From: Brachyspira hampsonii
GTDB lineage: Bacteria; Spirochaetota; Brachyspiria; Brachyspirales; Brachyspiraceae
Reading direction: 5' to 3'
Assembly: GCF_002214805.1 (NCBI RefSeq)
Contig: NZ_CP019914.1
Location: forward strand, 2,542,001 to 2,606,000
Length of the DNA: 64,000 nucleotides
Position numbers and translations under genes: made by a program. Below are positions 1 to 64,000 of this stretch, in pieces (position 1 is the stretch's first letter; every line of letters starts with the position of its first letter). Below the pieces are notes generated by a model. That model made no database searches and had not been told where the DNA came from. It saw only the letters and a program-made list of their open reading frames with translations.

Positions 1-101
1 GTTTCGATTCCTTCCTTGTTAAGCTCTTCAAATATTATATTTATAAGAATAGCAGTATTTCCGTCTTTTCTCGCACTTCCATTAATAGCTAATACTTTCA
101 T
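1..101 (-). CDS. Flavodoxin-like / NADPH-dependent FMN reductase family protein (N-terminal 33 residues only)
   Basis: The gene starts with ATG at 101-99 and runs leftward out of the window, so only the N-terminus is visible. It begins MKVLAINGSARKDGNT, the first beta strand and phosphate-binding loop (GSxRxxGNT) typical of FMN-binding flavodoxin-fold reductases. Such proteins usually reduce flavins, quinones or iron-sulfur partners with NAD(P)H in the cytoplasm. The aldo/keto reductase gene that follows is on the same strand but upstream of this one, so the two may be co-transcribed. Substrate and exact family cannot be told from this fragment. Confidence 0.75.
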   Translation of the reverse strand, partial: MKVLAINGSARKDGNTAILINIIFEELNKEGIE

Positions 102-207
102 TTTATAAAACCTCTTTTATCTATTATTTATCATAATGTTTAAATACTAATCTTATATAAAAATTAATATTTAAACATTATTTTTTAGTTTTTTATTTAT
201 TATAAAA

Positions 208-1158
208 CTATTTCATATTCTCTTCCCATTCTCTTACTGTTTTTATATTAGTATCATCTGCCAATTTTTCTAAATATTTAATTTCATCTTCTTTTAATTG
301 AATATTTTCAGCCTCTTTTGCTTCTTCAACTTGATGTACTTTTGTAACTCCAATAATAGGTAAAGTTCCTTTAGATATAGCCCAAGCAATGCTAACTTGT
401 GCGGGGCTTGCATTATATTTTTTACCCACGGTTTTTAATCCTTCAATCAATATTTCCAATTCTTTTAAGTGAGAATTATAAGCCTTATCTCTTGCAGTAT
501 CTTTTTTGAATGGATTTGTGCTATTATATTTTCCTGTTAATGCTCCTTGTTCTAAAACCATATAAGAAAAAAATATAATTCCCTTATCTTTAGAATATTT
601 TAATATGCCAGAGTTTTCAGAAAATCTATCTAATAGACTAAAATGATTTTGAATAGCTGATATTTTTAATCCCTCTTTTTCAAGTATATCTTCAGCTTCT
701 TTAATTTGTTCTATATTGAAGTTTGAAAGTCCAATACTTTTAATTTGTTTATCTTTAGCTATTGGTATTATATAATTTATCCATTTTTCAAAGTCTAATG
801 GATTATGAATCCAATAAATATCTATTTTGTCAGTATTAAGACGTTTTTTACTTTCATCAAGCATTTCTTGAATAGGATTATCAGATTTTCCAGCTATTTG
901 AGGAGTAAATTTTGTTGAGATTATAATATCATCTATATTTGTCAAAGTTTTAATAAAATTACCCAATATACGCTCTGAACTACCTTCTCCATAAACTGTC
1001 GCAGTATCCCATAAATTTAGACCTAATGACATTGCTTTATCAAATACAGGTTTTAATTCTTCTTCAAATAAACTATTTCCAAAAACTTGATCTCCCCCTG
1101 CCAAACCTGATCCCCAAGACCAAGCTCCTAATGCTATTTTAGGCATTTTTATTTCCAT
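208..1158 (-). CDS. Aldo/keto reductase
   Basis: A 316-residue NAD(P)H-dependent oxidoreductase of the aldo/keto reductase superfamily, a cytoplasmic TIM barrel reducing aldehydes or ketones. The catalytic tetrad is visible: Asp51 and Tyr56 in WDTATVYGEG, Lys84 in STKF and His118 in YWIHNP. The C-terminal part carries the cofactor-binding pattern (residues around 265-285, PIIGVTK). Length is normal for the family. The ATG at 1158 is preceded by AAAGGAG at a good distance, so the start is firm. The gene lies upstream of a flavodoxin-like gene on the same strand, about 107 bases away. The natural substrate cannot be inferred. Confidence 0.92.
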   Translation of the reverse strand: MEIKMPKIALGAWSWGSGLAGGDQVFGNSLFEEELKPVFDKAMSLGLNLWDTATVYGEGSSERILGNFIKTLTNIDDIIISTKFTPQIAGKSDNPIQEMLDESKKRLNTDKIDIYWIHNPLDFEKWINYIIPIAKDKQIKSIGLSNFNIEQIKEAEDILEKEGLKISAIQNHFSLLDRFSENSGILKYSKDKGIIFFSYMVLEQGALTGKYNSTNPFKKDTARDKAYNSHLKELEILIEGLKTVGKKYNASPAQVSIAWAISKGTLPIIGVTKVHQVEEAKEAENIQLKEDEIKYLEKLADDTNIKTVREWEENMK

Positions 1159-1321
1159 AAAATGAACTCCTTTATAGTTATTAAATTATTTTGGATTATA
1201 AATATTTTTTTTATAATATCAAATATTTAATTGTTATATTTAATTATGCTTAATAGGTATGGAAGTGAGATTATTATATTTATTAATTATTGATATTTTG
1301 TTATAAAAGAAAAGAGTTAAA

Positions 1322-1352
1322 ATAAAAAAGCCGCCGTAATTAACAGCAGCTT
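1322..1352 (-). terminator. Intrinsic terminator after rpsR
   Basis: On the minus strand AAGCTGCTGT (1352-1343) pairs with ACGGCGGCTT (1337-1328) around a 5-base loop, 10 pairs with two G-U wobbles. It is followed at once by a run of T (1328-1323). It ends the rpsF-ssb-rpsR transcript, 27 bases past the rpsR stop. Confidence 0.88.
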
Positions 1353-1378
1353 TCATAATTTTTATATTTCAGTAAAAA

Positions 1379-1708
1379 TTAATATCTAGTTTCATAAGGT
1401 AAAAGTGCTATATTTCTAGCTCTTTTAATAGCTTTAGTAACTAATCTTTGATGTTTAGAGCAAGTACCGTTTAAGCGTTTAGGTATAATTTTACCGCTGT
1501 CTTTAACATATCTTTTTAATAATTTGATATCTTTATAATCTAATACATCAATATTATTTTTGCAGAAATAGCAAACTTTTTTCTTAAAGAATTTTTTTCT
1601 TCCATCTTTTTCATTAGCTTCTTTATTAAAATGAGGCTTTCTTTCACCTTTAGCTTTTACCTCTTCTTCGTTATTATTATTTTCTACATTATTATTTTCT
1701 AAATCCAT
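1379..1708 (-). CDS. rpsR: 30S ribosomal protein S18
   Basis: Small-subunit ribosomal protein S18, 109 residues. The conserved core occupies about residues 44-109 (IKLLKRYVKDSGKIIPKRLNG, ending in LLPYETRY). It keeps a zinc-ribbon-like set of ligands (Cys46, Cys49, Cys83, His86), so it looks like a metal-binding C+ form. The first 40 or so residues are an Asn/Glu/Lys-rich extension longer than in most bacteria and probably disordered. ATG at 1708 follows AGGAG. It is the last gene of the rpsF-ssb-rpsR operon, the order common in bacteria. Confidence 0.97.
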   Translation of the reverse strand: MDLENNNVENNNNEEEVKAKGERKPHFNKEANEKDGRKKFFKKKVCYFCKNNIDVLDYKDIKLLKRYVKDSGKIIPKRLNGTCSKHQRLVTKAIKRARNIALLPYETRY

Positions 1709-1742
1709 TGTTTTTCTCCTAAAAAAATTATACTCTTAATTA

Positions 1743-2171
1743 TTAAAATGGCACTTCATCATCATCTTCAAAACTGCCTAAATCAACATTTCCGCTAGAA
1801 GCAGAAAGAGAATAGGCTGTATCCATACCGGAAGCAGCATTAGCAGAAGTTCCAAGCATTTGCATAGACTGCATAATGATTCTCACTTTAGATCTTGCAG
1901 TATTAGTATCTTTATCTTGCCATCTTTCCTGTCTTAAAGTACCCATCACAGCAACTTGCTTTCCTTTTGTAAGATATTTGCTTACAGTTTCAGCCATTTT
2001 TCCAAAAGCAACAACATCAAAGTAATTAACTTCAGTAGCATTTTTGCTGCTTACATAATAATTATTTGCTATAGAAAACTCAGCAACAGCACTTCCGCTA
2101 GGTAAATATTTAGATACAGGATCTGCTGTAAGTCTTCCTATTAAAGTTACACTGTTAAAATCTGTAGCCAT
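1743..2171 (-). CDS. ssb: Single-stranded DNA-binding protein
   Basis: A 142-residue SSB. The N-terminal OB fold (about residues 1-108) begins with NSVTLIGRLTADP and includes YFDVVAFGKMAETV and the strand with QERWQDKD. A short Gly/Ser/Ala linker leads to the acidic tip DDDEVPF, the docking site for replication and repair partners. It coats single-stranded DNA during replication, recombination and repair. It sits between rpsF (12 bases upstream) and rpsR. The ribosome site is weak (AGG about 10 bases before ATG), so translation may be coupled to rpsF. Confidence 0.97.
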   Translation of the reverse strand: MATDFNSVTLIGRLTADPVSKYLPSGSAVAEFSIANNYYVSSKNATEVNYFDVVAFGKMAETVSKYLTKGKQVAVMGTLRQERWQDKDTNTARSKVRIIMQSMQMLGTSANAASGMDTAYSLSASSGNVDLGSFEDDDEVPF

Positions 2172-2183
2172 AATAAAACCTGC

Positions 2184-2531
2184 TTAAGCCTCTTTAGAAG
2201 CTTCTTCATTAACATTTTCTTTATTATTTTCTTTTTTATTTTTTTGAATAATTTCATCTAAACGAACTATTATAAATCTTAATATGCTAAGCTCATAACG
2301 AAGTTCTTTTTCAATGCTTGATAAACTGCTGCCGTCGCATCTAAAATGGTAATAGTAGAATTTACCCTGATTAACTTTACGAATAGGGTAGCTTAAATTA
2401 TGAATACCGTAATCAGCTTCATTAAAGATTTCAGCATTATAATTTTGAAGAATAGTTTTTACATGATCTTTTGCATTTTGATGCACAGCGTCATTGATTT
2501 CTGTTACGAATAATATTTCATATTCTCTCAT
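2184..2531 (-). CDS. rpsF: 30S ribosomal protein S6
   Basis: Small-subunit ribosomal protein S6, 115 residues from the ATG at 2531. A longer frame opens at a TTG at 2552, but AAGGAG lies inside that extension, directly placed for the ATG of MREYEILFVT, so the shorter form is the right one. The core (MREYEILF through SILRFIIVRLDE) is the usual beta-alpha-beta ferredoxin-like fold that pairs with S18 on 16S rRNA. The last 20 residues are a charged Lys/Asn/Glu tail. First gene of the rpsF-ssb-rpsR operon. Confidence 0.96.
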   Translation of the reverse strand: MREYEILFVTEINDAVHQNAKDHVKTILQNYNAEIFNEADYGIHNLSYPIRKVNQGKFYYYHFRCDGSSLSSIEKELRYELSILRFIIVRLDEIIQKNKKENNKENVNEEASKEA

Positions 2532-2773
2532 CGTTTTTAACTCCTTGGACAAAGCTTCTCTGAGTTTGTATTAATTTTATCACAAAAGAAGCGAAGTATG
2601 TATTTTAATCAAAATATAATAAATTATTTTTTACAAAAAGTCAATATATATAACTTTATTATTAAGTTATGTTTAATAAAAGTATAAAAAATATCTGCAA
2701 GTAAACATAATGCATTTGATTTTATTATTCAATAATAGTATAATAATAAATAATAAAAATCTTGGAGAACAAA

Positions 2774-3676
2774 ATGAAAAAATTGCTAGTTATGTTTTTG
2801 TTTGTAGCTGTAAGTATCTCTGCTTTTGCTTATGAAACAATTCCATATATGTTCCATGATATGGTTCCTTATGGAATTAGTCCAGATGAAGTAAATGAGA
2901 TATTAATGGCTTCTAATTTCTCTTCAGCTGCTGCTGAACCTGTAAGCGGTACATTTTATGTTAGTAAATATCCTGACCCAGATTTAGTATGGTATAATCC
3001 TCATACTATGAAATGGATAAATGTTAAATTTACTACTAATGATGTTTCAGAACTTTTCACAAGAGATTCTGGTATTTTATATTTTAACTATGTAGTTACT
3101 AATGAATTTAAATGTATGACAGTTAGAGCTGATAATATTAACGATGATGCTACTTTAGCAGGAAAAGAAACTAAATGGGCTTATAAATTCTTCTTTCATG
3201 AAGATAAATTATTTGCTGTAAGTGCTGTTTATGAAGGCGATTACACTTTACAGCAGTATAAAGAGAGAAATGAAGGCAAAGAATATGCTCACCCTGGATA
3301 TGTAATGTCAAGAGGTTTATTCAGCAGAACTTTAGGCGGTTTCCACACTAAATACGGCGGTTTCCACAATAGCGGATACACTACTTTTGATGATTTTACT
3401 TCTATGAGATATGGTAATTATGCCAACAGTGCGGCTAATACTTCTTTAGCAGTTTATTATGCTACTTACGGCGGTAAAAGTATTAACTTTGTTGCTTCTT
3501 ATGTAGATAATTTTAGAATGCAGCCTATAGCTAATAGATTCCAAAAATCATATTATGAAAATTATTTTGATTTTGCTGATGTTCCTGTAGGAATACCACC
3601 TGAAATTAATCCTCCTAAAGATGAAAATGCAGATGAGAATAATAATAATACTCAAGCTACTGATAATGCTCAGTAA
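2774..3676 (+). CDS. Secreted protein of unknown function
   Basis: A protein of 300 residues that I do not recognise. The ATG at 2774 is chosen because GGAG lies 7 bases before it; the frame also opens at a TTG at 2762. Residues 1-19 (MKKLLVMFLFVAVSISAFA) form a clear signal peptide with an Ala-X-Ala-like cleavage site, so the protein is exported, probably to the periplasm or surface. The mature part is rich in aromatic residues with a short repeat (LGGFHTKYGGFH, about residues 191-202). It ends in a Pro/Asp/Asn-rich tail. It is transcribed alone, with a terminator just downstream. Confidence 0.8.
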   Translation: MKKLLVMFLFVAVSISAFAYETIPYMFHDMVPYGISPDEVNEILMASNFSSAAAEPVSGTFYVSKYPDPDLVWYNPHTMKWINVKFTTNDVSELFTRDSGILYFNYVVTNEFKCMTVRADNINDDATLAGKETKWAYKFFFHEDKLFAVSAVYEGDYTLQQYKERNEGKEYAHPGYVMSRGLFSRTLGGFHTKYGGFHNSGYTTFDDFTSMRYGNYANSAANTSLAVYYATYGGKSINFVASYVDNFRMQPIANRFQKSYYENYFDFADVPVGIPPEINPPKDENADENNNNTQATDNAQ

Positions 3677-3695
3677 TTATAATTGATTTTAATAA

Positions 3696-3733
3696 ATAGA
3701 GGGTCTGTATTTTGCAGGCTCTCTATTTTTTTA
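3696..3733 (+). terminator. Intrinsic terminator
   Basis: ATAGAGGGTCTG (3696-3707) pairs with CAGGCTCTCTAT (3715-3726), 12 pairs with two wobbles and a 7-base loop, followed by a T run. It ends the transcript of the secreted protein gene before gatA. Confidence 0.9.
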
Positions 3734-3834
3734 TATTATAGTTTAAAAAATATATTTATTTTTTGCAAAAAACATTTATACATGATATAATCTTTCAAAT
3801 TAATAACTTTTATTAATGGGAGAGGTTTTTTATT

Positions 3835-5283
3835 ATGGAGTTAAATGAATTGACTATAATTCAAATAAGAGAGAAATTAAAAAATAAAGAAATAGATGCT
3901 CCTACATTAGTTGATTCTATTATTAAGAATATAGAAGAGGACAATAAAAGAGATGATAAAATATATGCATATATTGAAATTTTCAAAGAGGAAGCATTAG
4001 AACAGGCTAAAAAAGCACAAGAAAGAATCAATAATGGAGAAGATTTACCTTTGCTTGGAGTTCCTTTAGCTATTAAAGATAATTTATGTTATAAAGATCA
4101 TTTGATGACAGCTTCTTCAAAGATGCTTGAAGGGTATAAAGCTCCTTACACAGCACCTACAGTTCAAAGATTAATAGATAACGGTGCTATTATCATAGGC
4201 AGAACTAATATGGATGAGTTTGCTATGGGAGGCACTACAGAAACTTCAAATTACGGAGTTACTAGAAATCCTAAAAACAGAGACCATGTTCCGGGAGGTT
4301 CTTCAGGCGGTTCTGCTGCTGCAGTTGCTGCTAATTTTGCTTTTGGTGCTTTGGGCAGTGATACAGGCGGATCTATAAGACAGCCGGCTTCTTTCTGCGG
4401 TATAGTTGGTGTTAAGCCTACTTACGGCAGAGTTCCTAGATTAGGATGTGTTGCTATGGCAAGCAGTTTAGACCAAGTGGGACCATTAACTAAAGATGTT
4501 AAAGATGCTGCTTTAATGACTAAGATTATTTCAGGATTTGACCCTAAAGAATCTACTACTTTAAATATTCCTGTACCTGATTATAATTCATATTTAGACG
4601 GAAATATTAAAGGTATGAAAATAGGACTTGCTAAAGAGTATTATGATACAGATTTAATATCTCATGATGTTAAAGAGAATGTTATGGAGGCTATAGGTAA
4701 ATTAAAAGATCAGGGTGCTGAAATTGTTGATATTAGTTTGCCTAATGCTAAATATGGTTCAAGAGTTTATACAGCTGTTATGGATGTTGAGGTTGCTTCT
4801 AATATGGGAAGATATGACGGTATAAGATACGGATATCACCCTAAAGGCGATTTCAATTTAGATGAATATTATTATACTTCAAGAAGTGTAGGGCTTGCTT
4901 TTGAAACTAGGGCTAGAATATTGTTCGGTACTTTGATGACAGGTAAAAAATTCTTCTACAGCCATTATCAGCATGCTTTGAAAGTAAGAAAACTTATGCA
5001 GATGGACTTTGATAATGCATTCAAAAATGTTGATGTTATAATTTCTCCTACTTCTCCTGTAACTGCAGGTCTTTTAGGTACTAGAGATCAAACAGACAGT
5101 GCTTTAAGTTTCTTGGCTGATAGTTATGTTTCTAACATTAACTTGGTTGGATTACCTGCTATGAGCGTACCTTGCGGGGCAGATAAAAATAATATGCCTA
5201 TTGGTATACAATTTATTACTAAGCAATTTAATGAAGTTGATATGTTTAGAATGGCTTATGCTCATGAATTGGCTAATAAATAA
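3835..5283 (+). CDS. gatA: Asp-tRNA(Asn)/Glu-tRNA(Gln) amidotransferase subunit A
   Basis: The amidase subunit (482 residues) of GatCAB, which turns Glu-tRNA(Gln) and Asp-tRNA(Asn) into Gln-tRNA and Asn-tRNA using ammonia from glutamine. The amidase-signature triad is visible: Lys81 in GVPLAIKDN, and the two serines in [10 protein letters not shown] (about 156) and [16 protein letters not shown] (about 180). Length is normal. ATG at 3835 follows GGGAGAGG. The partner genes gatB and gatC are not in the window, so the complex is encoded at dispersed loci. It is transcribed as a single gene between two terminators. Confidence 0.96.
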
Positions 5284-5306
5284 TTGAATTTTAGTTTTGA
5301 ATATAT

Positions 5307-5332
5307 AAGGGGGCTTTAATGCCTCCTTTTTT
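5307..5332 (+). terminator. Intrinsic terminator after gatA
   Basis: AAGGGGGC (5307-5314) pairs with GCCTCCTT (5321-5328), loop TTTAAT, followed by T residues. It lies 24 bases past the gatA stop. Confidence 0.9.
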
Positions 5333-5364
5333 ATGTATTTGTAAGAATGTTTAAATGATATTAA

Positions 5365-5598
5365 TTATTTTACTTTTGTTAAAGTTACAAGTATATCTTC
5401 ATTTTCTATATGTTTGAAGGTTCCTTCATAACCGTATTTTTTGCATCCTCTGATAACACTTTCACAGCTTGAATGTCCGCTTACCAAAACTTCTATAATA
5501 GTATTTAATTCTGTATTATTAATAGCAGCACATTTTGCCTGAAAAGAAGCCTGAGAACATGACATTCCTCTAGTATCTACTTTTATAGTATCGGGCAT
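5365..5598 (-). CDS. TusA/SirA-like protein lacking the CPxP motif
   Basis: A 77-residue protein with the TusA (SirA, YedF) layout: a first strand (IKVDTRGMSC), a helix, then alternating strands ending VTLTKVK. TusA proteins pass sulfur or selenium as a persulfide on the Cys of a CPxP motif. Here the site reads C14-S-Q-A: the Cys is kept but both prolines are gone. Further cysteines occur at KC, SSC and GC positions. It lies downstream of the YedE-type transporter on the same strand, the usual yedE-yedF pairing, though 262 bases apart. AAAGGA precedes the ATG. It probably takes sulfur or selenium from YedE; carrier activity is an inference. Confidence 0.75.
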   Translation of the reverse strand: MPDTIKVDTRGMSCSQASFQAKCAAINNTELNTIIEVLVSGHSSCESVIRGCKKYGYEGTFKHIENEDILVTLTKVK

Positions 5599-5719
5599 AT
5601 AAAATCCTTTTAAATTAATTTAAAGATGCAGAGTATTTTTTCAAATTATGTAAGTTTTATTTAGAAAAATTCTTAATTATAAATATTATATTTTTTATCT
5701 AAATCTTTTTTATAACCCA

Positions 5720-5777
5720 TGCCTCCGCTTTGTATTATCATAACTTTATTAAGTTTTAAGAATACAAAGCAGAGGCA
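5720..5777. repeat. Long inverted repeat between the yedE-type and tusA-like genes
   Basis: TGCCTCCGCTTTGTATT (5720-5736) is complementary to AATACAAAGCAGAGGCA (5761-5777), 17 positions with one wobble. The 24-base loop itself holds a small AACTT/AAGTT hairpin. No clear T run follows on either strand, so it is a poor intrinsic terminator. It may be an mRNA-stability or attenuator hairpin separating expression of the two minus-strand genes. Confidence 0.75.
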
Positions 5778-5860
5778 AAGATTATTATATTACTTCCAAA
5801 AATTTTTTGCGGTATATCTCTTTTTATATTATTGCAGCACACGGCTGTAAGAGAAATATA

Positions 5861-6946
5861 TCATTCAGCAGTATTTTCTTTCATTGTAAAGCCAATGATT
5901 ATACAAAATACCAATCCTAAAATAACAGCTCCCATTCCGTAAGTAGTAGGTCCAGAAGTAGAACTTGCTAAATTAAAGTTATGAGCAAATCCGGCACCAA
6001 CTAACATACCTATAACGAATATAAAACTGTCCATATTTCCTTCCGCAGATTGTATCATTTGTCTTCCGGGACATCCTGCACCTAAAGTGAAAGCTAATCC
6101 TGTAAGAATCATTGATACAGTATTCCATAAAATATTTGTATGGGCTATTGGCTGATTTTCCATAGATAAATTAAATCTGCTTGTAGCTATATTAACTATA
6201 AAAGCAGCAACGATAAAAGCTATAACACCTTTAGTCATATGGAAATCTTTCATAAATATTCCGTCTCTAAGTCCGCCTACAGTACAGAATCTTGATTTTT
6301 GAGCTATGAAGCCTATAACTATTGCAGCTATTAATGATATAATTATAGGGGCTTTCATACTTCCCGGACCTGATTCAGAAAAGAATATTGGTCCGCCTTC
6401 AGAAAATTTAGTTTGTTTCAATAATAAAATCAAAAGCATTATTGATATAATTAATGGAAGGAAACCTACTAACTTATTTTTATAAGCTTTTGGCTGACCT
6501 AAAGAGAAATTTTGCTTCCAGAAGAAAACTCCTATTCCTCCGCCTATAATAATGCCTATTAAGCCAAATATTCCGTTAATATCTCCTCCAGCCACTCTAA
6601 GCAAAGTTCTCCAAGGACATCCTAGAAAAACTAAAGCCCCTATCATAGCAAAGAAGCCTAAACAGAATCTTATAATAGGCGAACTTCCCCCCTTAGGAAC
6701 GAATTCTTTAGAGAGTATTGCCGAAACTGTAGCACCAATAACAAGCCCTATTAATTCAGGTCTTATATATTGTACAGCAGCCGCTCTATGTAATCCCAAA
6801 GCCCCTGCTAAATCTCGGGTGAAGCATGCAATACATATACCCATATTAGCAGGATTGCCCATTACAGAGAGCCAAGCAGCTATAGCACCTATAACAGCAC
6901 CGGCTATTATAACTCCTATAGAGCTTGTGAAAATGTTTTTCTTCAT
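5861..6946 (-). CDS. yedE: YeeE/YedE-family inner-membrane transporter (sulfur or selenium)
   Basis: A polytopic membrane protein of 361 residues from the ATG at 6946 (AAAGGAG just upstream; the frame also opens at a TTG at 6952). About nine or ten hydrophobic segments are visible. The conserved cysteines of the YeeE/YedE family are present in GCPWRTLLR, SRFCTVGGLRDG and GAGCPGRQ. Family members take up thiosulfate, and relatives paired with TusA/YedF are linked to selenium metabolism. The TusA-like gene downstream supports that role. The stop codon is TGA and the frame stays open for about 33 more codons; see findings. Gly/Ala codon use resembles the neighbours. Confidence 0.9.
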   Translation of the reverse strand: MKKNIFTSSIGVIIAGAVIGAIAAWLSVMGNPANMGICIACFTRDLAGALGLHRAAAVQYIRPELIGLVIGATVSAILSKEFVPKGGSSPIIRFCLGFFAMIGALVFLGCPWRTLLRVAGGDINGIFGLIGIIIGGGIGVFFWKQNFSLGQPKAYKNKLVGFLPLIISIMLLILLLKQTKFSEGGPIFFSESGPGSMKAPIIISLIAAIVIGFIAQKSRFCTVGGLRDGIFMKDFHMTKGVIAFIVAAFIVNIATSRFNLSMENQPIAHTNILWNTVSMILTGLAFTLGAGCPGRQMIQSAEGNMDSFIFVIGMLVGAGFAHNFNLASSTSGPTTYGMGAVILGLVFCIIIGFTMKENTAE

Positions 6947-7166
6947 TTTCAACTCCTTTAATATATTTTTATGTAATTTTATAACAAAAAATATTTATTA
7001 TCAATATATTAATATCTAAAATATTTTTATTATTTAAAATCTTTTAATCTTTATTCAAATTAAACAATTTAAATGAAATTTTCATAATATAATATTTTAA
7101 TGAACAGTATATGATATTGTATATAATAATTTTTATTTTTTGTATTTTAAAACATAAAACTTTATA

Positions 7167-7195
7167 TTGACATTTGTAAATTTTTTTTATATTTA
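7167..7195 (+). promoter_or_regulatory. Probable sigma70-type promoter
   Basis: A consensus -35 TTGACA (7167-7172) is followed 17 bases later by TATTTA (7190-7195), a fair -10 box, 22 bases before the ATG at 7218. The -35 is perfect, the -10 only partial. Confidence 0.5.
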
Positions 7196-7217
7196 ATCAT
7201 GTTAGGGTTATTGTAGT

Positions 7218-8477
7218 ATGTTTAAGTATTTTATTAGTATCATAGTTATATATATTATTTGTATTAATATAATTTATGCTCAAACTTCTTCTTCAGACAT
7301 ACAAAATTTTTATGCTTCTTATTTAAATTCTAAAGGGTTAAATTCTCCTGATATAGTAAATTGGGTATTACAAAATAAATATCTAGAACAATTTTTTGAA
7401 GGTGCTAAGAATTATATAAACAATATAAATCCTGATGATTGGAATAAAGTAATTAGTGATCCTTCTTTAATTTCTTTGTATACAGAAAATGAATATGCTG
7501 TATTAATGATGGCAGGTCCTGAATATTTATACAATACCTATGCCTTTAATTTAGGTATTTCTTCTTTGGTGATGGATAAATTGAAAAGAAAAGCGTTTTT
7601 TAATGCTGCCTCCGGAGATAATTATGGCTTAGTGATACCCATGCATTTCCCATTAGGTACTATTGGAATAGGTACTTATGTTAATATGACTTATGAAACT
7701 TTTACTAAGTATGAAAAGTATGACAATAATTTAGTTAATTTAATCAATTCTATAGATAGAGTGGCACTTCCGTATGTTCAAATTTTTTCTTCTATTAATG
7801 CGTGGACTGCTCCATTATCTATTGGTTTGAGGGTTGCTTTTATGCCAGGATATAGTGATTTATTTAAACCTTTCATAACAGATATATATGTTGAGGCTTT
7901 AGGAGTTCATACAGGATTAGATTTGAAATTTTATATATATAGAAACAAATATATATTTTTAGATATGAGAACTGATTTTAATTTTGATTATGGTACATTA
8001 GAATTGTCATATAAAAATTCTTCTTCTTATCAAAGTGTTTATGCAGATCATTCTATAAATACAGGTGCTTTTATAACTTCGGATGCAAATTTGAAAAATA
8101 AGTGGATTAGTTTTGCAGCAACACCTAAGATTGTTTTTGGATTTAAACCGCAGGGTAAAGTTCCATATATTGATTATTTTGCAATTTATGGTTCGGTTGG
8201 GGTTGATTTAGTGTATTCTACTTTGGATTTAATGGGTAAATTTTCTTTAAACACTATTAAATCTATACTTCCAAACAGTACAATATATGATTTTTATACA
8301 GATCTTCCTTCGTTTGAGCTTAAAAACTCATATTTTTATTATGATATAAGATTTGGACTAACTATAGATATATTTTATCAATCTATATCTATTGAATATG
8401 CATTATATTCAAAAAGTTTTTCTTTCACATTTGTACCATTTGTTTATAAATTTGTAGGAGAGCCTAAAAATAATTAG
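7218..8477 (+). CDS. Exported outer-membrane-like protein of unknown function
   Basis: A 419-residue protein that I cannot assign to a named family. Residues 1-21 (MFKYFISIIVIYIICINIIYA) are a signal peptide ending before QTSSS. The mature part is rich in Tyr, Phe, Ser and Asn. From about residue 130 it has many short alternating strands (GTIGIGTYVNMTYETF, IGLRVAFMPGY, IYGSVGVDLVYST), as in an outer-membrane beta barrel. The end (FTFVPFVYKF followed by a short tail) does not carry a clean C-terminal barrel signature. A lipoprotein gene starts 20 bases downstream on the same strand, so they are likely co-transcribed and act at the cell surface. Confidence 0.75.
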   Translation: MFKYFISIIVIYIICINIIYAQTSSSDIQNFYASYLNSKGLNSPDIVNWVLQNKYLEQFFEGAKNYINNINPDDWNKVISDPSLISLYTENEYAVLMMAGPEYLYNTYAFNLGISSLVMDKLKRKAFFNAASGDNYGLVIPMHFPLGTIGIGTYVNMTYETFTKYEKYDNNLVNLINSIDRVALPYVQIFSSINAWTAPLSIGLRVAFMPGYSDLFKPFITDIYVEALGVHTGLDLKFYIYRNKYIFLDMRTDFNFDYGTLELSYKNSSSYQSVYADHSINTGAFITSDANLKNKWISFAATPKIVFGFKPQGKVPYIDYFAIYGSVGVDLVYSTLDLMGKFSLNTIKSILPNSTIYDFYTDLPSFELKNSYFYYDIRFGLTIDIFYQSISIEYALYSKSFSFTFVPFVYKFVGEPKNN

Positions 8478-8497
8478 TTTATTTTGGAGATTAATTT

Positions 8498-9250
8498 ATG
8501 AAAAAATTATTTGTTTTTTTAGTATTAATGATTTTTATTTTATATTCATGCAATAGTGAATTCCTTAAACCGGAAGATGAAGTAACAAATTTTGATTATA
8601 CTAAATATTATATAAATCTAGATTATATACCCGGAGGCGGTTCTCAATTTTCTTGTGAGGATATATTGTACTCCATAGGAAAAAGCAGCACTAAAGATAT
8701 GCTTTGTATAAGAGGCATAGTAAATCCTGATTCATTGACAAGTATTGCTAACTGTCTAGAGAATAATAAACTTTTAGTATATTTAGATTTAAGATATGCA
8801 TCATATAATAGAAGCGACGGTAGTAAAATATGGGGCAATTTTTTTCAAAGTAAAACAAATTTAAAAGCTATTTATTTTCCGTATGATATAGGAGAAATAT
8901 ATTATAATGTTTTTCAGGATTGTTCAAATTTAGAAATTTTAATCATACCTGCTAGCTTAGTTACTATGCGTCCGAACATGTTTGCTAATTGTACAAAATT
9001 AACAACAGTTCTATATTATGGAACTAAAATAATATTTAAAGGAGGAGATACTCCCGGAGAATCATGGACTGGAATATCTTTAGAACAAATGACATTATAT
9101 TTGGCTAATATCAATAGGAATGAAGTTTCAGAATCTGATATGAATCCTAATCCGACATCTGGTTACGGCAGTTGGCCTAAATGGGCTGGATACAAATGGA
9201 AAGAGGTAAAATTTAAAGGTGAGTTTGATGAGAAAGCTATTGTTCGTTAA
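8498..9250 (+). CDS. Leucine-rich-repeat (BspA-like) surface lipoprotein
   Basis: A 250-residue lipoprotein. The signal peptide ends in the lipobox LYSC (Cys18), so the protein is lipid-anchored. From about residue 90 to 165 it has leucine-rich repeats of the BspA/LRR_5 kind (LLVYLDLRYAS, TNLKAIYFPYDIG, SNLEILIIPAS, CTKLTTVLYYG). The pattern matches surface proteins of treponemes and other gut or oral anaerobes used in adhesion. GGAG sits 9 bases before the ATG. It follows the exported barrel-like protein in a likely two-gene unit. The repeat block is short, about four repeats. Binding partner unknown. Confidence 0.82.
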   Translation: MKKLFVFLVLMIFILYSCNSEFLKPEDEVTNFDYTKYYINLDYIPGGGSQFSCEDILYSIGKSSTKDMLCIRGIVNPDSLTSIANCLENNKLLVYLDLRYASYNRSDGSKIWGNFFQSKTNLKAIYFPYDIGEIYYNVFQDCSNLEILIIPASLVTMRPNMFANCTKLTTVLYYGTKIIFKGGDTPGESWTGISLEQMTLYLANINRNEVSESDMNPNPTSGYGSWPKWAGYKWKEVKFKGEFDEKAIVR

Positions 9251-9344
9251 TTTACTAGATTGGTATAATAAAATTTAGTTTGTTTAAATAATAGAGCAGT
9301 TTTTTTAATTTATAAAATTATTTATTTTTATTAATGGATTTATA

Positions 9345-10169
9345 ATGTTTTATTTACAAAAAGAAAGTGAATTTTTAGAAGAATATAAAGATGCAGCATT
9401 TATAGTAGGGTCTCCTGATTTCTTTGGGGCAAGAACAGAAGATGATGATAAAATTAATGTTCTTATTATATGCATTGCGTATAAAGACATTGAAACAGGA
9501 TATATAGAAAAAAATAAAAAAATAGTTGTAAGAATGAAAATTGATGAAAAAGAATTGGATTATTATAAAAAGATAATTAAGAGAGAATCTATTGTTAAAT
9601 TAAAAGTGAGATATGAGAAAGAACAGGGAGATGAGCTTGCTGAGTTTTTGCTTGCTGATATTATAGATAATAATTACAAAGATGAAGATTTGAATAAAAT
9701 GCTTAAAGAGTATTTAGAGCCTATTTACTATAATGATGAAGTTCTTGGGAGTTTTTTATACAATAGAATGGTTGGGGCTTTTGATAAAGATATTGAATGG
9801 CTTAATGATAAAAAAGTGCTTATAGCATTTGATGATTCTACTGAAATTGATAAAGATAAAGCGGTTTCATTTTTAAGAAATGTATTTTTAAATAAAGAAG
9901 AATTTGATAAAAAAATAAAAGATTATTCTGCTAGAAAAATTATCAGAGAGGGTAATAATATTGTTTCTAAAAATGGGGGAAGTGTTATTGATGAGGAAGT
10001 ATTTATTAAAGAGTTTATGAGTAAAATTGATTTTTTGGAAATTATAGTTCATGAAAAAGATGATTATATTAATTATAGATTGGGAAATAAAAGAGTTTTT
10101 AAAATGGATATAATTTCTGAGGGTAATTTAAATGGAAATTTATTTAATGCTTTTATAAGTCCTTTTTGA
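9345..10169 (+). CDS. Hypothetical cytoplasmic protein, possibly DUF2262-like
   Basis: A 274-residue protein with no signal peptide or membrane segment, rich in Lys, Asp and Glu. The stretch from about residue 130 (LGSFLYNRMVGAFDKDIEW...KKVLIAFDD) resembles the start of DUF2262 domains, in which a beta-rich module senses its own sequence as 'unaltered' protein; this match is by eye and uncertain. The N-terminal half has two beta-rich stretches (VLIICIAYKDI, KKIVVRMKIDE). The ribosome site is weak. It stands between the LRR lipoprotein and panD but has its own spacing to each. No function can be stated. Confidence 0.6.
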   Translation: MFYLQKESEFLEEYKDAAFIVGSPDFFGARTEDDDKINVLIICIAYKDIETGYIEKNKKIVVRMKIDEKELDYYKKIIKRESIVKLKVRYEKEQGDELAEFLLADIIDNNYKDEDLNKMLKEYLEPIYYNDEVLGSFLYNRMVGAFDKDIEWLNDKKVLIAFDDSTEIDKDKAVSFLRNVFLNKEEFDKKIKDYSARKIIREGNNIVSKNGGSVIDEEVFIKEFMSKIDFLEIIVHEKDDYINYRLGNKRVFKMDIISEGNLNGNLFNAFISPF

Positions 10170-10252
10170 TTATATGTATAATATGTGTTATTATATTATT
10201 ATTAATAATAGTATATAATAACTATTATTAATAAATATTTATATTTGTAATA

Positions 10253-10281
10253 TTGACATTTTCTAATATAATCGGTAAAAT
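10253..10281 (+). promoter_or_regulatory. Strong sigma70-type promoter of panD
   Basis: TTGACA (10253-10258), a 17-base spacer, and TAAAAT (10276-10281, 5 of 6 matches to TATAAT). Transcription should begin near 10288, leaving a leader of about 25 bases before the panD start at 10312. It probably also drives the activase gene behind panD. Confidence 0.75.
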
Positions 10282-10311
10282 ATTTGTAAAAATGATTATG
10301 GATTTTTATAT

Positions 10312-10662
10312 ATGATGAGAAGTGTCATAAAATCCAAAATAAATAGACTTACAGTTACAAGGACAGATTTAAATTTTAGAGATTCAATAACAATAGATGA
10401 AGCTCTGCTCGATAAATCGGATATAATGGGCGGGGAGAGGGTATCTGTTATTAATTTAAGTAATGATATTCGCTTTGAAACTGAAGTTGTTAAAGGTATA
10501 AGGGGTACAGGTATCATAGGCATAAATGGAGACAATGTTCATTATGCCAAAAAAGATGATACTATAATAATTCTTTCTTACGGACATATACCGGAAGAAA
10601 ATATAAAGAATTATAAAACTAAAATAATATTTGTTAATTCGTATAATATGGTACTTGAATAA
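10312..10662 (+). CDS. panD: Aspartate 1-decarboxylase (PanD-like) with altered active-site residues
   Basis: A 116-residue PanD homologue. PanD makes beta-alanine from aspartate for pantothenate and CoA, using a pyruvoyl group formed by self-cleavage between Gly24 and Ser25. The family frame is clear: KSKINRLTVTRTDL, SITIDEALLD, GERVSVINLSN, RGTGIIGINGDN, IILSYGHIPEE. Ser25, Arg54, Thr57 and the Asn of GINGD are kept. Two key positions differ: the residue before Ser25 is Asp rather than Gly, and the catalytic Tyr58 position is Glu (RFETEVV, where the family has ETY). The tail is short. Two ATGs in a row leave one residue of start ambiguity. The activase gene begins 20 bases downstream. Confidence 0.85.
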   Translation: MMRSVIKSKINRLTVTRTDLNFRDSITIDEALLDKSDIMGGERVSVINLSNDIRFETEVVKGIRGTGIIGINGDNVHYAKKDDTIIILSYGHIPEENIKNYKTKIIFVNSYNMVLE

Positions 10663-10682
10663 TAAAAATTAGGAGAGATATT

Positions 10683-13600
10683 ATGGAAAAAATTTTCAAA
10701 GCAGGTATTGATATTGGTTCAACTACCGCAAAAATGGTTGTATATGATAATGACAATAATATGATATTTAAAACTTATGTTAGGCATAATGCGGATATAA
10801 AAGATACATTATTGTCAATATTAGATAATTTACATGCTATGCATGGTGATCTGAAACTTTCACTTGCTATGACAGGTACAGCAGGTATGGGTATATGCGA
10901 GAAGACAGGTGTTAGCTTTGTACAAGAGGTAATTGCTTCTTCAACAGCTATCAGAAAGATTTATCCTTATGGAAGAACTTTGATAGATATAGGAGGAGAA
11001 GATGCTAAAATCATAGTATTTGATGATAATTTCAAAGCTGATATAAGAATGAACGGTAACTGTGCCGGCGGTACAGGTGCTTTCATAGATCAAATGGCTA
11101 CACTTCTTAATGTTCAGCCTTCAGAGCTTTCTACATTAGCTGAAAAATCAACTTCTATATATCCTATGGCAAGCAGATGCGGAGTATTCGCTAAAACAGA
11201 TGTACAGACTCTTATAAGCCGTGATATACCTAAAGCGGATATTGCTAAAAGTATATTCCAAGCTGTTGCTGTTCAAACTGTTAATACTTTAGCTAAAGGT
11301 TTTGAGATTAAGCCTAAAATATTATTTACAGGCGGTCCTTTAACATTCCTTCCGGAATTAAGAAGGACTTTCTTAGCTCTTTTAGATGCTACAGAAGATG
11401 ATATGTATACTGTTGAGCATCCAGAATTAACTGCTGCAATAGGTGCTGCTTTCGGAGAAATAGAAGAGCAGACTATAATAAAAGTTTCTGATTTTACTAA
11501 ATTAGTTGAAAATATTTCAGCAGAAGTAAAAATCACTAATTCTAAAACAAGAGAAGCTTTATTTACAAGTCAGGAAGAATATGAAAAGTGGCAGGAAGAT
11601 CACAGCAAAGATAAAGTAAAATCTGCGGATGTGTCTACTGTTAATGGTAAAAATACATTCTTAGGTATAGATTCCGGATCTACTACTACAAAAATTGTTA
11701 TTATTGATGAGGACGGACAGGTAGTTTTAAGACATTACAGAAATAACAATGGTAATCCTGTAGGTGCTGTTACTGAAGGTCTTACAGAGATTAAAAAAGA
11801 ATTAGATGAAAAGAATATTAAAATAAATATAGCAAGAACTGCTGTTACAGGATATGGAGAAGATTTAATAAAAGCTGCTTTCAATATGGACGAAGGTATC
11901 GTTGAAACTATGGCTCATTACAGAGGAGCTAAGGCTTTTGATAAAGATGTCAGCTTCATACTTGATATAGGCGGACAGGATATGAAGGCTATATTCATTA
12001 AAGACGGTATTATAGAAAATATTGAAATTAATGAAGCTTGTTCTTCAGGCTGCGGTTCATTCATAGAAACATTTGCACGCGGAATGGGTTATAAAGTTGC
12101 TGATTTTGCTAATATTGCCTGCGAATCTGCAAGTCCTTGCGATTTGGGAAGCCGCTGTACAGTATTTATGAACAGTAAAGTAAAACAATCATTAAGAGAA
12201 GGTTCTTCTGTTTCTGATATTTCTGCTGGTCTTGCTAAAAGTGTTACATTAAACTGTTTTACTAAAGTATTAAAAATTACTGATACTTCTATTTTAGGAG
12301 ATCATATAGTAGTTCAGGGCGGTACTTTCAAAAACTCTGCTGTTCTTCGTTCTGTAGAAAAATTCTTAGATAAAAAAGTTATTCGTCCTGATATATCAGA
12401 GCTTATGGGTGCTTATGGATGTGCCTTGCTTGCTTTGGATACTTATAATACTAAAGAAGAAGATACTACTTTTATAGGTTTGGATAATTTACAGGAAGCT
12501 AATGATTATGAAAGAAAACAGCTTACTTGTAAAGGCTGCGAAAACCTTTGTACTGTTACAAGATTGAAATTCAAAGATTTAAAATCATTCTATACAGGAA
12601 ATAAATGTGAAAGAATATTCTCAAATAAAGGTACAGGCGAAAAGAAATACGGTATGGATATTACTCAGAAAAAACTTTCTCTTCTTTTTGACAGACCTTT
12701 AGCTCCAGCCTCAGATGAAATAAAAGGCACTATTGGTATACCTCGCGTACTTAATATGTATCAAAACTTCCCATTCTGGGCTACTATACTTGTAGAATGC
12801 GGATACAGAGTACAGTTATCATCTCCTTCTAGTATGGCTATAGCAGAAAAAGGTTCTGGTACTGTTATGAGTGATAATATATGTTTCCCTGCTAAAATAG
12901 CCAACGGACATATATATGATTTGATAGAGTCTAAAGTAGACAGAATATTCTATCCTTCTGTAGTATTAGAAAAAACTGAAGATGACGGAAGTGTTAATAG
13001 TTATAACTGTCCTGTAGTTACAGGATACCCTGATGTAATAGACAGTTCTATTAGTCCATTAACTAAATACGGCATACCTTTTGATGCTCCGACAATTTCT
13101 TTCTTGAATGAAGACTTATTATATAAAGGCTGTAAGGCTTATTTTGTTAAAGTTTTAGGAATAAATAAAAAAGATTTCGACAGAGCTTTCAAAATGGCTT
13201 TAAAGGAACAGGTAAGAATTAAAGAAGAATTAAGAGCTGAAGGCAAAAAAATAATAGAACATGCCAAAGAAACTCAAACTCCTACAATACTTATAGTAAG
13301 CAGACCTTATCATATAGACCCATTAATCAATCATAAGATACCTGAAACTATTGCTTCATTCGGTATCAATGTTATTACAGAAGACGGTTTGGATATAGAT
13401 GAATCTCTTGCCGATGTTCAAGTATTAACACAATGGTCTTATCCTAATAAAATGTTTAAAGCTGCTTTATGGGCTTGCAAACAAAAAGATATGAAACTTG
13501 AGATAGTTCAGATTAACAGTTTCGGATGCGGTCCTGATGCTACTACTTCAGATGAAATAAAATCTATACTTAATGCTTATGGTAAGAGTCCTACTTTGGT

Positions 13601-14990
13601 AAAAGTTGATGAAATTTCAAGTCCCGGAAGTATCAGATTAAGAATACGCTCTATGATAGAAAGTATGAAGATGAAAGGTGATTTTACTGTAAGTGATGAG
13701 CCTAACAGAACTATTATTAAAAGATATGAGAAAAATGACAGACGAGCAATACTTGTACCTAAATTCGGACAATTCTATGATCCTATGATTTTAACTCTAT
13801 TAGAGAGAAGCGGATATGATACAATTCCTCTTCCGGAACCAGATGTTGAATCAGTTGAACTTGGTTTAAGATATGCCAATCAGGATATATGTTATCCTGC
13901 AACAATAGTAATAGGGGATATTATAAGAGCCGTACAAAGCGGACAATATGATCCTAAAAATATAGCTGCCGGTATTACTCAAACAGGAGGACAATGCCGT
14001 GCTAGTAATTATGCTTCTCTTATAAAAAGAGGTTTAATTAATGCAGGTTATCCTGATGTTCCTGTTGTTACAGTTGGTTTAACAGTTATTAATGATCAGC
14101 CGGGTTTCGAGCTTTCAAAAATTGATTTGATGAAAGAGGGTATTATAGCTATGCCTTATGCTGATGCTATATCTACAATGTATTATTATTGTGCGGCAAG
14201 AGAGGTAAAAAAAGGAGAATCTTTGGCTCTTGCTAATAAATATATAGCTTTACACCCTAAAGATTTTGCTCTTAAAGCCACTGATAAATTATTAAAACAG
14301 GCTATAGCAGAGTTTAATGCCATTGAAACTAATGAAGATTTATCTCTTCCTAAGGCCGGTTTAGTTGGAGAGATTTATGTAAAATATAATAAATTTGCTA
14401 ACGGAGATGTTTGCGATTGGTTAATGTCAAAAGGTGTTGAGGTGATAGTTCCTCCTGTATTTGACTTCTTTGTACAGAAAGTTATAAGCGAACAGGTTAA
14501 TAAAGAAACTAATGCAAGAGATGTATCATTCTTAGGCTATTACGGCTCTAAAATATCTGAAAAAGTTATTGATATGAGAATAGATTCTATAAATCAGATG
14601 ATGTCTAAATTCAAAGGTTTCAGACCTGCTCATCATATACGCCATATAGCTGAAAATGCTGCTAAGGTTACTGCTATGACTAATCAATTCGGAGAGGCTT
14701 GGCTTTTACCGGGTGAAATAGCAACTTTCGCAGAAGAAGGCGTAAATAATGTACTTTGTCTTCAGCCTTTTGGTTGTATTGCTAATCATATTATAGCTAG
14801 AGGTATTGAAACTAGACTTAAAACTAGATATCCTGATTTGAATCTTCTTTATTTGGATATGGATGCTGGTGCTAGTGAAGTTAATACTATAAACCGTTTA
14901 GAGTTCTTCGTTCGTTCTGCTAAAGACAGCATGAATACTTCAGTGAATATCAATTATGTTAAAGAGTCAGTTGGAGAATATGCTAAATAA
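10683..14990 (+). CDS. Acyl-CoA dehydratase activase / 2-hydroxyglutaryl-CoA dehydratase-like fusion protein
   Basis: A 1435-residue protein of the BadF/BadG/BcrA/BcrD (HgdC) activase superfamily. Two ASKHA ATPase domains are in tandem: residues about 5-260 (GIDIGSTTAKMV, NGNCAGGTGAF) and about 324-590 (LGIDSGSTTTKIV, NEACSSGCGSF). Each has the Cys-Gly loop that in HgdC ligates a 4Fe-4S cluster between subunits. A CKGCENLC motif follows near 615. The remaining ~750 residues (from IGIPRVLNMYQNFPFW) resemble the DUF2229 and HgdB-type parts. Such large proteins are ATP-driven one-electron reductants of anaerobes; the true substrate is unknown. It lies 20 bases after panD. GGAGAG precedes ATG. 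Confidence 0.88.
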   Translation: MEKIFKAGIDIGSTTAKMVVYDNDNNMIFKTYVRHNADIKDTLLSILDNLHAMHGDLKLSLAMTGTAGMGICEKTGVSFVQEVIASSTAIRKIYPYGRTLIDIGGEDAKIIVFDDNFKADIRMNGNCAGGTGAFIDQMATLLNVQPSELSTLAEKSTSIYPMASRCGVFAKTDVQTLISRDIPKADIAKSIFQAVAVQTVNTLAKGFEIKPKILFTGGPLTFLPELRRTFLALLDATEDDMYTVEHPELTAAIGAAFGEIEEQTIIKVSDFTKLVENISAEVKITNSKTREALFTSQEEYEKWQEDHSKDKVKSADVSTVNGKNTFLGIDSGSTTTKIVIIDEDGQVVLRHYRNNNGNPVGAVTEGLTEIKKELDEKNIKINIARTAVTGYGEDLIKAAFNMDEGIVETMAHYRGAKAFDKDVSFILDIGGQDMKAIFIKDGIIENIEINEACSSGCGSFIETFARGMGYKVADFANIACESASPCDLGSRCTVFMNSKVKQSLREGSSVSDISAGLAKSVTLNCFTKVLKITDTSILGDHIVVQGGTFKNSAVLRSVEKFLDKKVIRPDISELMGAYGCALLALDTYNTKEEDTTFIGLDNLQEANDYERKQLTCKGCENLCTVTRLKFKDLKSFYTGNKCERIFSNKGTGEKKYGMDITQKKLSLLFDRPLAPASDEIKGTIGIPRVLNMYQNFPFWATILVECGYRVQLSSPSSMAIAEKGSGTVMSDNICFPAKIANGHIYDLIESKVDRIFYPSVVLEKTEDDGSVNSYNCPVVTGYPDVIDSSISPLTKYGIPFDAPTISFLNEDLLYKGCKAYFVKVLGINKKDFDRAFKMALKEQVRIKEELRAEGKKIIEHAKETQTPTILIVSRPYHIDPLINHKIPETIASFGINVITEDGLDIDESLADVQVLTQWSYPNKMFKAALWACKQKDMKLEIVQINSFGCGPDATTSDEIKSILNAYGKSPTLVKVDEISSPGSIRLRIRSMIESMKMKGDFTVSDEPNRTIIKRYEKNDRRAILVPKFGQFYDPMILTLLERSGYDTIPLPEPDVESVELGLRYANQDICYPATIVIGDIIRAVQSGQYDPKNIAAGITQTGGQCRASNYASLIKRGLINAGYPDVPVVTVGLTVINDQPGFELSKIDLMKEGIIAMPYADAISTMYYYCAAREVKKGESLALANKYIALHPKDFALKATDKLLKQAIAEFNAIETNEDLSLPKAGLVGEIYVKYNKFANGDVCDWLMSKGVEVIVPPVFDFFVQKVISEQVNKETNARDVSFLGYYGSKISEKVIDMRIDSINQMMSKFKGFRPAHHIRHIAENAAKVTAMTNQFGEAWLLPGEIATFAEEGVNNVLCLQPFGCIANHIIARGIETRLKTRYPDLNLLYLDMDAGASEVNTINRLEFFVRSAKDSMNTSVNINYVKESVGEYAK

Positions 14991-15018
14991 TTTTTAGTAA
15001 TCAATAAAAAATAAAATA

Positions 15019-15061
15019 AAAGGTTTGCAATTAGTTTGATGCTTTTTGCGAACCTTTTTTA
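15019..15061 (+). terminator. Intrinsic terminator after the activase gene
   Basis: AAAGGTTTGC (15019-15028) pairs with GCGAACCTTT (15048-15057), 10 pairs with one wobble, loop about 19 bases, followed by T residues. Confidence 0.85.
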
Positions 15062-15171
15062 TTGTTTACATTTTTTCTTAGATGTAGTTTTACAAATAAT
15101 ATACTTGTTTCAAAATTGCTTTACAAGATGATTATGTATGAAATTTTTTTAATTTATCAATTATAAAAATA

Positions 15172-15294
15172 ATGTTTTATATATTGTATAAAATATTATT
15201 TAAGTATATAAATATGCAGTCTGATCTGAGCATGCTTATAGGCTATGACTTTGTTAGTATGCAGAGTAAGGCTTCTGAAATGGTGGCATATTAA
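15172..15294 (+). pseudogene. Small ORF, possible remnant of a YjfB-like motility protein
   Basis: A 40-codon frame in the 281-base gap between the activase terminator and the OLD gene. Its last 26 residues, from the ATG at 15214 (QSDLSMLIGY, then SMQSKASEMV), resemble the middle of the two YjfB-like proteins at 53869-54502 (DISLSMIRKT, DMQAQAVDKIM). Those are preceded by strong ribosome sites; this one has none, and it stops where the others go on for about 25 residues. It may be a decayed paralogue or chance. The rest of the gap holds nothing recognisable. Confidence 0.3.
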
Positions 15295-15342
15295 AAGAAT
15301 CGGTGTGAAATAATAAATACATAAAATAAAAGGATAAAACTT

Positions 15343-17376
15343 ATGAAAAGATACTTAACAATTAAAAACTTTAGAAACATCAATCCTGTAATAATAAATA
15401 ATAAAGAAAATAATACATCTAAAAAAGAAGATGAAGTAAAATACGGCAGATTATATCTTAACGGCGATGTAGAGCAGGGGGCATTAATAAGCATCATAGG
15501 GGCAAACGGTACTGGTAAAACTAATATACTTTCAGCTGTAGAAAAAGCATTTAAAGGCGGTATAGATGATAAAATAGATAACCCTAAAATAGAAAGTTTT
15601 ATAGGATGCAAACCTGAATTAGAAATATTTATTGAATCAGACAGCGGTATTATATATAAAGGTAAGTGTGAAGCTATAGAGATAAAAAAAGAAGGCTATA
15701 GCGAAGAATATGAATATAAATATGAACTTGTATGGGAATTAGAAGAAAATAAAATTAATACTGATAGTATATTAAGTAAAGATTATCTATTAAAGATAAC
15801 AGATTATATATTTAAAACCGAAATGAACATAGATGAAAAGAATAATAAAAAAAATATAGATGAAAAAAATATAATTTATAGATGGAATTATATTTATGAT
15901 ATTTATAAAAATAATTATGAACTTGATAATAAATCAAAAAAAGAATACACTTACGAAGATATATTAAATTATACTGTATCAAAAATAATGGATATAATTT
16001 CTAAGTACAAAGAAAATGAAAATGTAGATAAATTAAAATTATTAATTAGCTTGCTTGATAAAACATTCTATATAGAAAATGAAGCTTCTAAATATTGCGA
16101 GTTCAATTTTAATGACAATTTAATTGATAAAAATTATTTTGAAAAATTATTATATATATTAAAAGAAATTGAATGTAAAGATATAAATATATATGTTCAT
16201 AGAGAAAATATAAATGATAGTGAGCTTACAGTAAAATGTTATGGAACTAGAATAGATAATATTATATATAAATCTAATTTCCTGCGTTCATTATTCAAAG
16301 CCTCTGATAATATGGAAATGTATAATAATTTAATAGAAAACTATACTGATATATTATTGGATGTTGCTTTTACAAAGCAGACAGAAAGTGAAATAAATAA
16401 GCTTTTTGATGGTACTGTATCAAAAAAATTCAATGAGCTTTATAAATCAGATAATGAATATAAATTTAAAATAGCATTAGAGGAGCGTTCTATAAAAATA
16501 TATTTTGAAACTAAAAACGGGCTTACAAATTTAGAAAATGAATCTGAAGGCTTTAATTGGTTTTTTAGTTTATTCTTCAATACAATAAATCCTAATGAAT
16601 TAAAAAAAGGTGATATAATAATAATTGATGAACCAGAACAGCATTTATCGGTACCTTTAATAAAAGAACTAAGAAAATTTTTAAAAGAGTTTTCTAAAGA
16701 TAATGGTATTACTATAATTACATCTACTCAAATTCCTTATTTTGCAGATATTCATTATTTAGATGAATTAAAAATAGTAGAGCCTAAACAAGACGGCATA
16801 GGAGTAAAAATAGAAAATGACTTTTCGGCTACTTATGGTAAGGTGGATACATTAGAAAAAATTATCAATGCATTTGGAGTTAAGCATATAGATATTATGA
16901 GAGATACTAAAATAGTATATGTTGAAGGTATTACAGATTATAATTATCTTACAGCTTTTAAATTATTAATGGAGCATATAGAAAATAGAGAAATAAATAC
17001 AGCGTTCATGCCTATTAATGGGGTGGGAAGACCTAATGATGAAAGAAAGAAAAATGATATAATAGATTCTTTATGTAAACTTTCTGCTAAGCCAATTCTA
17101 TTAATTGACAGCGATATTTCAGCAGATCAATTTACAGAGTTAGCAGAAGGAACAAATTTAAGAATAACTCAGCTTGAAGATATAAGTTCTAATTTTATTA
17201 CAATAGAAGATTTATTTGATGATAAAGATAAACAAACTTATAAAATATATGAAAATCATAAAGATGCTTTAATTTCTGCTTTGTTCAAAAATAATATAAT
17301 AGACTATTATGAAAAAAATATGATATCTCAAAAAACTATTGATAATTTCTTTAAGGTTATTAGAGAAATAGATTAA
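15343..17376 (+). CDS. OLD-family ATPase with C-terminal Toprim nuclease domain
   Basis: A 677-residue protein with a split ABC-type ATPase: Walker A at 53-60 (GANGTGKT) and Walker B near 425-432 (IIIIDEPEQHLS), followed by an ITSTQ switch. A Toprim domain follows with the acidic motif VEGITDY near 525 and the DxD motif LLIDSD near 585. This is the architecture of OLD (overcoming lysogenization defect) nucleases, which include phage-defence proteins such as GajA of Gabija. The linker between the Walker motifs is long, charged and very rich in Lys, Asn and Ile. No UvrD-like GajB partner is adjacent, so it is a stand-alone (class 1-like) OLD gene. Its cellular role is inferred only from family. 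Confidence 0.85.
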   Translation: MKRYLTIKNFRNINPVIINNKENNTSKKEDEVKYGRLYLNGDVEQGALISIIGANGTGKTNILSAVEKAFKGGIDDKIDNPKIESFIGCKPELEIFIESDSGIIYKGKCEAIEIKKEGYSEEYEYKYELVWELEENKINTDSILSKDYLLKITDYIFKTEMNIDEKNNKKNIDEKNIIYRWNYIYDIYKNNYELDNKSKKEYTYEDILNYTVSKIMDIISKYKENENVDKLKLLISLLDKTFYIENEASKYCEFNFNDNLIDKNYFEKLLYILKEIECKDINIYVHRENINDSELTVKCYGTRIDNIIYKSNFLRSLFKASDNMEMYNNLIENYTDILLDVAFTKQTESEINKLFDGTVSKKFNELYKSDNEYKFKIALEERSIKIYFETKNGLTNLENESEGFNWFFSLFFNTINPNELKKGDIIIIDEPEQHLSVPLIKELRKFLKEFSKDNGITIITSTQIPYFADIHYLDELKIVEPKQDGIGVKIENDFSATYGKVDTLEKIINAFGVKHIDIMRDTKIVYVEGITDYNYLTAFKLLMEHIENREINTAFMPINGVGRPNDERKKNDIIDSLCKLSAKPILLIDSDISADQFTELAEGTNLRITQLEDISSNFITIEDLFDDKDKQTYKIYENHKDALISALFKNNIIDYYEKNMISQKTIDNFFKVIREID

Positions 17377-17590
17377 TAGAAAATTATATTCAAAATAGAA
17401 TGGGATATTATTTATATACTATTTTTTATCATTAATTTTAATAAAATATTTGAATTTATTGCCTTAAATTATAAAATACAAAAAAAATTAAATTTTCTCA
17501 AAAAATAATAAAAAATTAATATTTTAGGGAACTTTTATATGATGCATTCGTCTAATTAAGAAATTAAATATACCGGTAGGGAGTAGACCT

Positions 17591-18010
17591 ATGAAAAGAA
17601 ATCTTTTTATTATCATCACATTATTATTAACAGCTGTTGTATGTAATGCACAAACTAATGAAGCTTCATACGAACTTGACAATGTAAAAGTTGTTAATAA
17701 AAACGGCTTAGCTCTTAATGATTTTATATCATTATTGAAATCTGATCCTAATATAATATTAGTTGATGTCAGAACACCTCAAGAAATTAAAGAAACAGGA
17801 ACTATAAAAAATGCTGTCAATATTGATTATAGAGCTAAAGGCTACAGCAAAAAACTTTTATCATTGGATAAAAATAAAAAATATATGTTCTATTGCAAAA
17901 CAGGCGGACGCTCTGGAAAAACAGTGCAGTATTTGATTGATAATGGATGTAAAAATGTTAATTATCTCAAAGATGCAGGATATGGAGAACTTTCAGCTGC
18001 TTTGAAATAA
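17591..18010 (+). CDS. Exported rhodanese-domain protein
   Basis: A 139-residue protein with a signal peptide (MKRNLFIIITLLLTAVVCNA, cleaved before Q21) and one rhodanese domain. It contains VDVRTPQEIKETGTI, NIDYRA and the active-site loop CKTGGRSGKT, whose Cys accepts sulfane sulfur. Rhodaneses move sulfur from thiosulfate or persulfides to acceptors; this one acts outside the cytoplasm. AGGGAG is 9 bases before the ATG. It is flanked by a 214-base gap upstream, in which nothing was recognised, and a terminator downstream, so it is probably transcribed alone. Confidence 0.9.
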   Translation: MKRNLFIIITLLLTAVVCNAQTNEASYELDNVKVVNKNGLALNDFISLLKSDPNIILVDVRTPQEIKETGTIKNAVNIDYRAKGYSKKLLSLDKNKKYMFYCKTGGRSGKTVQYLIDNGCKNVNYLKDAGYGELSAALK

Positions 18011-18032
18011 TGATAATTATTAATTTAAAAAA

Positions 18033-18061
18033 TAGGGACTGTTTATTGCAGCCCCTTTTTT
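18033..18061 (+). terminator. Intrinsic terminator after the rhodanese gene
   Basis: AGGGACTG (18034-18041) pairs with CAGCCCCT (18049-18056), 7 pairs with one internal mismatch, followed by a T run. It separates this gene from the convergent nucleotidase gene. Confidence 0.8.
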
Positions 18062-18071
18062 ATGTAACAGA

Positions 18072-19595
18072 TCATTGAAATATTATACGCTCTGTATTAT
18101 CAATAGCACTTTCCGGAACATTTTTATATTCTTTTAAAGTTTTTATTATTAAATCTCTTATATCAAGTCCTGTATGTATAATATTTTCACCGTACTGAAA
18201 TAAAGGTTTTCCGCTTTCATCAATATATTTTTCGCCTCCGTTAAATATATAATCAGCAACTGCAACTACATATTTTTCATTATCATTTATAATTTTTCCT
18301 TTTATATATGATTCTAAAAGTTTTCCATTGCTGTCAAAATTAATAATGCAGTCTTTTGAAACCTGTAAAAATGCTCCTTCTCCTTTTCTCGAAGCTGATA
18401 ATTCTAATATATTTTTTAAATCTTTTCCATTTAAAGTTGTAAGTATTATTAAATTGTCAAATGGGAAAAACTCATACATATTTCCTAATGTAACTTTTCC
18501 GCTTGGAAGTTTTCCTCGTAAAGAACCTGAATTTATTAATGCTATATCAATACCTTCCTGAGATGAAGCAGCTATATCAGAAACGAAATTTCCTAAAGCA
18601 GTGGATTTATTTCTGACATTTTCATCAGTAAGTTCATAGGGAAGTTTTGCTATTTCGATATTAAACTCTTTATCCACTTCAATCTGCATTTGATGTATTT
18701 TAGCTAATATATTTTCATCTTCTTTTATGTTTTCATCTAATCTATTGAGTTTACATTCAGGATAGGCATATTTGCCGTTTTTGAATATTACATCAATGGT
18801 GCCAATATACTCTCCGTATTCTCCTGCCTGAACTATTGTTGTTTTTCCTATAACAACAGGACTATTTAATAGAGTATGAGTATGTCCTCCTATTATTATA
18901 TTAAATGTATTTGGTATTTCCTGAGCTATTTTTTTATCAGTATCGAATCCTGCATGACTTAATAGAATTGTTATATCGTTTGTAGTATTTAATGGTATTT
19001 CTGCTAAGAGATTTTTTAAAGATGTAACCTCATCTTCTATATCTATATAATCAAGTCCCTGAATTATATTCATTTTTTCACTTTGCAAAACTCCTACTAT
19101 TGCTGTGTGTATGCCGTTAATATTTGTTACTATATATGGAAGAACATAATTTTCACCTGTTGCTTTTACTTTAACATTGCATGCTATTGTTGGGAAATTT
19201 CTATTGCTCATAATATTATTTAACTGTTCTATTCCAAAATCAAATTCATGATTTCCCAAAGTTGACACATTAAACCCCATGTCATTCATAAGTTCTGCCT
19301 CGTCCATACCTTGATATACAATAGAAAATACGCTTCCTGCAATCGTATCGCCTGCATGCATTACTATAACATTTTCATTTTCTTTTTTTACATTATCAAT
19401 AAAAGTTTTTCTTCTGGCGGCACCTGCGTATCTGTTTGTAGAGCCGTCTTCTTTTGATATAGTAATGAATTCCTTATTTTTTGAATGTGTGTCATTTACA
19501 TGTACTATTGTAATAACTTTTTGATTATTTGTATTATTGGAACATGATAAAATAAAAATAAAAATAAAAATAATTAATAGATATAAGTTTTTCAT
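18072..19595 (-). CDS. 5'-nucleotidase / 2',3'-cyclic phosphodiesterase family lipoprotein
   Basis: A 507-residue metallophosphoesterase of the UshA/CpdB type that releases phosphate from extracellular nucleotides. The signal peptide ends in the lipobox LSC (Cys18), so it is a lipoprotein. Metal-binding motifs are all present: VHVNDTHS (Asp35, His37), HAGDTIAGS (about 83), LGNHEFDFG (about 115), SHAG and GGHTHT (about 235). The C-terminal 5'-nucleotidase domain follows, with NSGSLRGKLPSG and YEFFPFDN. Length is normal. It converges with the rhodanese gene and is divergent from the MATE gene. Confidence 0.93.
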   Translation of the reverse strand: MKNLYLLIIFIFIFILSCSNNTNNQKVITIVHVNDTHSKNKEFITISKEDGSTNRYAGAARRKTFIDNVKKENENVIVMHAGDTIAGSVFSIVYQGMDEAELMNDMGFNVSTLGNHEFDFGIEQLNNIMSNRNFPTIACNVKVKATGENYVLPYIVTNINGIHTAIVGVLQSEKMNIIQGLDYIDIEDEVTSLKNLLAEIPLNTTNDITILLSHAGFDTDKKIAQEIPNTFNIIIGGHTHTLLNSPVVIGKTTIVQAGEYGEYIGTIDVIFKNGKYAYPECKLNRLDENIKEDENILAKIHQMQIEVDKEFNIEIAKLPYELTDENVRNKSTALGNFVSDIAASSQEGIDIALINSGSLRGKLPSGKVTLGNMYEFFPFDNLIILTTLNGKDLKNILELSASRKGEGAFLQVSKDCIINFDSNGKLLESYIKGKIINDNEKYVVAVADYIFNGGEKYIDESGKPLFQYGENIIHTGLDIRDLIIKTLKEYKNVPESAIDNTERIIFQ

Positions 19596-19733
19596 TTTAA
19601 TATCCTAGCATATAATAGTTTAATGATATAATATTAACTTTTAAAGTCAATAATTTAAAGTTTGACTAAAATATAAATAGGTTTATGATATATAAAATGT
19701 AAACTATATTAAAAAATAATAGATGAGATAATT

Positions 19734-21119
19734 ATGAGTAATGAAGCAGTATTTAATAATAATTCAAAGTCAAATGATCTTGCCAATAAGCCTGTAGGAA
19801 AATTACTTTTTCAATTAGCACTTCCTGCAATAGCGGCACAAATAATAAATGTACTTTATAATGTTGTAGACAGAATGTATATAGGTCATATTCCTGACAT
19901 TGGAGCAATGGCTTTAACGGGTGTAGGAGTTACAATGCCTGTTATAATGGCTGTGTCGGCATTTGCATATCTTATAAGCATGGGAGGAGCACCTCGTGCT
20001 TCTATTATGATGGGAAAGCAGGATTATAATAAAGCAGAAGAAATAGTCGGAAACTGTGCTATGACATTAATTATTATTTCGGTAACTTTAACTATAATAT
20101 TATTATTATTTTCCAAACCTCTTCTTATGGTTTTCGGAGCAAGTGAAAATACTATTATATATGCATTAAGATATTTAAGAATATATTCAATGGGAACAAT
20201 ATTTGTTCAATTAGCTTTAGGACTCAATGCTTTTATTACTGCACAGGGTAAAGCAAAAACAAGTATGTTTACAGTTTTGATAGGTGCTTTAACTAATATA
20301 ATATTAGATCCTATATTTATATTTGTATTTAATATGGATGTGAGAGGTGCAGCACTTGCCACTATTATATCGCAGGCTATATCTTGTATATGGATACTTT
20401 CTTTTATGACTTCAAATAGAAGCATATTAAAATTGAAATTAAAAAATTTGAAGATATCTCCTAGTATAGTACTTCCATGTTTAGCTTTAGGTTTTTCTCC
20501 ATTTATAATGCAGTTTACAGAAAGTATTTTATTTGTGTCTTTCAATACATCACTTTTGAAATATGGAGGAGATTTAGCCGTTGGTGCTATGACAATACTA
20601 AGCAGCATTATGCAGTTTTCTTTTCTTCCTATAATGGGACTTACTCAAGGGGCTCAGCCTATTGTAAGTTATAATTACGGAGCAAATAATTTAAATAGAG
20701 TCAAATCTACTTTTAAGATACTTTTAATAAGTTGCGTTTCATTTTCTTTTTTAATGTGGTTTATATCTGAATTTTTTCCTTATGTTTTCGTAAGAATATT
20801 TACAAGTAATGGAGAATTAATAAATTATGCTATTTGGGCTTTAAAAATATATATGGCAGCTTCATTAATATTTGGAGCACAAACTGCATGTCAGCAGACA
20901 TTTGTTGCTTTGGGAAATGCTAAAATATCGGCATTCTTAGCTATATTAAGAAAGGTTATATTATTAATACCGCTTATATTTATATTGCCAATATTTTTTG
21001 AAAATAAAGTAATGGCGGTACTGCTTGCAGAACCTATAGCTGATTTTTTAGCTGTTTGTACAACTGTAACATTATTTACTATTTCTTTTAAAAGATTACT
21101 TAAAAATAGTTCTATATAG
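19734..21119 (+). CDS. MATE-family multidrug efflux transporter
   Basis: A 461-residue inner-membrane transporter with about twelve hydrophobic helices arranged as two MatE repeats (residues about 25-190 and 245-410). The start has KPVGKLLFQLALPAIAAQIINVLYNVVDRMYIG, and each half carries an internal repeat of the LALPAI-type helix. Such carriers export cationic drugs or metabolites in exchange for Na+ or H+. The N-terminal 15 residues are polar and Asn-rich. The ribosome site is weak (GATGAGA). Substrate is unknown. Confidence 0.93.
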   Translation: MSNEAVFNNNSKSNDLANKPVGKLLFQLALPAIAAQIINVLYNVVDRMYIGHIPDIGAMALTGVGVTMPVIMAVSAFAYLISMGGAPRASIMMGKQDYNKAEEIVGNCAMTLIIISVTLTIILLLFSKPLLMVFGASENTIIYALRYLRIYSMGTIFVQLALGLNAFITAQGKAKTSMFTVLIGALTNIILDPIFIFVFNMDVRGAALATIISQAISCIWILSFMTSNRSILKLKLKNLKISPSIVLPCLALGFSPFIMQFTESILFVSFNTSLLKYGGDLAVGAMTILSSIMQFSFLPIMGLTQGAQPIVSYNYGANNLNRVKSTFKILLISCVSFSFLMWFISEFFPYVFVRIFTSNGELINYAIWALKIYMAASLIFGAQTACQQTFVALGNAKISAFLAILRKVILLIPLIFILPIFFENKVMAVLLAEPIADFLAVCTTVTLFTISFKRLLKNSSI

Positions 21120-21306
21120 TAATATTATATAATATTTTATTGTTTTTAATTAATAATAATTATTAAAAAATATAATTATCAATTATATTTATATATATTA
21201 TGTCTTTTTTTTATTAATAAAAATTATAACATAATTAATTTTATATTGAAAAATAATATTATTTATAGTATACTATATTTTAATTGATGATTTAGGGTTT
21301 TTTATT

Positions 21307-23256
21307 ATGTTAAAAAAATTAAATTTAAATATAAAAATTAGTCTAGTAATATTAGTACCTTTAATAATAATGCTTATAATATCAAATATTGTTAATATAG
21401 TATATGTGAGAAAATCAACTATAAAACTTATATATAGCATACTTGATAATAAAGCTAAATATGAAGTTGTTATGCTAAAGTCTTTTATGTATAGAGATTC
21501 AGAATATATAACAGGTTTAGCAAATACTTTATCTGGATTTTATAATGATAATATTTTAGATAGAAATTTTTATGAAAGAGTATCATATAATTTTTTGAAT
21601 AATTTGCCTAAAAGAGTAAACGGATTATTAATAGCATTTGAGCCTAATATAATCGGAAATGATAATGATTATGCAAACTCTGAGAAATATGGTTCTTCAG
21701 GCGGACGATTTAATTATTATGTATCAAGAGATAATGATATTATTAAAGATAATTATTTTGATAATAAAATATTTCAGGAAAAGTATTATACAGAAACTTT
21801 AAGAAGCGGAGAAATATATATTACAGATGTATATAGTTCTCCTTTGCATAATAATGCTATGATTTATACTTGGGCTGTACCTATAAAATCAGGAAATAGA
21901 ACTATAGGTGTAATTTGTGTAGATGTTCTTATAGACACCATTTATGGTATATTAGAGAATATTCAATTATTCAATGGTACAACAACAACGCTTTTTGATA
22001 ATTCAGGATTGATTGTTTATGATAGTGATAAAGAAGAATATATATTTAAAGAACTTCATGATATATATCCTTATTACAGAGTTCATAATGTATTTGAAAA
22101 TATTGTAAATGGAAAGAGCGTATTATTTCAAAATTTCAGCGGTACATTGCAAAAATATTATACCTATTCATTTACTCCTATGGAAATAATAAAAAATAAG
22201 TATTGGGGATTAAAGGTAACAGCCCCTAATGATGAAGTATTAAAAGAAAGTAATACTATAAGAAATGTTATGATTGCAATATCTTTAATGATAATTATTA
22301 TAAGTTCTATAATTGTGCCTATAATAATTAAAACAAAAGTATCTAATTTGATAAAGGTTTTAGCTAATGATATTACTTTTATGTCTCAAGGAGATTTAAC
22401 TGTTGAGATACCTAAAAGACTTTATAATAGAACTGATGAATGGGGAGATATAGCAAGAGGCTGGGATAAAGCTATGAACAATTTTAATAATATAATAAAT
22501 ACAGTTAAGCATTCAGCAGAACAAGTTTCCACAGCTGCTAATGAGGTATTAATAGGTAATAATGATTTATCTCAAAGAACAGAAACTCAAGCCTCCAGCT
22601 TGGAAGAAACAGCAGAATCTATGAATGAAATGGCTAGTGCTATAAAAGAATCATCAGAAAGTGTTGCCCAAAGTGCTTCTATGGTATCAGATGCGAAACA
22701 GTCTTTAAATAAAGCTGGTGATATAGTATCAGACAGTGTGAATAAAATGAATGATGTATATGAAGCTAGTGCCAAAATAATGGATATTACTAAACTTATA
22801 GAAGGAATAGCCTTTCAAACTAATATACTTGCACTTAATGCTTCGGTAGAGGCTGCTAGAGCTGGTGAACAGGGACGAGGATTTGCGGTTGTAGCTAGCG
22901 AAGTAAGGAATTTAGCACAGAATACTCAGGAATCTGTAAAAAATATTACTTCATTAATTACAGATAATAATGATAAAATAAAATTAGCTGCTGCAAGTGT
23001 TCAGCAGTCTCAGGATATGTTTAATGAAATACTAGAAAAAATGGATAGAGCTTCCTCTATAATGGATAAAATTAATGCTGCTGTACAGGAACAGGAAAAT
23101 GGAATAAATCAGGTAAATATTGAAATTAGTAATATAGATTCTTCTATACAAAAGAATGCTGCTTTAGTGTCTGAAGCTGCTTCTGCTTCTGAATCTCTTC
23201 TCAGTGAGGCAAATGATTTGATTAAAGCTATAGAATATTTTAAATTAAAATCTTAA
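21307..23256 (+). CDS. Methyl-accepting chemotaxis protein (Cache sensor, HAMP)
   Basis: A 649-residue chemoreceptor. TM1 spans about 13-33, followed by a periplasmic Cache-type sensor of about 280 residues ([34 protein letters not shown]). TM2 lies near 318-342, with a HAMP domain to about 395. The cytoplasmic coiled-coil signalling domain follows, with its hairpin tip around 500-530 ([20 protein letters not shown], then [12 protein letters not shown]). The ligand is unknown; Cache domains bind small organic ligands. It signals through CheW and CheA. A decayed partial copy of its signalling region lies 235 bases downstream. Confidence 0.95.
22657..22860 (+). repeat. Direct repeat, copy 1 (within the intact chemoreceptor gene)
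   Basis: These 204 bases, encoding [11 protein letters not shown] through VEAAR, recur at 23608-23811 with roughly a dozen to fifteen base differences and no gaps seen by eye. Confidence 0.85.
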
Positions 23257-23490
23257 TTATATAATATTTTATTAAAATTATTTTTTTACGATTGAAATAT
23301 ATATGTAAATTATGTATAATATATTAGGAAATATTAGGGTTTTTTGTTAGAAATTCGAAATTAATTTAAAATATAGTAATGCCATTATTAGCGAATCGTA
23401 TATTTAAATATTTAAAAATCTTTATAAATATATAGTTTTTATTTTAGTATAATTATTATAAAAAATTAATCTTATATAAAGGTTTAATTT

Positions 23491-23817
23491 ATGTTTAAAA
23501 GAGTAAGTCTTCAGGTAAAAATTAGTTTAATTATATTAATACTATTATTGATAATGATTCCAATTATAATTATAAATAAAGTTGTTAAGACGGTAAAAAA
23601 TGCTGCTGAAAGTGTTGCCCAAAGTGCTTCTATGGTTTCAGATGCTAAGGAATCTTTGAATAAAGTCGGAGCTATAGTATCAGACAGTGTGAATAAAATG
23701 AATGATGTATATGAAGCTAGTGCCAAAATAATGGATATTACTAAACTTATATAAGGAATAGCTTTTCAAACTAATATACTTGCACTTAATGCTTTGGTAG
23801 AGGCTGCTAGTTTATAA
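23491..23817 (+). pseudogene. Decayed chemoreceptor fragment
   Basis: The frame starts like a chemoreceptor (MFKRVSLQVKISLIILI, a first transmembrane helix like that of the intact gene upstream). It then jumps after about 36 residues straight into the signalling domain ([17 protein letters not shown]), so sensor, TM2 and HAMP are missing. After DITKLI the Glu codon of the intact gene is replaced by TAA (23752-23754). The homology continues ([18 protein letters not shown]) and ends at a second stop near 23817. It therefore combines an internal deletion, a nonsense mutation and a 3' truncation. It was probably a tandem paralogue of the gene at 21307. Confidence 0.88.
23608..23811 (+). repeat. 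Direct repeat, copy 2 (within the chemoreceptor pseudogene)
   Basis: Partner of 22657-22860, 951 bases away. The high identity suggests recent duplication or gene conversion, and the pair could support recombination. Confidence 0.85.
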
Positions 23818-23844
23818 CTTAAAAAATTGGTAATGGAATAATAA

Positions 23845-24819
23845 TTACTGATTAATATTTTTTATTTTTTTCTGCATTGATATAGTGTTTCGCTCCCAAA
23901 ATACATTATCAGTATAGCCTTGTATTTCTTTATTCTGTTCGGCAAGCTCTATTCTTTTTTCTGCCCAAGCACAATATGTTTTATGCTGTTCTATCCCTGA
24001 ATAATTTCTGCCTAGCTTCTTGGCTACTACCGAAGTAGTGCCGCTTCCCAAAAAAGGATCAAATATAAAATCATTGGCATTTGAGCTGGCTAATATCAAT
24101 TTAGCAATTAACTTTTCGGGCTTTTGTGTAGGGTGAGCAGTGTTCTCAGACATAGACCAATAAGGAACTGATATATCATCCCAAAAATTAGACGGACATG
24201 TATCTCTGAAATTTCCATCTTCTGTTTCTATCCAATCTTTGGGTTTCCCTTCTATTCGGTATGGAGCTATTACTTTTCTTCTTATCTTGACATCATCTAC
24301 ATTGAAAGTATATTTATTGGATAGGGTAGCAAACCAAATATCTTCCATTCCATTCTTCCAATTATTTTTTGCCCCTCTGCCTTTCTCTCTCTGCCAAGTG
24401 ATTCTGTTTTGTATATTGAAATATTTATCTAAAACATTTCCTATTATAAGACTAGATTTCCAATCGCAGCATACATATATTGTGGCATTTTCTTTTAATA
24501 TTGGAATAATGCTTTCTACCCATAGATGAGTGTATTTTTCATAGCTTAAATTATCTATATCTTTAAATTTAAAACCATGATAATTTTTGGATATATTATA
24601 AGGCGGATCAACTATCATTAAATCAGCTATATTTTTTTCTATTTTTTTTAATACATCAAAAGTATTTCCATTTATAGTTTTGTTTATAATATCTTCTCTT
24701 TTATATTCTGTTATATTTTCATTATCTATAATACATTTATTAAAGTAGAATTTTCCTTCTTCAGTATTTATATCAAAATCAATAGTTTTATTCTTAACTG
24801 ATTTAACTTTTGTATTCAT
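23845..24819 (-). CDS. Solitary site-specific DNA (adenine-N6) methyltransferase
   Basis: A 324-residue DNA methyltransferase. The catalytic motif DPPY (71-74, IVDPPYNISKNYHG) comes before the SAM-binding motif FDPFLGSGTTSV (about 255). This is the beta-class order typical of N6-adenine (or N4-cytosine) enzymes; DPPY favours adenine. The middle holds a target-recognition region (ITWQREKGRGAKNNWKNG) and AHPTQKP. No restriction endonuclease gene lies next to it, so it is an orphan methylase that may mark the genome for regulation or protection. It starts 22 bases after guaA on the same strand. Recognition sequence unknown. The N-terminal ~40 residues are unusual for the family. Confidence 0.88.
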   Translation of the reverse strand: MNTKVKSVKNKTIDFDINTEEGKFYFNKCIIDNENITEYKREDIINKTINGNTFDVLKKIEKNIADLMIVDPPYNISKNYHGFKFKDIDNLSYEKYTHLWVESIIPILKENATIYVCCDWKSSLIIGNVLDKYFNIQNRITWQREKGRGAKNNWKNGMEDIWFATLSNKYTFNVDDVKIRRKVIAPYRIEGKPKDWIETEDGNFRDTCPSNFWDDISVPYWSMSENTAHPTQKPEKLIAKLILASSNANDFIFDPFLGSGTTSVVAKKLGRNYSGIEQHKTYCAWAEKRIELAEQNKEIQGYTDNVFWERNTISMQKKIKNINQ

Positions 24820-24840
24820 GTATTTTCCGCAATTATAAAA

Positions 24841-26385
24841 TTATTCCCATTCTATAGTAGCAGGCGGTTTTGAAGATATATCATAAACAACACGGTTAAT
24901 ACCTTTTACTTCATTTATTATTCTGTTTGATATTATACCTAATACATTGTAGTCAATTTTAGCCCAATCTGCAGTCATAGCATCAACACTCTCAACAGCT
25001 CTAACAGCACAAACCTGCTCATAAGTTCTGCCGTCGCCCATAACACCAACACTTTTTACAGGAAGAAGCACAGCAAATGACTGCCATAATTTTCTGTAAA
25101 GCCCTGCCTTTTTTATTTCAGCAACAACTATATCATCAGCCTCCTGAAGTATTTTAACTCTCTCTTCTGTAATGTCTCCAAGTATTCTAACTGCCAAGCC
25201 AGGTCCTGGAAAAGGCTGTCTGTATACAATATCTTCCGGTAATTTTAATTCAAGCCCAATTTCTCTAACTTCATCTTTGAATAATTCTCTGAAAGGCTCT
25301 AAAAGTTCAAATTTCATGTCTTTAGGAAGTCCGCCTACATTATGATGGCTTTTTATCACTGCAGAACTTCCCCTTAATGATACACTCTCTATAACATCTG
25401 GATAAAGCGTACCCTGTGCTAAAAAGCCCACATTCTCTATTTTTTTAGCCTCATCACTGAATACATTTACAAATTCATGACCTATTATTTTTCTTTTTTG
25501 CTCTGGGTCTGTAACACATGCTAATTTATCCAAAAATCTCTTTGAAGCATCAACATATATCAAATCAATATTAAAATTATCTCTAAATACTTCTACTACT
25601 TTTTTGTCCTCATCTTTTCTTAAAAGACCGTTATTAACGAATATACATTTAAGCTGTTTTCCTATAGCTTTTTCTATTAATACAGCAGCCACTGAAGAAT
25701 CAACTCCTCCAGAAAGTCCAAGTATTACATTTTTATCCCCTACTCTCTCTTTTATTCTATTAACCTCATATTCTATAAAAGAGCCCATATTCCAATTTTT
25801 CTCGCATTTACAAATATTAAATAAAAAGTTTTCTATAATTTTTATTCCATTTTCAGTGTGAACTACTTCAGGGTGAAACTGTATAGCATAAATATTTTTT
25901 TGTTTATTTTCTATAGCCGCAAGTTCTGTATTAGGAGTTTTTGCTATAAGTTCAAAACCTTCTGGTATAGATTTTATACTATCTCCATGGCTCATCCATA
26001 CTATATTTTTTTTATCAAATGATTTGAATATGCTTTCATGATTAGTTATTTCAATTTCTGCTTTTCCATATTCTCTTTTTGAAGCACTTTCAACTTTTCC
26101 GCCCATAGAATATACTATTATCTGCATACCGTAGCATATACCAAGTATTGGAATACCTAATTCAAATAATGCTTTATCAACTTTAGGGGCATCTTCTTCA
26201 TATACACTTGAAGGACCTCCTGAAAGTATTATTGCTTTAGGATTAAATTCTTTTATAAAATCTATTGAAACATGAAAAGGGTGTATCTCTGAATAAACAT
26301 TCAATTCCCTTATTCTTCTTGTAATAAGCTGAGTAAATTGTGAGCCGAAATCTAGTATTAAAACCTTATCTATATTGCTTTGCAT
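24841..26385 (-). CDS. guaA: GMP synthase (glutamine-hydrolysing)
   Basis: A 514-residue enzyme making GMP from XMP, ATP and glutamine. The class I glutamine amidotransferase domain (1-190) shows the catalytic Cys84 (GICYGMQ) and His in QFHPEVVHT (about 171). The ATP pyrophosphatase domain has the PP-loop GLSGGVDSS (about 221-229). The C-terminal dimerization domain ends in the XMP-binding sequence KPPATIEWE. Length is normal. The upstream region (from 26386) shows no recognisable purine riboswitch. The methyltransferase gene follows closely and may share its transcript. Confidence 0.97.
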
Positions 26386-26603
26386 ATATTTCCTCTTTTA
26401 TGAAATGCGATTAATTGAATAATATTATACCAAAATAATAAAATTTCAATTAATAGTTATCATAATATAAAATATACATTAAAATTTTTTACTATGCACG
26501 GTAAATTGATTTTTTGTATAATTAAATTGCATTACTTATATTATTTATTTTGTATAAAAGGTTAATCGTGCGTTAATTAGCACATCAAGTTTAAAAAAAT
26601 ATA

Positions 26604-26688
26604 GGGTGGGTGTTCTAATTCATATTAAAGCAATAAATATAAATAAAATTATAAATCCAAAATTAATCATTAAATATAAAGGGTGGGG
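26604..26688 (+). repeat. G-ended ~84 bp repeat, copy 1 (plus orientation)
   Basis: An 85-base element that begins GGGTGGGTGTT and ends AAAGGGTGGGG. The interior is almost pure A/T and carries AATAAAATTATAAATCC, matching copy 2's AATAGAATTAAAAATTC. With copy 2, in opposite orientation 32 bases away, it forms an inverted pair: TATAAAGGGTGGGG (26675-26688) can pair with CCCCGCCCTTTATA (26721-26734). No coding potential was seen. Confidence 0.65.
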
Positions 26689-26720
26689 TATTAGAATAAA
26701 GTTAAAAATCTATTTACATT

Positions 26721-26803
26721 CCCCGCCCTTTATACTTTATTGTTTAATTTGAATTTTTAATTCTATTTATATCTGATACCTATATATAAAAACATGCCCG
26801 CCC
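26721..26803 (-). repeat. G-ended ~84 bp repeat, copy 2 (minus orientation)
   Basis: An 83-base element, read on the minus strand from GGGCGGGCATG to AAAGGGCGGGG. It lies between copy 1 and the 3' end of the outer-membrane-protein pseudogene. Flanks also match copy 3: ACTT before the first G run and WATGTAAATA after the last, extending the similarity to about 104 bases (26704-26807). Confidence 0.75.
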
Positions 26804-26850
26804 AAGTTTTACTTAAATTTATAGTTTTATATTATTATCTTTTTAATATA

Positions 26851-27720
26851 TTAATTTCCAAATTTCATTCCTAAATTAAAAGCTATTTCAAAACTAGAAA
26901 AACCGTATTTTTTGATATTATAATTGTCATAGTAACCAACAGCACCGCCTCCAACACTTGGATATCCGCTGTATATTTTTTGATAATCTTCATAAGACAT
27001 ATTAGCAATATCATAGAATATATCAAAATTATATATTAAACTTACACCAAATAAAAAAGCTATTTTCTCATTAAAATAAAAATAATCATCTATCTGAAGT
27101 TTTATATATGGTATAAACGGATAATCAAATTTTCTTTTTATATCTTTGAATGAATATTTTTCTGCCAAATGACTTTTATAATTTTCATCAGCATTATTAT
27201 TCATTGTATTATAATATCCACCAGATAATGCTATTTTCATTCCAAAGCCTATACCTATATTAAGCTCCATTTTACCTTCATAGTTTGGATTAATATTTTT
27301 TAGCAAAGATGTAAGATTAACAGCATATTTGGGCATTAATCCTATATTTAATGTATGAAAAACTAAATTCTGAGCCGCACTATATATTTGATTGTTTCAA
27401 TAATTATTATCAGTTTGGGCTTTAAATCTAGAAGCGAAATCAAGTCTTGAATAGCCTATTTCAGTTAATATACTTATAGCATTATTTTCATTTATATTGA
27501 ATCTATACCCAAAATTTCCAGTAACCCCAATATTAAAACTCATATCTGATTTAGTTGTATCTATATAAATATTTCTGACAAAATTCCATTTAGGATCCTC
27601 TATATTAGGAAATGTAGAAGTAATGCCTATTGGTACATATATACTAGCTTCAAATTATGTAAATGCCGATTTAGTAAATAGTGAAATAAATATTAAAACT
27701 GATAACACTATTTTTTGCAT
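26851..27720 (-). pseudogene. Outer-membrane beta-barrel protein, broken by two nonsense codons
   Basis: From the ATG at 27720 the frame reads a signal peptide (MQKIVLSVLIFISLFTKSAF). It then meets TAA at 27657-27655, exactly where Gln would follow the cleavage site, and reopens (FEASIYVPIGITSTFPNIE). It meets TGA at 27399-27397 and continues to the normal end at 26851 (FEIAFNLGMKFGN). Both stops lie in one frame 290 codons long, so the change is by point mutation (for example CAA to TAA, TGG to TGA). The alternating strands and repeated Tyr/Asn-rich turns fit a small porin-like barrel. The piece from MPKYAVNL (27336) remains open but lacks a signal peptide. Repeat copies flank it on both sides. 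Confidence 0.85.
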
Positions 27721-28263
27721 GCAAACTCATTTAATTTAGTTTTATTAAAAATGAATGTTTTATCTTATATTTAAAAACTTAAAAAATATATACTATAAAT
27801 TTATAGGTTTATCAATTTTTTATTTCTCACTGTAAAAATAACCCAAAAGTGCGGGTATGAAATTATTTCAAAACCATACTGATTTTATATTTAAGGTAAA
27901 TTATAAATTTTAGTTAAAATATAGCATTTAATATTTTATTCTTTGTGTTAATAAAAGAATTATGTCAATAGATATAAAAATATATTTACATACCCCGCCC
28001 TTTAAAGTTTTTTATTTTTTTAGAATATAGAATTTTTAATTACTTTATAGTCTAATTAGAAAAAGCATGCCCGCCCAAGTGCCCATTAATTAAACAATAT
28101 TATGTTAATTAAAATATGTTAATTCTCTTTTATTACTTTTTTATTTGGTTTTCGTTTTTTATTCTGCATGTTTGGTATGGGAAAGCTATATTACAAAAAT
28201 AGTATAAATCTTAAAAAATAATTTAATAAAATAAATTTTGATATATAATTATTATAGATTTAA
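27721..28263. other. Non-coding stretch with repeat copy 3
   Basis: 543 bases without a gene. The only clear content is repeat copy 3 (27993-28076). Near 27850-27862 the sequence AAGTGCGGGTATG resembles one end of that repeat but no second end follows, so it may be a degenerate copy. The rest is simple A/T-rich sequence. Confidence 0.6.
27993..28076 (-). repeat. G-ended ~84 bp repeat, copy 3 (minus orientation)
   Basis: An 84-base element, read on the minus strand from GGGCGGGCATG to AAAGGGCGGGG. The ends are identical to copy 2 over 11 bases each, and the A/T core shares AATTAAAAATTC. The similarity extends to ACTT outside the first end and to TATGTAAATATA outside the second (27976-28080). 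It sits upstream of the outer-membrane pseudogene, so copies 2 and 3 bracket that pseudogene as direct repeats. Confidence 0.75.
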
Positions 28264-28413
28264 TATATAATAATTAATGATTCAAATGAAAAAATAATAA
28301 ATGATAAAAAACAGGCTTTAGAAAATTTAAAGAAATATCAAGGCAGATTGCCTGAAAATTTTTATTATAAAAAAGAACTAGAAGAATATAGAGATGAAAA
28401 GAATTTTAATTGA
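28264..28413 (+). pseudogene. Antitoxin remnant, C-terminal part
   Basis: An open stretch with no clear start reads NDKKQALENLKKYQG then RLPENFYYKKELEEYRDEKNFN and a TGA stop at 28411-28413. The last 20 bases overlap the start of a PIN-toxin-like frame, the overlap usual in type II toxin-antitoxin pairs. Only the charged, helical tail of an antitoxin is visible; the DNA-binding N-terminus has gone. Confidence 0.6.
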
Positions 28414-28556
28414 TACTAATGTAATTTTAGACTATTTAATGAACAGATAGCCATTTTTTGAAAATTCTAAAAAATAATAGACTTATGTGTTAATAATATT
28501 ATAGATGTTATATAGCAGAATATACAATAACTAATTTATTTTATATACTTTTATAA
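28394..28556 (+). pseudogene. PIN-domain (VapC-type) toxin, degraded
   Basis: ATG at 28394 opens MKRILIDTNVILDYLMNR, the classic first strand and first catalytic Asp of PIN ribonucleases. It is cut by TAG at 28448-28450, where QPFF would be expected. Homology goes on as PFFENSKK, then in a shifted frame IIDLCVNNIIDG and YIAEYTITNLFYIL, before fading near 28556. So there is at least one nonsense codon and two frameshifts in about 160 bases. VapC toxins cleave tRNA or rRNA; this copy cannot make one. Confidence 0.75.
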
Positions 28557-28650
28557 TATTGTTTATACACTGTTATATTTAAAAAGATTTTTATATGAAA
28601 TTAATAAAATTATTATTTGAGTTGTAAATTTAATAAATAATAGAGGCAAT

Positions 28651-30264
28651 ATGTCAGAGAATAAAACATTAAGCAAAGAAAAGATAGCTAAATCATCATT
28701 AAAAATGTCATTGGTAACAACAGTAAGCAGAGTATTTGGGCTTGTAAGAGATCAGATACAGGCGGCTTTGCTTGGTACTACATTCATAGCAGATGCTTTT
28801 GCAATAGGATTTATACTTCCAAATTTATTGAGGCGATTATTTGCTGAAGGTAATATGGTCGCTAGCTTTATACCTGTATTTACTGAACTTGAAAAAGAAA
28901 AAGGTATTGAAGAATCAAAGAAATTTTTTAGGGCAGTTTTTACATTATTAGGATTAATATTGATAGTTGTTGTATGTATTGGTATAATAATATCCCATTT
29001 GCTTGTTAGAATACTTTATAAATCAGCACATAACAATATAGAGGCACTTAATCTAGCATCGGATTTATCAAGAATAATGTTTCCTTATCTTTTTTTTATA
29101 TCTTTAGCAGCTTTAATGCAGGGCGTACTTAATATAAGAGGTTATTATTCCATATCAGCAGCTAGTCCTATACTTCTAAATACTGTAATTATATCTATGG
29201 CATTGTTCTTTAAATTCTTTCTGCCTGATTTTTTTAATAATATGGCTTATGTATTCGCCTTTGCAGTATTGCTTGGAGGATTTGTTCAATTTGCATATCA
29301 AATGCCTTTTGTATATAAACAAGGTTTTAGTTTCAAGCCTTATTTTCATTTTAAAGAACCTTATGTTTTAAAGATGATAAAATTATTTGCTCCCGGTATT
29401 TTTGGGGCTAGTATATATCAGATAAATTTGCTTGTTTCTACGGCATTTGCAGGAGCTATAGGAGAGGGCAGGGTTTCAGCTGTTACTTTTGCTACTAGAA
29501 TACATGAATTTGTTTTAGGTGTTTTTGCTGTAAGTGTTGCAACAGTTATGCTTCCTACTTTAAGTAAATTAATAGCCGACAATAAAAAAGATGAGGCTGT
29601 TGAGAATTTAGGTTATTCTTTGAGGTTAGTTGCTTTAGTTACTATTCCTGCAACTTTCGGATTTGTGGTATTGGGCAGAGAAATTGTGAGAATGATATTT
29701 GAGTATGGAGCTTTTTCTTCAAAATCTACATATTTAGTATCAAGTGCTTTAAGGTATTTATCTATATCATTATTTTTTGTGGCAAGCTATAGAATACTTG
29801 TACAGTCATTTTATGCTATGAAAGATATGAAAACTCCCGTATATGTAGCATTTTTTACATTTATTATCAATGCTTTTAGTAATTATTTATGTGTTTATAT
29901 ATTTAAATTCGATATTATAGGAATATCTATATCAAGTGTTGTTGCAAATATTGTATCTTTTTGTATACTATATATATTGCTTATAAAGAGAATGGCAGTG
30001 AAATCGATAATAAATAAAAAAATAGAGGTTTTAAAGACATTGGCTGCTAGTTTGTTTATGGCGGCTTCTGTTTATGGAATGAAATATTATTTATTATCCG
30101 GCAATGCAGATTCTAGGATATTTTTTATATTAAAAGTATTTGCAGTAATATTATTAGGAGTAGTCTTTTATTCTATAATAAATATTATATTAAGAAATGA
30201 TGATTTTGTTTCTTTTATTAATATGTTTAAAGGCAGATTATCAAGAAAGTTTATAAAAAAATAA
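28651..30264 (+). CDS. murJ: Lipid II flippase MurJ
   Basis: A 537-residue membrane protein with about fourteen hydrophobic helices. It is the MviN/MurJ flippase that moves lipid II across the inner membrane for peptidoglycan synthesis. Signature parts are seen in order: SLVTTVSRVFGLVRDQI (TM1), the RRLFAEGNMVASFIPVF loop, FPYLFFISLAALMQGVLN, FAPGIFGASIYQINLLVS, and FYAMKDMKTPVYVA near residue 390. The conserved arginines and the acidic residue of the central cavity lie in these stretches. AGAGGC precedes the ATG. It is the first intact gene after the decayed island. Confidence 0.95.
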   Translation: MSENKTLSKEKIAKSSLKMSLVTTVSRVFGLVRDQIQAALLGTTFIADAFAIGFILPNLLRRLFAEGNMVASFIPVFTELEKEKGIEESKKFFRAVFTLLGLILIVVVCIGIIISHLLVRILYKSAHNNIEALNLASDLSRIMFPYLFFISLAALMQGVLNIRGYYSISAASPILLNTVIISMALFFKFFLPDFFNNMAYVFAFAVLLGGFVQFAYQMPFVYKQGFSFKPYFHFKEPYVLKMIKLFAPGIFGASIYQINLLVSTAFAGAIGEGRVSAVTFATRIHEFVLGVFAVSVATVMLPTLSKLIADNKKDEAVENLGYSLRLVALVTIPATFGFVVLGREIVRMIFEYGAFSSKSTYLVSSALRYLSISLFFVASYRILVQSFYAMKDMKTPVYVAFFTFIINAFSNYLCVYIFKFDIIGISISSVVANIVSFCILYILLIKRMAVKSIINKKIEVLKTLAASLFMAASVYGMKYYLLSGNADSRIFFILKVFAVILLGVVFYSIINIILRNDDFVSFINMFKGRLSRKFIKK

Positions 30265-30345
30265 TATATATCATTCTTAATAATAACTCAAAAATATCCG
30301 ACAATTTAAGTAATAATTTTTTTTATTTAATATAAGGTTTTTTCT

Positions 30346-33240
30346 ATGAGTTTAAAAAATAAGGTACTTTTATTAGTTATTATAGTTGTAATTTTAGCAT
30401 TATCTCCAACAATTTTTATAAACACTAAAACAAATAGAGAGGCATTATATAATTCTGCGATGAATATTTCACAGAACTATTTTTATGATGTATCTTCTAC
30501 TTTTGATAATATATTTAATTCAACTACGGTAGGTACTGTTTCTTTGGCAGATATAGCTACTGTATCTTATGATTTATACTCTACAGGAACTGTTACTGAT
30601 GTTGCTACTAATTTAAGATCGGTAATATATAGATTCCATAAATCTCAATTAGGTTTGCATCATGTTATAGCAAATGGTATATATTTTGAACCTGATATCA
30701 TAGCTAATAATCCTTATATGAGAGGTCTTTATTCTCTGTATTTGTATGATGTAGGAAATACTGGTAATATGCAGCCGAAAATAGAAAGTGCTGTAGATAA
30801 TTATAATAAAGAGGAATTTTATTATTTAGCTATTCCTGAAACTTGGAATAGAGAAGCTAAAAGACCTAGAACTATTTATTACTCTTCTCCATATTTGAAG
30901 AATATTGATAAGCCTCAGAAAGTTATTTCTTTTTCTTCTCCAATATATTCTACAGTTAATGATAATCTTATAGGAGTTGCTTTATCAGATGTTTCTTTGG
31001 AAATAGTTCATGAAATGTTTACAAATATAGTAAAGACAGGACCTTTTAATACTGTTATATTCGATTCTAGAGATAGGAAAATAGTTTATCATGATAATCC
31101 TAACTATATATTAAGTGATTTAAAAGATATAGAATGGATTAATAATTTAATAAATAACACAACATTTTATACTAATACTAGAATAATGGAAAATTATAAA
31201 GTTGGAGATAATACTTATACATTGTTATTTAAACAGTTTGATAATGGTTTTTATAATATATTTATGTATGTTCCTACAAGCTTTTTCTATAATGTATTAG
31301 TTACAACTAATAATACAATATTCTTTATATTAATAGTTGCGATTATAGTAATAATAGTAGTTTTGAATATTACTATTCCTATATCATTAAAGCCTTTGGA
31401 TAGAATATCTCAGGAATTAGAATCCGGTGTATTTGATAATAATATATTTGTTAATGTAAGTAAGATTAATTCTAGGGACTCACTTGGAGATTTAAGTACT
31501 TGGATAAGAATATTTTTTGATATGGTTCAGCATGTATTTTCAAGTGTATCAAAAACTCTTAAAGTATCAAAAGAACAAAGCAATGCTTTAAAAGTTAAGA
31601 TGGCGGATATATCTGAAGCGGCTGGTTCTATGACTGAGTCTGTAAGTATGATAATAGATAATATATCATCTCAGCAAACCGAATTCAAACATGTAGAAAC
31701 AAGTAATTTAGAAATATATAAAATTATAGCTTCAAGTTTGGCAGAATTAATTTCTATAGATGATATGACTAATAATCTTCAAAGTAAAATTGATGATCAG
31801 TCTGTAAGCATAAATCAAATTAATTCATTAACTATGACCATGCAGAAGGATATGCAGGAAGTGTCTGTTTCTGTGGGTAAGGCTAAAGAAGAATCAGAAC
31901 ATGTTGTAGCTTTGGCAGAGGATAGCAAAGAAAAAATAGTAAAAACAGAGAATATTACAAAATCATTAATAACTTCTATAAGAGGTATTACAGACTTTGT
32001 AAACTCAACTATTGATATATCTCAGCAGACAAATATGTTAGCGATGAACGCTGCTATTGAGGCAGCACATGCCGGCGAGCAAGGTAAAGGTTTCGCTGTT
32101 GTTGCTGAAGAAATTAGAAAATTGGCTACTACAACAAATTTACAGTCTGAAAAAGCTTGGAAAATATTAAGAGATATAGAAAAAGAAATGAATCAAATTA
32201 TGTCAAGTATGACAGAAAGAATAATAACTACAGAAGATATGTTAGCTAAACTTCAAAATTTTGTTAATACTATGACTAAAGTAAAAAAAGTAGCAGATGA
32301 AAAATGTGATTCTACAAAAGAAATAAGCGTATCAATAGAAAGTCTGCATGATGCTGTAAAAGATATTAAAGAACAATATACTAATTTGCATGGCAGAATA
32401 TCCGTAGCTAAAGATGATTTAGTAAATCTTTCTGATTTCTCTAAGAAAAATGATGAGGCTATGAAACTCGTATCTGAAAATAGCGATGATATAGTTTCTA
32501 AAACACAGGATATGGGAAATCATATAGGAAATGTATTTGGACTTATAAAAGAAATAGAACAGCTATCTAATGTTGCAAGCGATTCTATGGATATGTTAGA
32601 AAAAGAAATGTCCAATTATGTTATAAAAGATTTTGAGGATGTTATTAAAGAAAAAATCAAAATTATTAATGAAGGAGATAGAGCATACAGCAGACAGGCT
32701 TTTGTTAAAAGTATTTATAAATTTGTTGTAACTACTTTCGGAAAAGATAAATTCAGCCATCTTTTAGAGCAAATGCCTGATGAATGTAAAGATATATTCA
32801 AAGATGTTAAAAAGACTAAATTTAGAAAGAAATATCCTTTATCTACATCTTGTTTCATACCTATGACTTCAATAATGGATGAGTTTTATGATGGGGCTAG
32901 AGAAGGTATAAGAGAAAAAGCTAGATATGATTTTAAAAAGTTTAGTTTTGTGAAAAAATTATTTATCAAGATTGCTAAAAAGAATTCTTTAGCTGATGTT
33001 TTTGTTAATTTCAGTAAGAAAATGTTTAAAAATATTCATATAGAGGTGGTTAAAGCAGAAAAGAGACGCATTATTTACCATCTTCATTATTTCCCTAATT
33101 ATGATTCTATGATAGAAACTTATTTTGATGAAATAATAAAAAATATATTTAGATTTAAATATCCTAATGGTTCTAAGGTAAGAATGACCAAGTCTATAAG
33201 TAAAGGTTATATTTATACTGAATATATAGTAACTTGGTAA
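30346..33240 (+). CDS. Methyl-accepting chemotaxis protein with a C-terminal accessory domain
   Basis: A 964-residue chemoreceptor. TM1 is near 7-27. A large periplasmic Cache-like sensor follows ([19 protein letters not shown], then [19 protein letters not shown]). TM2 is near 325-348, then a HAMP-like linker. The signalling coiled coil has its tip near 555-590 ([15 protein letters not shown], then [10 protein letters not shown]). Unusually, about 200 residues follow (from [11 protein letters not shown] near 760 to the end) with a globular pattern ([46 protein letters not shown]). It recalls DUF2378/HNOB-like modules, but the match is only by eye. Sits upstream of a flgJ-like gene, after a terminator. 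Confidence 0.93.
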
Positions 33241-33254
33241 TTATCATAAAATAT

Positions 33255-33288
33255 AAGGTCTGAATCTTTAATGGTTCAGACTTTTTTA
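33255..33288 (+). terminator. Intrinsic terminator after the chemoreceptor gene
   Basis: GTCTGAA (33258-33264) pairs exactly with TTCAGAC (33275-33281), stem extended by flanking AAG/TTT pairs, loop about 10 bases, followed by a T run. Confidence 0.88.
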
Positions 33289-33356
33289 TTACTAATATAT
33301 TTTTAATCATTTCCGATATAATTAATGATATAATTTTATTATAGGAAATGTATATT

Positions 33357-33740
33357 ATGAATATAACTGATAAATATAATTTAAGTATGGGCAGTGCCAA
33401 TTTGACTAAATTAGAAAATGCTAAAAAACAATATGGAAATACTAAATTCTCTATAGATGATGCTAATACAGAAAATGTTAATGAGGCAGTATCTAAATAT
33501 AATAAAGATTTTGAAAAAAAGCGTCTAAGACAAGTATCCGAAGACTTTGAAGCTTTGATGATTAATCAAATGCTTAAAGAGATGAGAAAAACTGTAAATA
33601 AAAGCGGTTTAATAGACGGAGGTATGGCAGAACAGATATTTGAGGATATGCTTTATGATGAGTATGCAAAAGAATTCTCAAAAACAAAAACTTTTGGTCT
33701 TGCTGATATCATATATAATCAAATGGAAAAATATGTATAA
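33357..33740 (+). CDS. flgJ: Flagellar rod-binding protein, FlgJ N-terminal type
   Basis: A 127-residue protein from the ATG at 33357. The frame opens at an ATG nine bases earlier, but AGGA (33343-33346) is placed 10 bases before the second ATG and touches the first. The body (residues about 45-125) matches the rod-binding domain: RQVSEDFEALMINQMLKEMR, GGMAEQIFEDMLYDEYA, FGLADIIYNQM. In many bacteria this domain is fused to a muramidase that opens the wall for the rod. Here, as in other spirochaetes, only the scaffold half is present. It acts in the periplasm during rod assembly. No signal peptide is seen, consistent with export by the flagellar apparatus. Confidence 0.88.
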   Translation: MNITDKYNLSMGSANLTKLENAKKQYGNTKFSIDDANTENVNEAVSKYNKDFEKKRLRQVSEDFEALMINQMLKEMRKTVNKSGLIDGGMAEQIFEDMLYDEYAKEFSKTKTFGLADIIYNQMEKYV

Positions 33741-33776
33741 TATAGTTTTAATTTATAAGCATAATAATTTAATATT

Positions 33777-34220
33777 ATGATAAAAATTTTAAAACTTATA
33801 TTAATATCTTTTATAGCATTTTTTATAAATTCTGACAGTAATAAATATTCTGATATATATTCTATTTCTATAGATGAATTATGTATGATTAGAAATGTTA
33901 CAGGGTTTCCATGTCCCGGATGCGGAATGACAAGAGCACATATAGAAATGTTGAAATTAGATTTTAAAAAGGCGTTTTATTATCATCCGCTGTTCATATT
34001 TCCAAGTATTATTTTCTTTGCAGTAATTTTTAGAAAAAGATTCAAAATTGCAAATTATATTTATCATAATAATTACATTATAATCTCTATATTATTAATT
34101 TTTATAATAGTCTATATTGTTAGATTTGTATTACTATTCCCAAATGAAGAGCCTTTTACATATAATTATGACAGTAAATTTTACAAAGCATTCACAATTG
34201 TAAAAAATATTCTTAAATAA
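33777..34220 (+). CDS. DUF2752 membrane protein
   Basis: A 147-residue protein with three hydrophobic segments (about 5-18, 72-90 and 100-122) and the DUF2752 hallmark GFPCPGCGMTRA (about 44-55), followed by HPLFIFPSIIFF. The two cysteines flanked by Pro and Gly suggest metal or thiol chemistry at the membrane surface; the family's role is unknown. It starts 37 bases after flgJ on the same strand without a clear ribosome site, so it may be translated weakly. Confidence 0.85.
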   Translation: MIKILKLILISFIAFFINSDSNKYSDIYSISIDELCMIRNVTGFPCPGCGMTRAHIEMLKLDFKKAFYYHPLFIFPSIIFFAVIFRKRFKIANYIYHNNYIIISILLIFIIVYIVRFVLLFPNEEPFTYNYDSKFYKAFTIVKNILK

Positions 34221-34330
34221 TTATATTATGTAAATTTATTTTATGAATATTAATTTTTCAAATTTCTATTTTATTGGTTTAATTCTATATATTTTTTAAC
34301 TATATAAAAAACAAGATAGGAATTAAAAAT

Positions 34331-35671
34331 ATGCCTGTATTTTTATTGATATTGCTATATATGTTTCTGTCTTTTCATATTTATGCAGAAGATGAAAATA
34401 CATTTGATTATAAAATCATAGAAGAGGAAACAAATGAGATTCAAGCATCTCATAAAGAAAAAGGATTTCTTTTAGACAGATCAATCAATATAAGTAAAAA
34501 TCAAATAAAATCTTCTAAAGCAAAAAATACAGCAGAATTAATAAAAGAATATTGCGGCATAGATATAAAAAATAAAACGGTATATTCGCAGTCTACATTT
34601 ATATTGAATGGAAGAGTACTCAATAATGAAGAAAAAAAAGTATATTTATTTCTATATAATAAAGACGATATAGACTCAATTTATATAGATTATTACGGAT
34701 CAATAGGAAGTATTGTATATAATATTTTAAGTAAGAAATATTCTAAATCTGAAGAGCTTTTGTATGTGAATTTATTAAAAGATGTTCAGATGGAATCAGA
34801 TAAAACTATTAAATATGTAAAAACGCAGACTAATGAAAGTAAGTCTTCTGGAAAGATGAATTTACTTGAATATAATCTAAAGAATCAAAATAACAGTTCA
34901 TTGAAATTCAATTTAGATACTTCAGGAGAGGAGAGAGGATTTAGCAGCAGGAAAAGTAAAACAGCTGATTTCAGATCATATATAAATGGAGATGTAGATT
35001 TTAAATTAAATCCGGTAAAACAAATAAGTTTAACAGGAAAGTATTTTGTTAATATGCAGACAGATATTGCAATGCTTAATAAAGGTTATACTAATAATAT
35101 AAAAAATCAGAATATTTATCAGGGAGGAAATATAGGCATATCATTAAAGCCGCATGATATAGTTACTCTGGAGGCTTTGTATTTTATAAGTTCTAAAAAA
35201 GATTTACTTACAAATAATAATCAATATCTTACAACACAGGGGAGTAGAACTAGTATAATATTTAATATACCAATAAAGGATATTAGTTCAACTATAAGAA
35301 TAAAGGGGAATTATTCATATTTGGTTGGTAAAAATTTATATAATGTAAGTGTAAATAATAATGATTTACCCGGACTTCCAAGACATCAATTCAATACTTC
35401 ATTAGAATATATATATAGCCAAAATAGCGATTTTGAATCAAGCATACTTTTTAATGTACAATATATAGGAGATCAATATAATAATACAACAAAATCTGAA
35501 GTTGATAAATCATATACTACTTTTGATATTATAAGTTCCTTTGTATTTAAGAAATATACATCATTAAAGTTTGGAGTTAAAAATGTATTAGATGTTAAAT
35601 ATGAAACTATTAAAGGTTATCCTATATCAAGCAGAGAATACTTTGTAAATGTAACATCAAAATTAAGATAA
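34331..35671 (+). CDS. Short TonB-dependent-receptor-like outer-membrane protein
   Basis: A 446-residue exported protein; the signal peptide MPVFLLILLYMFLSFHIYA is clear. Residues about 50-150 resemble a reduced plug domain (SINISKNQIKSSKAKNTAELIKEY, then IDSIYIDYYGS). From about 180 on there are alternating beta strands, ending with the receptor-type C-terminus FGVKNVLDVKYETIKGYP, then REYFVNVTSKLR. Full TonB receptors have about 600-800 residues and 22 strands; this is far shorter, as if part of the barrel were lost, yet the frame is intact. It may import a small chelate or vitamin, or have become a binding protein only. AGGAA lies before the ATG. Confidence 0.7.
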   Translation: MPVFLLILLYMFLSFHIYAEDENTFDYKIIEEETNEIQASHKEKGFLLDRSINISKNQIKSSKAKNTAELIKEYCGIDIKNKTVYSQSTFILNGRVLNNEEKKVYLFLYNKDDIDSIYIDYYGSIGSIVYNILSKKYSKSEELLYVNLLKDVQMESDKTIKYVKTQTNESKSSGKMNLLEYNLKNQNNSSLKFNLDTSGEERGFSSRKSKTADFRSYINGDVDFKLNPVKQISLTGKYFVNMQTDIAMLNKGYTNNIKNQNIYQGGNIGISLKPHDIVTLEALYFISSKKDLLTNNNQYLTTQGSRTSIIFNIPIKDISSTIRIKGNYSYLVGKNLYNVSVNNNDLPGLPRHQFNTSLEYIYSQNSDFESSILFNVQYIGDQYNNTTKSEVDKSYTTFDIISSFVFKKYTSLKFGVKNVLDVKYETIKGYPISSREYFVNVTSKLR

Positions 35672-35724
35672 TAATATAATTCAATATTTACTTATTTTTC
35701 ATAAAATAGTATAATGACAATATT

Positions 35725-38490
35725 ATGAAAAAGACATTTCTTATTATTGACGCTTTTGGTATACTTTACAGATACCATTTTATTTTTTTGAAAAGACCTC
35801 TTTTAAACTCTAAGGGGCAGAATGTTTCATCTATTAATGGTTTTATGAGAACTTATTTCTCGCTTATTAATACATATCCGGCAGAATATGTTGCTATAGC
35901 TTTGGATAGTTCGAGAAAAACTTTCAGAAATGAAATATATAAAGAGTATAAAGAGAATAGAGAGAGCATGCCTGATGATTTAAGGAGTCAGATACCTATA
36001 CTTTATAATCTTATAGATGCTTTAGGTATATCAAGGATAGTTCTTGACAATTATGAGGCCGATGATATAGTAGGCACTATTGCTGAAAAAAACAAAAAAG
36101 AGAATATAAAGACTATTATTTATTCTCCTGATAAGGATATACTTCAGCTTGTTTGCGATGATGTAAGAGTTGTTGCAAGCAATAAAGATAATGAACTTAT
36201 GGAGTATGATGCTCAGGCAGTTAAAGAAAAAAGGGGAGTTTATCCTAATCAAATAATAGATTTGCTTTCTCTTATGGGAGATGCTTCTGATAATATACCG
36301 GGAGTTAAAGGAGTAGGGGAGAAAACTGCTTTAAAACTTCTCGAAGAATATAAAAGTTTAGATGGAATATATGAAAATATTGATTCCATTAAAGGAAAAG
36401 TTCAGGAAAAATTAATTGAATCAAAAGATATGGCATATATGAGCTATAAACTTGCTACTATTGAAAGAGATATTAAAGATTTTAATTTAGATTATAATGA
36501 GATAGCAAGCAGTAAAATAAATATTGATGAAGTTAATAAAATATTAGATGAATTAGAATTAAAGCAAATAAGAGATAAAATCAATTCATATATATATGGT
36601 TCTTCTTCCGCTAAAAAAGAAGAAAAAGTAAAAATTTCTGATGAAAAAATAAATAATAATGATAATCAAAATAAAGAAAGTCCTATACTTAGTGCTAAAG
36701 ATAATAAAGCAAGTTATTATTTAATAGAAAATGAAACCGAACTTCAAAATCTTTTAAATGATATTAACAGTAAAAAGCTTGTATGTATAGACTTTGAAAC
36801 TACAGGGCTTGATGTATTTAAAGACGCTATTATAGGAATTTCTTTTGCTATGAAATCTAATGAAGCATTTTATTTAGATTTAAGCGGCAGAACGAAAATA
36901 GATAAAGAAAAATGTATGAATCTTGTATTTGATACTTTAGCAAAAGAAGATATAAAGGTTATAGGGCATAATCTTAAATATGAGTACAAGATGATGAGGG
37001 CTATAGGCAAAAGTATAGGCAATATGTACTTTGATACTATGGTGGCGGCATATTTGATTAATCCTACAAGAGGAAGATATAATATGGACGATTTAGCTAT
37101 TGGCTATCTTTCATACAATACTATCAAATACAGCGATTTAACTGATAATGCTAAAAAGACATTATTAGATGTACCTTTAAAAGATGTTGTTGAATATGCT
37201 TGTGAAGATGCTGATGTAACATTTAGATTTTATGAATGTTTTGCTCCGCTTTTAAAAACTCATAATCTTGAGGAATTATTTTTTAATATAGAAATGCCTT
37301 TGGTTAGCGTACTTGCCGATATGGAATTTGACGGAGTATATATAAGCAGCGAAAGAATGAAAGCTTTATCTGATGAGTATTCTTCACTATTAGAAAAGAC
37401 TAAAAAGAAAATATACGAAGAGGCTGGTGAAGAGTTTAATTTGCAGTCTCCTAAACAGCTTGAGTATATATTATTCGATAAAATAGGAATACCTCCTACC
37501 AAAAAAACAAAAACAGGATTTTCTACCGATGAGGAAGTATTAACAGAGCTTTCTCAAAAGTATAAGATAGCTGAATATATGCTTACATACAGAAAATATG
37601 CAAAATTAAAAAATACTTATCTTGATGTATTTCCTACTTTAATAAATGAAAAAACAGGAAGAATACATGCTTCATTCAATCAAACTGTAACAGCAACAGG
37701 AAGATTATCATCATCAGAACCTAATTTGCAGAATATTCCTGTTAGAGGAGAAGAAGGCAGAGAGATAAGAAATACATTTATACCGGAAAAAGGTAATTTA
37801 CTTATAGCAGCAGACTATTCGCAAATAGAATTAAGATTATTAGCACATTTCAGTAAGGACCCGGCATTAGTAGAGGCATTCAAAAATAATGATGATATTC
37901 ACAGAAAAACAGCAATGAAAATATATTCTGTAAGTAAAGATCATGTAACTGCCTCAATGAGAAATATTGCTAAGATAATAAATTTCTCTATCATTTATGG
38001 TAAAACAGCATTCGGACTTTCAAAAGAGCTTGGAATAAAACGCAAAGAAGCTGAAGATTTTATAAAGGGATATTTTTCTACTTATTCAAGAGTGAAGCCT
38101 TTCTGCGAAGAAGTTGTTGAGGAAGTAAGAAATAAAGGCTATGTACGAACTATGTGCGGAAGAATTAGAGATTTATCAAAGACTATTAATTCTTCAAATG
38201 CTATGGCTAGAAATGAGGCTGAAAGAATGGCGTTAAATACTCTTATTCAAGGAAGTGCAGCTGATATGATAAAGGTTGCTATGGTTGCAATACATAAAGA
38301 GTTTAAAAATCATTTAAAAACTGCCAAAATAGTTATGCAAGTTCATGACGAATTAGTAGTAGAAGTTTCTGAAAAAGAGGCAGACAAGGCTATGACTATA
38401 ATGAAAGAAATAATGGAGCATTCTGTAAAAACTAATGTTCCTATAACCGTTGATATACATAAAGGTATGAGCTGGGGAGAGGTTCATTAA
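35725..38490 (+). CDS. polA: DNA polymerase I
   Basis: A 921-residue family A polymerase. The 5'-3' exonuclease domain covers about 1-290 (YEADDIVGTIAEK, DIIPG-type loop as SDNIPGVKGVGEKTA). The 3'-5' exonuclease (about 325-510) keeps its metal ligands in CIDFETTGLD, VIGHNLKYEY and YACEDADVTF, so proofreading should be active. The polymerase domain has TATGRLSSSEPNLQNIP, the motif A AADYSQIELRLLAH (about 695), the O helix region NIAKIINFSIIYGKTAFGLS, and motif C QVHDELVVEV. It fills gaps in repair and Okazaki fragments. It ends 5 bases before the convergent nuclease-like gene. Confidence 0.97.
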   Translation: MKKTFLIIDAFGILYRYHFIFLKRPLLNSKGQNVSSINGFMRTYFSLINTYPAEYVAIALDSSRKTFRNEIYKEYKENRESMPDDLRSQIPILYNLIDALGISRIVLDNYEADDIVGTIAEKNKKENIKTIIYSPDKDILQLVCDDVRVVASNKDNELMEYDAQAVKEKRGVYPNQIIDLLSLMGDASDNIPGVKGVGEKTALKLLEEYKSLDGIYENIDSIKGKVQEKLIESKDMAYMSYKLATIERDIKDFNLDYNEIASSKINIDEVNKILDELELKQIRDKINSYIYGSSSAKKEEKVKISDEKINNNDNQNKESPILSAKDNKASYYLIENETELQNLLNDINSKKLVCIDFETTGLDVFKDAIIGISFAMKSNEAFYLDLSGRTKIDKEKCMNLVFDTLAKEDIKVIGHNLKYEYKMMRAIGKSIGNMYFDTMVAAYLINPTRGRYNMDDLAIGYLSYNTIKYSDLTDNAKKTLLDVPLKDVVEYACEDADVTFRFYECFAPLLKTHNLEELFFNIEMPLVSVLADMEFDGVYISSERMKALSDEYSSLLEKTKKKIYEEAGEEFNLQSPKQLEYILFDKIGIPPTKKTKTGFSTDEEVLTELSQKYKIAEYMLTYRKYAKLKNTYLDVFPTLINEKTGRIHASFNQTVTATGRLSSSEPNLQNIPVRGEEGREIRNTFIPEKGNLLIAADYSQIELRLLAHFSKDPALVEAFKNNDDIHRKTAMKIYSVSKDHVTASMRNIAKIINFSIIYGKTAFGLSKELGIKRKEAEDFIKGYFSTYSRVKPFCEEVVEEVRNKGYVRTMCGRIRDLSKTINSSNAMARNEAERMALNTLIQGSAADMIKVAMVAIHKEFKNHLKTAKIVMQVHDELVVEVSEKEADKAMTIMKEIMEHSVKTNVPITVDIHKGMSWGEVH

Positions 38491-38495
38491 TAATA

Positions 38496-39098
38496 TCAAA
38501 AATATTTTGAAATGAAATCTTTTTCAAAACTTTCAAAAGACGATATTTTTATATCTTTGAAATAACGGTTTTTATAATCTGTTGTCAATCTGGCACAATC
38601 TTCATTCATATTAACTCTATTTCTATTTTCTTTATTTTCTGAAATATTGTTTTCTGAATTTTCATTTGCTATTAGATAATAGTATATATTTAACTCTAAA
38701 ATAGAATTAAATTTAATATTTGCATCTATCATTTTATTAATTATTTTATGTATTGTTATTAAACTTTCTATGCCTTTTAATTTTATTTCATTTTTTAATT
38801 TTTGCTTAAAATCTTTACTGTTTTCTGAATTTATTAATAAAGATGTATTTTTAAATTCTATTAAATATATTATATTATCTTGTATATGTATCATATCGGC
38901 TGATTTTGGTCTGTTATTCTTTTTTATATTAAAAGTTATTTTATCAAAATCAAAAACTTCTGTATCCGAATTTATTTTGCTTATATCTTTATCAAAATCT
39001 TTGCATACTTCTGATATCTTATCTTTACAATTATTAAAATCTGTATTTAATATGTTATTTAATTGATTTGTAATATAGTTTATTTGTTCTGATGTCAT
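38496..39098 (-). CDS. Small PD-(D/E)XK-like protein paired with an AAA ATPase
   Basis: A 200-residue protein with no close match that I can name. Around residues 66-84 it shows a PD-(D/E)XK-like nuclease pattern: Asp68 in SADMIHI, then Glu81 and Lys83 in YLIEFKN. The rest is Lys/Asn/Ile-rich with helical stretches. Its ATG overlaps the TGA of the ATPase gene upstream (ATGA at 39098-39095), a sign of coupled translation and a functional pair. An ATPase sensor plus a small nuclease is the layout of many phage-defence modules, so it may be the effector. Nuclease activity is inferred from the motif only. It converges with polA. Confidence 0.6.
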   Translation of the reverse strand: MTSEQINYITNQLNNILNTDFNNCKDKISEVCKDFDKDISKINSDTEVFDFDKITFNIKKNNRPKSADMIHIQDNIIYLIEFKNTSLLINSENSKDFKQKLKNEIKLKGIESLITIHKIINKMIDANIKFNSILELNIYYYLIANENSENNISENKENRNRVNMNEDCARLTTDYKNRYFKDIKISSFESFEKDFISKYF

Positions 39099-39901
39099 TT
39101 TTTAGCTTCGTTCCATAATGTATCTTCATCTAATTTTCTGTAAGCATCGGCTAAAGTTTTGTATATGCTTTCTATATCATCATTAATATTTTTTATTACA
39201 GCATAATCATCATCTTGTTTTTCACTTAAATAAAAGTTCGTTTTATCAGCAATTTTCTCTGACTTTTCAGAATACTTTTGTATAGCTTCTATAAAGTATG
39301 GGCTATGAGAATTAATTAAAATTTGTATATCCAATTCTTCAGCCATTTTAACCATAAGTTTAGCATATTCAATCTGCCATTTTGGGTGCAAATGCACTTC
39401 AGGTTCATCTAGTATTAAAATATGCTTATCATTAAAAACTCCAGATTTAAGCAGCAAATCTATTATAGCAAAAGATTTTATACCAACAGCAGTATTTGAA
39501 AGTTCTATATAATTGTTATTTTTTAGGAATATTAATATATTTTTTACATCATCATATTCTATAAATCCATTGATATTTTTTGTTATACTATCTGATAATT
39601 TTTTTGTTTTATTTAATTCTTCAAAAAGAAAATAATTATTATCTGTAATATATTTATTTCTATTTTCAATTATTTTTTTACTTAAATCTATTAAATGATT
39701 ATCAACCGTATATTTTTTTAATTTATAAGGTGTAATGTAATTTTCTATTATGTTAAATATAAATGGAGTTTCTATATATGTTATGTCAGATGCATATACA
39801 TTTCCTATTAATTCATCATCATCAAATTTGTTATTTATAATATCTATGTTTATAATTTTATTATTATCTTCCAAAATAGATATATTCGATTTTTTCAGCA
39901 T
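39095..39901 (-). CDS. AAA/ABC-type ATPase, C-terminal part (out of frame with its N-terminal part)
   Basis: A 268-residue frame carrying the second half of an SMC/RecF-like ATPase: the signature-like loop (NTAVGIKSFAIIDLL), Walker B (HILILDEPEVHLHPKW, about 168) and the switch histidine in INSHSPYFIEAI. It lacks Walker A, which is in the frame just upstream. The first residues (MLKKSNISILEDNN) overlap the end of that frame by 38 bases and the join lies at an A6 run. The natural product is probably one protein of about 455 residues. The ATG at 39901 has no ribosome site. It overlaps the nuclease-like gene by four bases. Confidence 0.78.
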   Translation of the reverse strand: MLKKSNISILEDNNKIINIDIINNKFDDDELIGNVYASDITYIETPFIFNIIENYITPYKLKKYTVDNHLIDLSKKIIENRNKYITDNNYFLFEELNKTKKLSDSITKNINGFIEYDDVKNILIFLKNNNYIELSNTAVGIKSFAIIDLLLKSGVFNDKHILILDEPEVHLHPKWQIEYAKLMVKMAEELDIQILINSHSPYFIEAIQKYSEKSEKIADKTNFYLSEKQDDDYAVIKNINDDIESIYKTLADAYRKLDEDTLWNEAKK

Positions 39902-40439
39902 TAAAAGATTGTATATTATTTTTTAATTCATTTAATATATGCTGCTTGATACTGTAATATTTTATTTCATTAATATTTGGCTGATGTTTTAGTATATTAA
40001 AATATTCTTTTATATCTTCTTCTATACAGTTATATAAATCATATGCTTGAAGAGTATTTTTATAATCTTCAAATATATGATAATGTTTATCCAAATTATC
40101 AATATTAAAATCAAAAAAACTTATTATTTCATTTATTTTTTCTTGAAAATCATTAATATCTAATTTATTTTTTCTAATTAAATAGTTTTCATCATTCATT
40201 TTTTTGATGAATTCATTTTCTAATTTTCTTACTATATTTCTTGTTATTGGGGATATTTTTATTTCTTCAACATATTCTTTATAATTTTTTTCAGCATTAT
40301 TCAGGCCAGCAACAACAGCATATAAAGCCTTTCCTACCGTACTTTTTCCTGTATCATTTTCTCCTGCTATCAAAGTAAGTCCGTCCAATATGATATCAGC
40401 CTCTTTTATCATTCCAATGTTTCTTAATTGAAGTTCCAT
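39864..40439 (-). CDS. AAA/ABC-type ATPase, N-terminal part with Walker A
   Basis: A 191-residue frame starting MELQLRNIGMIKEADIILDG with Walker A LIAGENDTGKSTVGKA at about residues 23-38, the N-terminal lobe of an OLD/RecF-like ATPase. A helical insertion follows. The frame ends at TAA (39866-39864), 12 codons after the place where the next frame takes over. Removing one A from the run GAAAAAATC (minus strand, 39895-39890) would join NAEK to SNISILED and restore a continuous protein. This is either a real frameshift, a programmed or slippage site, or a sequencing error. Upstream lies the amidase gene, 53 bases away on the same strand. Confidence 0.78.
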   Translation of the reverse strand: MELQLRNIGMIKEADIILDGLTLIAGENDTGKSTVGKALYAVVAGLNNAEKNYKEYVEEIKISPITRNIVRKLENEFIKKMNDENYLIRKNKLDINDFQEKINEIISFFDFNIDNLDKHYHIFEDYKNTLQAYDLYNCIEEDIKEYFNILKHQPNINEIKYYSIKQHILNELKNNIQSFNAEKIEYIYFGR

Positions 40440-40492
40440 ATTAATTCCAAGTTATTATTAAATGATTTATGATATTATAATATAGTAAAAAA

Positions 40493-41437
40493 TTATTTTG
40501 TAAAACCTTTAGTCTTTTCAAAGAGTTCTATGTATTGCTTTATACCTCTAGCAGTTGCTTTTACCATTTTTAATCTTGTTTCTTTAGTATTCATAAGTTT
40601 GGCGTCAGTTGGGTTTGTGATAAATCCTAATTCTATTAATGTTGAAGGCATTACAGCACCTTTTAATACATAAAATAAAGCATTTTGTACAGGTCTTGTT
40701 CTTCTAGCAACTCCTGATATTTTAAGAACCTCTTCTGTAATTGATTCTGCTAATAATTTACTTTCTTTTTGATACTGCTCTACAAGCATGTAATTATGTG
40801 TAATTTGAGAAGAATCATTTTCATACTTGGAGGTATCTATATTATCAAATTTTACTAAAGCATCATTTTCAAACATCGACACAGCTCTGGCATATTCGCT
40901 TGATTCCTGAGCACTAACAAAATAAGCCTCAAAACCTCTAGCACTTGTACTGAATGAAGCATTCGCATGCACACTTACAAATAATGCATTTTTAGATTTA
41001 TCAGTATTTATTTTAGCAGCCTCATTTGCTATCTTAAAGCGATCTTCAAGTGTAGGATATATATCATTAGTACGCGTTAAGACTATTTTTACATCGGGAA
41101 GTAATTCTTCTAACTCTTCTTTTAATTCTAAAGAAAAAGATAGAACCACATCTTTTTCAAATAATTTATTTACTCCAATAGCACCGGGGTCTTTTCCGCC
41201 ATGTCCGGGATCTATAATTATTGTAGATATAGTTTTTTCATTAAATTTACTTACCGCAGGATTAAAAGCTTCTTTCAAATCCTCCACTTTTATATTTAGA
41301 TTATTTAGTTTTATTTTATCATTATTTTGTGCATAAACTAAATAAGTATTAAACAGAGCTAATACAATAATGAAAAATAATGTTATTCTTCGTCTTCTTT
41401 TATCTCCTCTGAATAACCGCAATCTTCCTTGATACAA
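40493..41437 (-). CDS. N-acetylmuramoyl-L-alanine amidase (Amidase_3 family)
   Basis: A zinc amidase that cuts the stem peptide from peptidoglycan, here about 314 residues. The Amidase_3 fold runs from about residue 68 to the end. It has the zinc ligands in IIIDPGHGGKDPGAIG (His), the downstream Glu in VNKLFEKDVVLS, VSVHANAS (His), and the catalytic Glu in STLIELGFITN. A basic N-terminus and hydrophobic stretch (ITLFFIIVLALFNTYLVYA) form a signal peptide. The frame opens only at TTG codons (41437, 41422) and overlaps the end of topA by up to 55 bases; no ATG or GTG is well placed, so the exact start is uncertain. Confidence 0.88.
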   Translation of the reverse strand: MYQGRLRLFRGDKRRRRITLFFIIVLALFNTYLVYAQNNDKIKLNNLNIKVEDLKEAFNPAVSKFNEKTISTIIIDPGHGGKDPGAIGVNKLFEKDVVLSFSLELKEELEELLPDVKIVLTRTNDIYPTLEDRFKIANEAAKINTDKSKNALFVSVHANASFSTSARGFEAYFVSAQESSEYARAVSMFENDALVKFDNIDTSKYENDSSQITHNYMLVEQYQKESKLLAESITEEVLKISGVARRTRPVQNALFYVLKGAVMPSTLIELGFITNPTDAKLMNTKETRLKMVKATARGIKQYIELFEKTKGFTK

Positions 41438-43530
41438 ACTTTAAACAATCCTTTGTTTTTAATATTCTTCTCAACCATCAGTCCGCCGCATTTAGGACAA
41501 GGCTCCTGAAGAGGTTTATCCCAGCTTACAAAATCGCATTTAGGATAATTGGAACATCCGTAGAATTCTCTTCCTCTTTTTGATCTTTTTAAAGTAATAT
41601 CTCCGCCACATTTAGGACATACTCCGAAAGGTATTCCTTTAGTATTTTTACATTCAGGAAATCCGGAACATGCTATGAAATATCCGTATTTTCCAAGTCT
41701 TTTAATCATTTTCTTGCCGCATTTCTCGCATACAAAATCTGTTTCTTCATTGAAAAAGTCTTTCATATTGTTAATATTTTCAGTAGCTGTTTTCAATGTA
41801 TCCAAAAAATGAGGATAGAATTCTTTTAATATATTATTCCATTCTATATTATCGTCTTCTATTTTATCAAGTTTACTTTCCATGTCGGCTGTGAAATTAA
41901 TATTTACAAGTTCTGGGAAGTTTTCGCTTATAAGTTCATTAACAAGTTTTCCCAATTCTGTAGGTATTAACTGTTTTCCTTTTCTCTGTACATAATGCCT
42001 TGATATTATTGTTTTGATAGTAGGAGCATAAGTAGAAGGTCTTCCTATTCCAGATTCTTCTAATATTTTAACGAGCGAAGCATCTGTATATCTTGGAGGA
42101 GGCGTAGTGAAATGCTGCTGAGGATTATTTTCAACAAATTCACATACATCATCTTTTGATAAATTAGGCATTTTTGAAGCCTTTTCTTTATCTTCTTTAT
42201 CTATTGTAAGAACTTTCATAAATCCGTCAAATTCTATTTTTGAGGAAGAAAGTGAAAACTCACAGTCTCCTGCTGTTATTATCGCTCTTGTATTTTTCAT
42301 TTTTGCAGGAAGCATTTGAGAAGATACAAATCTCTCCCATATAAGTTTATACAGTTTATATTGATCTGTTTTTAAATATTCTTTTATAGTGTCAGGTGTT
42401 AAAAATACATTAGTAGGTCTTATAGCTTCGTGTGCATCCTGAGCATTCTTTTTTACTGAGTATGTAGGGGCTTCTGCAGGTAAATAATTACTTCCATACT
42501 CTTTACCTATAAACTCTCTTGCCTGTTCCTGAGCTACAGGAGATATTCTTACACTGTCAGTACGCATATAAGTTATTAAACCTGTTGCCTCTCCTGCAAT
42601 GTCAACACCTTCATAAAGGGATTGAGCTACCTGCATAGTTTTTGAAGCACTGTATCCTAATGCACTGCTTGCCGCCTGCTGAAGTTTACTTGTTGTATAA
42701 GGAGCTCCAGGATTTCTTAATCTGTCTTTTATTTCTATACCTGAAACTGTGTATGTTTTATCTTTAAGATACTCCATTATATCTTCAACATCTTGTTTTG
42801 TTTTTAAATCTGGTTTTTCACCTTTATATTTTTGAAGGTCTGCTAAAAACTCTTTATTTTTATGCTTTAAAAATACTCCGAATGTCCAATATTCTACTGG
42901 TACAAAAGTTTCAATTTCATCTTCTCTGTTGCATATTATAAGCAGAGCAACATTCTGTACGCGTCCTGCTGAAAGTCCTCTTTTAATCTTATCCCAAAGC
43001 AAAGGACTAAGATTATAACCAATAAGTCTGTCTAATACTCTTCTTGCCTTTTGTGCATTTACCTTTGAAATATCTATGTCTCTAGGCTTATCAATGGCCT
43101 CCTTTAATGCATCTTTAGTTATCTCATGAAAAACTATTCTCTTTATAGGTACAGCAGAATTAACACCTCTTATTTTATTTCCTATATGCCAAGCAATGCT
43201 TTCTCCTTCTCTATCATCGTCGGCTGCTAGTAAAACTTCTTCTGCCTTTTTAGCTTCTTTTTTTAAATCATTTAATATTTTAGCTCTTCCTCTTATTGTA
43301 ATATATTCTGGTTCAAATCCATGATCAACATCTATAGCTAGTCTGCTTCTAGGCAAATCTATTAAATGCCCCATTGATGACATTACAAGATAATCAGAGC
43401 CCAAATATCTATTAATAGTTTTAGCTTTTGCTGGAGACTCCACTATAACAAGTTTTTTCTTTTTTGATTCTTTCCTGCCCCTTTTAGCTGGTGTTTTTTT
43501 TGCTTTTTCTTCTGTTATTGTATTAGACAT
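41383..43530 (-). CDS. topA: DNA topoisomerase I
   Basis: A 715-residue type IA topoisomerase that relaxes negative supercoils. The Toprim domain is at about 28-145 (KLVIVESPAKAKTINRYLG, then AADDDREGESIAWHI). The catalytic Tyr lies in ITYMRTDSVRIS near 320. Three C-terminal zinc ribbons follow (CEKCGKK, CPKCGGD and CPKCGGL, each with a second pair further on). The N-terminal 27 residues are Lys-rich. The ATG at 43530 follows AAGGAG. It sits between dprA (49 bases upstream) and the amidase gene, in one minus-strand cluster. Confidence 0.97.
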   Translation of the reverse strand: MSNTITEEKAKKTPAKRGRKESKKKKLVIVESPAKAKTINRYLGSDYLVMSSMGHLIDLPRSRLAIDVDHGFEPEYITIRGRAKILNDLKKEAKKAEEVLLAADDDREGESIAWHIGNKIRGVNSAVPIKRIVFHEITKDALKEAIDKPRDIDISKVNAQKARRVLDRLIGYNLSPLLWDKIKRGLSAGRVQNVALLIICNREDEIETFVPVEYWTFGVFLKHKNKEFLADLQKYKGEKPDLKTKQDVEDIMEYLKDKTYTVSGIEIKDRLRNPGAPYTTSKLQQAASSALGYSASKTMQVAQSLYEGVDIAGEATGLITYMRTDSVRISPVAQEQAREFIGKEYGSNYLPAEAPTYSVKKNAQDAHEAIRPTNVFLTPDTIKEYLKTDQYKLYKLIWERFVSSQMLPAKMKNTRAIITAGDCEFSLSSSKIEFDGFMKVLTIDKEDKEKASKMPNLSKDDVCEFVENNPQQHFTTPPPRYTDASLVKILEESGIGRPSTYAPTIKTIISRHYVQRKGKQLIPTELGKLVNELISENFPELVNINFTADMESKLDKIEDDNIEWNNILKEFYPHFLDTLKTATENINNMKDFFNEETDFVCEKCGKKMIKRLGKYGYFIACSGFPECKNTKGIPFGVCPKCGGDITLKRSKRGREFYGCSNYPKCDFVSWDKPLQEPCPKCGGLMVEKNIKNKGLFKVCIKEDCGYSEEIKEDEE

Positions 43531-43579
43531 AGTTAAATCTCCTTATTTTATATCCTAAAAAGTTATATATAATTAATAT

Positions 43580-44833
43580 TTATTTTTCTATAGTATAATA
43601 TTTCCCAGATAACTGCTTTATTACACCCTTAATTTCAAGCTGCATCAAAATAGATGCAGCAGTATGTACTTTTATATTGCTCTCTTCCACTATATCATCT
43701 ATATGTATTTTATCAGATTTACTTATTATATTATAAAGTGAAGTTTCATCATCATTCAAACTGCTGATAAGCTCATTAACTTTCTTATTATGTTTTTTAT
43801 TAGTTTCTTGAGTTTCTTCTTTATGTTTTTTATTTTCTTTTTTCTCTTTACTTTCTTCTTTTTTATTTTTTTCTTTTGATTTAATACTTATATCGCCGCC
43901 TTCAAAATATTTTAATTTCATCTTCAAATAATCATCATCATTTGAAAATATAGAATCAAAATCTTCTAGTATATCCATAATGCTGTATGCTATTTTAGCA
44001 CCATCTTTATATAATTTGTGATTACCAAAATAAGCACTGTTTTTTTCATCATAAGGCGCTATATAAACATCTCTTCCCTGATTAAGAGCATAATCAACTG
44101 TTATCAAAGCACCAGACTTGCTTGCAGCTTCAACCATAACAACAGCATATGAAAGTCCTGATATTATTCTGTTTCTTCTAGGAAAATTAATTCTGTCTGG
44201 TTTCCTTCCTATTTCAAACTCGCTTACTATTACACCTTTTTCTATTAATTTATTATATATTTTTAAGTTTTCAGAAGGATAAACATTATCTATTCCGCTT
44301 CCTAAAACTGCAGCCGTATTAACAAGTGATGATATAGCCCCAAGATGTGCCTCTCTATCAACTCCCTTAGCCATTCCGGAAACAACTGTTATATTTAAAG
44401 ATGATAATTTACTTGCAAGTTCAAAAGAATATTTACGGCTTTCATTTGTAGGCTCTCTTGTACCTACTATAGCTATAGCATTTCTTCTTAGTTTTTTTAA
44501 ATCTCCCTTGTAATAAAGTATATAAGGAGGATTATCTATTTGTTTTAAATTAAAAGGATATTCTTCATCAAATAAACTTAATATTCCTATACCATAATTT
44601 TTTGATTTTTCTACTATTGTATTTGCTTTATCTAATATTTCATTTTTATCAAAGCTGCCTATTTGAGATTTAAATTTTTTTTCTAATAATTCCTTTATAT
44701 TTTCTTCTTTATCATCAAAAATATTTTCTACAGATTCATAATGATTAATAAGCTCGGATATTCTTTTATCTCCTACTTTATCAATTTGATTTAAGGCAAT
44801 CAAATAAGTTTTAATATCATAATTCTTACTCAA
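43580..44833 (-). CDS. dprA: DNA-processing protein DprA
   Basis: A 417-residue DprA/Smf protein, which loads RecA on incoming single-stranded DNA in natural transformation. The Rossmann core covers about 105-300: AIVGTREPTNESRKYSFELA, VVSGMAKGVDREAHLGA, VLGSGIDNVYPSEN, FPRRNRIISGLS and EAASKSGALITVDYALNQGR. A Lys/Glu-rich linker of about 35 residues leads to a C-terminal winged-helix domain (IDDIVEESNIKVHTAASILMQLEIKG). The start is TTG at 44833, sharing TTGA with the stop of the TPR lipoprotein gene, so translation is coupled. Whether this organism is competent cannot be told here. Confidence 0.95.
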   Translation of the reverse strand: MSKNYDIKTYLIALNQIDKVGDKRISELINHYESVENIFDDKEENIKELLEKKFKSQIGSFDKNEILDKANTIVEKSKNYGIGILSLFDEEYPFNLKQIDNPPYILYYKGDLKKLRRNAIAIVGTREPTNESRKYSFELASKLSSLNITVVSGMAKGVDREAHLGAISSLVNTAAVLGSGIDNVYPSENLKIYNKLIEKGVIVSEFEIGRKPDRINFPRRNRIISGLSYAVVMVEAASKSGALITVDYALNQGRDVYIAPYDEKNSAYFGNHKLYKDGAKIAYSIMDILEDFDSIFSNDDDYLKMKLKYFEGGDISIKSKEKNKKEESKEKKENKKHKEETQETNKKHNKKVNELISSLNDDETSLYNIISKSDKIHIDDIVEESNIKVHTAASILMQLEIKGVIKQLSGKYYTIEK

Positions 44834-45543
44834 TTTTGCTGTCCTATAATTTGCTCAATATTTTTTAAAACCGTTTCTTTTATATTATTTTCAACAGGAA
44901 GATTGAGTATTTTTCTGTATGCAGCTACTGCTTCATTATAATTTCCCCTGCTGTACTGTATTCTTGCTAATAACATTAAATAGTCTGCATTATTAGGATT
45001 CATTTCTACGGCTTTTTTTATATTATCAAATGCTTCCTCATAATTATTTTCTTGTAACCCTTTTAATGATGCTAAAGCCGCATAATAGTTGGCATTATTA
45101 GGGTCTTTATTTATAGCAAAACTAATATTGCTTTCTGCCCTTTGTATGAAATTACTCTTTTTTTCATAAGTATCAGCACTTTCTGCTAAATTGGCATAAG
45201 ATATTCCTAGTCCGTATCTTAAATAAGGACTGTTTGGAAGTATTTTTAATGCTTCATTAAAATATTTTGCTGAATAAGCATACTGTTCTTTTACTAAACT
45301 TCTTTCTGCTAAAGTTCTGTATACAGATGCAAGCCTATCCTGAGCATATATTTTCTGATTTATAATATCATTATAAGTAGATGTTATTTCAAGCAAGGCT
45401 TTATCATCATCTACATTTTTTCCTTTTTCATATAGACTGTAAGCTCTATTTAAATTAAATCTATTGAAAATAACCTGCTTATTACATGATATTATAGATA
45501 AAAAACAAATTATTAATGTAAAATATTTAAAAATTACTTTCAT
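44830..45543 (-). CDS. TPR-repeat lipoprotein
   Basis: A 237-residue lipoprotein. The signal peptide ends in ISC (Cys20), so it is anchored to a membrane. From about 60 to 230 it has tetratricopeptide repeats (YAYSAKYFNEALKILPNSP, NYEEAFDNIKKAVEMNPNNA, GNYNEAVAAYRKILNLP), protein-docking helices. It heads the minus-strand run TPR-dprA-topA-amidase; its stop overlaps the dprA start. Partner unknown; a role in envelope assembly is only suggested by the repeats. Confidence 0.85.
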   Translation of the reverse strand: MKVIFKYFTLIICFLSIISCNKQVIFNRFNLNRAYSLYEKGKNVDDDKALLEITSTYNDIINQKIYAQDRLASVYRTLAERSLVKEQYAYSAKYFNEALKILPNSPYLRYGLGISYANLAESADTYEKKSNFIQRAESNISFAINKDPNNANYYAALASLKGLQENNYEEAFDNIKKAVEMNPNNADYLMLLARIQYSRGNYNEAVAAYRKILNLPVENNIKETVLKNIEQIIGQQN

Positions 45544-45699
45544 TTATTTTCCTCACAAATATAATATATACAATATAATAGAAAAAAGTAAAGAAAATTA
45601 TTAATATAATAGAAATAATTAATAAAAATATATCACTATAATATAAAAATATAGTATATTTTTGCCGTAAAATTAGAATAAAAAGTTAATAGTTACACT

Positions 45700-48600
45700 T
45701 TATTTTAAAAATATAATATCAGTTTTTATTTTATTTTTATCTATATTAGGATATTTCTTTTCAAGAACCTTTTCAAACATAAATTTATAAGTATTTAATT
45801 GATATTGATATTTATTTATGTTATATCCACTTTCTTGAGCTACTTTATAATCTAAAATATAATATTCATCATTTTTATTTTTAGTTATAATATCAATTTT
45901 TCCTGTTATTAAATCTTTTCCGTCATAATGTTGGAATGTATGTTCTCTTGAAATTATTTCTTCATTTCCGCTTAATATATTTTGTATGTGATTATTTTCA
46001 AATAACTTTTTGAATGCTGTATTTAAACTTTCTGTTAATTGCTCTTTGCTATAATGGTTATTACTTTTTAGAATGCATGATTTTATTTTTTCCAAATATT
46101 TTTCTTTTTCTTTTTGATATTTATCAAAGTTAAAATATTCAAGCATTTTATGTATTATTATTCCTATATCTTTATATGATATTACTTCTATATCATCATT
46201 ATATTGATTATCTGTATTATTTATATCATTTTCTAATCTGGATATTTTTCTATCTAATAGCTTTGATATGTTAACATAATTTTTATTAAATATGTTATTT
46301 AAAGAAGGATTAATATTTTTTATATATTCATTGCTTTTTTCTTTTTTATCTTTTTTTGAAATGCTGTTTATTTTTTGTTTTATTTCTTCGGCATTTTTAA
46401 TATTTATCTCTTCATTTGGCTTTACTGATAATCCGTATAAATATGTAGTAATAAATTTATTTTCTATATTATCAATTTTTATCAATCCTTTTGTATCTTC
46501 GCTTATAATATCGGCTTTATATTTTTTTGTTTCATCATTAAGATATTTATCTAAATATGATCTGTATGTTTCTTCTTTGGTATGCTCTCCTAAAAGTATT
46601 AAATTATTTGATGCTCTTGTTAGTGCTACATATAATAATCTTCTTTTTTCTGAAAGTTCGCTTTTTTTATTGTAGTCCGTATTTAAAGCAGAAAAATCTA
46701 CACTGTAATGTTTATTTTTTACAGGAAGTTTTATAAAAGATGCATCTGCTATAAAATCAAAATCTGATAAATTAGATTTTATATATCCGCCTATCCCTGC
46801 CACAAATACATTATTAAATTCAAGTCCTTTAGATTTATGTATAGTCATTATTTTTACAGATTTTACAGATAATTTTGGTATTGCAGAGTATGCTTCATTA
46901 TCATTGGTATTTTTGATATTTAATACAAAATCATAAATATTATTGCCTGTTTGATTTTCAAAATCATTTGCTATTTTTTTTAATTTTTCTATATTAGCAT
47001 AAGAAATTTCAGCATCATTCATAGTCATTAAATAATTATAAAAATTCGTATCAATACATATAGTTTCTATTATTTCAGCGGCATTCATCTTATGTATTTT
47101 ACTTTCTATATTATTTAATAATTCTTTGGCAGTTTTTAATTGATTATAATAACTTTTTGACTTAGCTATACTTTCTATTTCTTTGTATTTATTTTCATCA
47201 TATACCATTTTTGGAAAATAGTCTTTTATATCCAAATTTTTTACATATAAACTAAATAAAAAATCTGATAAATTGCCTATATCAATATCAAATAATTCGC
47301 TTCTAAGTATTTCAGGAAGTTTAGCATGATCTCTTAGTATTAAATATTCCAAAAATGTTTTTATTAATACTATTTCTTCTCTTGAGTAGAATTTATTTCC
47401 GCCGTCTATATAGTATGGTATTTTATAATCTGATAAGGCTTTTAAATATTTATCTAATCTGCTGAATGTTGGAAGAAGTATAACCGTATTTTTATAATCA
47501 TTGCTGTAATTATTTTTTATATATTCAGCTATAGCATAAGCCTCTAATTCTGTTTTATCATCTGCATATAAATGAATACTTTCATCTTCTATATTATTAT
47601 TAAATATTAGTAAAGATACTGCTTTATCATCTGTTTTTTTATTATAATCCAGATCATCTTCATCTTTATAATTGATATCATCATTTACAAATACAGTGCT
47701 TTTAAATAAATCATTAAAGAAATCTATTAGCATAGAATTGCTTCTATAATTGTCTTTTAAATATCTTACATAATTGCTGAAATTTTCCTGAGTATTAGTG
47801 AAAGCATTTACATCAGCATTTCTAAATCTGTATATAGACTGCTTTCTGTCTCCTACTATCATTAATTTTTTATCTGTTTTTGATGTGCTTGTTATCTCTC
47901 TTTGTCCGAATACTATTAAATTTATGAAGTCAAACTGCAAAATGCTAGTATCCTGAGCCTCATCTAGTATTAATGCTGATATATTATCTCTTATTTCTTT
48001 TGATACAGCATCATTTTCTAATGCTTCTATGGCTTTATACATCATATCTTCATGAGAGTATATGCCTATATTAGATTTTACTTTTTCTATATGATTGTAT
48101 GTTTCTTTTATAAAGTTTATTACTGCTTTATAATTTTCTTCATTATATAATATATTAACATAATTAAGCATAGATACAGTGCATTTTTTTAAATCTTCTA
48201 ATACAGCCTTAAACTCATCATGTTTAGTATTTCCCAATTTGGCACTCGATACATCTGATAATGCAATTCTAATATATTCATAATCTTCCAAAGTTAATTT
48301 TTTTATTTTTTCTTTGTGTTTTATCAAATCAATTTTATTAAGAAGAAGAGATATTCTATTTTTACATTCTGTTATAAGTTTTCCGCTTTTTAAATTATCA
48401 TTTATAAGTTCTATGCTGTAATTATATATGTTATTATATAGTTTATCATATTCTTTATCATCTATTTTTATGATTTCTAATGCTTTTTCTTCAAATCTGT
48501 TTATATTTTCAAGTCTCGGTTTTATTTTTAATAGGAATTGCAGTATTCTTTGAGCAAATTTATTTTTACTATCCTCTGTTGATATTCTATATAGCGAGCG

Positions 48601-49089
48601 TATAGTTTCAGCATGTTTTGATTGTCTTAAGATATTTAAAATTTCGCTTTTTAATGTTTCCTGAATATCAATGCTGTCTTCCAATATTGCCATATTAGGG
48701 GGTATTGAAAGATACATTGCATTTTCCATAGCTATAGAATTAGCAAATGCATTTATTGTTGAAATTTTAGAACTTGTAAGTATATCTTTATAAACATTCT
48801 GCCAATATTTTTTTTCTTTTAAAGATTTTTCATCATCAGTATTTTTTATACTTTCTATTTTATTTCTTATTTTGGATCTTATTCTGAAAAGCATTTCATT
48901 AGCTGCTGCTTTTGTGAAAGTAATAACTACTATATTGGAAACTTTTTCTTTATTTTCTAATAGTTTTAAATATATTTCTGTTATAGTGCTTGTTTTACCC
49001 GTACCTGCTGATGCATTAACAAAGCATAATCTATTATCTTCAAAACATTTTATTATATCTTTTTGCTTATCATTTAAATTGAATACCAT
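45700..49089 (-). CDS. addA: AddA-like helicase-nuclease (UvrD family with RecB nuclease domain)
   Basis: A 1129-residue superfamily 1 helicase fused to a nuclease. Helicase motifs occur in order: Walker A NASAGTGKTSTI (about 24-35), motif II LILDEAQD (about 374), motif III MIVGDRKQSIYRFRNAD, motif V IMTIHKSKGLEFNNVFV (about 750), and motif VI RRLLYVALTRASNNL. Near residue 1065 is the RecB nuclease motif DLITGKIDIIT...YYILDYKV. AddAB resects double-strand breaks for RecA. The partner AddB is not in the window. The helicase is unusually Asn/Ile/Lys-rich, as in this genome generally. It faces leftward, divergent from the permease gene. Confidence 0.9.
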   Translation of the reverse strand: MVFNLNDKQKDIIKCFEDNRLCFVNASAGTGKTSTITEIYLKLLENKEKVSNIVVITFTKAAANEMLFRIRSKIRNKIESIKNTDDEKSLKEKKYWQNVYKDILTSSKISTINAFANSIAMENAMYLSIPPNMAILEDSIDIQETLKSEILNILRQSKHAETIRSLYRISTEDSKNKFAQRILQFLLKIKPRLENINRFEEKALEIIKIDDKEYDKLYNNIYNYSIELINDNLKSGKLITECKNRISLLLNKIDLIKHKEKIKKLTLEDYEYIRIALSDVSSAKLGNTKHDEFKAVLEDLKKCTVSMLNYVNILYNEENYKAVINFIKETYNHIEKVKSNIGIYSHEDMMYKAIEALENDAVSKEIRDNISALILDEAQDTSILQFDFINLIVFGQREITSTSKTDKKLMIVGDRKQSIYRFRNADVNAFTNTQENFSNYVRYLKDNYRSNSMLIDFFNDLFKSTVFVNDDINYKDEDDLDYNKKTDDKAVSLLIFNNNIEDESIHLYADDKTELEAYAIAEYIKNNYSNDYKNTVILLPTFSRLDKYLKALSDYKIPYYIDGGNKFYSREEIVLIKTFLEYLILRDHAKLPEILRSELFDIDIGNLSDFLFSLYVKNLDIKDYFPKMVYDENKYKEIESIAKSKSYYNQLKTAKELLNNIESKIHKMNAAEIIETICIDTNFYNYLMTMNDAEISYANIEKLKKIANDFENQTGNNIYDFVLNIKNTNDNEAYSAIPKLSVKSVKIMTIHKSKGLEFNNVFVAGIGGYIKSNLSDFDFIADASFIKLPVKNKHYSVDFSALNTDYNKKSELSEKRRLLYVALTRASNNLILLGEHTKEETYRSYLDKYLNDETKKYKADIISEDTKGLIKIDNIENKFITTYLYGLSVKPNEEINIKNAEEIKQKINSISKKDKKEKSNEYIKNINPSLNNIFNKNYVNISKLLDRKISRLENDINNTDNQYNDDIEVISYKDIGIIIHKMLEYFNFDKYQKEKEKYLEKIKSCILKSNNHYSKEQLTESLNTAFKKLFENNHIQNILSGNEEIISREHTFQHYDGKDLITGKIDIITKNKNDEYYILDYKVAQESGYNINKYQYQLNTYKFMFEKVLEKKYPNIDKNKIKTDIIFLK

Positions 49090-49210
49090 TTTTATATAAT
49101 AACATAAATATTTAATAATTCAAATTAAAATGCTTGAAAAATATATTATATATATTATTATAAAAACCTAATTAATTTCATTGATTAAACTTTTTATTTT
49201 TGGAGATTTT

Positions 49211-50338
49211 ATGAATAAAAACAATATAGGCTATATTTTCTTTATAGTTTTTATATTCCTGTCTATATTTATAATGTATAAATTATTAAAACCATTCGGA
49301 ATGATAATATTTTTTGCCGTTGTTTTTTATGTCATATTAAATCCTCTTTTTATAAGGGCTATGGGAAAGAGTTATAAAAAAACAGATAAAATCTCCATGA
49401 TTAAAAAAAACACTTTAGCATTGCTTTTTTCTCTTATATCTCTAATTATATTCTTAGTTCCTACAAGTATATTAGCTTATACTATAATAGTTCAGCTTAT
49501 AGATATTTCTAATATTGGTATTAAGTATTTTATGAATTTAGATGTTAATGAAGTTATTAATAATTCCAGCATAAATAACTTTCTTAAATCTCTGCCTATA
49601 GATGTGTCTATGGAAACTATATTAAAAAGAATACAGGATTCTTCTCTTTCAAATTTAACATTTATAAGTTCATATCTTACTCAGAATGTAGCGGGCTTAT
49701 TAAAAAGTACAGGCGGATTTGTAAGTTCATTTATATTTATGATGTTTTCTTTATTTTTCTTTTTTGTAGACGGAGAATATTTAATAGATCAGGTAAGAAC
49801 ATTAATTCCTATAGAGAGGAAATATATTGACAGACTTATAAAACAGGTTTCTGAAGGTATTAAAGGAATAGTTTTCGGCAATTTGTTTACAGGAATATTT
49901 CAGGGTTTTTGTGCTTTTATAGTATATACTGTATTTGGGGTTACAAATTCATTTACATTTGCATTTCTTACTATAATAGCATCTTTTATGCCTATAATAG
50001 GAACTACTATAATATGGATTCCTTTAGGGGTATTATTTGCAATAGATGGAGAAATTATCAAAGCTATTATATTTATAGTATGTTCTTGGATATTTATTAC
50101 TATACCTGATAATTTTGTTCGTCCTCTGCTTCTTGGGAACAGAATAGAGCTTCATCCATTATTTATTTTCTTTGCTATACTTGGCGGGGTATTATTTTTC
50201 GGACTTTCAGGAATAATATTGGGACCTTTGAGTTTTATACTATTCTTTGAGATTATGAAAATATACAATGAAGAGAGATTATTAGAAGAAAAAAAAGAAA
50301 GGATTGCCAAAAGAAGAAGGTTATCATCATATAAATAA
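49211..50338 (+). CDS. AI-2E-family (PerM/TqsA-like) permease
   Basis: A 375-residue inner-membrane protein from the ATG at 49211, which has GGAG 5 bases upstream; the frame also opens at a TTG at 49181. About eight hydrophobic segments are visible. The family signature region SRFLIPI-like GSFVSSFIFMMFSLFFFFVDGEYLI-type helix lies near 165-190. A C-terminal helical pair follows (IIGTTIIWIPLGVLFA, then PLLLGNRIELHPLFIFFAILGG). Members export autoinducer-2 or act as Na+/H+ antiporters; the substrate here is not known. Followed after 17 bases by a glycosyltransferase gene. Confidence 0.88.
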   Translation: MNKNNIGYIFFIVFIFLSIFIMYKLLKPFGMIIFFAVVFYVILNPLFIRAMGKSYKKTDKISMIKKNTLALLFSLISLIIFLVPTSILAYTIIVQLIDISNIGIKYFMNLDVNEVINNSSINNFLKSLPIDVSMETILKRIQDSSLSNLTFISSYLTQNVAGLLKSTGGFVSSFIFMMFSLFFFFVDGEYLIDQVRTLIPIERKYIDRLIKQVSEGIKGIVFGNLFTGIFQGFCAFIVYTVFGVTNSFTFAFLTIIASFMPIIGTTIIWIPLGVLFAIDGEIIKAIIFIVCSWIFITIPDNFVRPLLLGNRIELHPLFIFFAILGGVLFFGLSGIILGPLSFILFFEIMKIYNEERLLEEKKERIAKRRRLSSYK

Positions 50339-50355
50339 TCATAAGAGTTTTATGT

Positions 50356-51345
50356 ATGACAAAGATATTGATTATAGGAATGAATTATATAGGAGATACA
50401 ATATTTATAACTCCGCTTATAAGAGCTTTGAAAAAACACTATAATGACTGTAGTATTGATGTTGTAAATGGTATAAGAGGAATAGATATTTTAAGAGAAA
50501 ATCCTTGTATAAATAATATTATAATTGGAGATGATAAAGTATCAGAATATATAAGCAATCAGAATTATGATATAGGTATTTCTGCCACAACCGCATTTTA
50601 CGGAGCTTCACTTTTATATAAAGCAAAAATACCAATAAGGGCAGGAGTAAACAGTGAATGCCGAGGATTTCTTCTTAATAAAAAAACTTCTTGGAAAAAA
50701 CATAAAAGGCATATAGTAGATACAATTCTTTCTATATTGAAGCCTATGAATATAGAAGATGATGGTATTAATACAGAGATTTTTTTAAGTGAAAAAGAAA
50801 ATGAATTCGGTATTAGTAAAATGGGAAATTATAAGAATGCCTTGCTTGTTCATGGAGGGGCTACTAGAATAAGTAAGAGATACGGCATAGATAATTTTTC
50901 AAAACTTATAGATTTATTTTATAAGGAAAAACAGGTTCCTATAATATTAATAGGTTCTAAAGATGATTTAGATTTTTCTAATGAAATGAATAAAAGATTA
51001 GGAAATATAATAGCTGATGATTTTACTAATAAATTGAGTATTAGAGAGCTTATATCTGTGATTAAACATTCTTATGCATTGATTGGAGGAGACAGTGCCC
51101 CTTTACATATAGCTAATGCATGCAATATATATTCTATAGGTATATTCGGAGATACTTTGCCGTTGATCTACGGAGCTAGGGGAGAAAAGGCTTTTAATAT
51201 AGAGGCTAGAAAAAAATATTGTACAGCATTAAAAAGTTTTCGATGTGAATATATAAAAAGAGGCTGCAAAACTATTGACTGCTTAAAAAAACTTGAGGCT
51301 GAAGAAATTCTGCCTGTGCTTTTGTCTGTTTATAAAGATATTTGA
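50356..51345 (+). CDS. Glycosyltransferase family 9 (heptosyltransferase-like)
   Basis: A 329-residue GT-B enzyme of family 9. The N-terminal domain starts ILIIGMNYIGDTIFITPLIRALKK (the N-terminal nucleotide-sugar-acceptor motif). The C-terminal domain has the donor site LVHGGATRISKRYG and the GGDSAPLHIANACN loop (about 236-250), typical for heptosyltransferases. Such enzymes add sugars to lipooligosaccharide cores at the inner face of the membrane. A cluster of Cys residues lies near the C-terminus (KKYCTALKSFRCEY, GCKTIDC). It is co-directional with and 17 bases from the permease gene. Confidence 0.85.
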   Translation: MTKILIIGMNYIGDTIFITPLIRALKKHYNDCSIDVVNGIRGIDILRENPCINNIIIGDDKVSEYISNQNYDIGISATTAFYGASLLYKAKIPIRAGVNSECRGFLLNKKTSWKKHKRHIVDTILSILKPMNIEDDGINTEIFLSEKENEFGISKMGNYKNALLVHGGATRISKRYGIDNFSKLIDLFYKEKQVPIILIGSKDDLDFSNEMNKRLGNIIADDFTNKLSIRELISVIKHSYALIGGDSAPLHIANACNIYSIGIFGDTLPLIYGARGEKAFNIEARKKYCTALKSFRCEYIKRGCKTIDCLKKLEAEEILPVLLSVYKDI

Positions 51346-51507
51346 TTTTATTTTTACAAAGTATTATTTTATGAATTAAATTTATTACATTTTCTTTCTT
51401 GAAAAAATATAACTTTATTATAAAATATATGTTAATAGCATTATTTTTTATTAAAAATTTTATTTTTTGCTTATATAATAGTTTTATATAAATATTAATT
51501 GAGGTTT

Positions 51508-52758
51508 ATGACGACTATGGAATTTACATTGAATAAGCTATATTTATTTATATTTTTATCTTTATTTTTTGTATCTTGTGCTACAACTTCTAAAAGTACA
51601 TCAAGCGGCGGTGTATATGTAGGAGAAGATACAGGAGAAATAGGAATAGTTAATAATTGGAAGAATCCTGATTTTAAGGGCGGAAAAACTACAAAAATAA
51701 CTGTTGAAGGTTATGCATCTGCTGACGGAAGAGGCGAGGCTGATGCTATAGAAAGAGCTATCGAGAGTGCTAAAAGAAATGCTGTTGAACAGGCTGTTGG
51801 TTCTATAGTTCAGGGTAATACCTTAGTAGAAAATAACAGACTTATAAGCTCTAAAATATATGATAATACAACAGGTTATATATCAGCGTATAAAGTTATT
51901 AATATATCTAAATCCGGTTCTGTTTGGTATTCTAAGATAGAAGCTACAGTTGGAGTGGATATGATAGAGGATAATCTTCAGGCAATGGGCATACTTATGG
52001 ATAGGAAAAATCTTCCTCTTATAGTTGTGCTTGTTACTGATGAAACAGGAAATTTAAGCGAATCTTTTAATGTAGAATTAGAAAAAAATATGAGTGAGAA
52101 AGGATTTAAATTTGTTAGTGCTTCATCATTGCAAAGTGTAATGAGAAAAGAAAATATAAGCTATGAAGATACAAGAGGTTTTCGTTCATCATCATCTATA
52201 AAAAAAATAGCCGATGCCACAGGAGCACAAATAGCAATAATAGGAAAAGCTGATGCTGCTTTCTTTACAACCATACAAGGCACTGCTATGAAAAGTTACA
52301 GAAGTGATGTTGCAATAACTGCAATTAATATATCAGATTATACTACTATAGCCCGTGCTACACATCAGGCAGGAGGTGTTGGAGGAAGCGATAAGGATGC
52401 ACATTCTATAGCTTTGGTGAAATCAGCAGATTATGTATCAGATGATTTTGTTAATCAAATAGTTAATAAATGGCAGAGTGAAGTTCAAAACGGCACAGAG
52501 TATACTATATATGTAAACGGACTTGATTTTGATGAATCTATTGGTTTTGAAGATGCGTTGAAAAAGAATATAGGAGGATTAAAAAATGTTTATAATAGAG
52601 GAGTATCAGGAGAATCTTCCAGATATGTTGTTACTTATGTAGGAAGCAGCAGAGATTTGGCAGTTGATATTAATTCTAAAGCTAAAAATATGGGCTATCA
52701 GATAATAATAAGCAGTTTTGACGATAAGACTATCACTTTAAAGGCAAGTAAGAGGTAA
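51508..52758 (+). CDS. FlgT/LPP20-like lipoprotein
   Basis: A 416-residue lipoprotein if the ATG at 51508 is used; an ATG at 51517 is also possible and a TTG opens the frame at 51499. GAGG (51501-51504) is nearest 51508. The signal peptide ends in VSC followed by ATTSKS, a lipobox. Residues about 60-150 (DAIERAIESAKRNAVEQAVGSIV, then SKIYDNTTGYISAYKVI) have the repeated-helix pattern of LPP20 and of the N-terminal FlgT domain. A second alpha-beta domain follows (GKADAAFFTTIQGTAM). FlgT helps build the flagellar outer ring in some bacteria. Function in this spirochaete is unknown. queH follows 9 bases later. Confidence 0.72.
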   Translation: MTTMEFTLNKLYLFIFLSLFFVSCATTSKSTSSGGVYVGEDTGEIGIVNNWKNPDFKGGKTTKITVEGYASADGRGEADAIERAIESAKRNAVEQAVGSIVQGNTLVENNRLISSKIYDNTTGYISAYKVINISKSGSVWYSKIEATVGVDMIEDNLQAMGILMDRKNLPLIVVLVTDETGNLSESFNVELEKNMSEKGFKFVSASSLQSVMRKENISYEDTRGFRSSSSIKKIADATGAQIAIIGKADAAFFTTIQGTAMKSYRSDVAITAINISDYTTIARATHQAGGVGGSDKDAHSIALVKSADYVSDDFVNQIVNKWQSEVQNGTEYTIYVNGLDFDESIGFEDALKKNIGGLKNVYNRGVSGESSRYVVTYVGSSRDLAVDINSKAKNMGYQIIISSFDDKTITLKASKR

Positions 52759-52767
52759 TTTTTAGTT

Positions 52768-53313
52768 ATGGAAATTAAAGAAAAATTGGTTGTTCATACT
52801 TGCTGTGCTGTTTGTATGAGTTATCCGCGTACTATTTTAGAGGATTATGATTCTGTATTTTATTTTTATAATCCTAATATATATCCTATTGAAGAATATC
52901 AAAGAAGAAGAGATGAGTTTATAAATTATACTAGAGCTTTGGGCATAAAAACTTATATATCTGAAGAAGATAATGATGTTGCTGAATGGTACAATGATAT
53001 AAAAGGTTTTGAGAATGAGCCTGAAAAAGGTGCTAGATGCAGTATTTGTTTTAGGCATAGAATGAAAAAGGCTTTTGAATATGCTGCTAGTATAAATGCC
53101 AAGTATGTTGCCACTGTAATGACTGTAAGCCCGCATAAAAACAGCAAGGTTATTGAGATGATAGGTAAAAGTTTAGCTGAGAGTTATGAGGGGATAGAGT
53201 ATTTGCATTTTGATTTTAAAAAGAAAGAAGGGTTTAAAAAGACTAATATAATAGCTAATGAAGCAGGACTTTACAGGCAGCATTATTGCGGATGTGAATT
53301 TAGTATAAGATAA
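52768..53313 (+). CDS. queH: Epoxyqueuosine reductase QueH
   Basis: A 181-residue QueH protein (formerly DUF208), which reduces epoxyqueuosine to queuosine in the wobble base of certain tRNAs. The full cysteine set is present: Cys12, Cys13 and Cys16 in HTCCAVCMS, CSIC near 90-94, and CGC near the C-terminus (YRQHYCGCEF). These bind a 4Fe-4S cluster and a second metal. The motif FYNPNIYP that follows the first Cys group is also typical. Length is normal. It begins 9 bases after the lipoprotein gene. No other queuosine gene lies in the window, so it may serve a salvage route. Confidence 0.94.
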   Translation: MEIKEKLVVHTCCAVCMSYPRTILEDYDSVFYFYNPNIYPIEEYQRRRDEFINYTRALGIKTYISEEDNDVAEWYNDIKGFENEPEKGARCSICFRHRMKKAFEYAASINAKYVATVMTVSPHKNSKVIEMIGKSLAESYEGIEYLHFDFKKKEGFKKTNIIANEAGLYRQHYCGCEFSIR

Positions 53314-53324
53314 TTTAATATTAA

Positions 53325-53684
53325 TTATTTATTTTTTTCTTCATTTTTCATAATATTATTTAACTGATCTATAATATCTCCTATAAAATCCAATTTGTTT
53401 TTTTCAAATTTTTTAAGTTTTTCCGATATTGCAAATATTTTTTCTTCTGAAGATTTTAAATAGTATATTTTAATATTTAATAATATATCTGGAGAAGTTT
53501 CTAATGCTTTACAGATTTTATTTAGATTTTTAATTGATATATTTCTATTTCCAACTTCAACACCTTGAAGGTATTTTCCAGAAAGTGAAGATTGTTCAGC
53601 TAATTCATCTATAGTCATTTTTTTATTTTTTCTTAATTCTCTTATATTTTGACCTAGATTTTTTAATACTGGTTCTGTATTCAT
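53325..53684 (-). CDS. XRE-family transcriptional regulator
   Basis: A small protein of 119 residues with an N-terminal helix-turn-helix of the Cro/CI (XRE) type, about residues 9-66 (IRELRKNKKMTIDELAEQSS, YLQGVEVGNRNISIKNLNKICKALE). The tail is charged and lacks a ligand domain. The ATG at 53684 is chosen because GGAG lies nine bases before it; the frame opens five codons earlier. The gene converges with queH and is 185 bases from the YjfB-like gene pair upstream. Its targets are unknown. Phage- or plasmid-type repressors have this size, but nothing prophage-like is adjacent. Confidence 0.88.
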   Translation of the reverse strand: MNTEPVLKNLGQNIRELRKNKKMTIDELAEQSSLSGKYLQGVEVGNRNISIKNLNKICKALETSPDILLNIKIYYLKSSEEKIFAISEKLKKFEKNKLDFIGDIIDQLNNIMKNEEKNK

Positions 53685-53807
53685 AATAAAAAACTCCATT
53701 TATACTTGTGTATATTTATTATGATATATAAAAAATTTAATTAAAAAAACAATTTATAATTTGATTATTTGTAAAAAAAGTATATTTTGGTATTTTATAG
53801 TTGGTAT

Positions 53808-53848
53808 AAAAAATGAAAAAGCTGCCAATAATAAATATCAGCAGCCTT
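53808..53848 (-). terminator. Intrinsic terminator after the first YjfB-like gene
   Basis: On the minus strand AAGGCTGCTGA (53848-53838) pairs with TTGGCAGCTTT (53828-53818), 11 pairs with a few G-U wobbles, followed by T residues. The stem lies 21 bases past the stop. Confidence 0.82.
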
Positions 53849-53868
53849 ACAAAATTACTTTACTTTAA

Positions 53869-54057
53869 TTAAGCATAAGTGCTTAATCTTTCACCTACAC
53901 CAGGTCTCATAGGTGCAGAAACAGCTTGAGGCTGAATGCTAGTCATAATTTTGTCAACAGCCTGAGCTTGCATATCTGAAGTTTTTCTTATCATGCTTAA
54001 AGAAATATCTTGTTTAAGCATTCCAGTAGAATAAGAAGTATAAGCTGAAAGATCCAT
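53869..54057 (-). CDS. YjfB-like small motility-associated protein, copy 1
   Basis: A 62-residue protein of the YjfB-like putative motility family, with an amphipathic start (MDLSAYTSYSTGML) and the family-like helix DISLSMIRKTSDMQAQAVDKIM, ending SAPMRPGVGERLSTYA. Family members are linked to flagellar motility by context, but their job is not known. A strong ribosome site (GGAGGG) and a good promoter (TTTACA, 18 bases, TATAAT) upstream suggest high expression. A related gene lies 247 bases upstream. Confidence 0.72.
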   Translation of the reverse strand: MDLSAYTSYSTGMLKQDISLSMIRKTSDMQAQAVDKIMTSIQPQAVSAPMRPGVGERLSTYA

Positions 54058-54081
54058 ATATTCCCTCCATTTAATTTATAA

Positions 54082-54111
54082 ATTATAACAAATTTACGAT
54101 GTAATTGTAAA
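54082..54111 (-). promoter_or_regulatory. Promoter of YjfB-like copy 1
   Basis: On the minus strand, TTTACA (54111-54106), an 18-base spacer, and a perfect -10 TATAAT (54087-54082), about 25 bases before the ATG at 54057. The spacer is one base longer than the optimum. Confidence 0.6.
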
Positions 54112-54224
54112 TCAATGTAAGATTAAATCAAGGAAAATATTAAAAAATATTAAAAAATAAATGCTATAGAATATGTTATGATAACAATAGAGTTTACATA
54201 ATATAGTTTTTTGCTTAAAAATTA

Positions 54225-54294
54225 TGACCAATTATGTTTTTATTATTTTTATTTTTTATCAACTTAAGCAATATAACTTTTACATAATTGGTCA
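54225..54294 (-). terminator. Inverted repeat downstream of YjfB-like copy 2, possible terminator
   Basis: TGACCAATTATGT (54225-54237) is the exact inverse complement of ACATAATTGGTCA (54282-54294). The 44-base loop is long and A/T-rich; on the minus strand the second arm is followed by TAATTTTTAAG. It lies 10 bases past the stop of copy 2. It could also be a protein-binding site. Confidence 0.45.
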
Positions 54295-54304
54295 AAACTG
54301 ATAA

Positions 54305-54502
54305 TTAAGCATATACATCCAAAGTCTTTCCAATATTGTTATTTATAGGAGCAGATGATCCCTGAGGAGTTACCATACTTGCAACTTTATCAGCAGATTG
54401 GGCTGAGCTGTAAGCTGAAGAGTTGTAAACATTTAATCCTGCAGAAGTCATATGTCTAGTCAATGGAAACATTTCAGATGAATAAATAGAATAAACTCCC
54501 AT
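54305..54502 (-). CDS. YjfB-like small motility-associated protein, copy 2
   Basis: A 65-residue paralogue of the gene at 53869, beginning MGVYSIYSSEMFPL, with a central helix (YSSAQSADKVASMV) and the shared ending SAPINNNIGKTLDVYA (compare SAPMRPGVGERLSTYA in copy 1). The two differ strongly in the first 30 residues but keep the -SAP-G-L-YA tail. A strong ribosome site (GGAGG) precedes the ATG. The separate position of copy 1 and its own promoter suggest independent control. Confidence 0.7.
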   Translation of the reverse strand: MGVYSIYSSEMFPLTRHMTSAGLNVYNSSAYSSAQSADKVASMVTPQGSSAPINNNIGKTLDVYA

Positions 54503-54672
54503 TTAATACCTCCAAAGACTTATTATACATATAATATCGGAATATTTATTATTAAAATAAAGAAAAATCTAAAAAATGTAAAAAATATATTAATTTTTAT
54601 AATTGGAAATTTAAGAGAAAATATAAGTAATATTATTTAATATAGTATTATGATATTTTTTATTAAAAAATA

Positions 54673-54701
54673 TTGACTTATTTTTTAATAATACATATAC
54701 T
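54673..54701 (+). promoter_or_regulatory. Promoter of the CoADR-rhodanese gene
   Basis: TTGACT (54673-54678), exactly 17 bases, then TATACT (54696-54701). The -10 box lies inside the palindrome at 54695-54709, so a protein bound there would block RNA polymerase. The start of transcription should be near 54708, 30 bases before the ATG at 54741. Confidence 0.7.
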
Positions 54702-54709
54702 AGGTATAT
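54695..54709. promoter_or_regulatory. Palindromic operator-like site overlapping the -10 box
   Basis: ATATAC-TAG-GTATAT is a perfect inverted repeat with a 3-base centre. It resembles the ATAC...GTAT ends of sites bound by CsoR/CstR-type repressors. The gene downstream makes a sulfane-sulfur enzyme, and a CstR-like regulator is encoded next. Binding is not shown. Confidence 0.5.
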
Positions 54710-54740
54710 AATATAAAATATTATCAGGGAGTTTTTTGCT

Positions 54741-56429
54741 ATGAAAAAAATATTAATAGTAGGTGGTGTTGCAGGCGGTGCTTCTGCAGCTGCAAGACTT
54801 AGAAGATTGAATGAAGAAGATAAAATAATAATGTTTGAGAAAGGTCCTCATGTATCTTTTTCTAATTGCTCTCTTCCTTATCATATAGGAGGACTTATCC
54901 CAAATGAAGAAACTTTACTTTTGATGAATCCTGAGAAATTTTTAAAACAATTCAATGTAGATGCAAGAGTTAATAGCGAAGTTGTTGCTATAGACAGGAA
55001 AAATAAAGAGGTTGTAGTTGTATCTGAAGGCAGAGAATATAGAGAAAGCTATGATAAACTTATACTTTCAATGGGGGCTAAGCCTATAGTTCCTTCTATA
55101 AAAGGAATCGAAAAAGTTAATGTATTTACAGTAAGGAATGTTGTTGATATAAGCAAAATACATAATTTTCTTAATGGAAAGCCAAATGCTAAGGTATCTG
55201 TTATAGGCGGCGGATTTATAGGTATTGAGATGGCTGAGAATTTAAAAAAGGTAGGATATGATGTAACTATTGTAGAAGCATTGCCTCAGATAATGAAGCC
55301 TTTTGATTATGATATGGTTCAAATTCTTCACAGAGAAATTATGGACAATGGTGTTAATTTAATAGTTAATGATAAAGTTGATAGCTTCGATACAAATACA
55401 GTTATTTTAGCTTCAGGTAAGAAAATAGAGGCGGATGCTGTTATTCTTGCTATAGGCGTTGCTCCTGAAACTGATATTGCTGTCAAGGCAGGAATAGAAT
55501 TAGGAAAAACTAAGGCTATAAAAGTTGATTCTACTTATAGGACTAATGATAAAGATATTTATGCAGTTGGAGATGCTATAGAAGTATATAGTCCTTTATT
55601 CAATGATTATTACAGACTTCCTTTAGCAGGTCCGGCTCAGAAACAGGCTAGGGCTGTTGCTGATCATATTAATGGACGAACAGTTGATAACAGAGGATTT
55701 ATAAGTTCATCAGTTATTAAAGTATTCGGATATAATGGAGCTTCTACAGGGCTTTCTGAAGGATTCATTAAAACTATGAATTTGAATATTGATTATGATA
55801 CTGTAGAAATTATTCCTTTTGACGGCGTATCAATTATGCCTAATGCAAGATTGATGCATTTTAAACTAATATATGAAGTTCCTACAGGAAAAGTACTAGG
55901 TGCTCAGGCTATAGGTAAAGGAAATGTTGATAAGAGAATAGATGTTATAGCAACTATTATCAAATTAGGCGGAACTATAGATGATCTTAAAGATTTAGAA
56001 TTATGCTATGCTCCTTCATTCGGCACTGCTAAAGATGTTGTTAATTTTGCTGGTTATGTTGCTTCTAATTTAAGAAATGGAGATTATAAACAGGTTCATT
56101 TCAGCCAAGTAAGAGAATTAGTAGAAAAAGATTCTTATTTCTTAGATGTAAGACCGCCTGAAGATTTTGCGGTAGGACATTTAGAAAAAGCTGTTAATAT
56201 ACCTCTTGGGGCTTTAAGAAGCAGATATAATGAGATACCTAAAGATAAAACAGTATATGTAACTTGCAAAACAGGTTTAACTAGCTATACGGCATGCAAA
56301 ATACTTCAGAATATAGGATTCAATAATGTTGTTAATGTTTCAGGCGGATTTGTAGGCTTATCACAATATGAATATTTTAATGATAAAACTACAGGAAGAA
56401 AACCTATATTAACAGGATATTTTGGATAA
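54741..56429 (+). CDS. CoA-disulfide reductase with C-terminal rhodanese domain
   Basis: A 562-residue flavoprotein. Residues 1-450 form a pyridine nucleotide-disulfide oxidoreductase: FAD site GGVAGGASAAARLRR (8-22), the redox Cys43 in SFSNCSLPYHIGG, and NAD site VSVIGGGFIGIEMAENL (about 152-168). Another FAD loop is YAVGDAIE. Residues about 465-562 form a rhodanese (LDVRPPEDFAVGHL, active-site loop CKTGLTSY with Cys509). CoADR-Rhd enzymes reduce CoA persulfides and disulfides with NAD(P)H and help handle sulfane sulfur and oxidative stress. GGGAG precedes ATG. It is under a promoter with an overlapping palindrome. A terminator follows, before the rhodanese-CstR gene. Confidence 0.93.
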   Translation: MKKILIVGGVAGGASAAARLRRLNEEDKIIMFEKGPHVSFSNCSLPYHIGGLIPNEETLLLMNPEKFLKQFNVDARVNSEVVAIDRKNKEVVVVSEGREYRESYDKLILSMGAKPIVPSIKGIEKVNVFTVRNVVDISKIHNFLNGKPNAKVSVIGGGFIGIEMAENLKKVGYDVTIVEALPQIMKPFDYDMVQILHREIMDNGVNLIVNDKVDSFDTNTVILASGKKIEADAVILAIGVAPETDIAVKAGIELGKTKAIKVDSTYRTNDKDIYAVGDAIEVYSPLFNDYYRLPLAGPAQKQARAVADHINGRTVDNRGFISSSVIKVFGYNGASTGLSEGFIKTMNLNIDYDTVEIIPFDGVSIMPNARLMHFKLIYEVPTGKVLGAQAIGKGNVDKRIDVIATIIKLGGTIDDLKDLELCYAPSFGTAKDVVNFAGYVASNLRNGDYKQVHFSQVRELVEKDSYFLDVRPPEDFAVGHLEKAVNIPLGALRSRYNEIPKDKTVYVTCKTGLTSYTACKILQNIGFNNVVNVSGGFVGLSQYEYFNDKTTGRKPILTGYFG

Positions 56430-56458
56430 ATTTATATTTGTATACCTTAATAATAAAT

Positions 56459-56497
56459 ATAAAGAGCTATTTTTTTATTAAATGGCTCTTTTTTTGT
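56459..56497 (+). terminator. Intrinsic terminator after the CoADR-rhodanese gene
   Basis: AAAGAGC (56461-56467) pairs exactly with GCTCTTT (56485-56491), loop 17 bases, followed by a T run to 56497. Confidence 0.82.
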
Positions 56498-56567
56498 TAT
56501 AAATGTATAAATTCAAATTTTTTTATAAAAAAATGTTTTATAATTTTATTTTTTTTGTATTATATTA

Positions 56568-56583
56568 TATAATACAAATGTAT
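56568..56583 (+). promoter_or_regulatory. -10 box with an overlapping palindrome upstream of the rhodanese-CstR gene
   Basis: TATAAT (56568-56573) runs into ATACA-AA-TGTAT (56572-56583), a perfect inverted repeat with a 2-base centre. The -35 region (about 56545) is only T-rich. The placement mirrors the site at 54695-54709, which suggests autoregulation by the repressor encoded downstream. Confidence 0.45.
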
Positions 56584-56604
56584 ACTTTTAACAAGGATTG
56601 AAAT

Positions 56605-57210
56605 ATGTTAATAGAAAATGATTTAAAAATATTATCTCCTTCTGAAGCCGATGAAATCATCAATAGTACAGACAATATAGTAATATTAGATGTAAGAACG
56701 GAAATGGAACATAATTATGAAGGTATGATTGAAGATTCTGTTTCTATGGATTTCCTTAAGCCAAGAGTGTTTAAAAGAGAAATATCTAAATTAGATAAAG
56801 AAACACCATATTTATTATATTGCTCGGTTGGTAAATTAAGTATGAAAGCAGCTGAATATATGAAAGAAGAGGGCTTCAAAAATCTTTATATATTAGAAGG
56901 AGGATTAAAAGCTTGGAGTAAACATTTTGGAGATAATAATAGGGTTTCTAAATTTGATAGAGAAGAAGCTGTAGAAAGAAGAAAAAGACTTATTATCAGA
57001 TTAAACAGAATTGAAGGTCAAATTAAAGGAATGAAAAAAATGCTTGCTAAAGGTGAATATTGCGGAGATATACTTAATCAGTCTTTAGCTGTTAAGGCTG
57101 CTATGGGAAGTGTTAATCAGGAAATTATGGAAGTATTTTTGAATACATGTATGATTTCGCCTAAAGAAAAAGATGATTTCTTTAGATATATGAGAAAACT
57201 CATAAAGTAA
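56605..57210 (+). CDS. Rhodanese-CsoR/CstR fusion protein (persulfide-sensing regulator candidate)
   Basis: A 201-residue fusion. Residues about 8-108 are a rhodanese (VILDVRTEMEHNYEG, active-site Cys73 in YCSVGKLS). Residues about 118-201 are a CsoR-family repressor (RLNRIEGQIKGMKKML). The CsoR domain has Cys153 and Cys182 but Phe (178) at the copper-ligand His position, so it should sense persulfides or thiols, as CstR does, rather than copper. The rhodanese part could deliver sulfane sulfur to the sensor cysteines. It lies just after the CoADR-rhodanese gene and a palindromic site, so it probably regulates both. Separate CstR and rhodanese proteins are usual; the fusion is unusual. Confidence 0.88.
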   Translation: MLIENDLKILSPSEADEIINSTDNIVILDVRTEMEHNYEGMIEDSVSMDFLKPRVFKREISKLDKETPYLLYCSVGKLSMKAAEYMKEEGFKNLYILEGGLKAWSKHFGDNNRVSKFDREEAVERRKRLIIRLNRIEGQIKGMKKMLAKGEYCGDILNQSLAVKAAMGSVNQEIMEVFLNTCMISPKEKDDFFRYMRKLIK

Positions 57211-57219
57211 TTGTTTTTT

Positions 57220-57246
57220 AAGCAAGGGATTAATCCCTTGCTTTTT
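57220..57246 (+). terminator. Intrinsic terminator after the rhodanese-CstR gene
   Basis: AAGCAAGGGAT (57220-57230) pairs exactly with ATCCCTTGCTT (57233-57243), loop TA, followed by a T run on the plus strand. On the minus strand it is followed by A, so it does not end the convergent pyr transcript. Confidence 0.9.
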
Positions 57247-57260
57247 ATTTATTTTTTTAT

Positions 57261-58616
57261 TTATTTACCCCAAGAATCCGGATTTTTATTCCATTCCAAA
57301 GCCTTAGATAATTCTTCTTCTGTTATATATTTTTCATCTTTAGCTATTTCCATAAGAGATGAGAAATTAGAAAGAGATGAAAATTTAATGCCGGCTTCTT
57401 CAAAGTTTTTATATGCTTTTTCAAATTCATAAGAGAATATCGCTATAATTTCAAGCCCTATAGCCCCTTCAGCTTTAGCTGCTTCAAATGCTTTTATAGA
57501 ACTTCCGCCTGTAGAAATCAAATCTTCTATCAATATTAATTTTTTGCCGTTACATTCAGCACCTTCTATCTGTTTTCCTCTGCCATATTCCTTTTTTTCA
57601 GCTCTTATATAGCATAAAGGCTTGTTAAGTTCGTAAGCGATGAAAGAAGCCCATGGTATTCCTGCTGTGGCAGTACCAGCTATAACATCGAATTCTTTAT
57701 CTTTTAAAATATTTACAAAAGCATCAACTATAATCTTTCTTTCTTTAGGAAATCCTATTACATATCTATTATCACAGTATATAGGGCTTTTTATTCCTGA
57801 TACAAATGTAAAAGGCTCTTTAACATTAAGTTTAACTGCTTTAGTATTTAGTAAAGCACTAGCTATTAATTTAGATTTTGCTTTTTTATTGTTCTCCATA
57901 CCTTCAGCAATTTCTTCAACTATCATTTTGCAGGCTTTAACCCTGTCTTCATTTCTTGTAATAGGTCTTCCAACAACAAGATAATCACAGCCGTTTTCAA
58001 TAGCTTCTTTAGGAGTCATAACTCTTTCCTGATCATCAGTACTTGCCCATTTAGGTCTCACTCCCGGACAAATTGTTCTGAAATTCTCCCCGCATTCTCT
58101 TTTTATTACAGCAGCTTCTTTAGGAGAACATACCACTCCGTCAAGTCCTGATTCTTTTCCTAATTTAGCCCAATTAACAGCTAAATCTGTAAGTGCCAAA
58201 TTAGAGCTGAACATATTTTTTACATCATTTTCAGAAAGACTTGTAAGTATTGTTACTCCTATTATTAAATTGTCCTTATTAAGTTTTTTTATCTCCTGCA
58301 CAGTTTTTTCCATCATTTTTTTACCGCCGCTAGTATGTACATTAAACATAAATACATTTTGTTTAGCAGCAAATAATGAAGCCATAGCGGTTGTATTTGG
58401 TATATCATGGAATTTTAAATCTAAAAATACTTTTTTGTTTTTGCTGGCCAAATATTCTATTATTTCTCCTTTTGTGTACAAAAAGAGTTCTAGACCTACT
58501 TTATAAAATACAGCCTCGTCTCCAAGCTCATCTATAAGTTTGGTCGCCTCTCCCATAGAATTAAAATCTAATGCTATAATTAATCTTTCTTTTGGATTTT
58601 CACTTAATTTTGTCAT
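57261..58616 (-). CDS. pyrFE: Fused orotidine-5'-phosphate decarboxylase / orotate phosphoribosyltransferase (PyrF-PyrE)
   Basis: A 451-residue bifunctional enzyme for the last two steps to UMP. The N-terminal half (to about 225) is OMP decarboxylase of the PyrF-2 kind: IIALDFNSMGEATKL, the Asp-Lys-Asp site FLDLKFHDIPNT, and VGRPITRNEDRV. The C-terminal half (about 240-451) is orotate phosphoribosyltransferase, with AGTATAGIPWASF, YIRAEKKEYGRGKQIEG and the PRPP motif LILIEDLISTGGSSI. The order is F then E, opposite to the animal UMP synthase (E then F). ATG at 58616 follows AAAGGATA. Third gene of the pyrK-pyrD-pyrFE operon. Confidence 0.95.
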   Translation of the reverse strand: MTKLSENPKERLIIALDFNSMGEATKLIDELGDEAVFYKVGLELFLYTKGEIIEYLASKNKKVFLDLKFHDIPNTTAMASLFAAKQNVFMFNVHTSGGKKMMEKTVQEIKKLNKDNLIIGVTILTSLSENDVKNMFSSNLALTDLAVNWAKLGKESGLDGVVCSPKEAAVIKRECGENFRTICPGVRPKWASTDDQERVMTPKEAIENGCDYLVVGRPITRNEDRVKACKMIVEEIAEGMENNKKAKSKLIASALLNTKAVKLNVKEPFTFVSGIKSPIYCDNRYVIGFPKERKIIVDAFVNILKDKEFDVIAGTATAGIPWASFIAYELNKPLCYIRAEKKEYGRGKQIEGAECNGKKLILIEDLISTGGSSIKAFEAAKAEGAIGLEIIAIFSYEFEKAYKNFEEAGIKFSSLSNFSSLMEIAKDEKYITEEELSKALEWNKNPDSWGK

Positions 58617-58650
58617 AATTTATCCTTTTATAGTTTTTATATATTAAATT

Positions 58651-58683
58651 ATTTCAAATAAGAATCGACTTTTTATTTGAAAT
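58651..58683 (-). repeat. Inverted repeat in the pyrD-pyrFE gap
   Basis: ATTTCAAATAA (58651-58661) and TTATTTGAAAT (58673-58683) are exact inverse complements around an 11-base loop. On the minus strand the hairpin falls just after the pyrD stop and 35 bases before the pyrFE start. No T run follows directly, so it may protect or process the message rather than terminate it. Confidence 0.65.
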
Positions 58684-58690
58684 ATAAAAG

Positions 58691-59602
58691 TTATAAATGT
58701 GCAGCTCCTATTATATCTTTTATATTATCTATATTATTTTCTTTAAGGTAATTATCTATTCCATTAATAACTTCTATAGGAAGCACAGGGTTAGAAAATA
58801 TACCTGAACCTATAGAGACCAAAGAAGCACCGGCAAATATAAACTCTAAAGCATCATTATAATTTGTAATGCCTCCCATACCTACAATAGGAATTTTCAC
58901 AGCTTTATACACCTGATAAACCATTCTTACAGCTATAGGTCTTATACAAGCTCCTGATAATCCTCCGAATATATTTCCTAAAAGAGGTTTTCTTGTTTTA
59001 GTATCTATTTTCATTGATAAAAAAGTATTAACAAGCGATACACTGTCAGCACCTGCATTTTCTACACTTTTTGCTATGCTTGCTATATCTGTAACATTAG
59101 GAGATAATTTTACTATAAGAGGTTTTTTGGTGAGAAGTTTTTTTACAGCTTTAGTGGTGGATTCTGCACTTTCACAGCTTGCCCCAAAAGCCATTCCTCC
59201 ATTCTTTACATTTGGGCATGATATATTAAGTTCTACAAAATCTACTCTTTCTATTTCATTTGCTATTTCAGCAACTTTCATGTATTCTTCTATAGAAGCT
59301 CCGTTTATATTTAAAATTATAGGAGTATCATATTTTATATTTTTTACTATATTATTTTTAAAATATTCTATTCCCGGATTTTCAAGCCCTATACAGTTTA
59401 TCATACCAGATGGAGTTTCTGCTATTCTTGTTCCTTTATTACCGTCTTTTTTATTTAATGTTATTCCTTTTAAATTAACTGCTCCAAGTTTATTAACATC
59501 AAAATAATTATTATATTCTTCTCCGAATCCGAAACAGCCTGAAGAGGTTATAACATTATTTTTTAATTCTTTTCCTAAAAAGTTTATATTTAATTTACTC
59601 AT
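58691..59602 (-). CDS. pyrD: Dihydroorotate dehydrogenase B, catalytic subunit
   Basis: A 303-residue class 1B dihydroorotate dehydrogenase, the FMN-binding TIM barrel that oxidises dihydroorotate to orotate. Evidence: the start LNINFLGKELKNNVITSSG, the phosphate loop GIENP-like IGLENPGIEYF, the catalytic Cys in ELNISCPNVKNGG, KLSPNVTDI, and the FMN loop VGMGGITNYNDALEFI. It works with PyrK, whose gene ends 15 bases upstream. The pyrFE gene follows after 74 bases. Confidence 0.96.
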   Translation of the reverse strand: MSKLNINFLGKELKNNVITSSGCFGFGEEYNNYFDVNKLGAVNLKGITLNKKDGNKGTRIAETPSGMINCIGLENPGIEYFKNNIVKNIKYDTPIILNINGASIEEYMKVAEIANEIERVDFVELNISCPNVKNGGMAFGASCESAESTTKAVKKLLTKKPLIVKLSPNVTDIASIAKSVENAGADSVSLVNTFLSMKIDTKTRKPLLGNIFGGLSGACIRPIAVRMVYQVYKAVKIPIVGMGGITNYNDALEFIFAGASLVSIGSGIFSNPVLPIEVINGIDNYLKENNIDNIKDIIGAAHL

Positions 59603-59617
59603 AATAGTATCCGTTAT

Positions 59618-60391
59618 TTAAATATTTAATAATTTAGAATCAAATACAGGTCCGTCATGACAAACTTTTTTTAGTATGTACCCATTTTCTGATTTTTCAT
59701 CTTTTATTTCTATATTGCATCCCAAACATGCATTAACGCCGCAAGCCATTCTCTCTTCAAGAGAAGCATAGCAAAGTACATTATTCTCATTAGCTATATT
59801 TACTATTCCTTTCATCATAACAGTAGGTCCGCATGTATATATAATATCAAAATTTTTTTGTTTTAATAATTCTTTTGTTTTGTCTACTGTATTGCATTTA
59901 TCTCCCACAGAGCCGTCATCTGTTGTGATATATAAGTCAATACTGCTTGTATCAAATCTTGTTATTATTTTTATTGCATTTTCATTAGCTCCGCCCATTA
60001 TTAAAGTTATAGAGTTATTATTTTTTAATAATTTTTCTATTAATAATTTAAATGGAGCTATTCCCATTCCGCCTGCTGCTAATAATATTTTTTTATCTTT
60101 TATTTCGCTGTTAAATCCATTACCCAAAGGTCCTTGAATATTAATAATATCATCTTTTTCTAACTTTGATAAATATTTTGTGCCTTCACCCTTTACTTGA
60201 TAATAAAATTCTAATATATCATTATCAATATAATGAATACTTATAGGGCGTCTTAAAAATGTACTGCTTTTAAGCATGAAAAATTGACCTTCTTTTGCAT
60301 GTTTAAAGCTTTCTTTAGACTTTACTTTAAGTAAATACTTATCATCTGATATTTGTATATTATCTGTTATAATGCAATCTTCTAAAAACAT
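59618..60391 (-). CDS. pyrK: Dihydroorotate dehydrogenase B, electron transfer subunit
   Basis: A 257-residue iron-sulfur flavoprotein passing electrons from PyrD to NAD+. The FAD-binding site RRPISIHYI is near 45, the NAD site is GNGFNSEIKDKKILLAAGGMGIAPF, and the 2Fe-2S cysteines are in ACGVNACLGCNIE and KVCHDGP at the C-terminus. The ATG at 60391 is preferred because GAAAGG lies just before it; the frame opens at a TTG at 60406. First gene of the pyr operon. A leader with an intrinsic terminator and a tiny ORF lies upstream. Confidence 0.95.
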   Translation of the reverse strand: MFLEDCIITDNIQISDDKYLLKVKSKESFKHAKEGQFFMLKSSTFLRRPISIHYIDNDILEFYYQVKGEGTKYLSKLEKDDIINIQGPLGNGFNSEIKDKKILLAAGGMGIAPFKLLIEKLLKNNNSITLIMGGANENAIKIITRFDTSSIDLYITTDDGSVGDKCNTVDKTKELLKQKNFDIIYTCGPTVMMKGIVNIANENNVLCYASLEERMACGVNACLGCNIEIKDEKSENGYILKKVCHDGPVFDSKLLNI

Positions 60392-60412
60392 TTTTGTACC
60401 TTTCAATTTTTT

Positions 60413-60460
60413 TCTATAAAAAAAGAATACACCTTCTTTTTATAGAAGATTGTATTCTTT
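60413..60460 (-). terminator. Leader terminator (attenuator) of the pyr operon
   Basis: On the minus strand AAAGAATACA (60460-60451) pairs exactly with TGTATTCTTT (60431-60422), with an inner TTCT/AGAA pair, and runs into a T tract. It lies between the likely promoter and pyrK, 22 bases before the pyrK start, so it must be bypassed for the operon to be expressed. There is no minus-strand gene upstream that it could serve. Confidence 0.8.
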
Positions 60461-60466
60461 GAAAAT

Positions 60467-60511
60467 CTATTTTTTAAAAATTATTATGCAAAAAATAATA
60501 ATATCTTTCAT
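60467..60511 (-). CDS. Possible leader peptide of the pyr operon
   Basis: A 14-codon frame, MKDIIIFCIIIFKK, ending at TAG seven bases before the leader hairpin. It is nearly all U-rich codons, as in the pyrBI leader of enterobacteria, where UTP-dependent polymerase pausing couples translation to antitermination. No Shine-Dalgarno precedes it and the predicted start of transcription is almost at its ATG, so translation is doubtful. Confidence 0.3.
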   Translation of the reverse strand: MKDIIIFCIIIFKK

Positions 60512-60519
60512 GAAAATCG

Positions 60520-60547
60520 AATATATCATATATCTGTAAAAATTCAA
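60520..60547 (-). promoter_or_regulatory. Probable promoter of the pyr operon
   Basis: On the minus strand TTGAAT (60547-60542), a 16-base spacer, and TATATT (60525-60520). Transcription would start near 60513, leaving a leader of about 120 bases that contains the attenuator hairpin. Confidence 0.5.
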
Positions 60548-60641
60548 GTACGGCATTAAAATAATTTTATTTTGCTATTGATATTATAAATAAAATTGTT
60601 ATATTAAAAATTATATAAAACAAAGGTTTAAAAGGTGTAAA

Positions 60642-61136
60642 ATGAAAAACTATATTTTAATTTTTTTATTGCTGGTGATAATATCTTGTAATAATACTGC
60701 TACTAATCCTAGTAATAATGACACTTCAAATAATAATAATTCAATAAGTCCTGATGCTCAGGCAGTATTCGGCTTGGTTAATCAAGAAAGAATAAAAGCA
60801 GGACTTACAGAATACAAATTAGATGCCAAATTATGCGAAGCTGCAAACCAAAGAGCTAAAGAAATAGTAGATAAATATGATCATGTAAGACCTGACGGAA
60901 GAGAATGGGATACAGTGCTTGATGAATATGGGTTTAATTCAAAAGCTTATATTAGAGGAGAGAATATAGTTGCTATGAGGGAAAGTGCTTCTTCAGCTAT
61001 GAATGCTTGGATGAACTCTCAAGGACATAAAGACAATATTTTAGCTGATTATTATACAACCATTGGTATTGGGGTTTATGAGTATAATGGAAGTAAGTAT
61101 TGGGTTCAGATCTTTTTGAGTGATTCTTTTATTTAA
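60642..61136 (+). CDS. CAP/SCP-domain lipoprotein
   Basis: A 164-residue exported protein with a CAP (SCP, PR-1) domain. The signal peptide ends in the lipobox ISC (Cys16), followed by an Asn/Ser-rich linker. The CAP motifs are FGLVNQERIKAGL, the His in YDHVRPDG, the Glu in RGENIV, and GHKDNILADYYTTIGIGVY. Bacterial CAP proteins are secreted and often bind sterols, lipids or cell-wall material; the role here is unknown. It is transcribed alone, divergent from pyrK, with a terminator downstream. Confidence 0.92.
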   Translation: MKNYILIFLLLVIISCNNTATNPSNNDTSNNNNSISPDAQAVFGLVNQERIKAGLTEYKLDAKLCEAANQRAKEIVDKYDHVRPDGREWDTVLDEYGFNSKAYIRGENIVAMRESASSAMNAWMNSQGHKDNILADYYTTIGIGVYEYNGSKYWVQIFLSDSFI

Positions 61137-61144
61137 TTAAAAAT

Positions 61145-61187
61145 AAAAAATACTATCTTCTTTATTTATGAGAGAATAGTATTTTTT
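61145..61187. terminator. Bidirectional intrinsic terminator
   Basis: AAAAAATACTAT (61145-61156) and ATAGTATTTTTT (61176-61187) are exact inverse complements. The A tract and T tract allow termination on both strands: the CAP gene (plus) and the ferredoxin-like gene (minus). Confidence 0.85.
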
Positions 61188-61217
61188 ATATTTATTAAAC
61201 TATATTTAAATATATTA

Positions 61218-62030
61218 TTAAATTATATTTCCGTCTATTGAAATTACATATTCTTTAATTATTATATTTTTATTAGCAATTTCAAGAGCCTTCTGCACTA
61301 TCATTTCAACTCCTCCGCAGCAAGGAACTTCCATTCTTACTATAGATATAGATTTTATATTTTTATTTGTAAATATATTAGTTAATTTTTCTATATATTC
61401 ATCTATATATGTATCTAGTTTAGGACAGAACATTAAAAGAGTTTTATTTTTCAAAAATCTTGAATGAAAATTAGGATAAGAAAAAGGCACACAGTCTGCA
61501 GCTATTAATAAATCTGCATTATCTAAATAATTAGCATTAGGGTTCATTAATTTTAATTGTATAGGCCAATTTCTTAATTCAGAACTCATTTGTATATTAT
61601 TATTATTTTCTCCTCTGAATTGATTTCTCATATCTTTTTGCATACTTCCGGGACAACCGCAATGTTTATTTTCTTCCATGTTAGGAACCTCCATATTATT
61701 ATCTTTTAAATAGTTTACAGCTTCATTAAAGAGCTTATCTTCACCATAATCTCTTAAATGTTCAAGATGTGCTTTTATGACATTAACTCCGCCTTTTACA
61801 ATATTTTCCATTACTTTTCTTTCATCATATTCTTCGGCTTCTCTCTCTTCTATTTCCATAGCATTTTCAGGGCAAGCCTTTATACAAGCACCAAGCCCAT
61901 CGCAGAATAAATCGCTTATAAGTCTTGCTTTTCCGTCTATTATCTGTAATGCTCCTTCCGGACAATCAGGTATACATACTCCGCATCCTGTACATTTATC
62001 TTCATCAATTTTTATTATTCTTCTTTTCAT
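61218..62030 (-). CDS. 4Fe-4S ferredoxin-type protein with C-terminal unknown domain
   Basis: A 270-residue cytoplasmic iron-sulfur protein. The N-terminus has two 4Fe-4S motifs: CTGCGVCIPDCP (16-27) and CDGLGACIKACP (about 43-54). Residues about 75-150 hold a CGCPG motif, and the C-terminal part has ADLLIAADCVPFSYPNFH, LLMFCPKLDT and VPCCGGVEMI. Similar proteins occur in many anaerobes, often annotated 4Fe-4S binding protein; the precise reaction is not known. The CCGG and CP sites suggest more metal ligands. AGAGGAT precedes the ATG. The gene is convergent with the CAP lipoprotein gene. Confidence 0.85.
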   Translation of the reverse strand: MKRRIIKIDEDKCTGCGVCIPDCPEGALQIIDGKARLISDLFCDGLGACIKACPENAMEIEEREAEEYDERKVMENIVKGGVNVIKAHLEHLRDYGEDKLFNEAVNYLKDNNMEVPNMEENKHCGCPGSMQKDMRNQFRGENNNNIQMSSELRNWPIQLKLMNPNANYLDNADLLIAADCVPFSYPNFHSRFLKNKTLLMFCPKLDTYIDEYIEKLTNIFTNKNIKSISIVRMEVPCCGGVEMIVQKALEIANKNIIIKEYVISIDGNII

Positions 62031-62265
62031 TTACAATATCCTCTCATTTACAATATGCTCTATTATTTTATGATATCTTTTAGGAGCAATAATAGAATAT
62101 TTATATATAAAATTCTATTGCTAAGGCAACATATTAATTAAAAATCACAGCATAGTTTTTTAATATATTTTAAACATAATGGTTATTATTATCAAAGATT
62201 AGCATATTGATATTATACTAAATATAGGTATAATATTAACAATATTTTATATAAATGGAAACAGT

Positions 62266-63309
62266 ATGTTTTTTGGAGATTTTAAATTTATAATTTTGTA
62301 TGTATTTATTCCTGTACTTATAATTTTATTTATTATGTCAAGGAGAAAAGTACATAAGGTTTTGTCAATATTTACTAAAAACTTGAATTTTCAAAATGAT
62401 AAAAACTATAAAAGAATATCAAATTTAAGAATATTTTCTATTATATTTATGATACTTGCATCTGCCAGCTTAATATTTGCTTTGATGCAGCCTAAATGGG
62501 GAATAATAGAGCAGAAAATAAAAACAGATAATTACATGGTAACTATAGCATTAGATTTATCAAGATCTATGGATGCTGATGATGTATGGCCTTCCAGACT
62601 TGAAAGGGCTAAATTAGAAATAGAAAAATTTATAAAAACAACCGATAATTTATCTGTAGCATTAGTTGGTTTTGCAGGAACAAGTTTTATAGCTTCGCCT
62701 TTTACTCAGGATATGGAAACTTTTACTTATATACTTGATAATTTGACAACTAAATCTGTTACTTTGCAAGGTACTAGAATATCAGATGCTTTAGTTACTG
62801 CTAAAAATACTTTTAATGTAGATGCGGTTAGTAAAAAATCTATTATCTTGATAACTGATGGTGAAGATCATGGCGGTTATTTTGATGACATATTAAAACA
62901 ATTAAATGAGATGAATGTCAGTGTATATACTGTCGGTGTCGGGACTGAAGCAGGTGCTAGCATAAGTACCGATTTAGGAGTAAGAGAAAAATCTGTTATT
63001 TCAAAAAGAGATGATAATACATTAAAGTTAATAGCTGATTCCACTCATGGAAAAAGCTATATTGCAGAAAATGTTTCGCTTGAAAGTATATTTAATGATA
63101 TGAAGCAGAATATGGATAGTGTTTCATCTGTGAGAAATAATAGAAGCTATAAAGAAAGATTTCAAATATTTTTAGCTATTTCTGCAGGTTTGATATTTTT
63201 GGCAAGTATATTCAGTATTTTAACTCAATTAAAGGTGAGAGAAACTATTAAAAAGAAAATAATAAAAGAAAAAATACTCAATAGAAAATCTGAAGTTAGT
63301 AATTATTAA
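62266..63309 (+). CDS. BatB-like von Willebrand factor A protein
   Basis: A 347-residue membrane-anchored VWA protein. Two hydrophobic segments are near the N-terminus (about 7-24 and 55-73) and one near the C-terminus (about 300-322). The VWA domain has a MIDAS site DLSRSMDADD (about 101-110) followed by PSRLERAKLEI, LVGFAGTSF and LQGTRISDAL. The ADD-x-x-PSRL-x-RAK sequence marks BatB of the Bacteroides aerotolerance (Bat) operon. Bat proteins are linked to oxidative-stress survival. A BatC-like TPR gene follows 14 bases later. No MoxR or BatA gene is visible in the window. Confidence 0.85.
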   Translation: MFFGDFKFIILYVFIPVLIILFIMSRRKVHKVLSIFTKNLNFQNDKNYKRISNLRIFSIIFMILASASLIFALMQPKWGIIEQKIKTDNYMVTIALDLSRSMDADDVWPSRLERAKLEIEKFIKTTDNLSVALVGFAGTSFIASPFTQDMETFTYILDNLTTKSVTLQGTRISDALVTAKNTFNVDAVSKKSIILITDGEDHGGYFDDILKQLNEMNVSVYTVGVGTEAGASISTDLGVREKSVISKRDDNTLKLIADSTHGKSYIAENVSLESIFNDMKQNMDSVSSVRNNRSYKERFQIFLAISAGLIFLASIFSILTQLKVRETIKKKIIKEKILNRKSEVSNY

Positions 63310-63323
63310 GAGGAATTATTAAA

Positions 63324-64000
63324 ATGAAAAAATGCAGTTTATTAATTATAATATTTTTATTCAGCTTTATTTCAAATATATATGCTTTTTCATTCAATGA
63401 GTTTACTGCAAAACTTGATGTGGACAGAGCAAACAGACTTATGAAGAAAGGAGATTATGACGGAGCGGTAACTTTATATGAAAAGGCTTTAAGCAAAGTA
63501 CCAAATTCGCCTGAAATATTTTATAATATGGGTACTACTATGTCTTCTATAGGAGATATGAACAGTGCTGTACAATTATTTGATATGGCTAAAAAAAGTT
63601 TTACAGATAATACTAGTAAAGAAATGAAAAGTTCAGTACATTATAATGCAGGACTAACTAGAATTGAAATGAAGGATTATCAGGGTGCCATAAATGAATT
63701 GGTAGAATCTCTTGTGAATACTCCTAATGATAACAATTCCAAAATGGCATTAGAATATGCACAGAAAAAATTAGAAGAACAAAAGCAGAATAACAATACA
63801 GGTCCAAGCTCTCAGCAGAATCAAGATCAGAATCAGGACGGACAAAGCGATAATAATAATAGCGGTTCAGGAAATAATGATCAAAATAATCAAGATAATC
63901 AGAATAATGATAATCAAGGCAATCAAAATAGCGATAATCAAAATAATCAGGACAATCAGAACAACGATAATCAGCAAAATCAAAATAACCAAAATAGCAA
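63324..64000 (+). CDS. BatC-like TPR protein (partial, open at window end)
   Basis: Starts with ATG at 63324, with AGAGGAA about 10 bases upstream, and runs off the window (225 codons seen). Residues 1-21 are a signal peptide (MKKCSLLIIIFLFSFISNIYA). Residues about 30-150 hold TPR repeats (GDYDGAVTLYEKALSKVPNSP, IFYNMGTTMSSIGDMNSAVQLFDMA). From about residue 155 it becomes a low-complexity Gln/Asn/Asp-rich tail (coded from about 63780). The Bat operon context (BatB just before) supports BatC. The tail may be flexible or repeat-expanding. Confidence 0.85.
   Translation, partial: MKKCSLLIIIFLFSFISNIYAFSFNEFTAKLDVDRANRLMKKGDYDGAVTLYEKALSKVPNSPEIFYNMGTTMSSIGDMNSAVQLFDMAKKSFTDNTSKEMKSSVHYNAGLTRIEMKDYQGAINELVESLVNTPNDNNSKMALEYAQKKLEEQKQNNNTGPSSQQNQDQNQDGQSDNNNSGSGNNDQNNQDNQNNDNQGNQNSDNQNNQDNQNNDNQQNQNNQNS

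What the first reader, a model, noticed from the sequence alone, without database searches (positions are those of the whole stretch)
26604..28080. A three-copy 83-85 bp repeat with G-rich ends, unexplained
Copies at 26604-26688 (plus), 26721-26803 (minus) and 27993-28076 (minus) keep nearly the same length, GGGYGGGY at one end and AAAGGGYGGGG at the other, with an A/T core. Copies 1 and 2 form an inverted pair able to make a 14-bp stem. Copies 2 and 3 bracket a barrel-protein pseudogene. The G runs stand out sharply in such AT-rich DNA. It may be a MITE-like element, a small-RNA or protein-binding repeat, or scars of recombination.
Basis: seen in the sequence. Interest (0 to 1): 0.62.

Follow-up and report, generated by a model that had tools for sequence, protein, structure and literature searches.

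The report
Brachyspira fixed-spacing GC-box repeat arrays
The three repeats belong to a large, apparently undescribed family of between-gene DNA arrays found only in Brachyspira bacteria, in which short G/C-rich boxes keep their letters and spacing to within about a base while the AT-rich DNA between them drifts almost freely, which suggests that something in the cell reads the boxes.

Summary
The 83-85 bp repeat is one module ("B") of an array; it occurs 67 times in this genome by exact pattern and 0 times in the reversed control. The full unit is about 345 bp: B (GGGYGGG..GGGYGGGG), an inverted B-like module, and module A (CGCACG..CGTGCG). Six boxes sit at fixed spacing (SD about 1 bp, 2.4 bp for one interval), while the AT-rich cores of different copies are hardly more alike than shuffled DNA (63% against 56%). 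Arrays lie almost only between genes, just downstream of stop codons, and are enriched between convergent genes. They occur in 23 of 26 Brachyspira genomes and in no other Spirochaetota sampled, apart from one lone chance-like hit. At the window's guaA site the array persists across the genus; its box bases differ 2.3% between species against 23.5% for the cores. So the boxes are held by selection in place. I found no covariation for an RNA structure, no RAYT-type transposase in the genus and no insertion footprint. Best reading: a Brachyspira-specific, BIME/BOX-like set of DNA-protein binding arrays (nucleoid or supercoiling related). The binding factor is unknown; the function is inferred.

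The parts
26495..26572 (-). Module A of the array next to guaA: a box (decayed TGCACG, 26495-26500) and t box (CGTGCG, 26567-26572)
   Evidence: Chain scan of the window; the same module is in the orthologous place in other species
26604..26688 (+). Copy 1: B-like module of T type (GGGTGGG 26604-26610, GGGTGGGG 26681-26688)
26689..26720 (.). Linker between the facing b2 boxes of copies 1 and 2
26721..26803 (-). Copy 2: B module of C type (GGGCGGG..GGGCGGGG on the minus strand)
27993..28076 (-). Copy 3: lone B module of C type on the far side of the pseudogene
26851..27720 (-). Neighbour, not part of the array: pseudogene with two in-frame stops, lying between two arrays
   Evidence: its 3' end also precedes the array in L111
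24841..26385 (-). Neighbour: guaA (GMP synthase), used to find the orthologous site
   Evidence: Pfam GATase and GMP_synt_C; search in the genus

Best explanation
The repeats are modules of a Brachyspira-specific extragenic array. Six short GC boxes (GGGYGGG-type four times, CGCACG-type twice) stand at fixed distances (about 78, 43, 78, 37, 74 and 36 bp; period about 345 bp), in truncated or tandem form, mostly near gene 3' ends. The array most likely works as double-stranded DNA: one or a few host proteins bind the boxes and need their exact spacing, forming a complex that organises or insulates DNA or manages supercoiling between genes, in a role like the E. coli BIMEs that bind gyrase. Copy number changes by recombination between arrays. 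SHOWN: family, anatomy, spacing, intergenic 3'-end placement, constraint on boxes in place, clade restriction, stepwise copy-number change. INFERRED: that a protein binds, which one, and the topological or nucleoid role.
For: Box spacing SD 0.7-1.0 bp (2.4 bp for b2-c2) although cores of paralogous copies are 63% alike against 56% shuffled. At the guaA site, over 14 species chosen by guaA and not by boxes, box bases differ 2.3% pairwise, cores 23.5%; 0 of 100000 random core-column sets are as invariant. Boxes change less than cores between G000 and G004 (2.9% against 9.8%, P about 2e-6). Leftover boxes decay where the array is lost (L305, L310; L108). 4 of 409 boxes in ORFs, median 54 bp after a stop codon, enriched between convergent genes (25 of 68 against 43 of 326, P about 1e-5). 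No strand preference and no within-copy covariation, which points to DNA rather than RNA. Spacing and order are the same in other Brachyspira genomes.
Against: No binding protein is known, and no expression or binding data exist here. The boxes can pair (b with c, a with t) and fold with low energy. Placement after stop codons and between convergent genes is also expected of tolerated parasites. The G000/G004 figure is biased because arrays were chosen by their boxes in G000. No 10.5-bp AA/TT periodicity was seen, so simple DNA bending is not supported. Some species lost the guaA array, so it is not essential there.
Confidence: 0.47

Rival explanations
1. A selfish, non-autonomous repeat (MITE/REPIN-like) whose boxes are the recognition sites of a mobilising enzyme; it accumulates where insertion is tolerated, downstream of genes.
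For: Many dispersed copies; differences in copy number and in presence between species; enrichment between convergent genes, which was read as a sign of parasitic repeats in pneumococcus (PMC3049150).
Against: Same site kept across the genus with boxes constrained in place while cores diverge; no target duplication or clean insertion found; array ends vary; no Y1 transposase in the genus; paralogous copies are very diverged, so no recent burst.
Confidence: 0.27
2. A transcribed element: hairpins b/c and a/t act in mRNA 3' ends (stability, termination) or as small RNAs.
For: Boxes are complementary and folding energy is low (mean z about -3.8 and -4.9 for the two senses of B-C, about -2 for A); placement just after stop codons.
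Against: No same-copy excess of complementarity and no convincing covarying helix; facing b2/c2 middle bases are mostly C with A or T with G, not Watson-Crick; no strand preference; ordinary terminator-like hairpins precede some arrays (and L118); no Rfam family.
Confidence: 0.12
3. A recombination platform: arrays are mainly sites at which genes are gained, lost and exchanged (cassette-like).
For: Indels ending in arrays, 6 of 12 listed; core exchange at guaA in G004; gene present or absent between arrays at guaA.
Against: 31% of intergenic positions are as close to an array, so the excess is small; homologous recombination between repeats explains it without selection; precise spacing is not explained.
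Confidence: 0.08
4. G-quadruplex element: two GGGYGGG boxes on one strand form a quadruplex with a long loop.
For: Gs nearly invariant while the middle base varies mainly between C and T.
Against: Module A has no G runs yet sits on the same lattice with similar constraint; a central loop of about 70 nt is unfavourable (own knowledge).
Confidence: 0.06

Closest known systems
BIMEs / REP elements of enterobacteria (PMC2817692, PMC6379681)
   Same: Extragenic, composite, regularly spaced units in opposed orientation, more than 100 per genome; E. coli BIMEs bind gyrase and have been proposed to organise the chromosome.
   Different: REP units are short palindromes of 20-40 bp tied to RAYT transposases; here the modules are about 80 bp with GC boxes only at their ends, and no Y1 transposase was found in the genus.
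BOX elements of Streptococcus pneumoniae (PMC3049150)
   Same: Composite repeat made of different modules in a set order with variable module number, intergenic, enriched between convergent genes.
   Different: BOX modules are recognised by their sequence along their length and have a predicted RNA fold; here only the end boxes and their spacing are conserved. No sequence comparison with BOX was run.
MITEs such as Correia elements (PMC3049150 background)
   Same: Short non-coding dispersed repeats with inverted parts.
   Different: No fixed element ends, no target duplication seen, fixed spacing with drifting interior.
Integron attC sites (own knowledge)
   Same: Conserved ends, variable interior, similar size, between genes.
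   Different: attC ends are mutually complementary; module B ends are direct repeats. No integrase was looked for.

Membership tests
REP/BIME mobilised by RAYT | Extragenic, more than 100 dispersed copies, units in opposed orientation with regular spacing | tested here: met
   67 exact B modules and 118 A modules, arrays intergenic with fixed order
REP/BIME mobilised by RAYT | RAYT (Y1 transposase) gene in genomes with the repeat | tested here: not met
   PF01797: 0 of 26 Brachyspira genomes, while the control rings in 5 known genomes
REP/BIME mobilised by RAYT | Unit is a short palindrome of 20-40 bp | tested here: not met
   Modules are about 80 bp; B ends are direct repeats
REP/BIME mobilised by RAYT | Bound by gyrase or other proteins | not testable with these tools
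   No binding data for Brachyspira available here
BOX-type composite repeat | Different modules in set order with variable number | tested here: met
   Cyclic order B, inverted B, A with 1-9 modules
BOX-type composite repeat | Conserved RNA fold if transcribed | tested here: inconclusive
   Low folding energy but no covariation
BOX-type composite repeat | Sequence homology to pneumococcal boxA/B/C | not tested
   No comparison was run
MITE | Defined ends with terminal inverted repeats and target-site duplication; clean empty sites | tested here: inconclusive
   Array ends vary; one site compared closely shows remnants in G004 and G005 and no duplication
Structured RNA family | Match to a known family | tested here: not met
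   No Rfam match in the window
Structured RNA family | Compensatory base changes | tested here: not met

The most novel reading that the evidence does not exclude
A clade-specific chromosome-organising site system: a protein or complex not yet described reads a six-box lattice with about one-base precision in spacing at well over 100 places per genome, much as MatP/matS or ParB/parS do with short motifs, but through spaced multi-box arrays.
Probability: 0.28. Interest if true: 0.85.

Novelty: new variant of a known kind. Interest (0 to 1): 0.62.

Why it matters
Intergenic repeats are usually found and judged by sequence similarity. Here the conserved things are six short boxes and their spacing while the rest is nearly random, so repeat finders that rely on similarity would tend to miss it. 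The constraint in place across a genus implies that the arrays do work for the cell. It gives a directly testable DNA-protein system in gut spirochaetes, with orthologous loci that have lost parts of the array serving as natural mutants, and it accounts for the three unexplained repeats in the window.

Tried and rejected
Coding origin: only 4 of 409 boxes lie in ORFs. RNA structure: no same-copy complementarity or convincing covariation. RAYT-driven REP: no Y1 transposase. Known RNA family: none. Phage origin: no match in viral contigs. First model of strictly alternating identical units: replaced, because facing b2/c2 middle bases are mostly unlike (C with A or T with G; 41 of 47 in G000, 56 of 67 in other genomes) and many arrays read mainly in one direction (43 of 71 at least 80% consistent, 28 mixed); avoidance of perfect GC palindromes may add to this. 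Replication-terminus link: copies are clustered (45 of 67 at 1.2-2.0 Mb), but GC skew did not place origin and terminus clearly, so no claim. DNA bending: no 10.5-bp periodicity. Breakpoint hotspot: suggestive only. The reversed-sequence control is not valid because the box pattern is close to reversal-symmetric; the shuffle control gave 0 arrays. A third locus for the box-constraint test proved a gain/loss locus, and a second keeps the array in only some species, so the multi-species constraint rests on one locus (guaA) plus the two-species comparison. Literature searches for Brachyspira with repeat, palindrome or G-quadruplex terms found no description; most subscription journals are not held.

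Full report
WHAT WAS CHECKED. The three copies are at the stated coordinates with lengths 85, 83 and 84 bp. The window lies at 2542001-2606000 of a 3.19-Mb single-contig genome. The exact pattern GGGYGGGY-N50-80-AARGGGYGGGG occurs 67 times there and 0 times in the reversed control.

THE REAL UNIT. Profiles anchored on the copies showed G/C-rich positions far outside the 85 bp. Reading the flanks revealed two more modules. Module A is CGCACG-N-CGTGCG; 118 such pairs occur genome-wide, control 0. The third module is an inverted B-like one (CCCRCCC..CCCRCCC). The order is fixed and cyclic, with mean distances b1-b2 77.5 bp, b2-c2 43.0, c2-c1 77.7, c1-a 37.1, a-t 73.9 and t-b1 36.3, about 345 bp in all; the SD is 0.7-1.0 bp, or 2.4 bp for b2-c2. 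In 400 kb (1.6-2.0 Mb) a chain scan found 45 arrays of one to nine modules, most of them starting and ending at module boundaries; a shuffled sequence gave none. B cores of different copies are 63% alike against 56% when shuffled. So the letters between boxes are nearly random, yet the distance is kept.

DIRECTION. At facing b2/c2 boxes the middle bases are C with A or T with G in 41 of 47 G000 cases (P about 3e-9) and in 56 of 67 cases from other genomes. These two are the same arrangement seen from either strand, so the unit has a direction: a C-type B, an inverted T-type module, then A. Many longer arrays read mainly one way, with exceptions. In the window, copy 2 (C type), copy 1 (T type) and module A form one unit read on the minus strand, ending next to guaA. 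Copy 3 is a lone B module on the other side of the pseudogene.

WHERE. Of 74 arrays in 800 kb, one centre and 4 of 409 boxes fall in ORFs. 25 of 68 arrays lie between convergent genes, against 43 of 326 gaps in general, and 7 between divergent ones. The median distance is 54 bp from a stop codon and 182 bp from a start codon. The first module met after a stop codon can be A, B or inverted B (52, 28 and 42 cases). 45 of 67 exact copies lie in 1.2-2.0 Mb and none beyond 2.57 Mb.

WHO HAS IT. 23 of 26 Brachyspira genomes have the B pattern and the A-b1 pattern; the three without (G001, G003, G019) have neither. Among 367 other Spirochaetota genomes one lone A-b1 match occurred, which is about what chance allows.

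SELECTION IN PLACE. Upstream of guaA the array sits at the same spot in most array-bearing species. Over 14 species other than the window's own, box bases differ 2.3% pairwise, cores 23.5% and the flank toward guaA 15.4%. The free middle base differs 29%, only between A and G. None of 100000 random sets of core columns was as invariant. This set was chosen by guaA and not by the boxes. Between G000 and G004 ten arrays give 2.9% in boxes and 9.8% in cores; these arrays were chosen by boxes in G000, so that figure is biased low. Where most of an array has been lost, leftover boxes decay (L108; L305 and L310), although a lone t box is intact in L105 and L106.

HOW IT CHANGES. Arrays differ between G000 and G004 by whole modules and by steps of about 345 bp. 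In G004 the inverted module by guaA has a quite different core between the same boxes, a sign of exchange between arrays. Some gene-sized indels end in arrays, but the excess over other intergenic positions is small. The end of the barrel gene precedes the array in L111; in G004 the gene is absent and a B module of the copy-3 type is joined to the guaA array. That fits loss of the gene by recombination between arrays (inference).

MECHANISM. RNA structure fails the tests that could have supported it, although the boxes give low folding energies. A transposon is not excluded but has no footprint and no RAYT. What remains best supported is recognition of duplex DNA boxes at set spacing. By analogy with BIMEs, which bind gyrase in E. 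coli (PMC6379681), and from the placement downstream of genes and between convergent genes where positive supercoils gather, I favour a role in DNA topology or nucleoid organisation. That last step is inference; no factor is known.

KNOWN OR NEW. It resembles BIMEs and BOX elements in being a modular extragenic repeat, but it fails the RAYT and short-palindrome features of REP/BIME. I found no description in the papers held, including the B. murdochii genome paper. I rate it a new variant of a known kind.

Noticed in passing
L105 and L106 (upstream of guaA in G007 and G009); also L307, L308, L312: A second, GC-rich repeat-like sequence (pieces such as GGGCAAAGCCCC and GTTCTTTTTGCGGCGGGAAAAAGAAC) interrupts or flanks arrays in some species; it looks like another dispersed Brachyspira repeat family.
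   Followed up: no
b2-c2 spacing in G000 arrays: The b2-c2 distance falls in two classes, 39-43 bp and 47-49 bp, about half a helical turn apart; no explanation.
   Followed up: no
window 23491-23754: A short ORF repeats part of the chemoreceptor gene at 21307-23256, apparently a truncated duplicate; no Pfam match on its own.
   Followed up: no
window 23845-24819: A DNA methyltransferase gene (N6_N4_Mtase) lies directly downstream of guaA with no restriction gene seen beside it in the ORF list.
   Followed up: no
window 26851-27720: Pseudogene of an unknown secreted or barrel-like protein with two in-frame stops; the same gene end is next to the array in L111 (G017).
   Followed up: partly
G000 genome: Array density is very uneven: 45 of 67 exact B modules in 1.2-2.0 Mb, none from 2.57 Mb to the end, roughly following low coding density.
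   Followed up: partly
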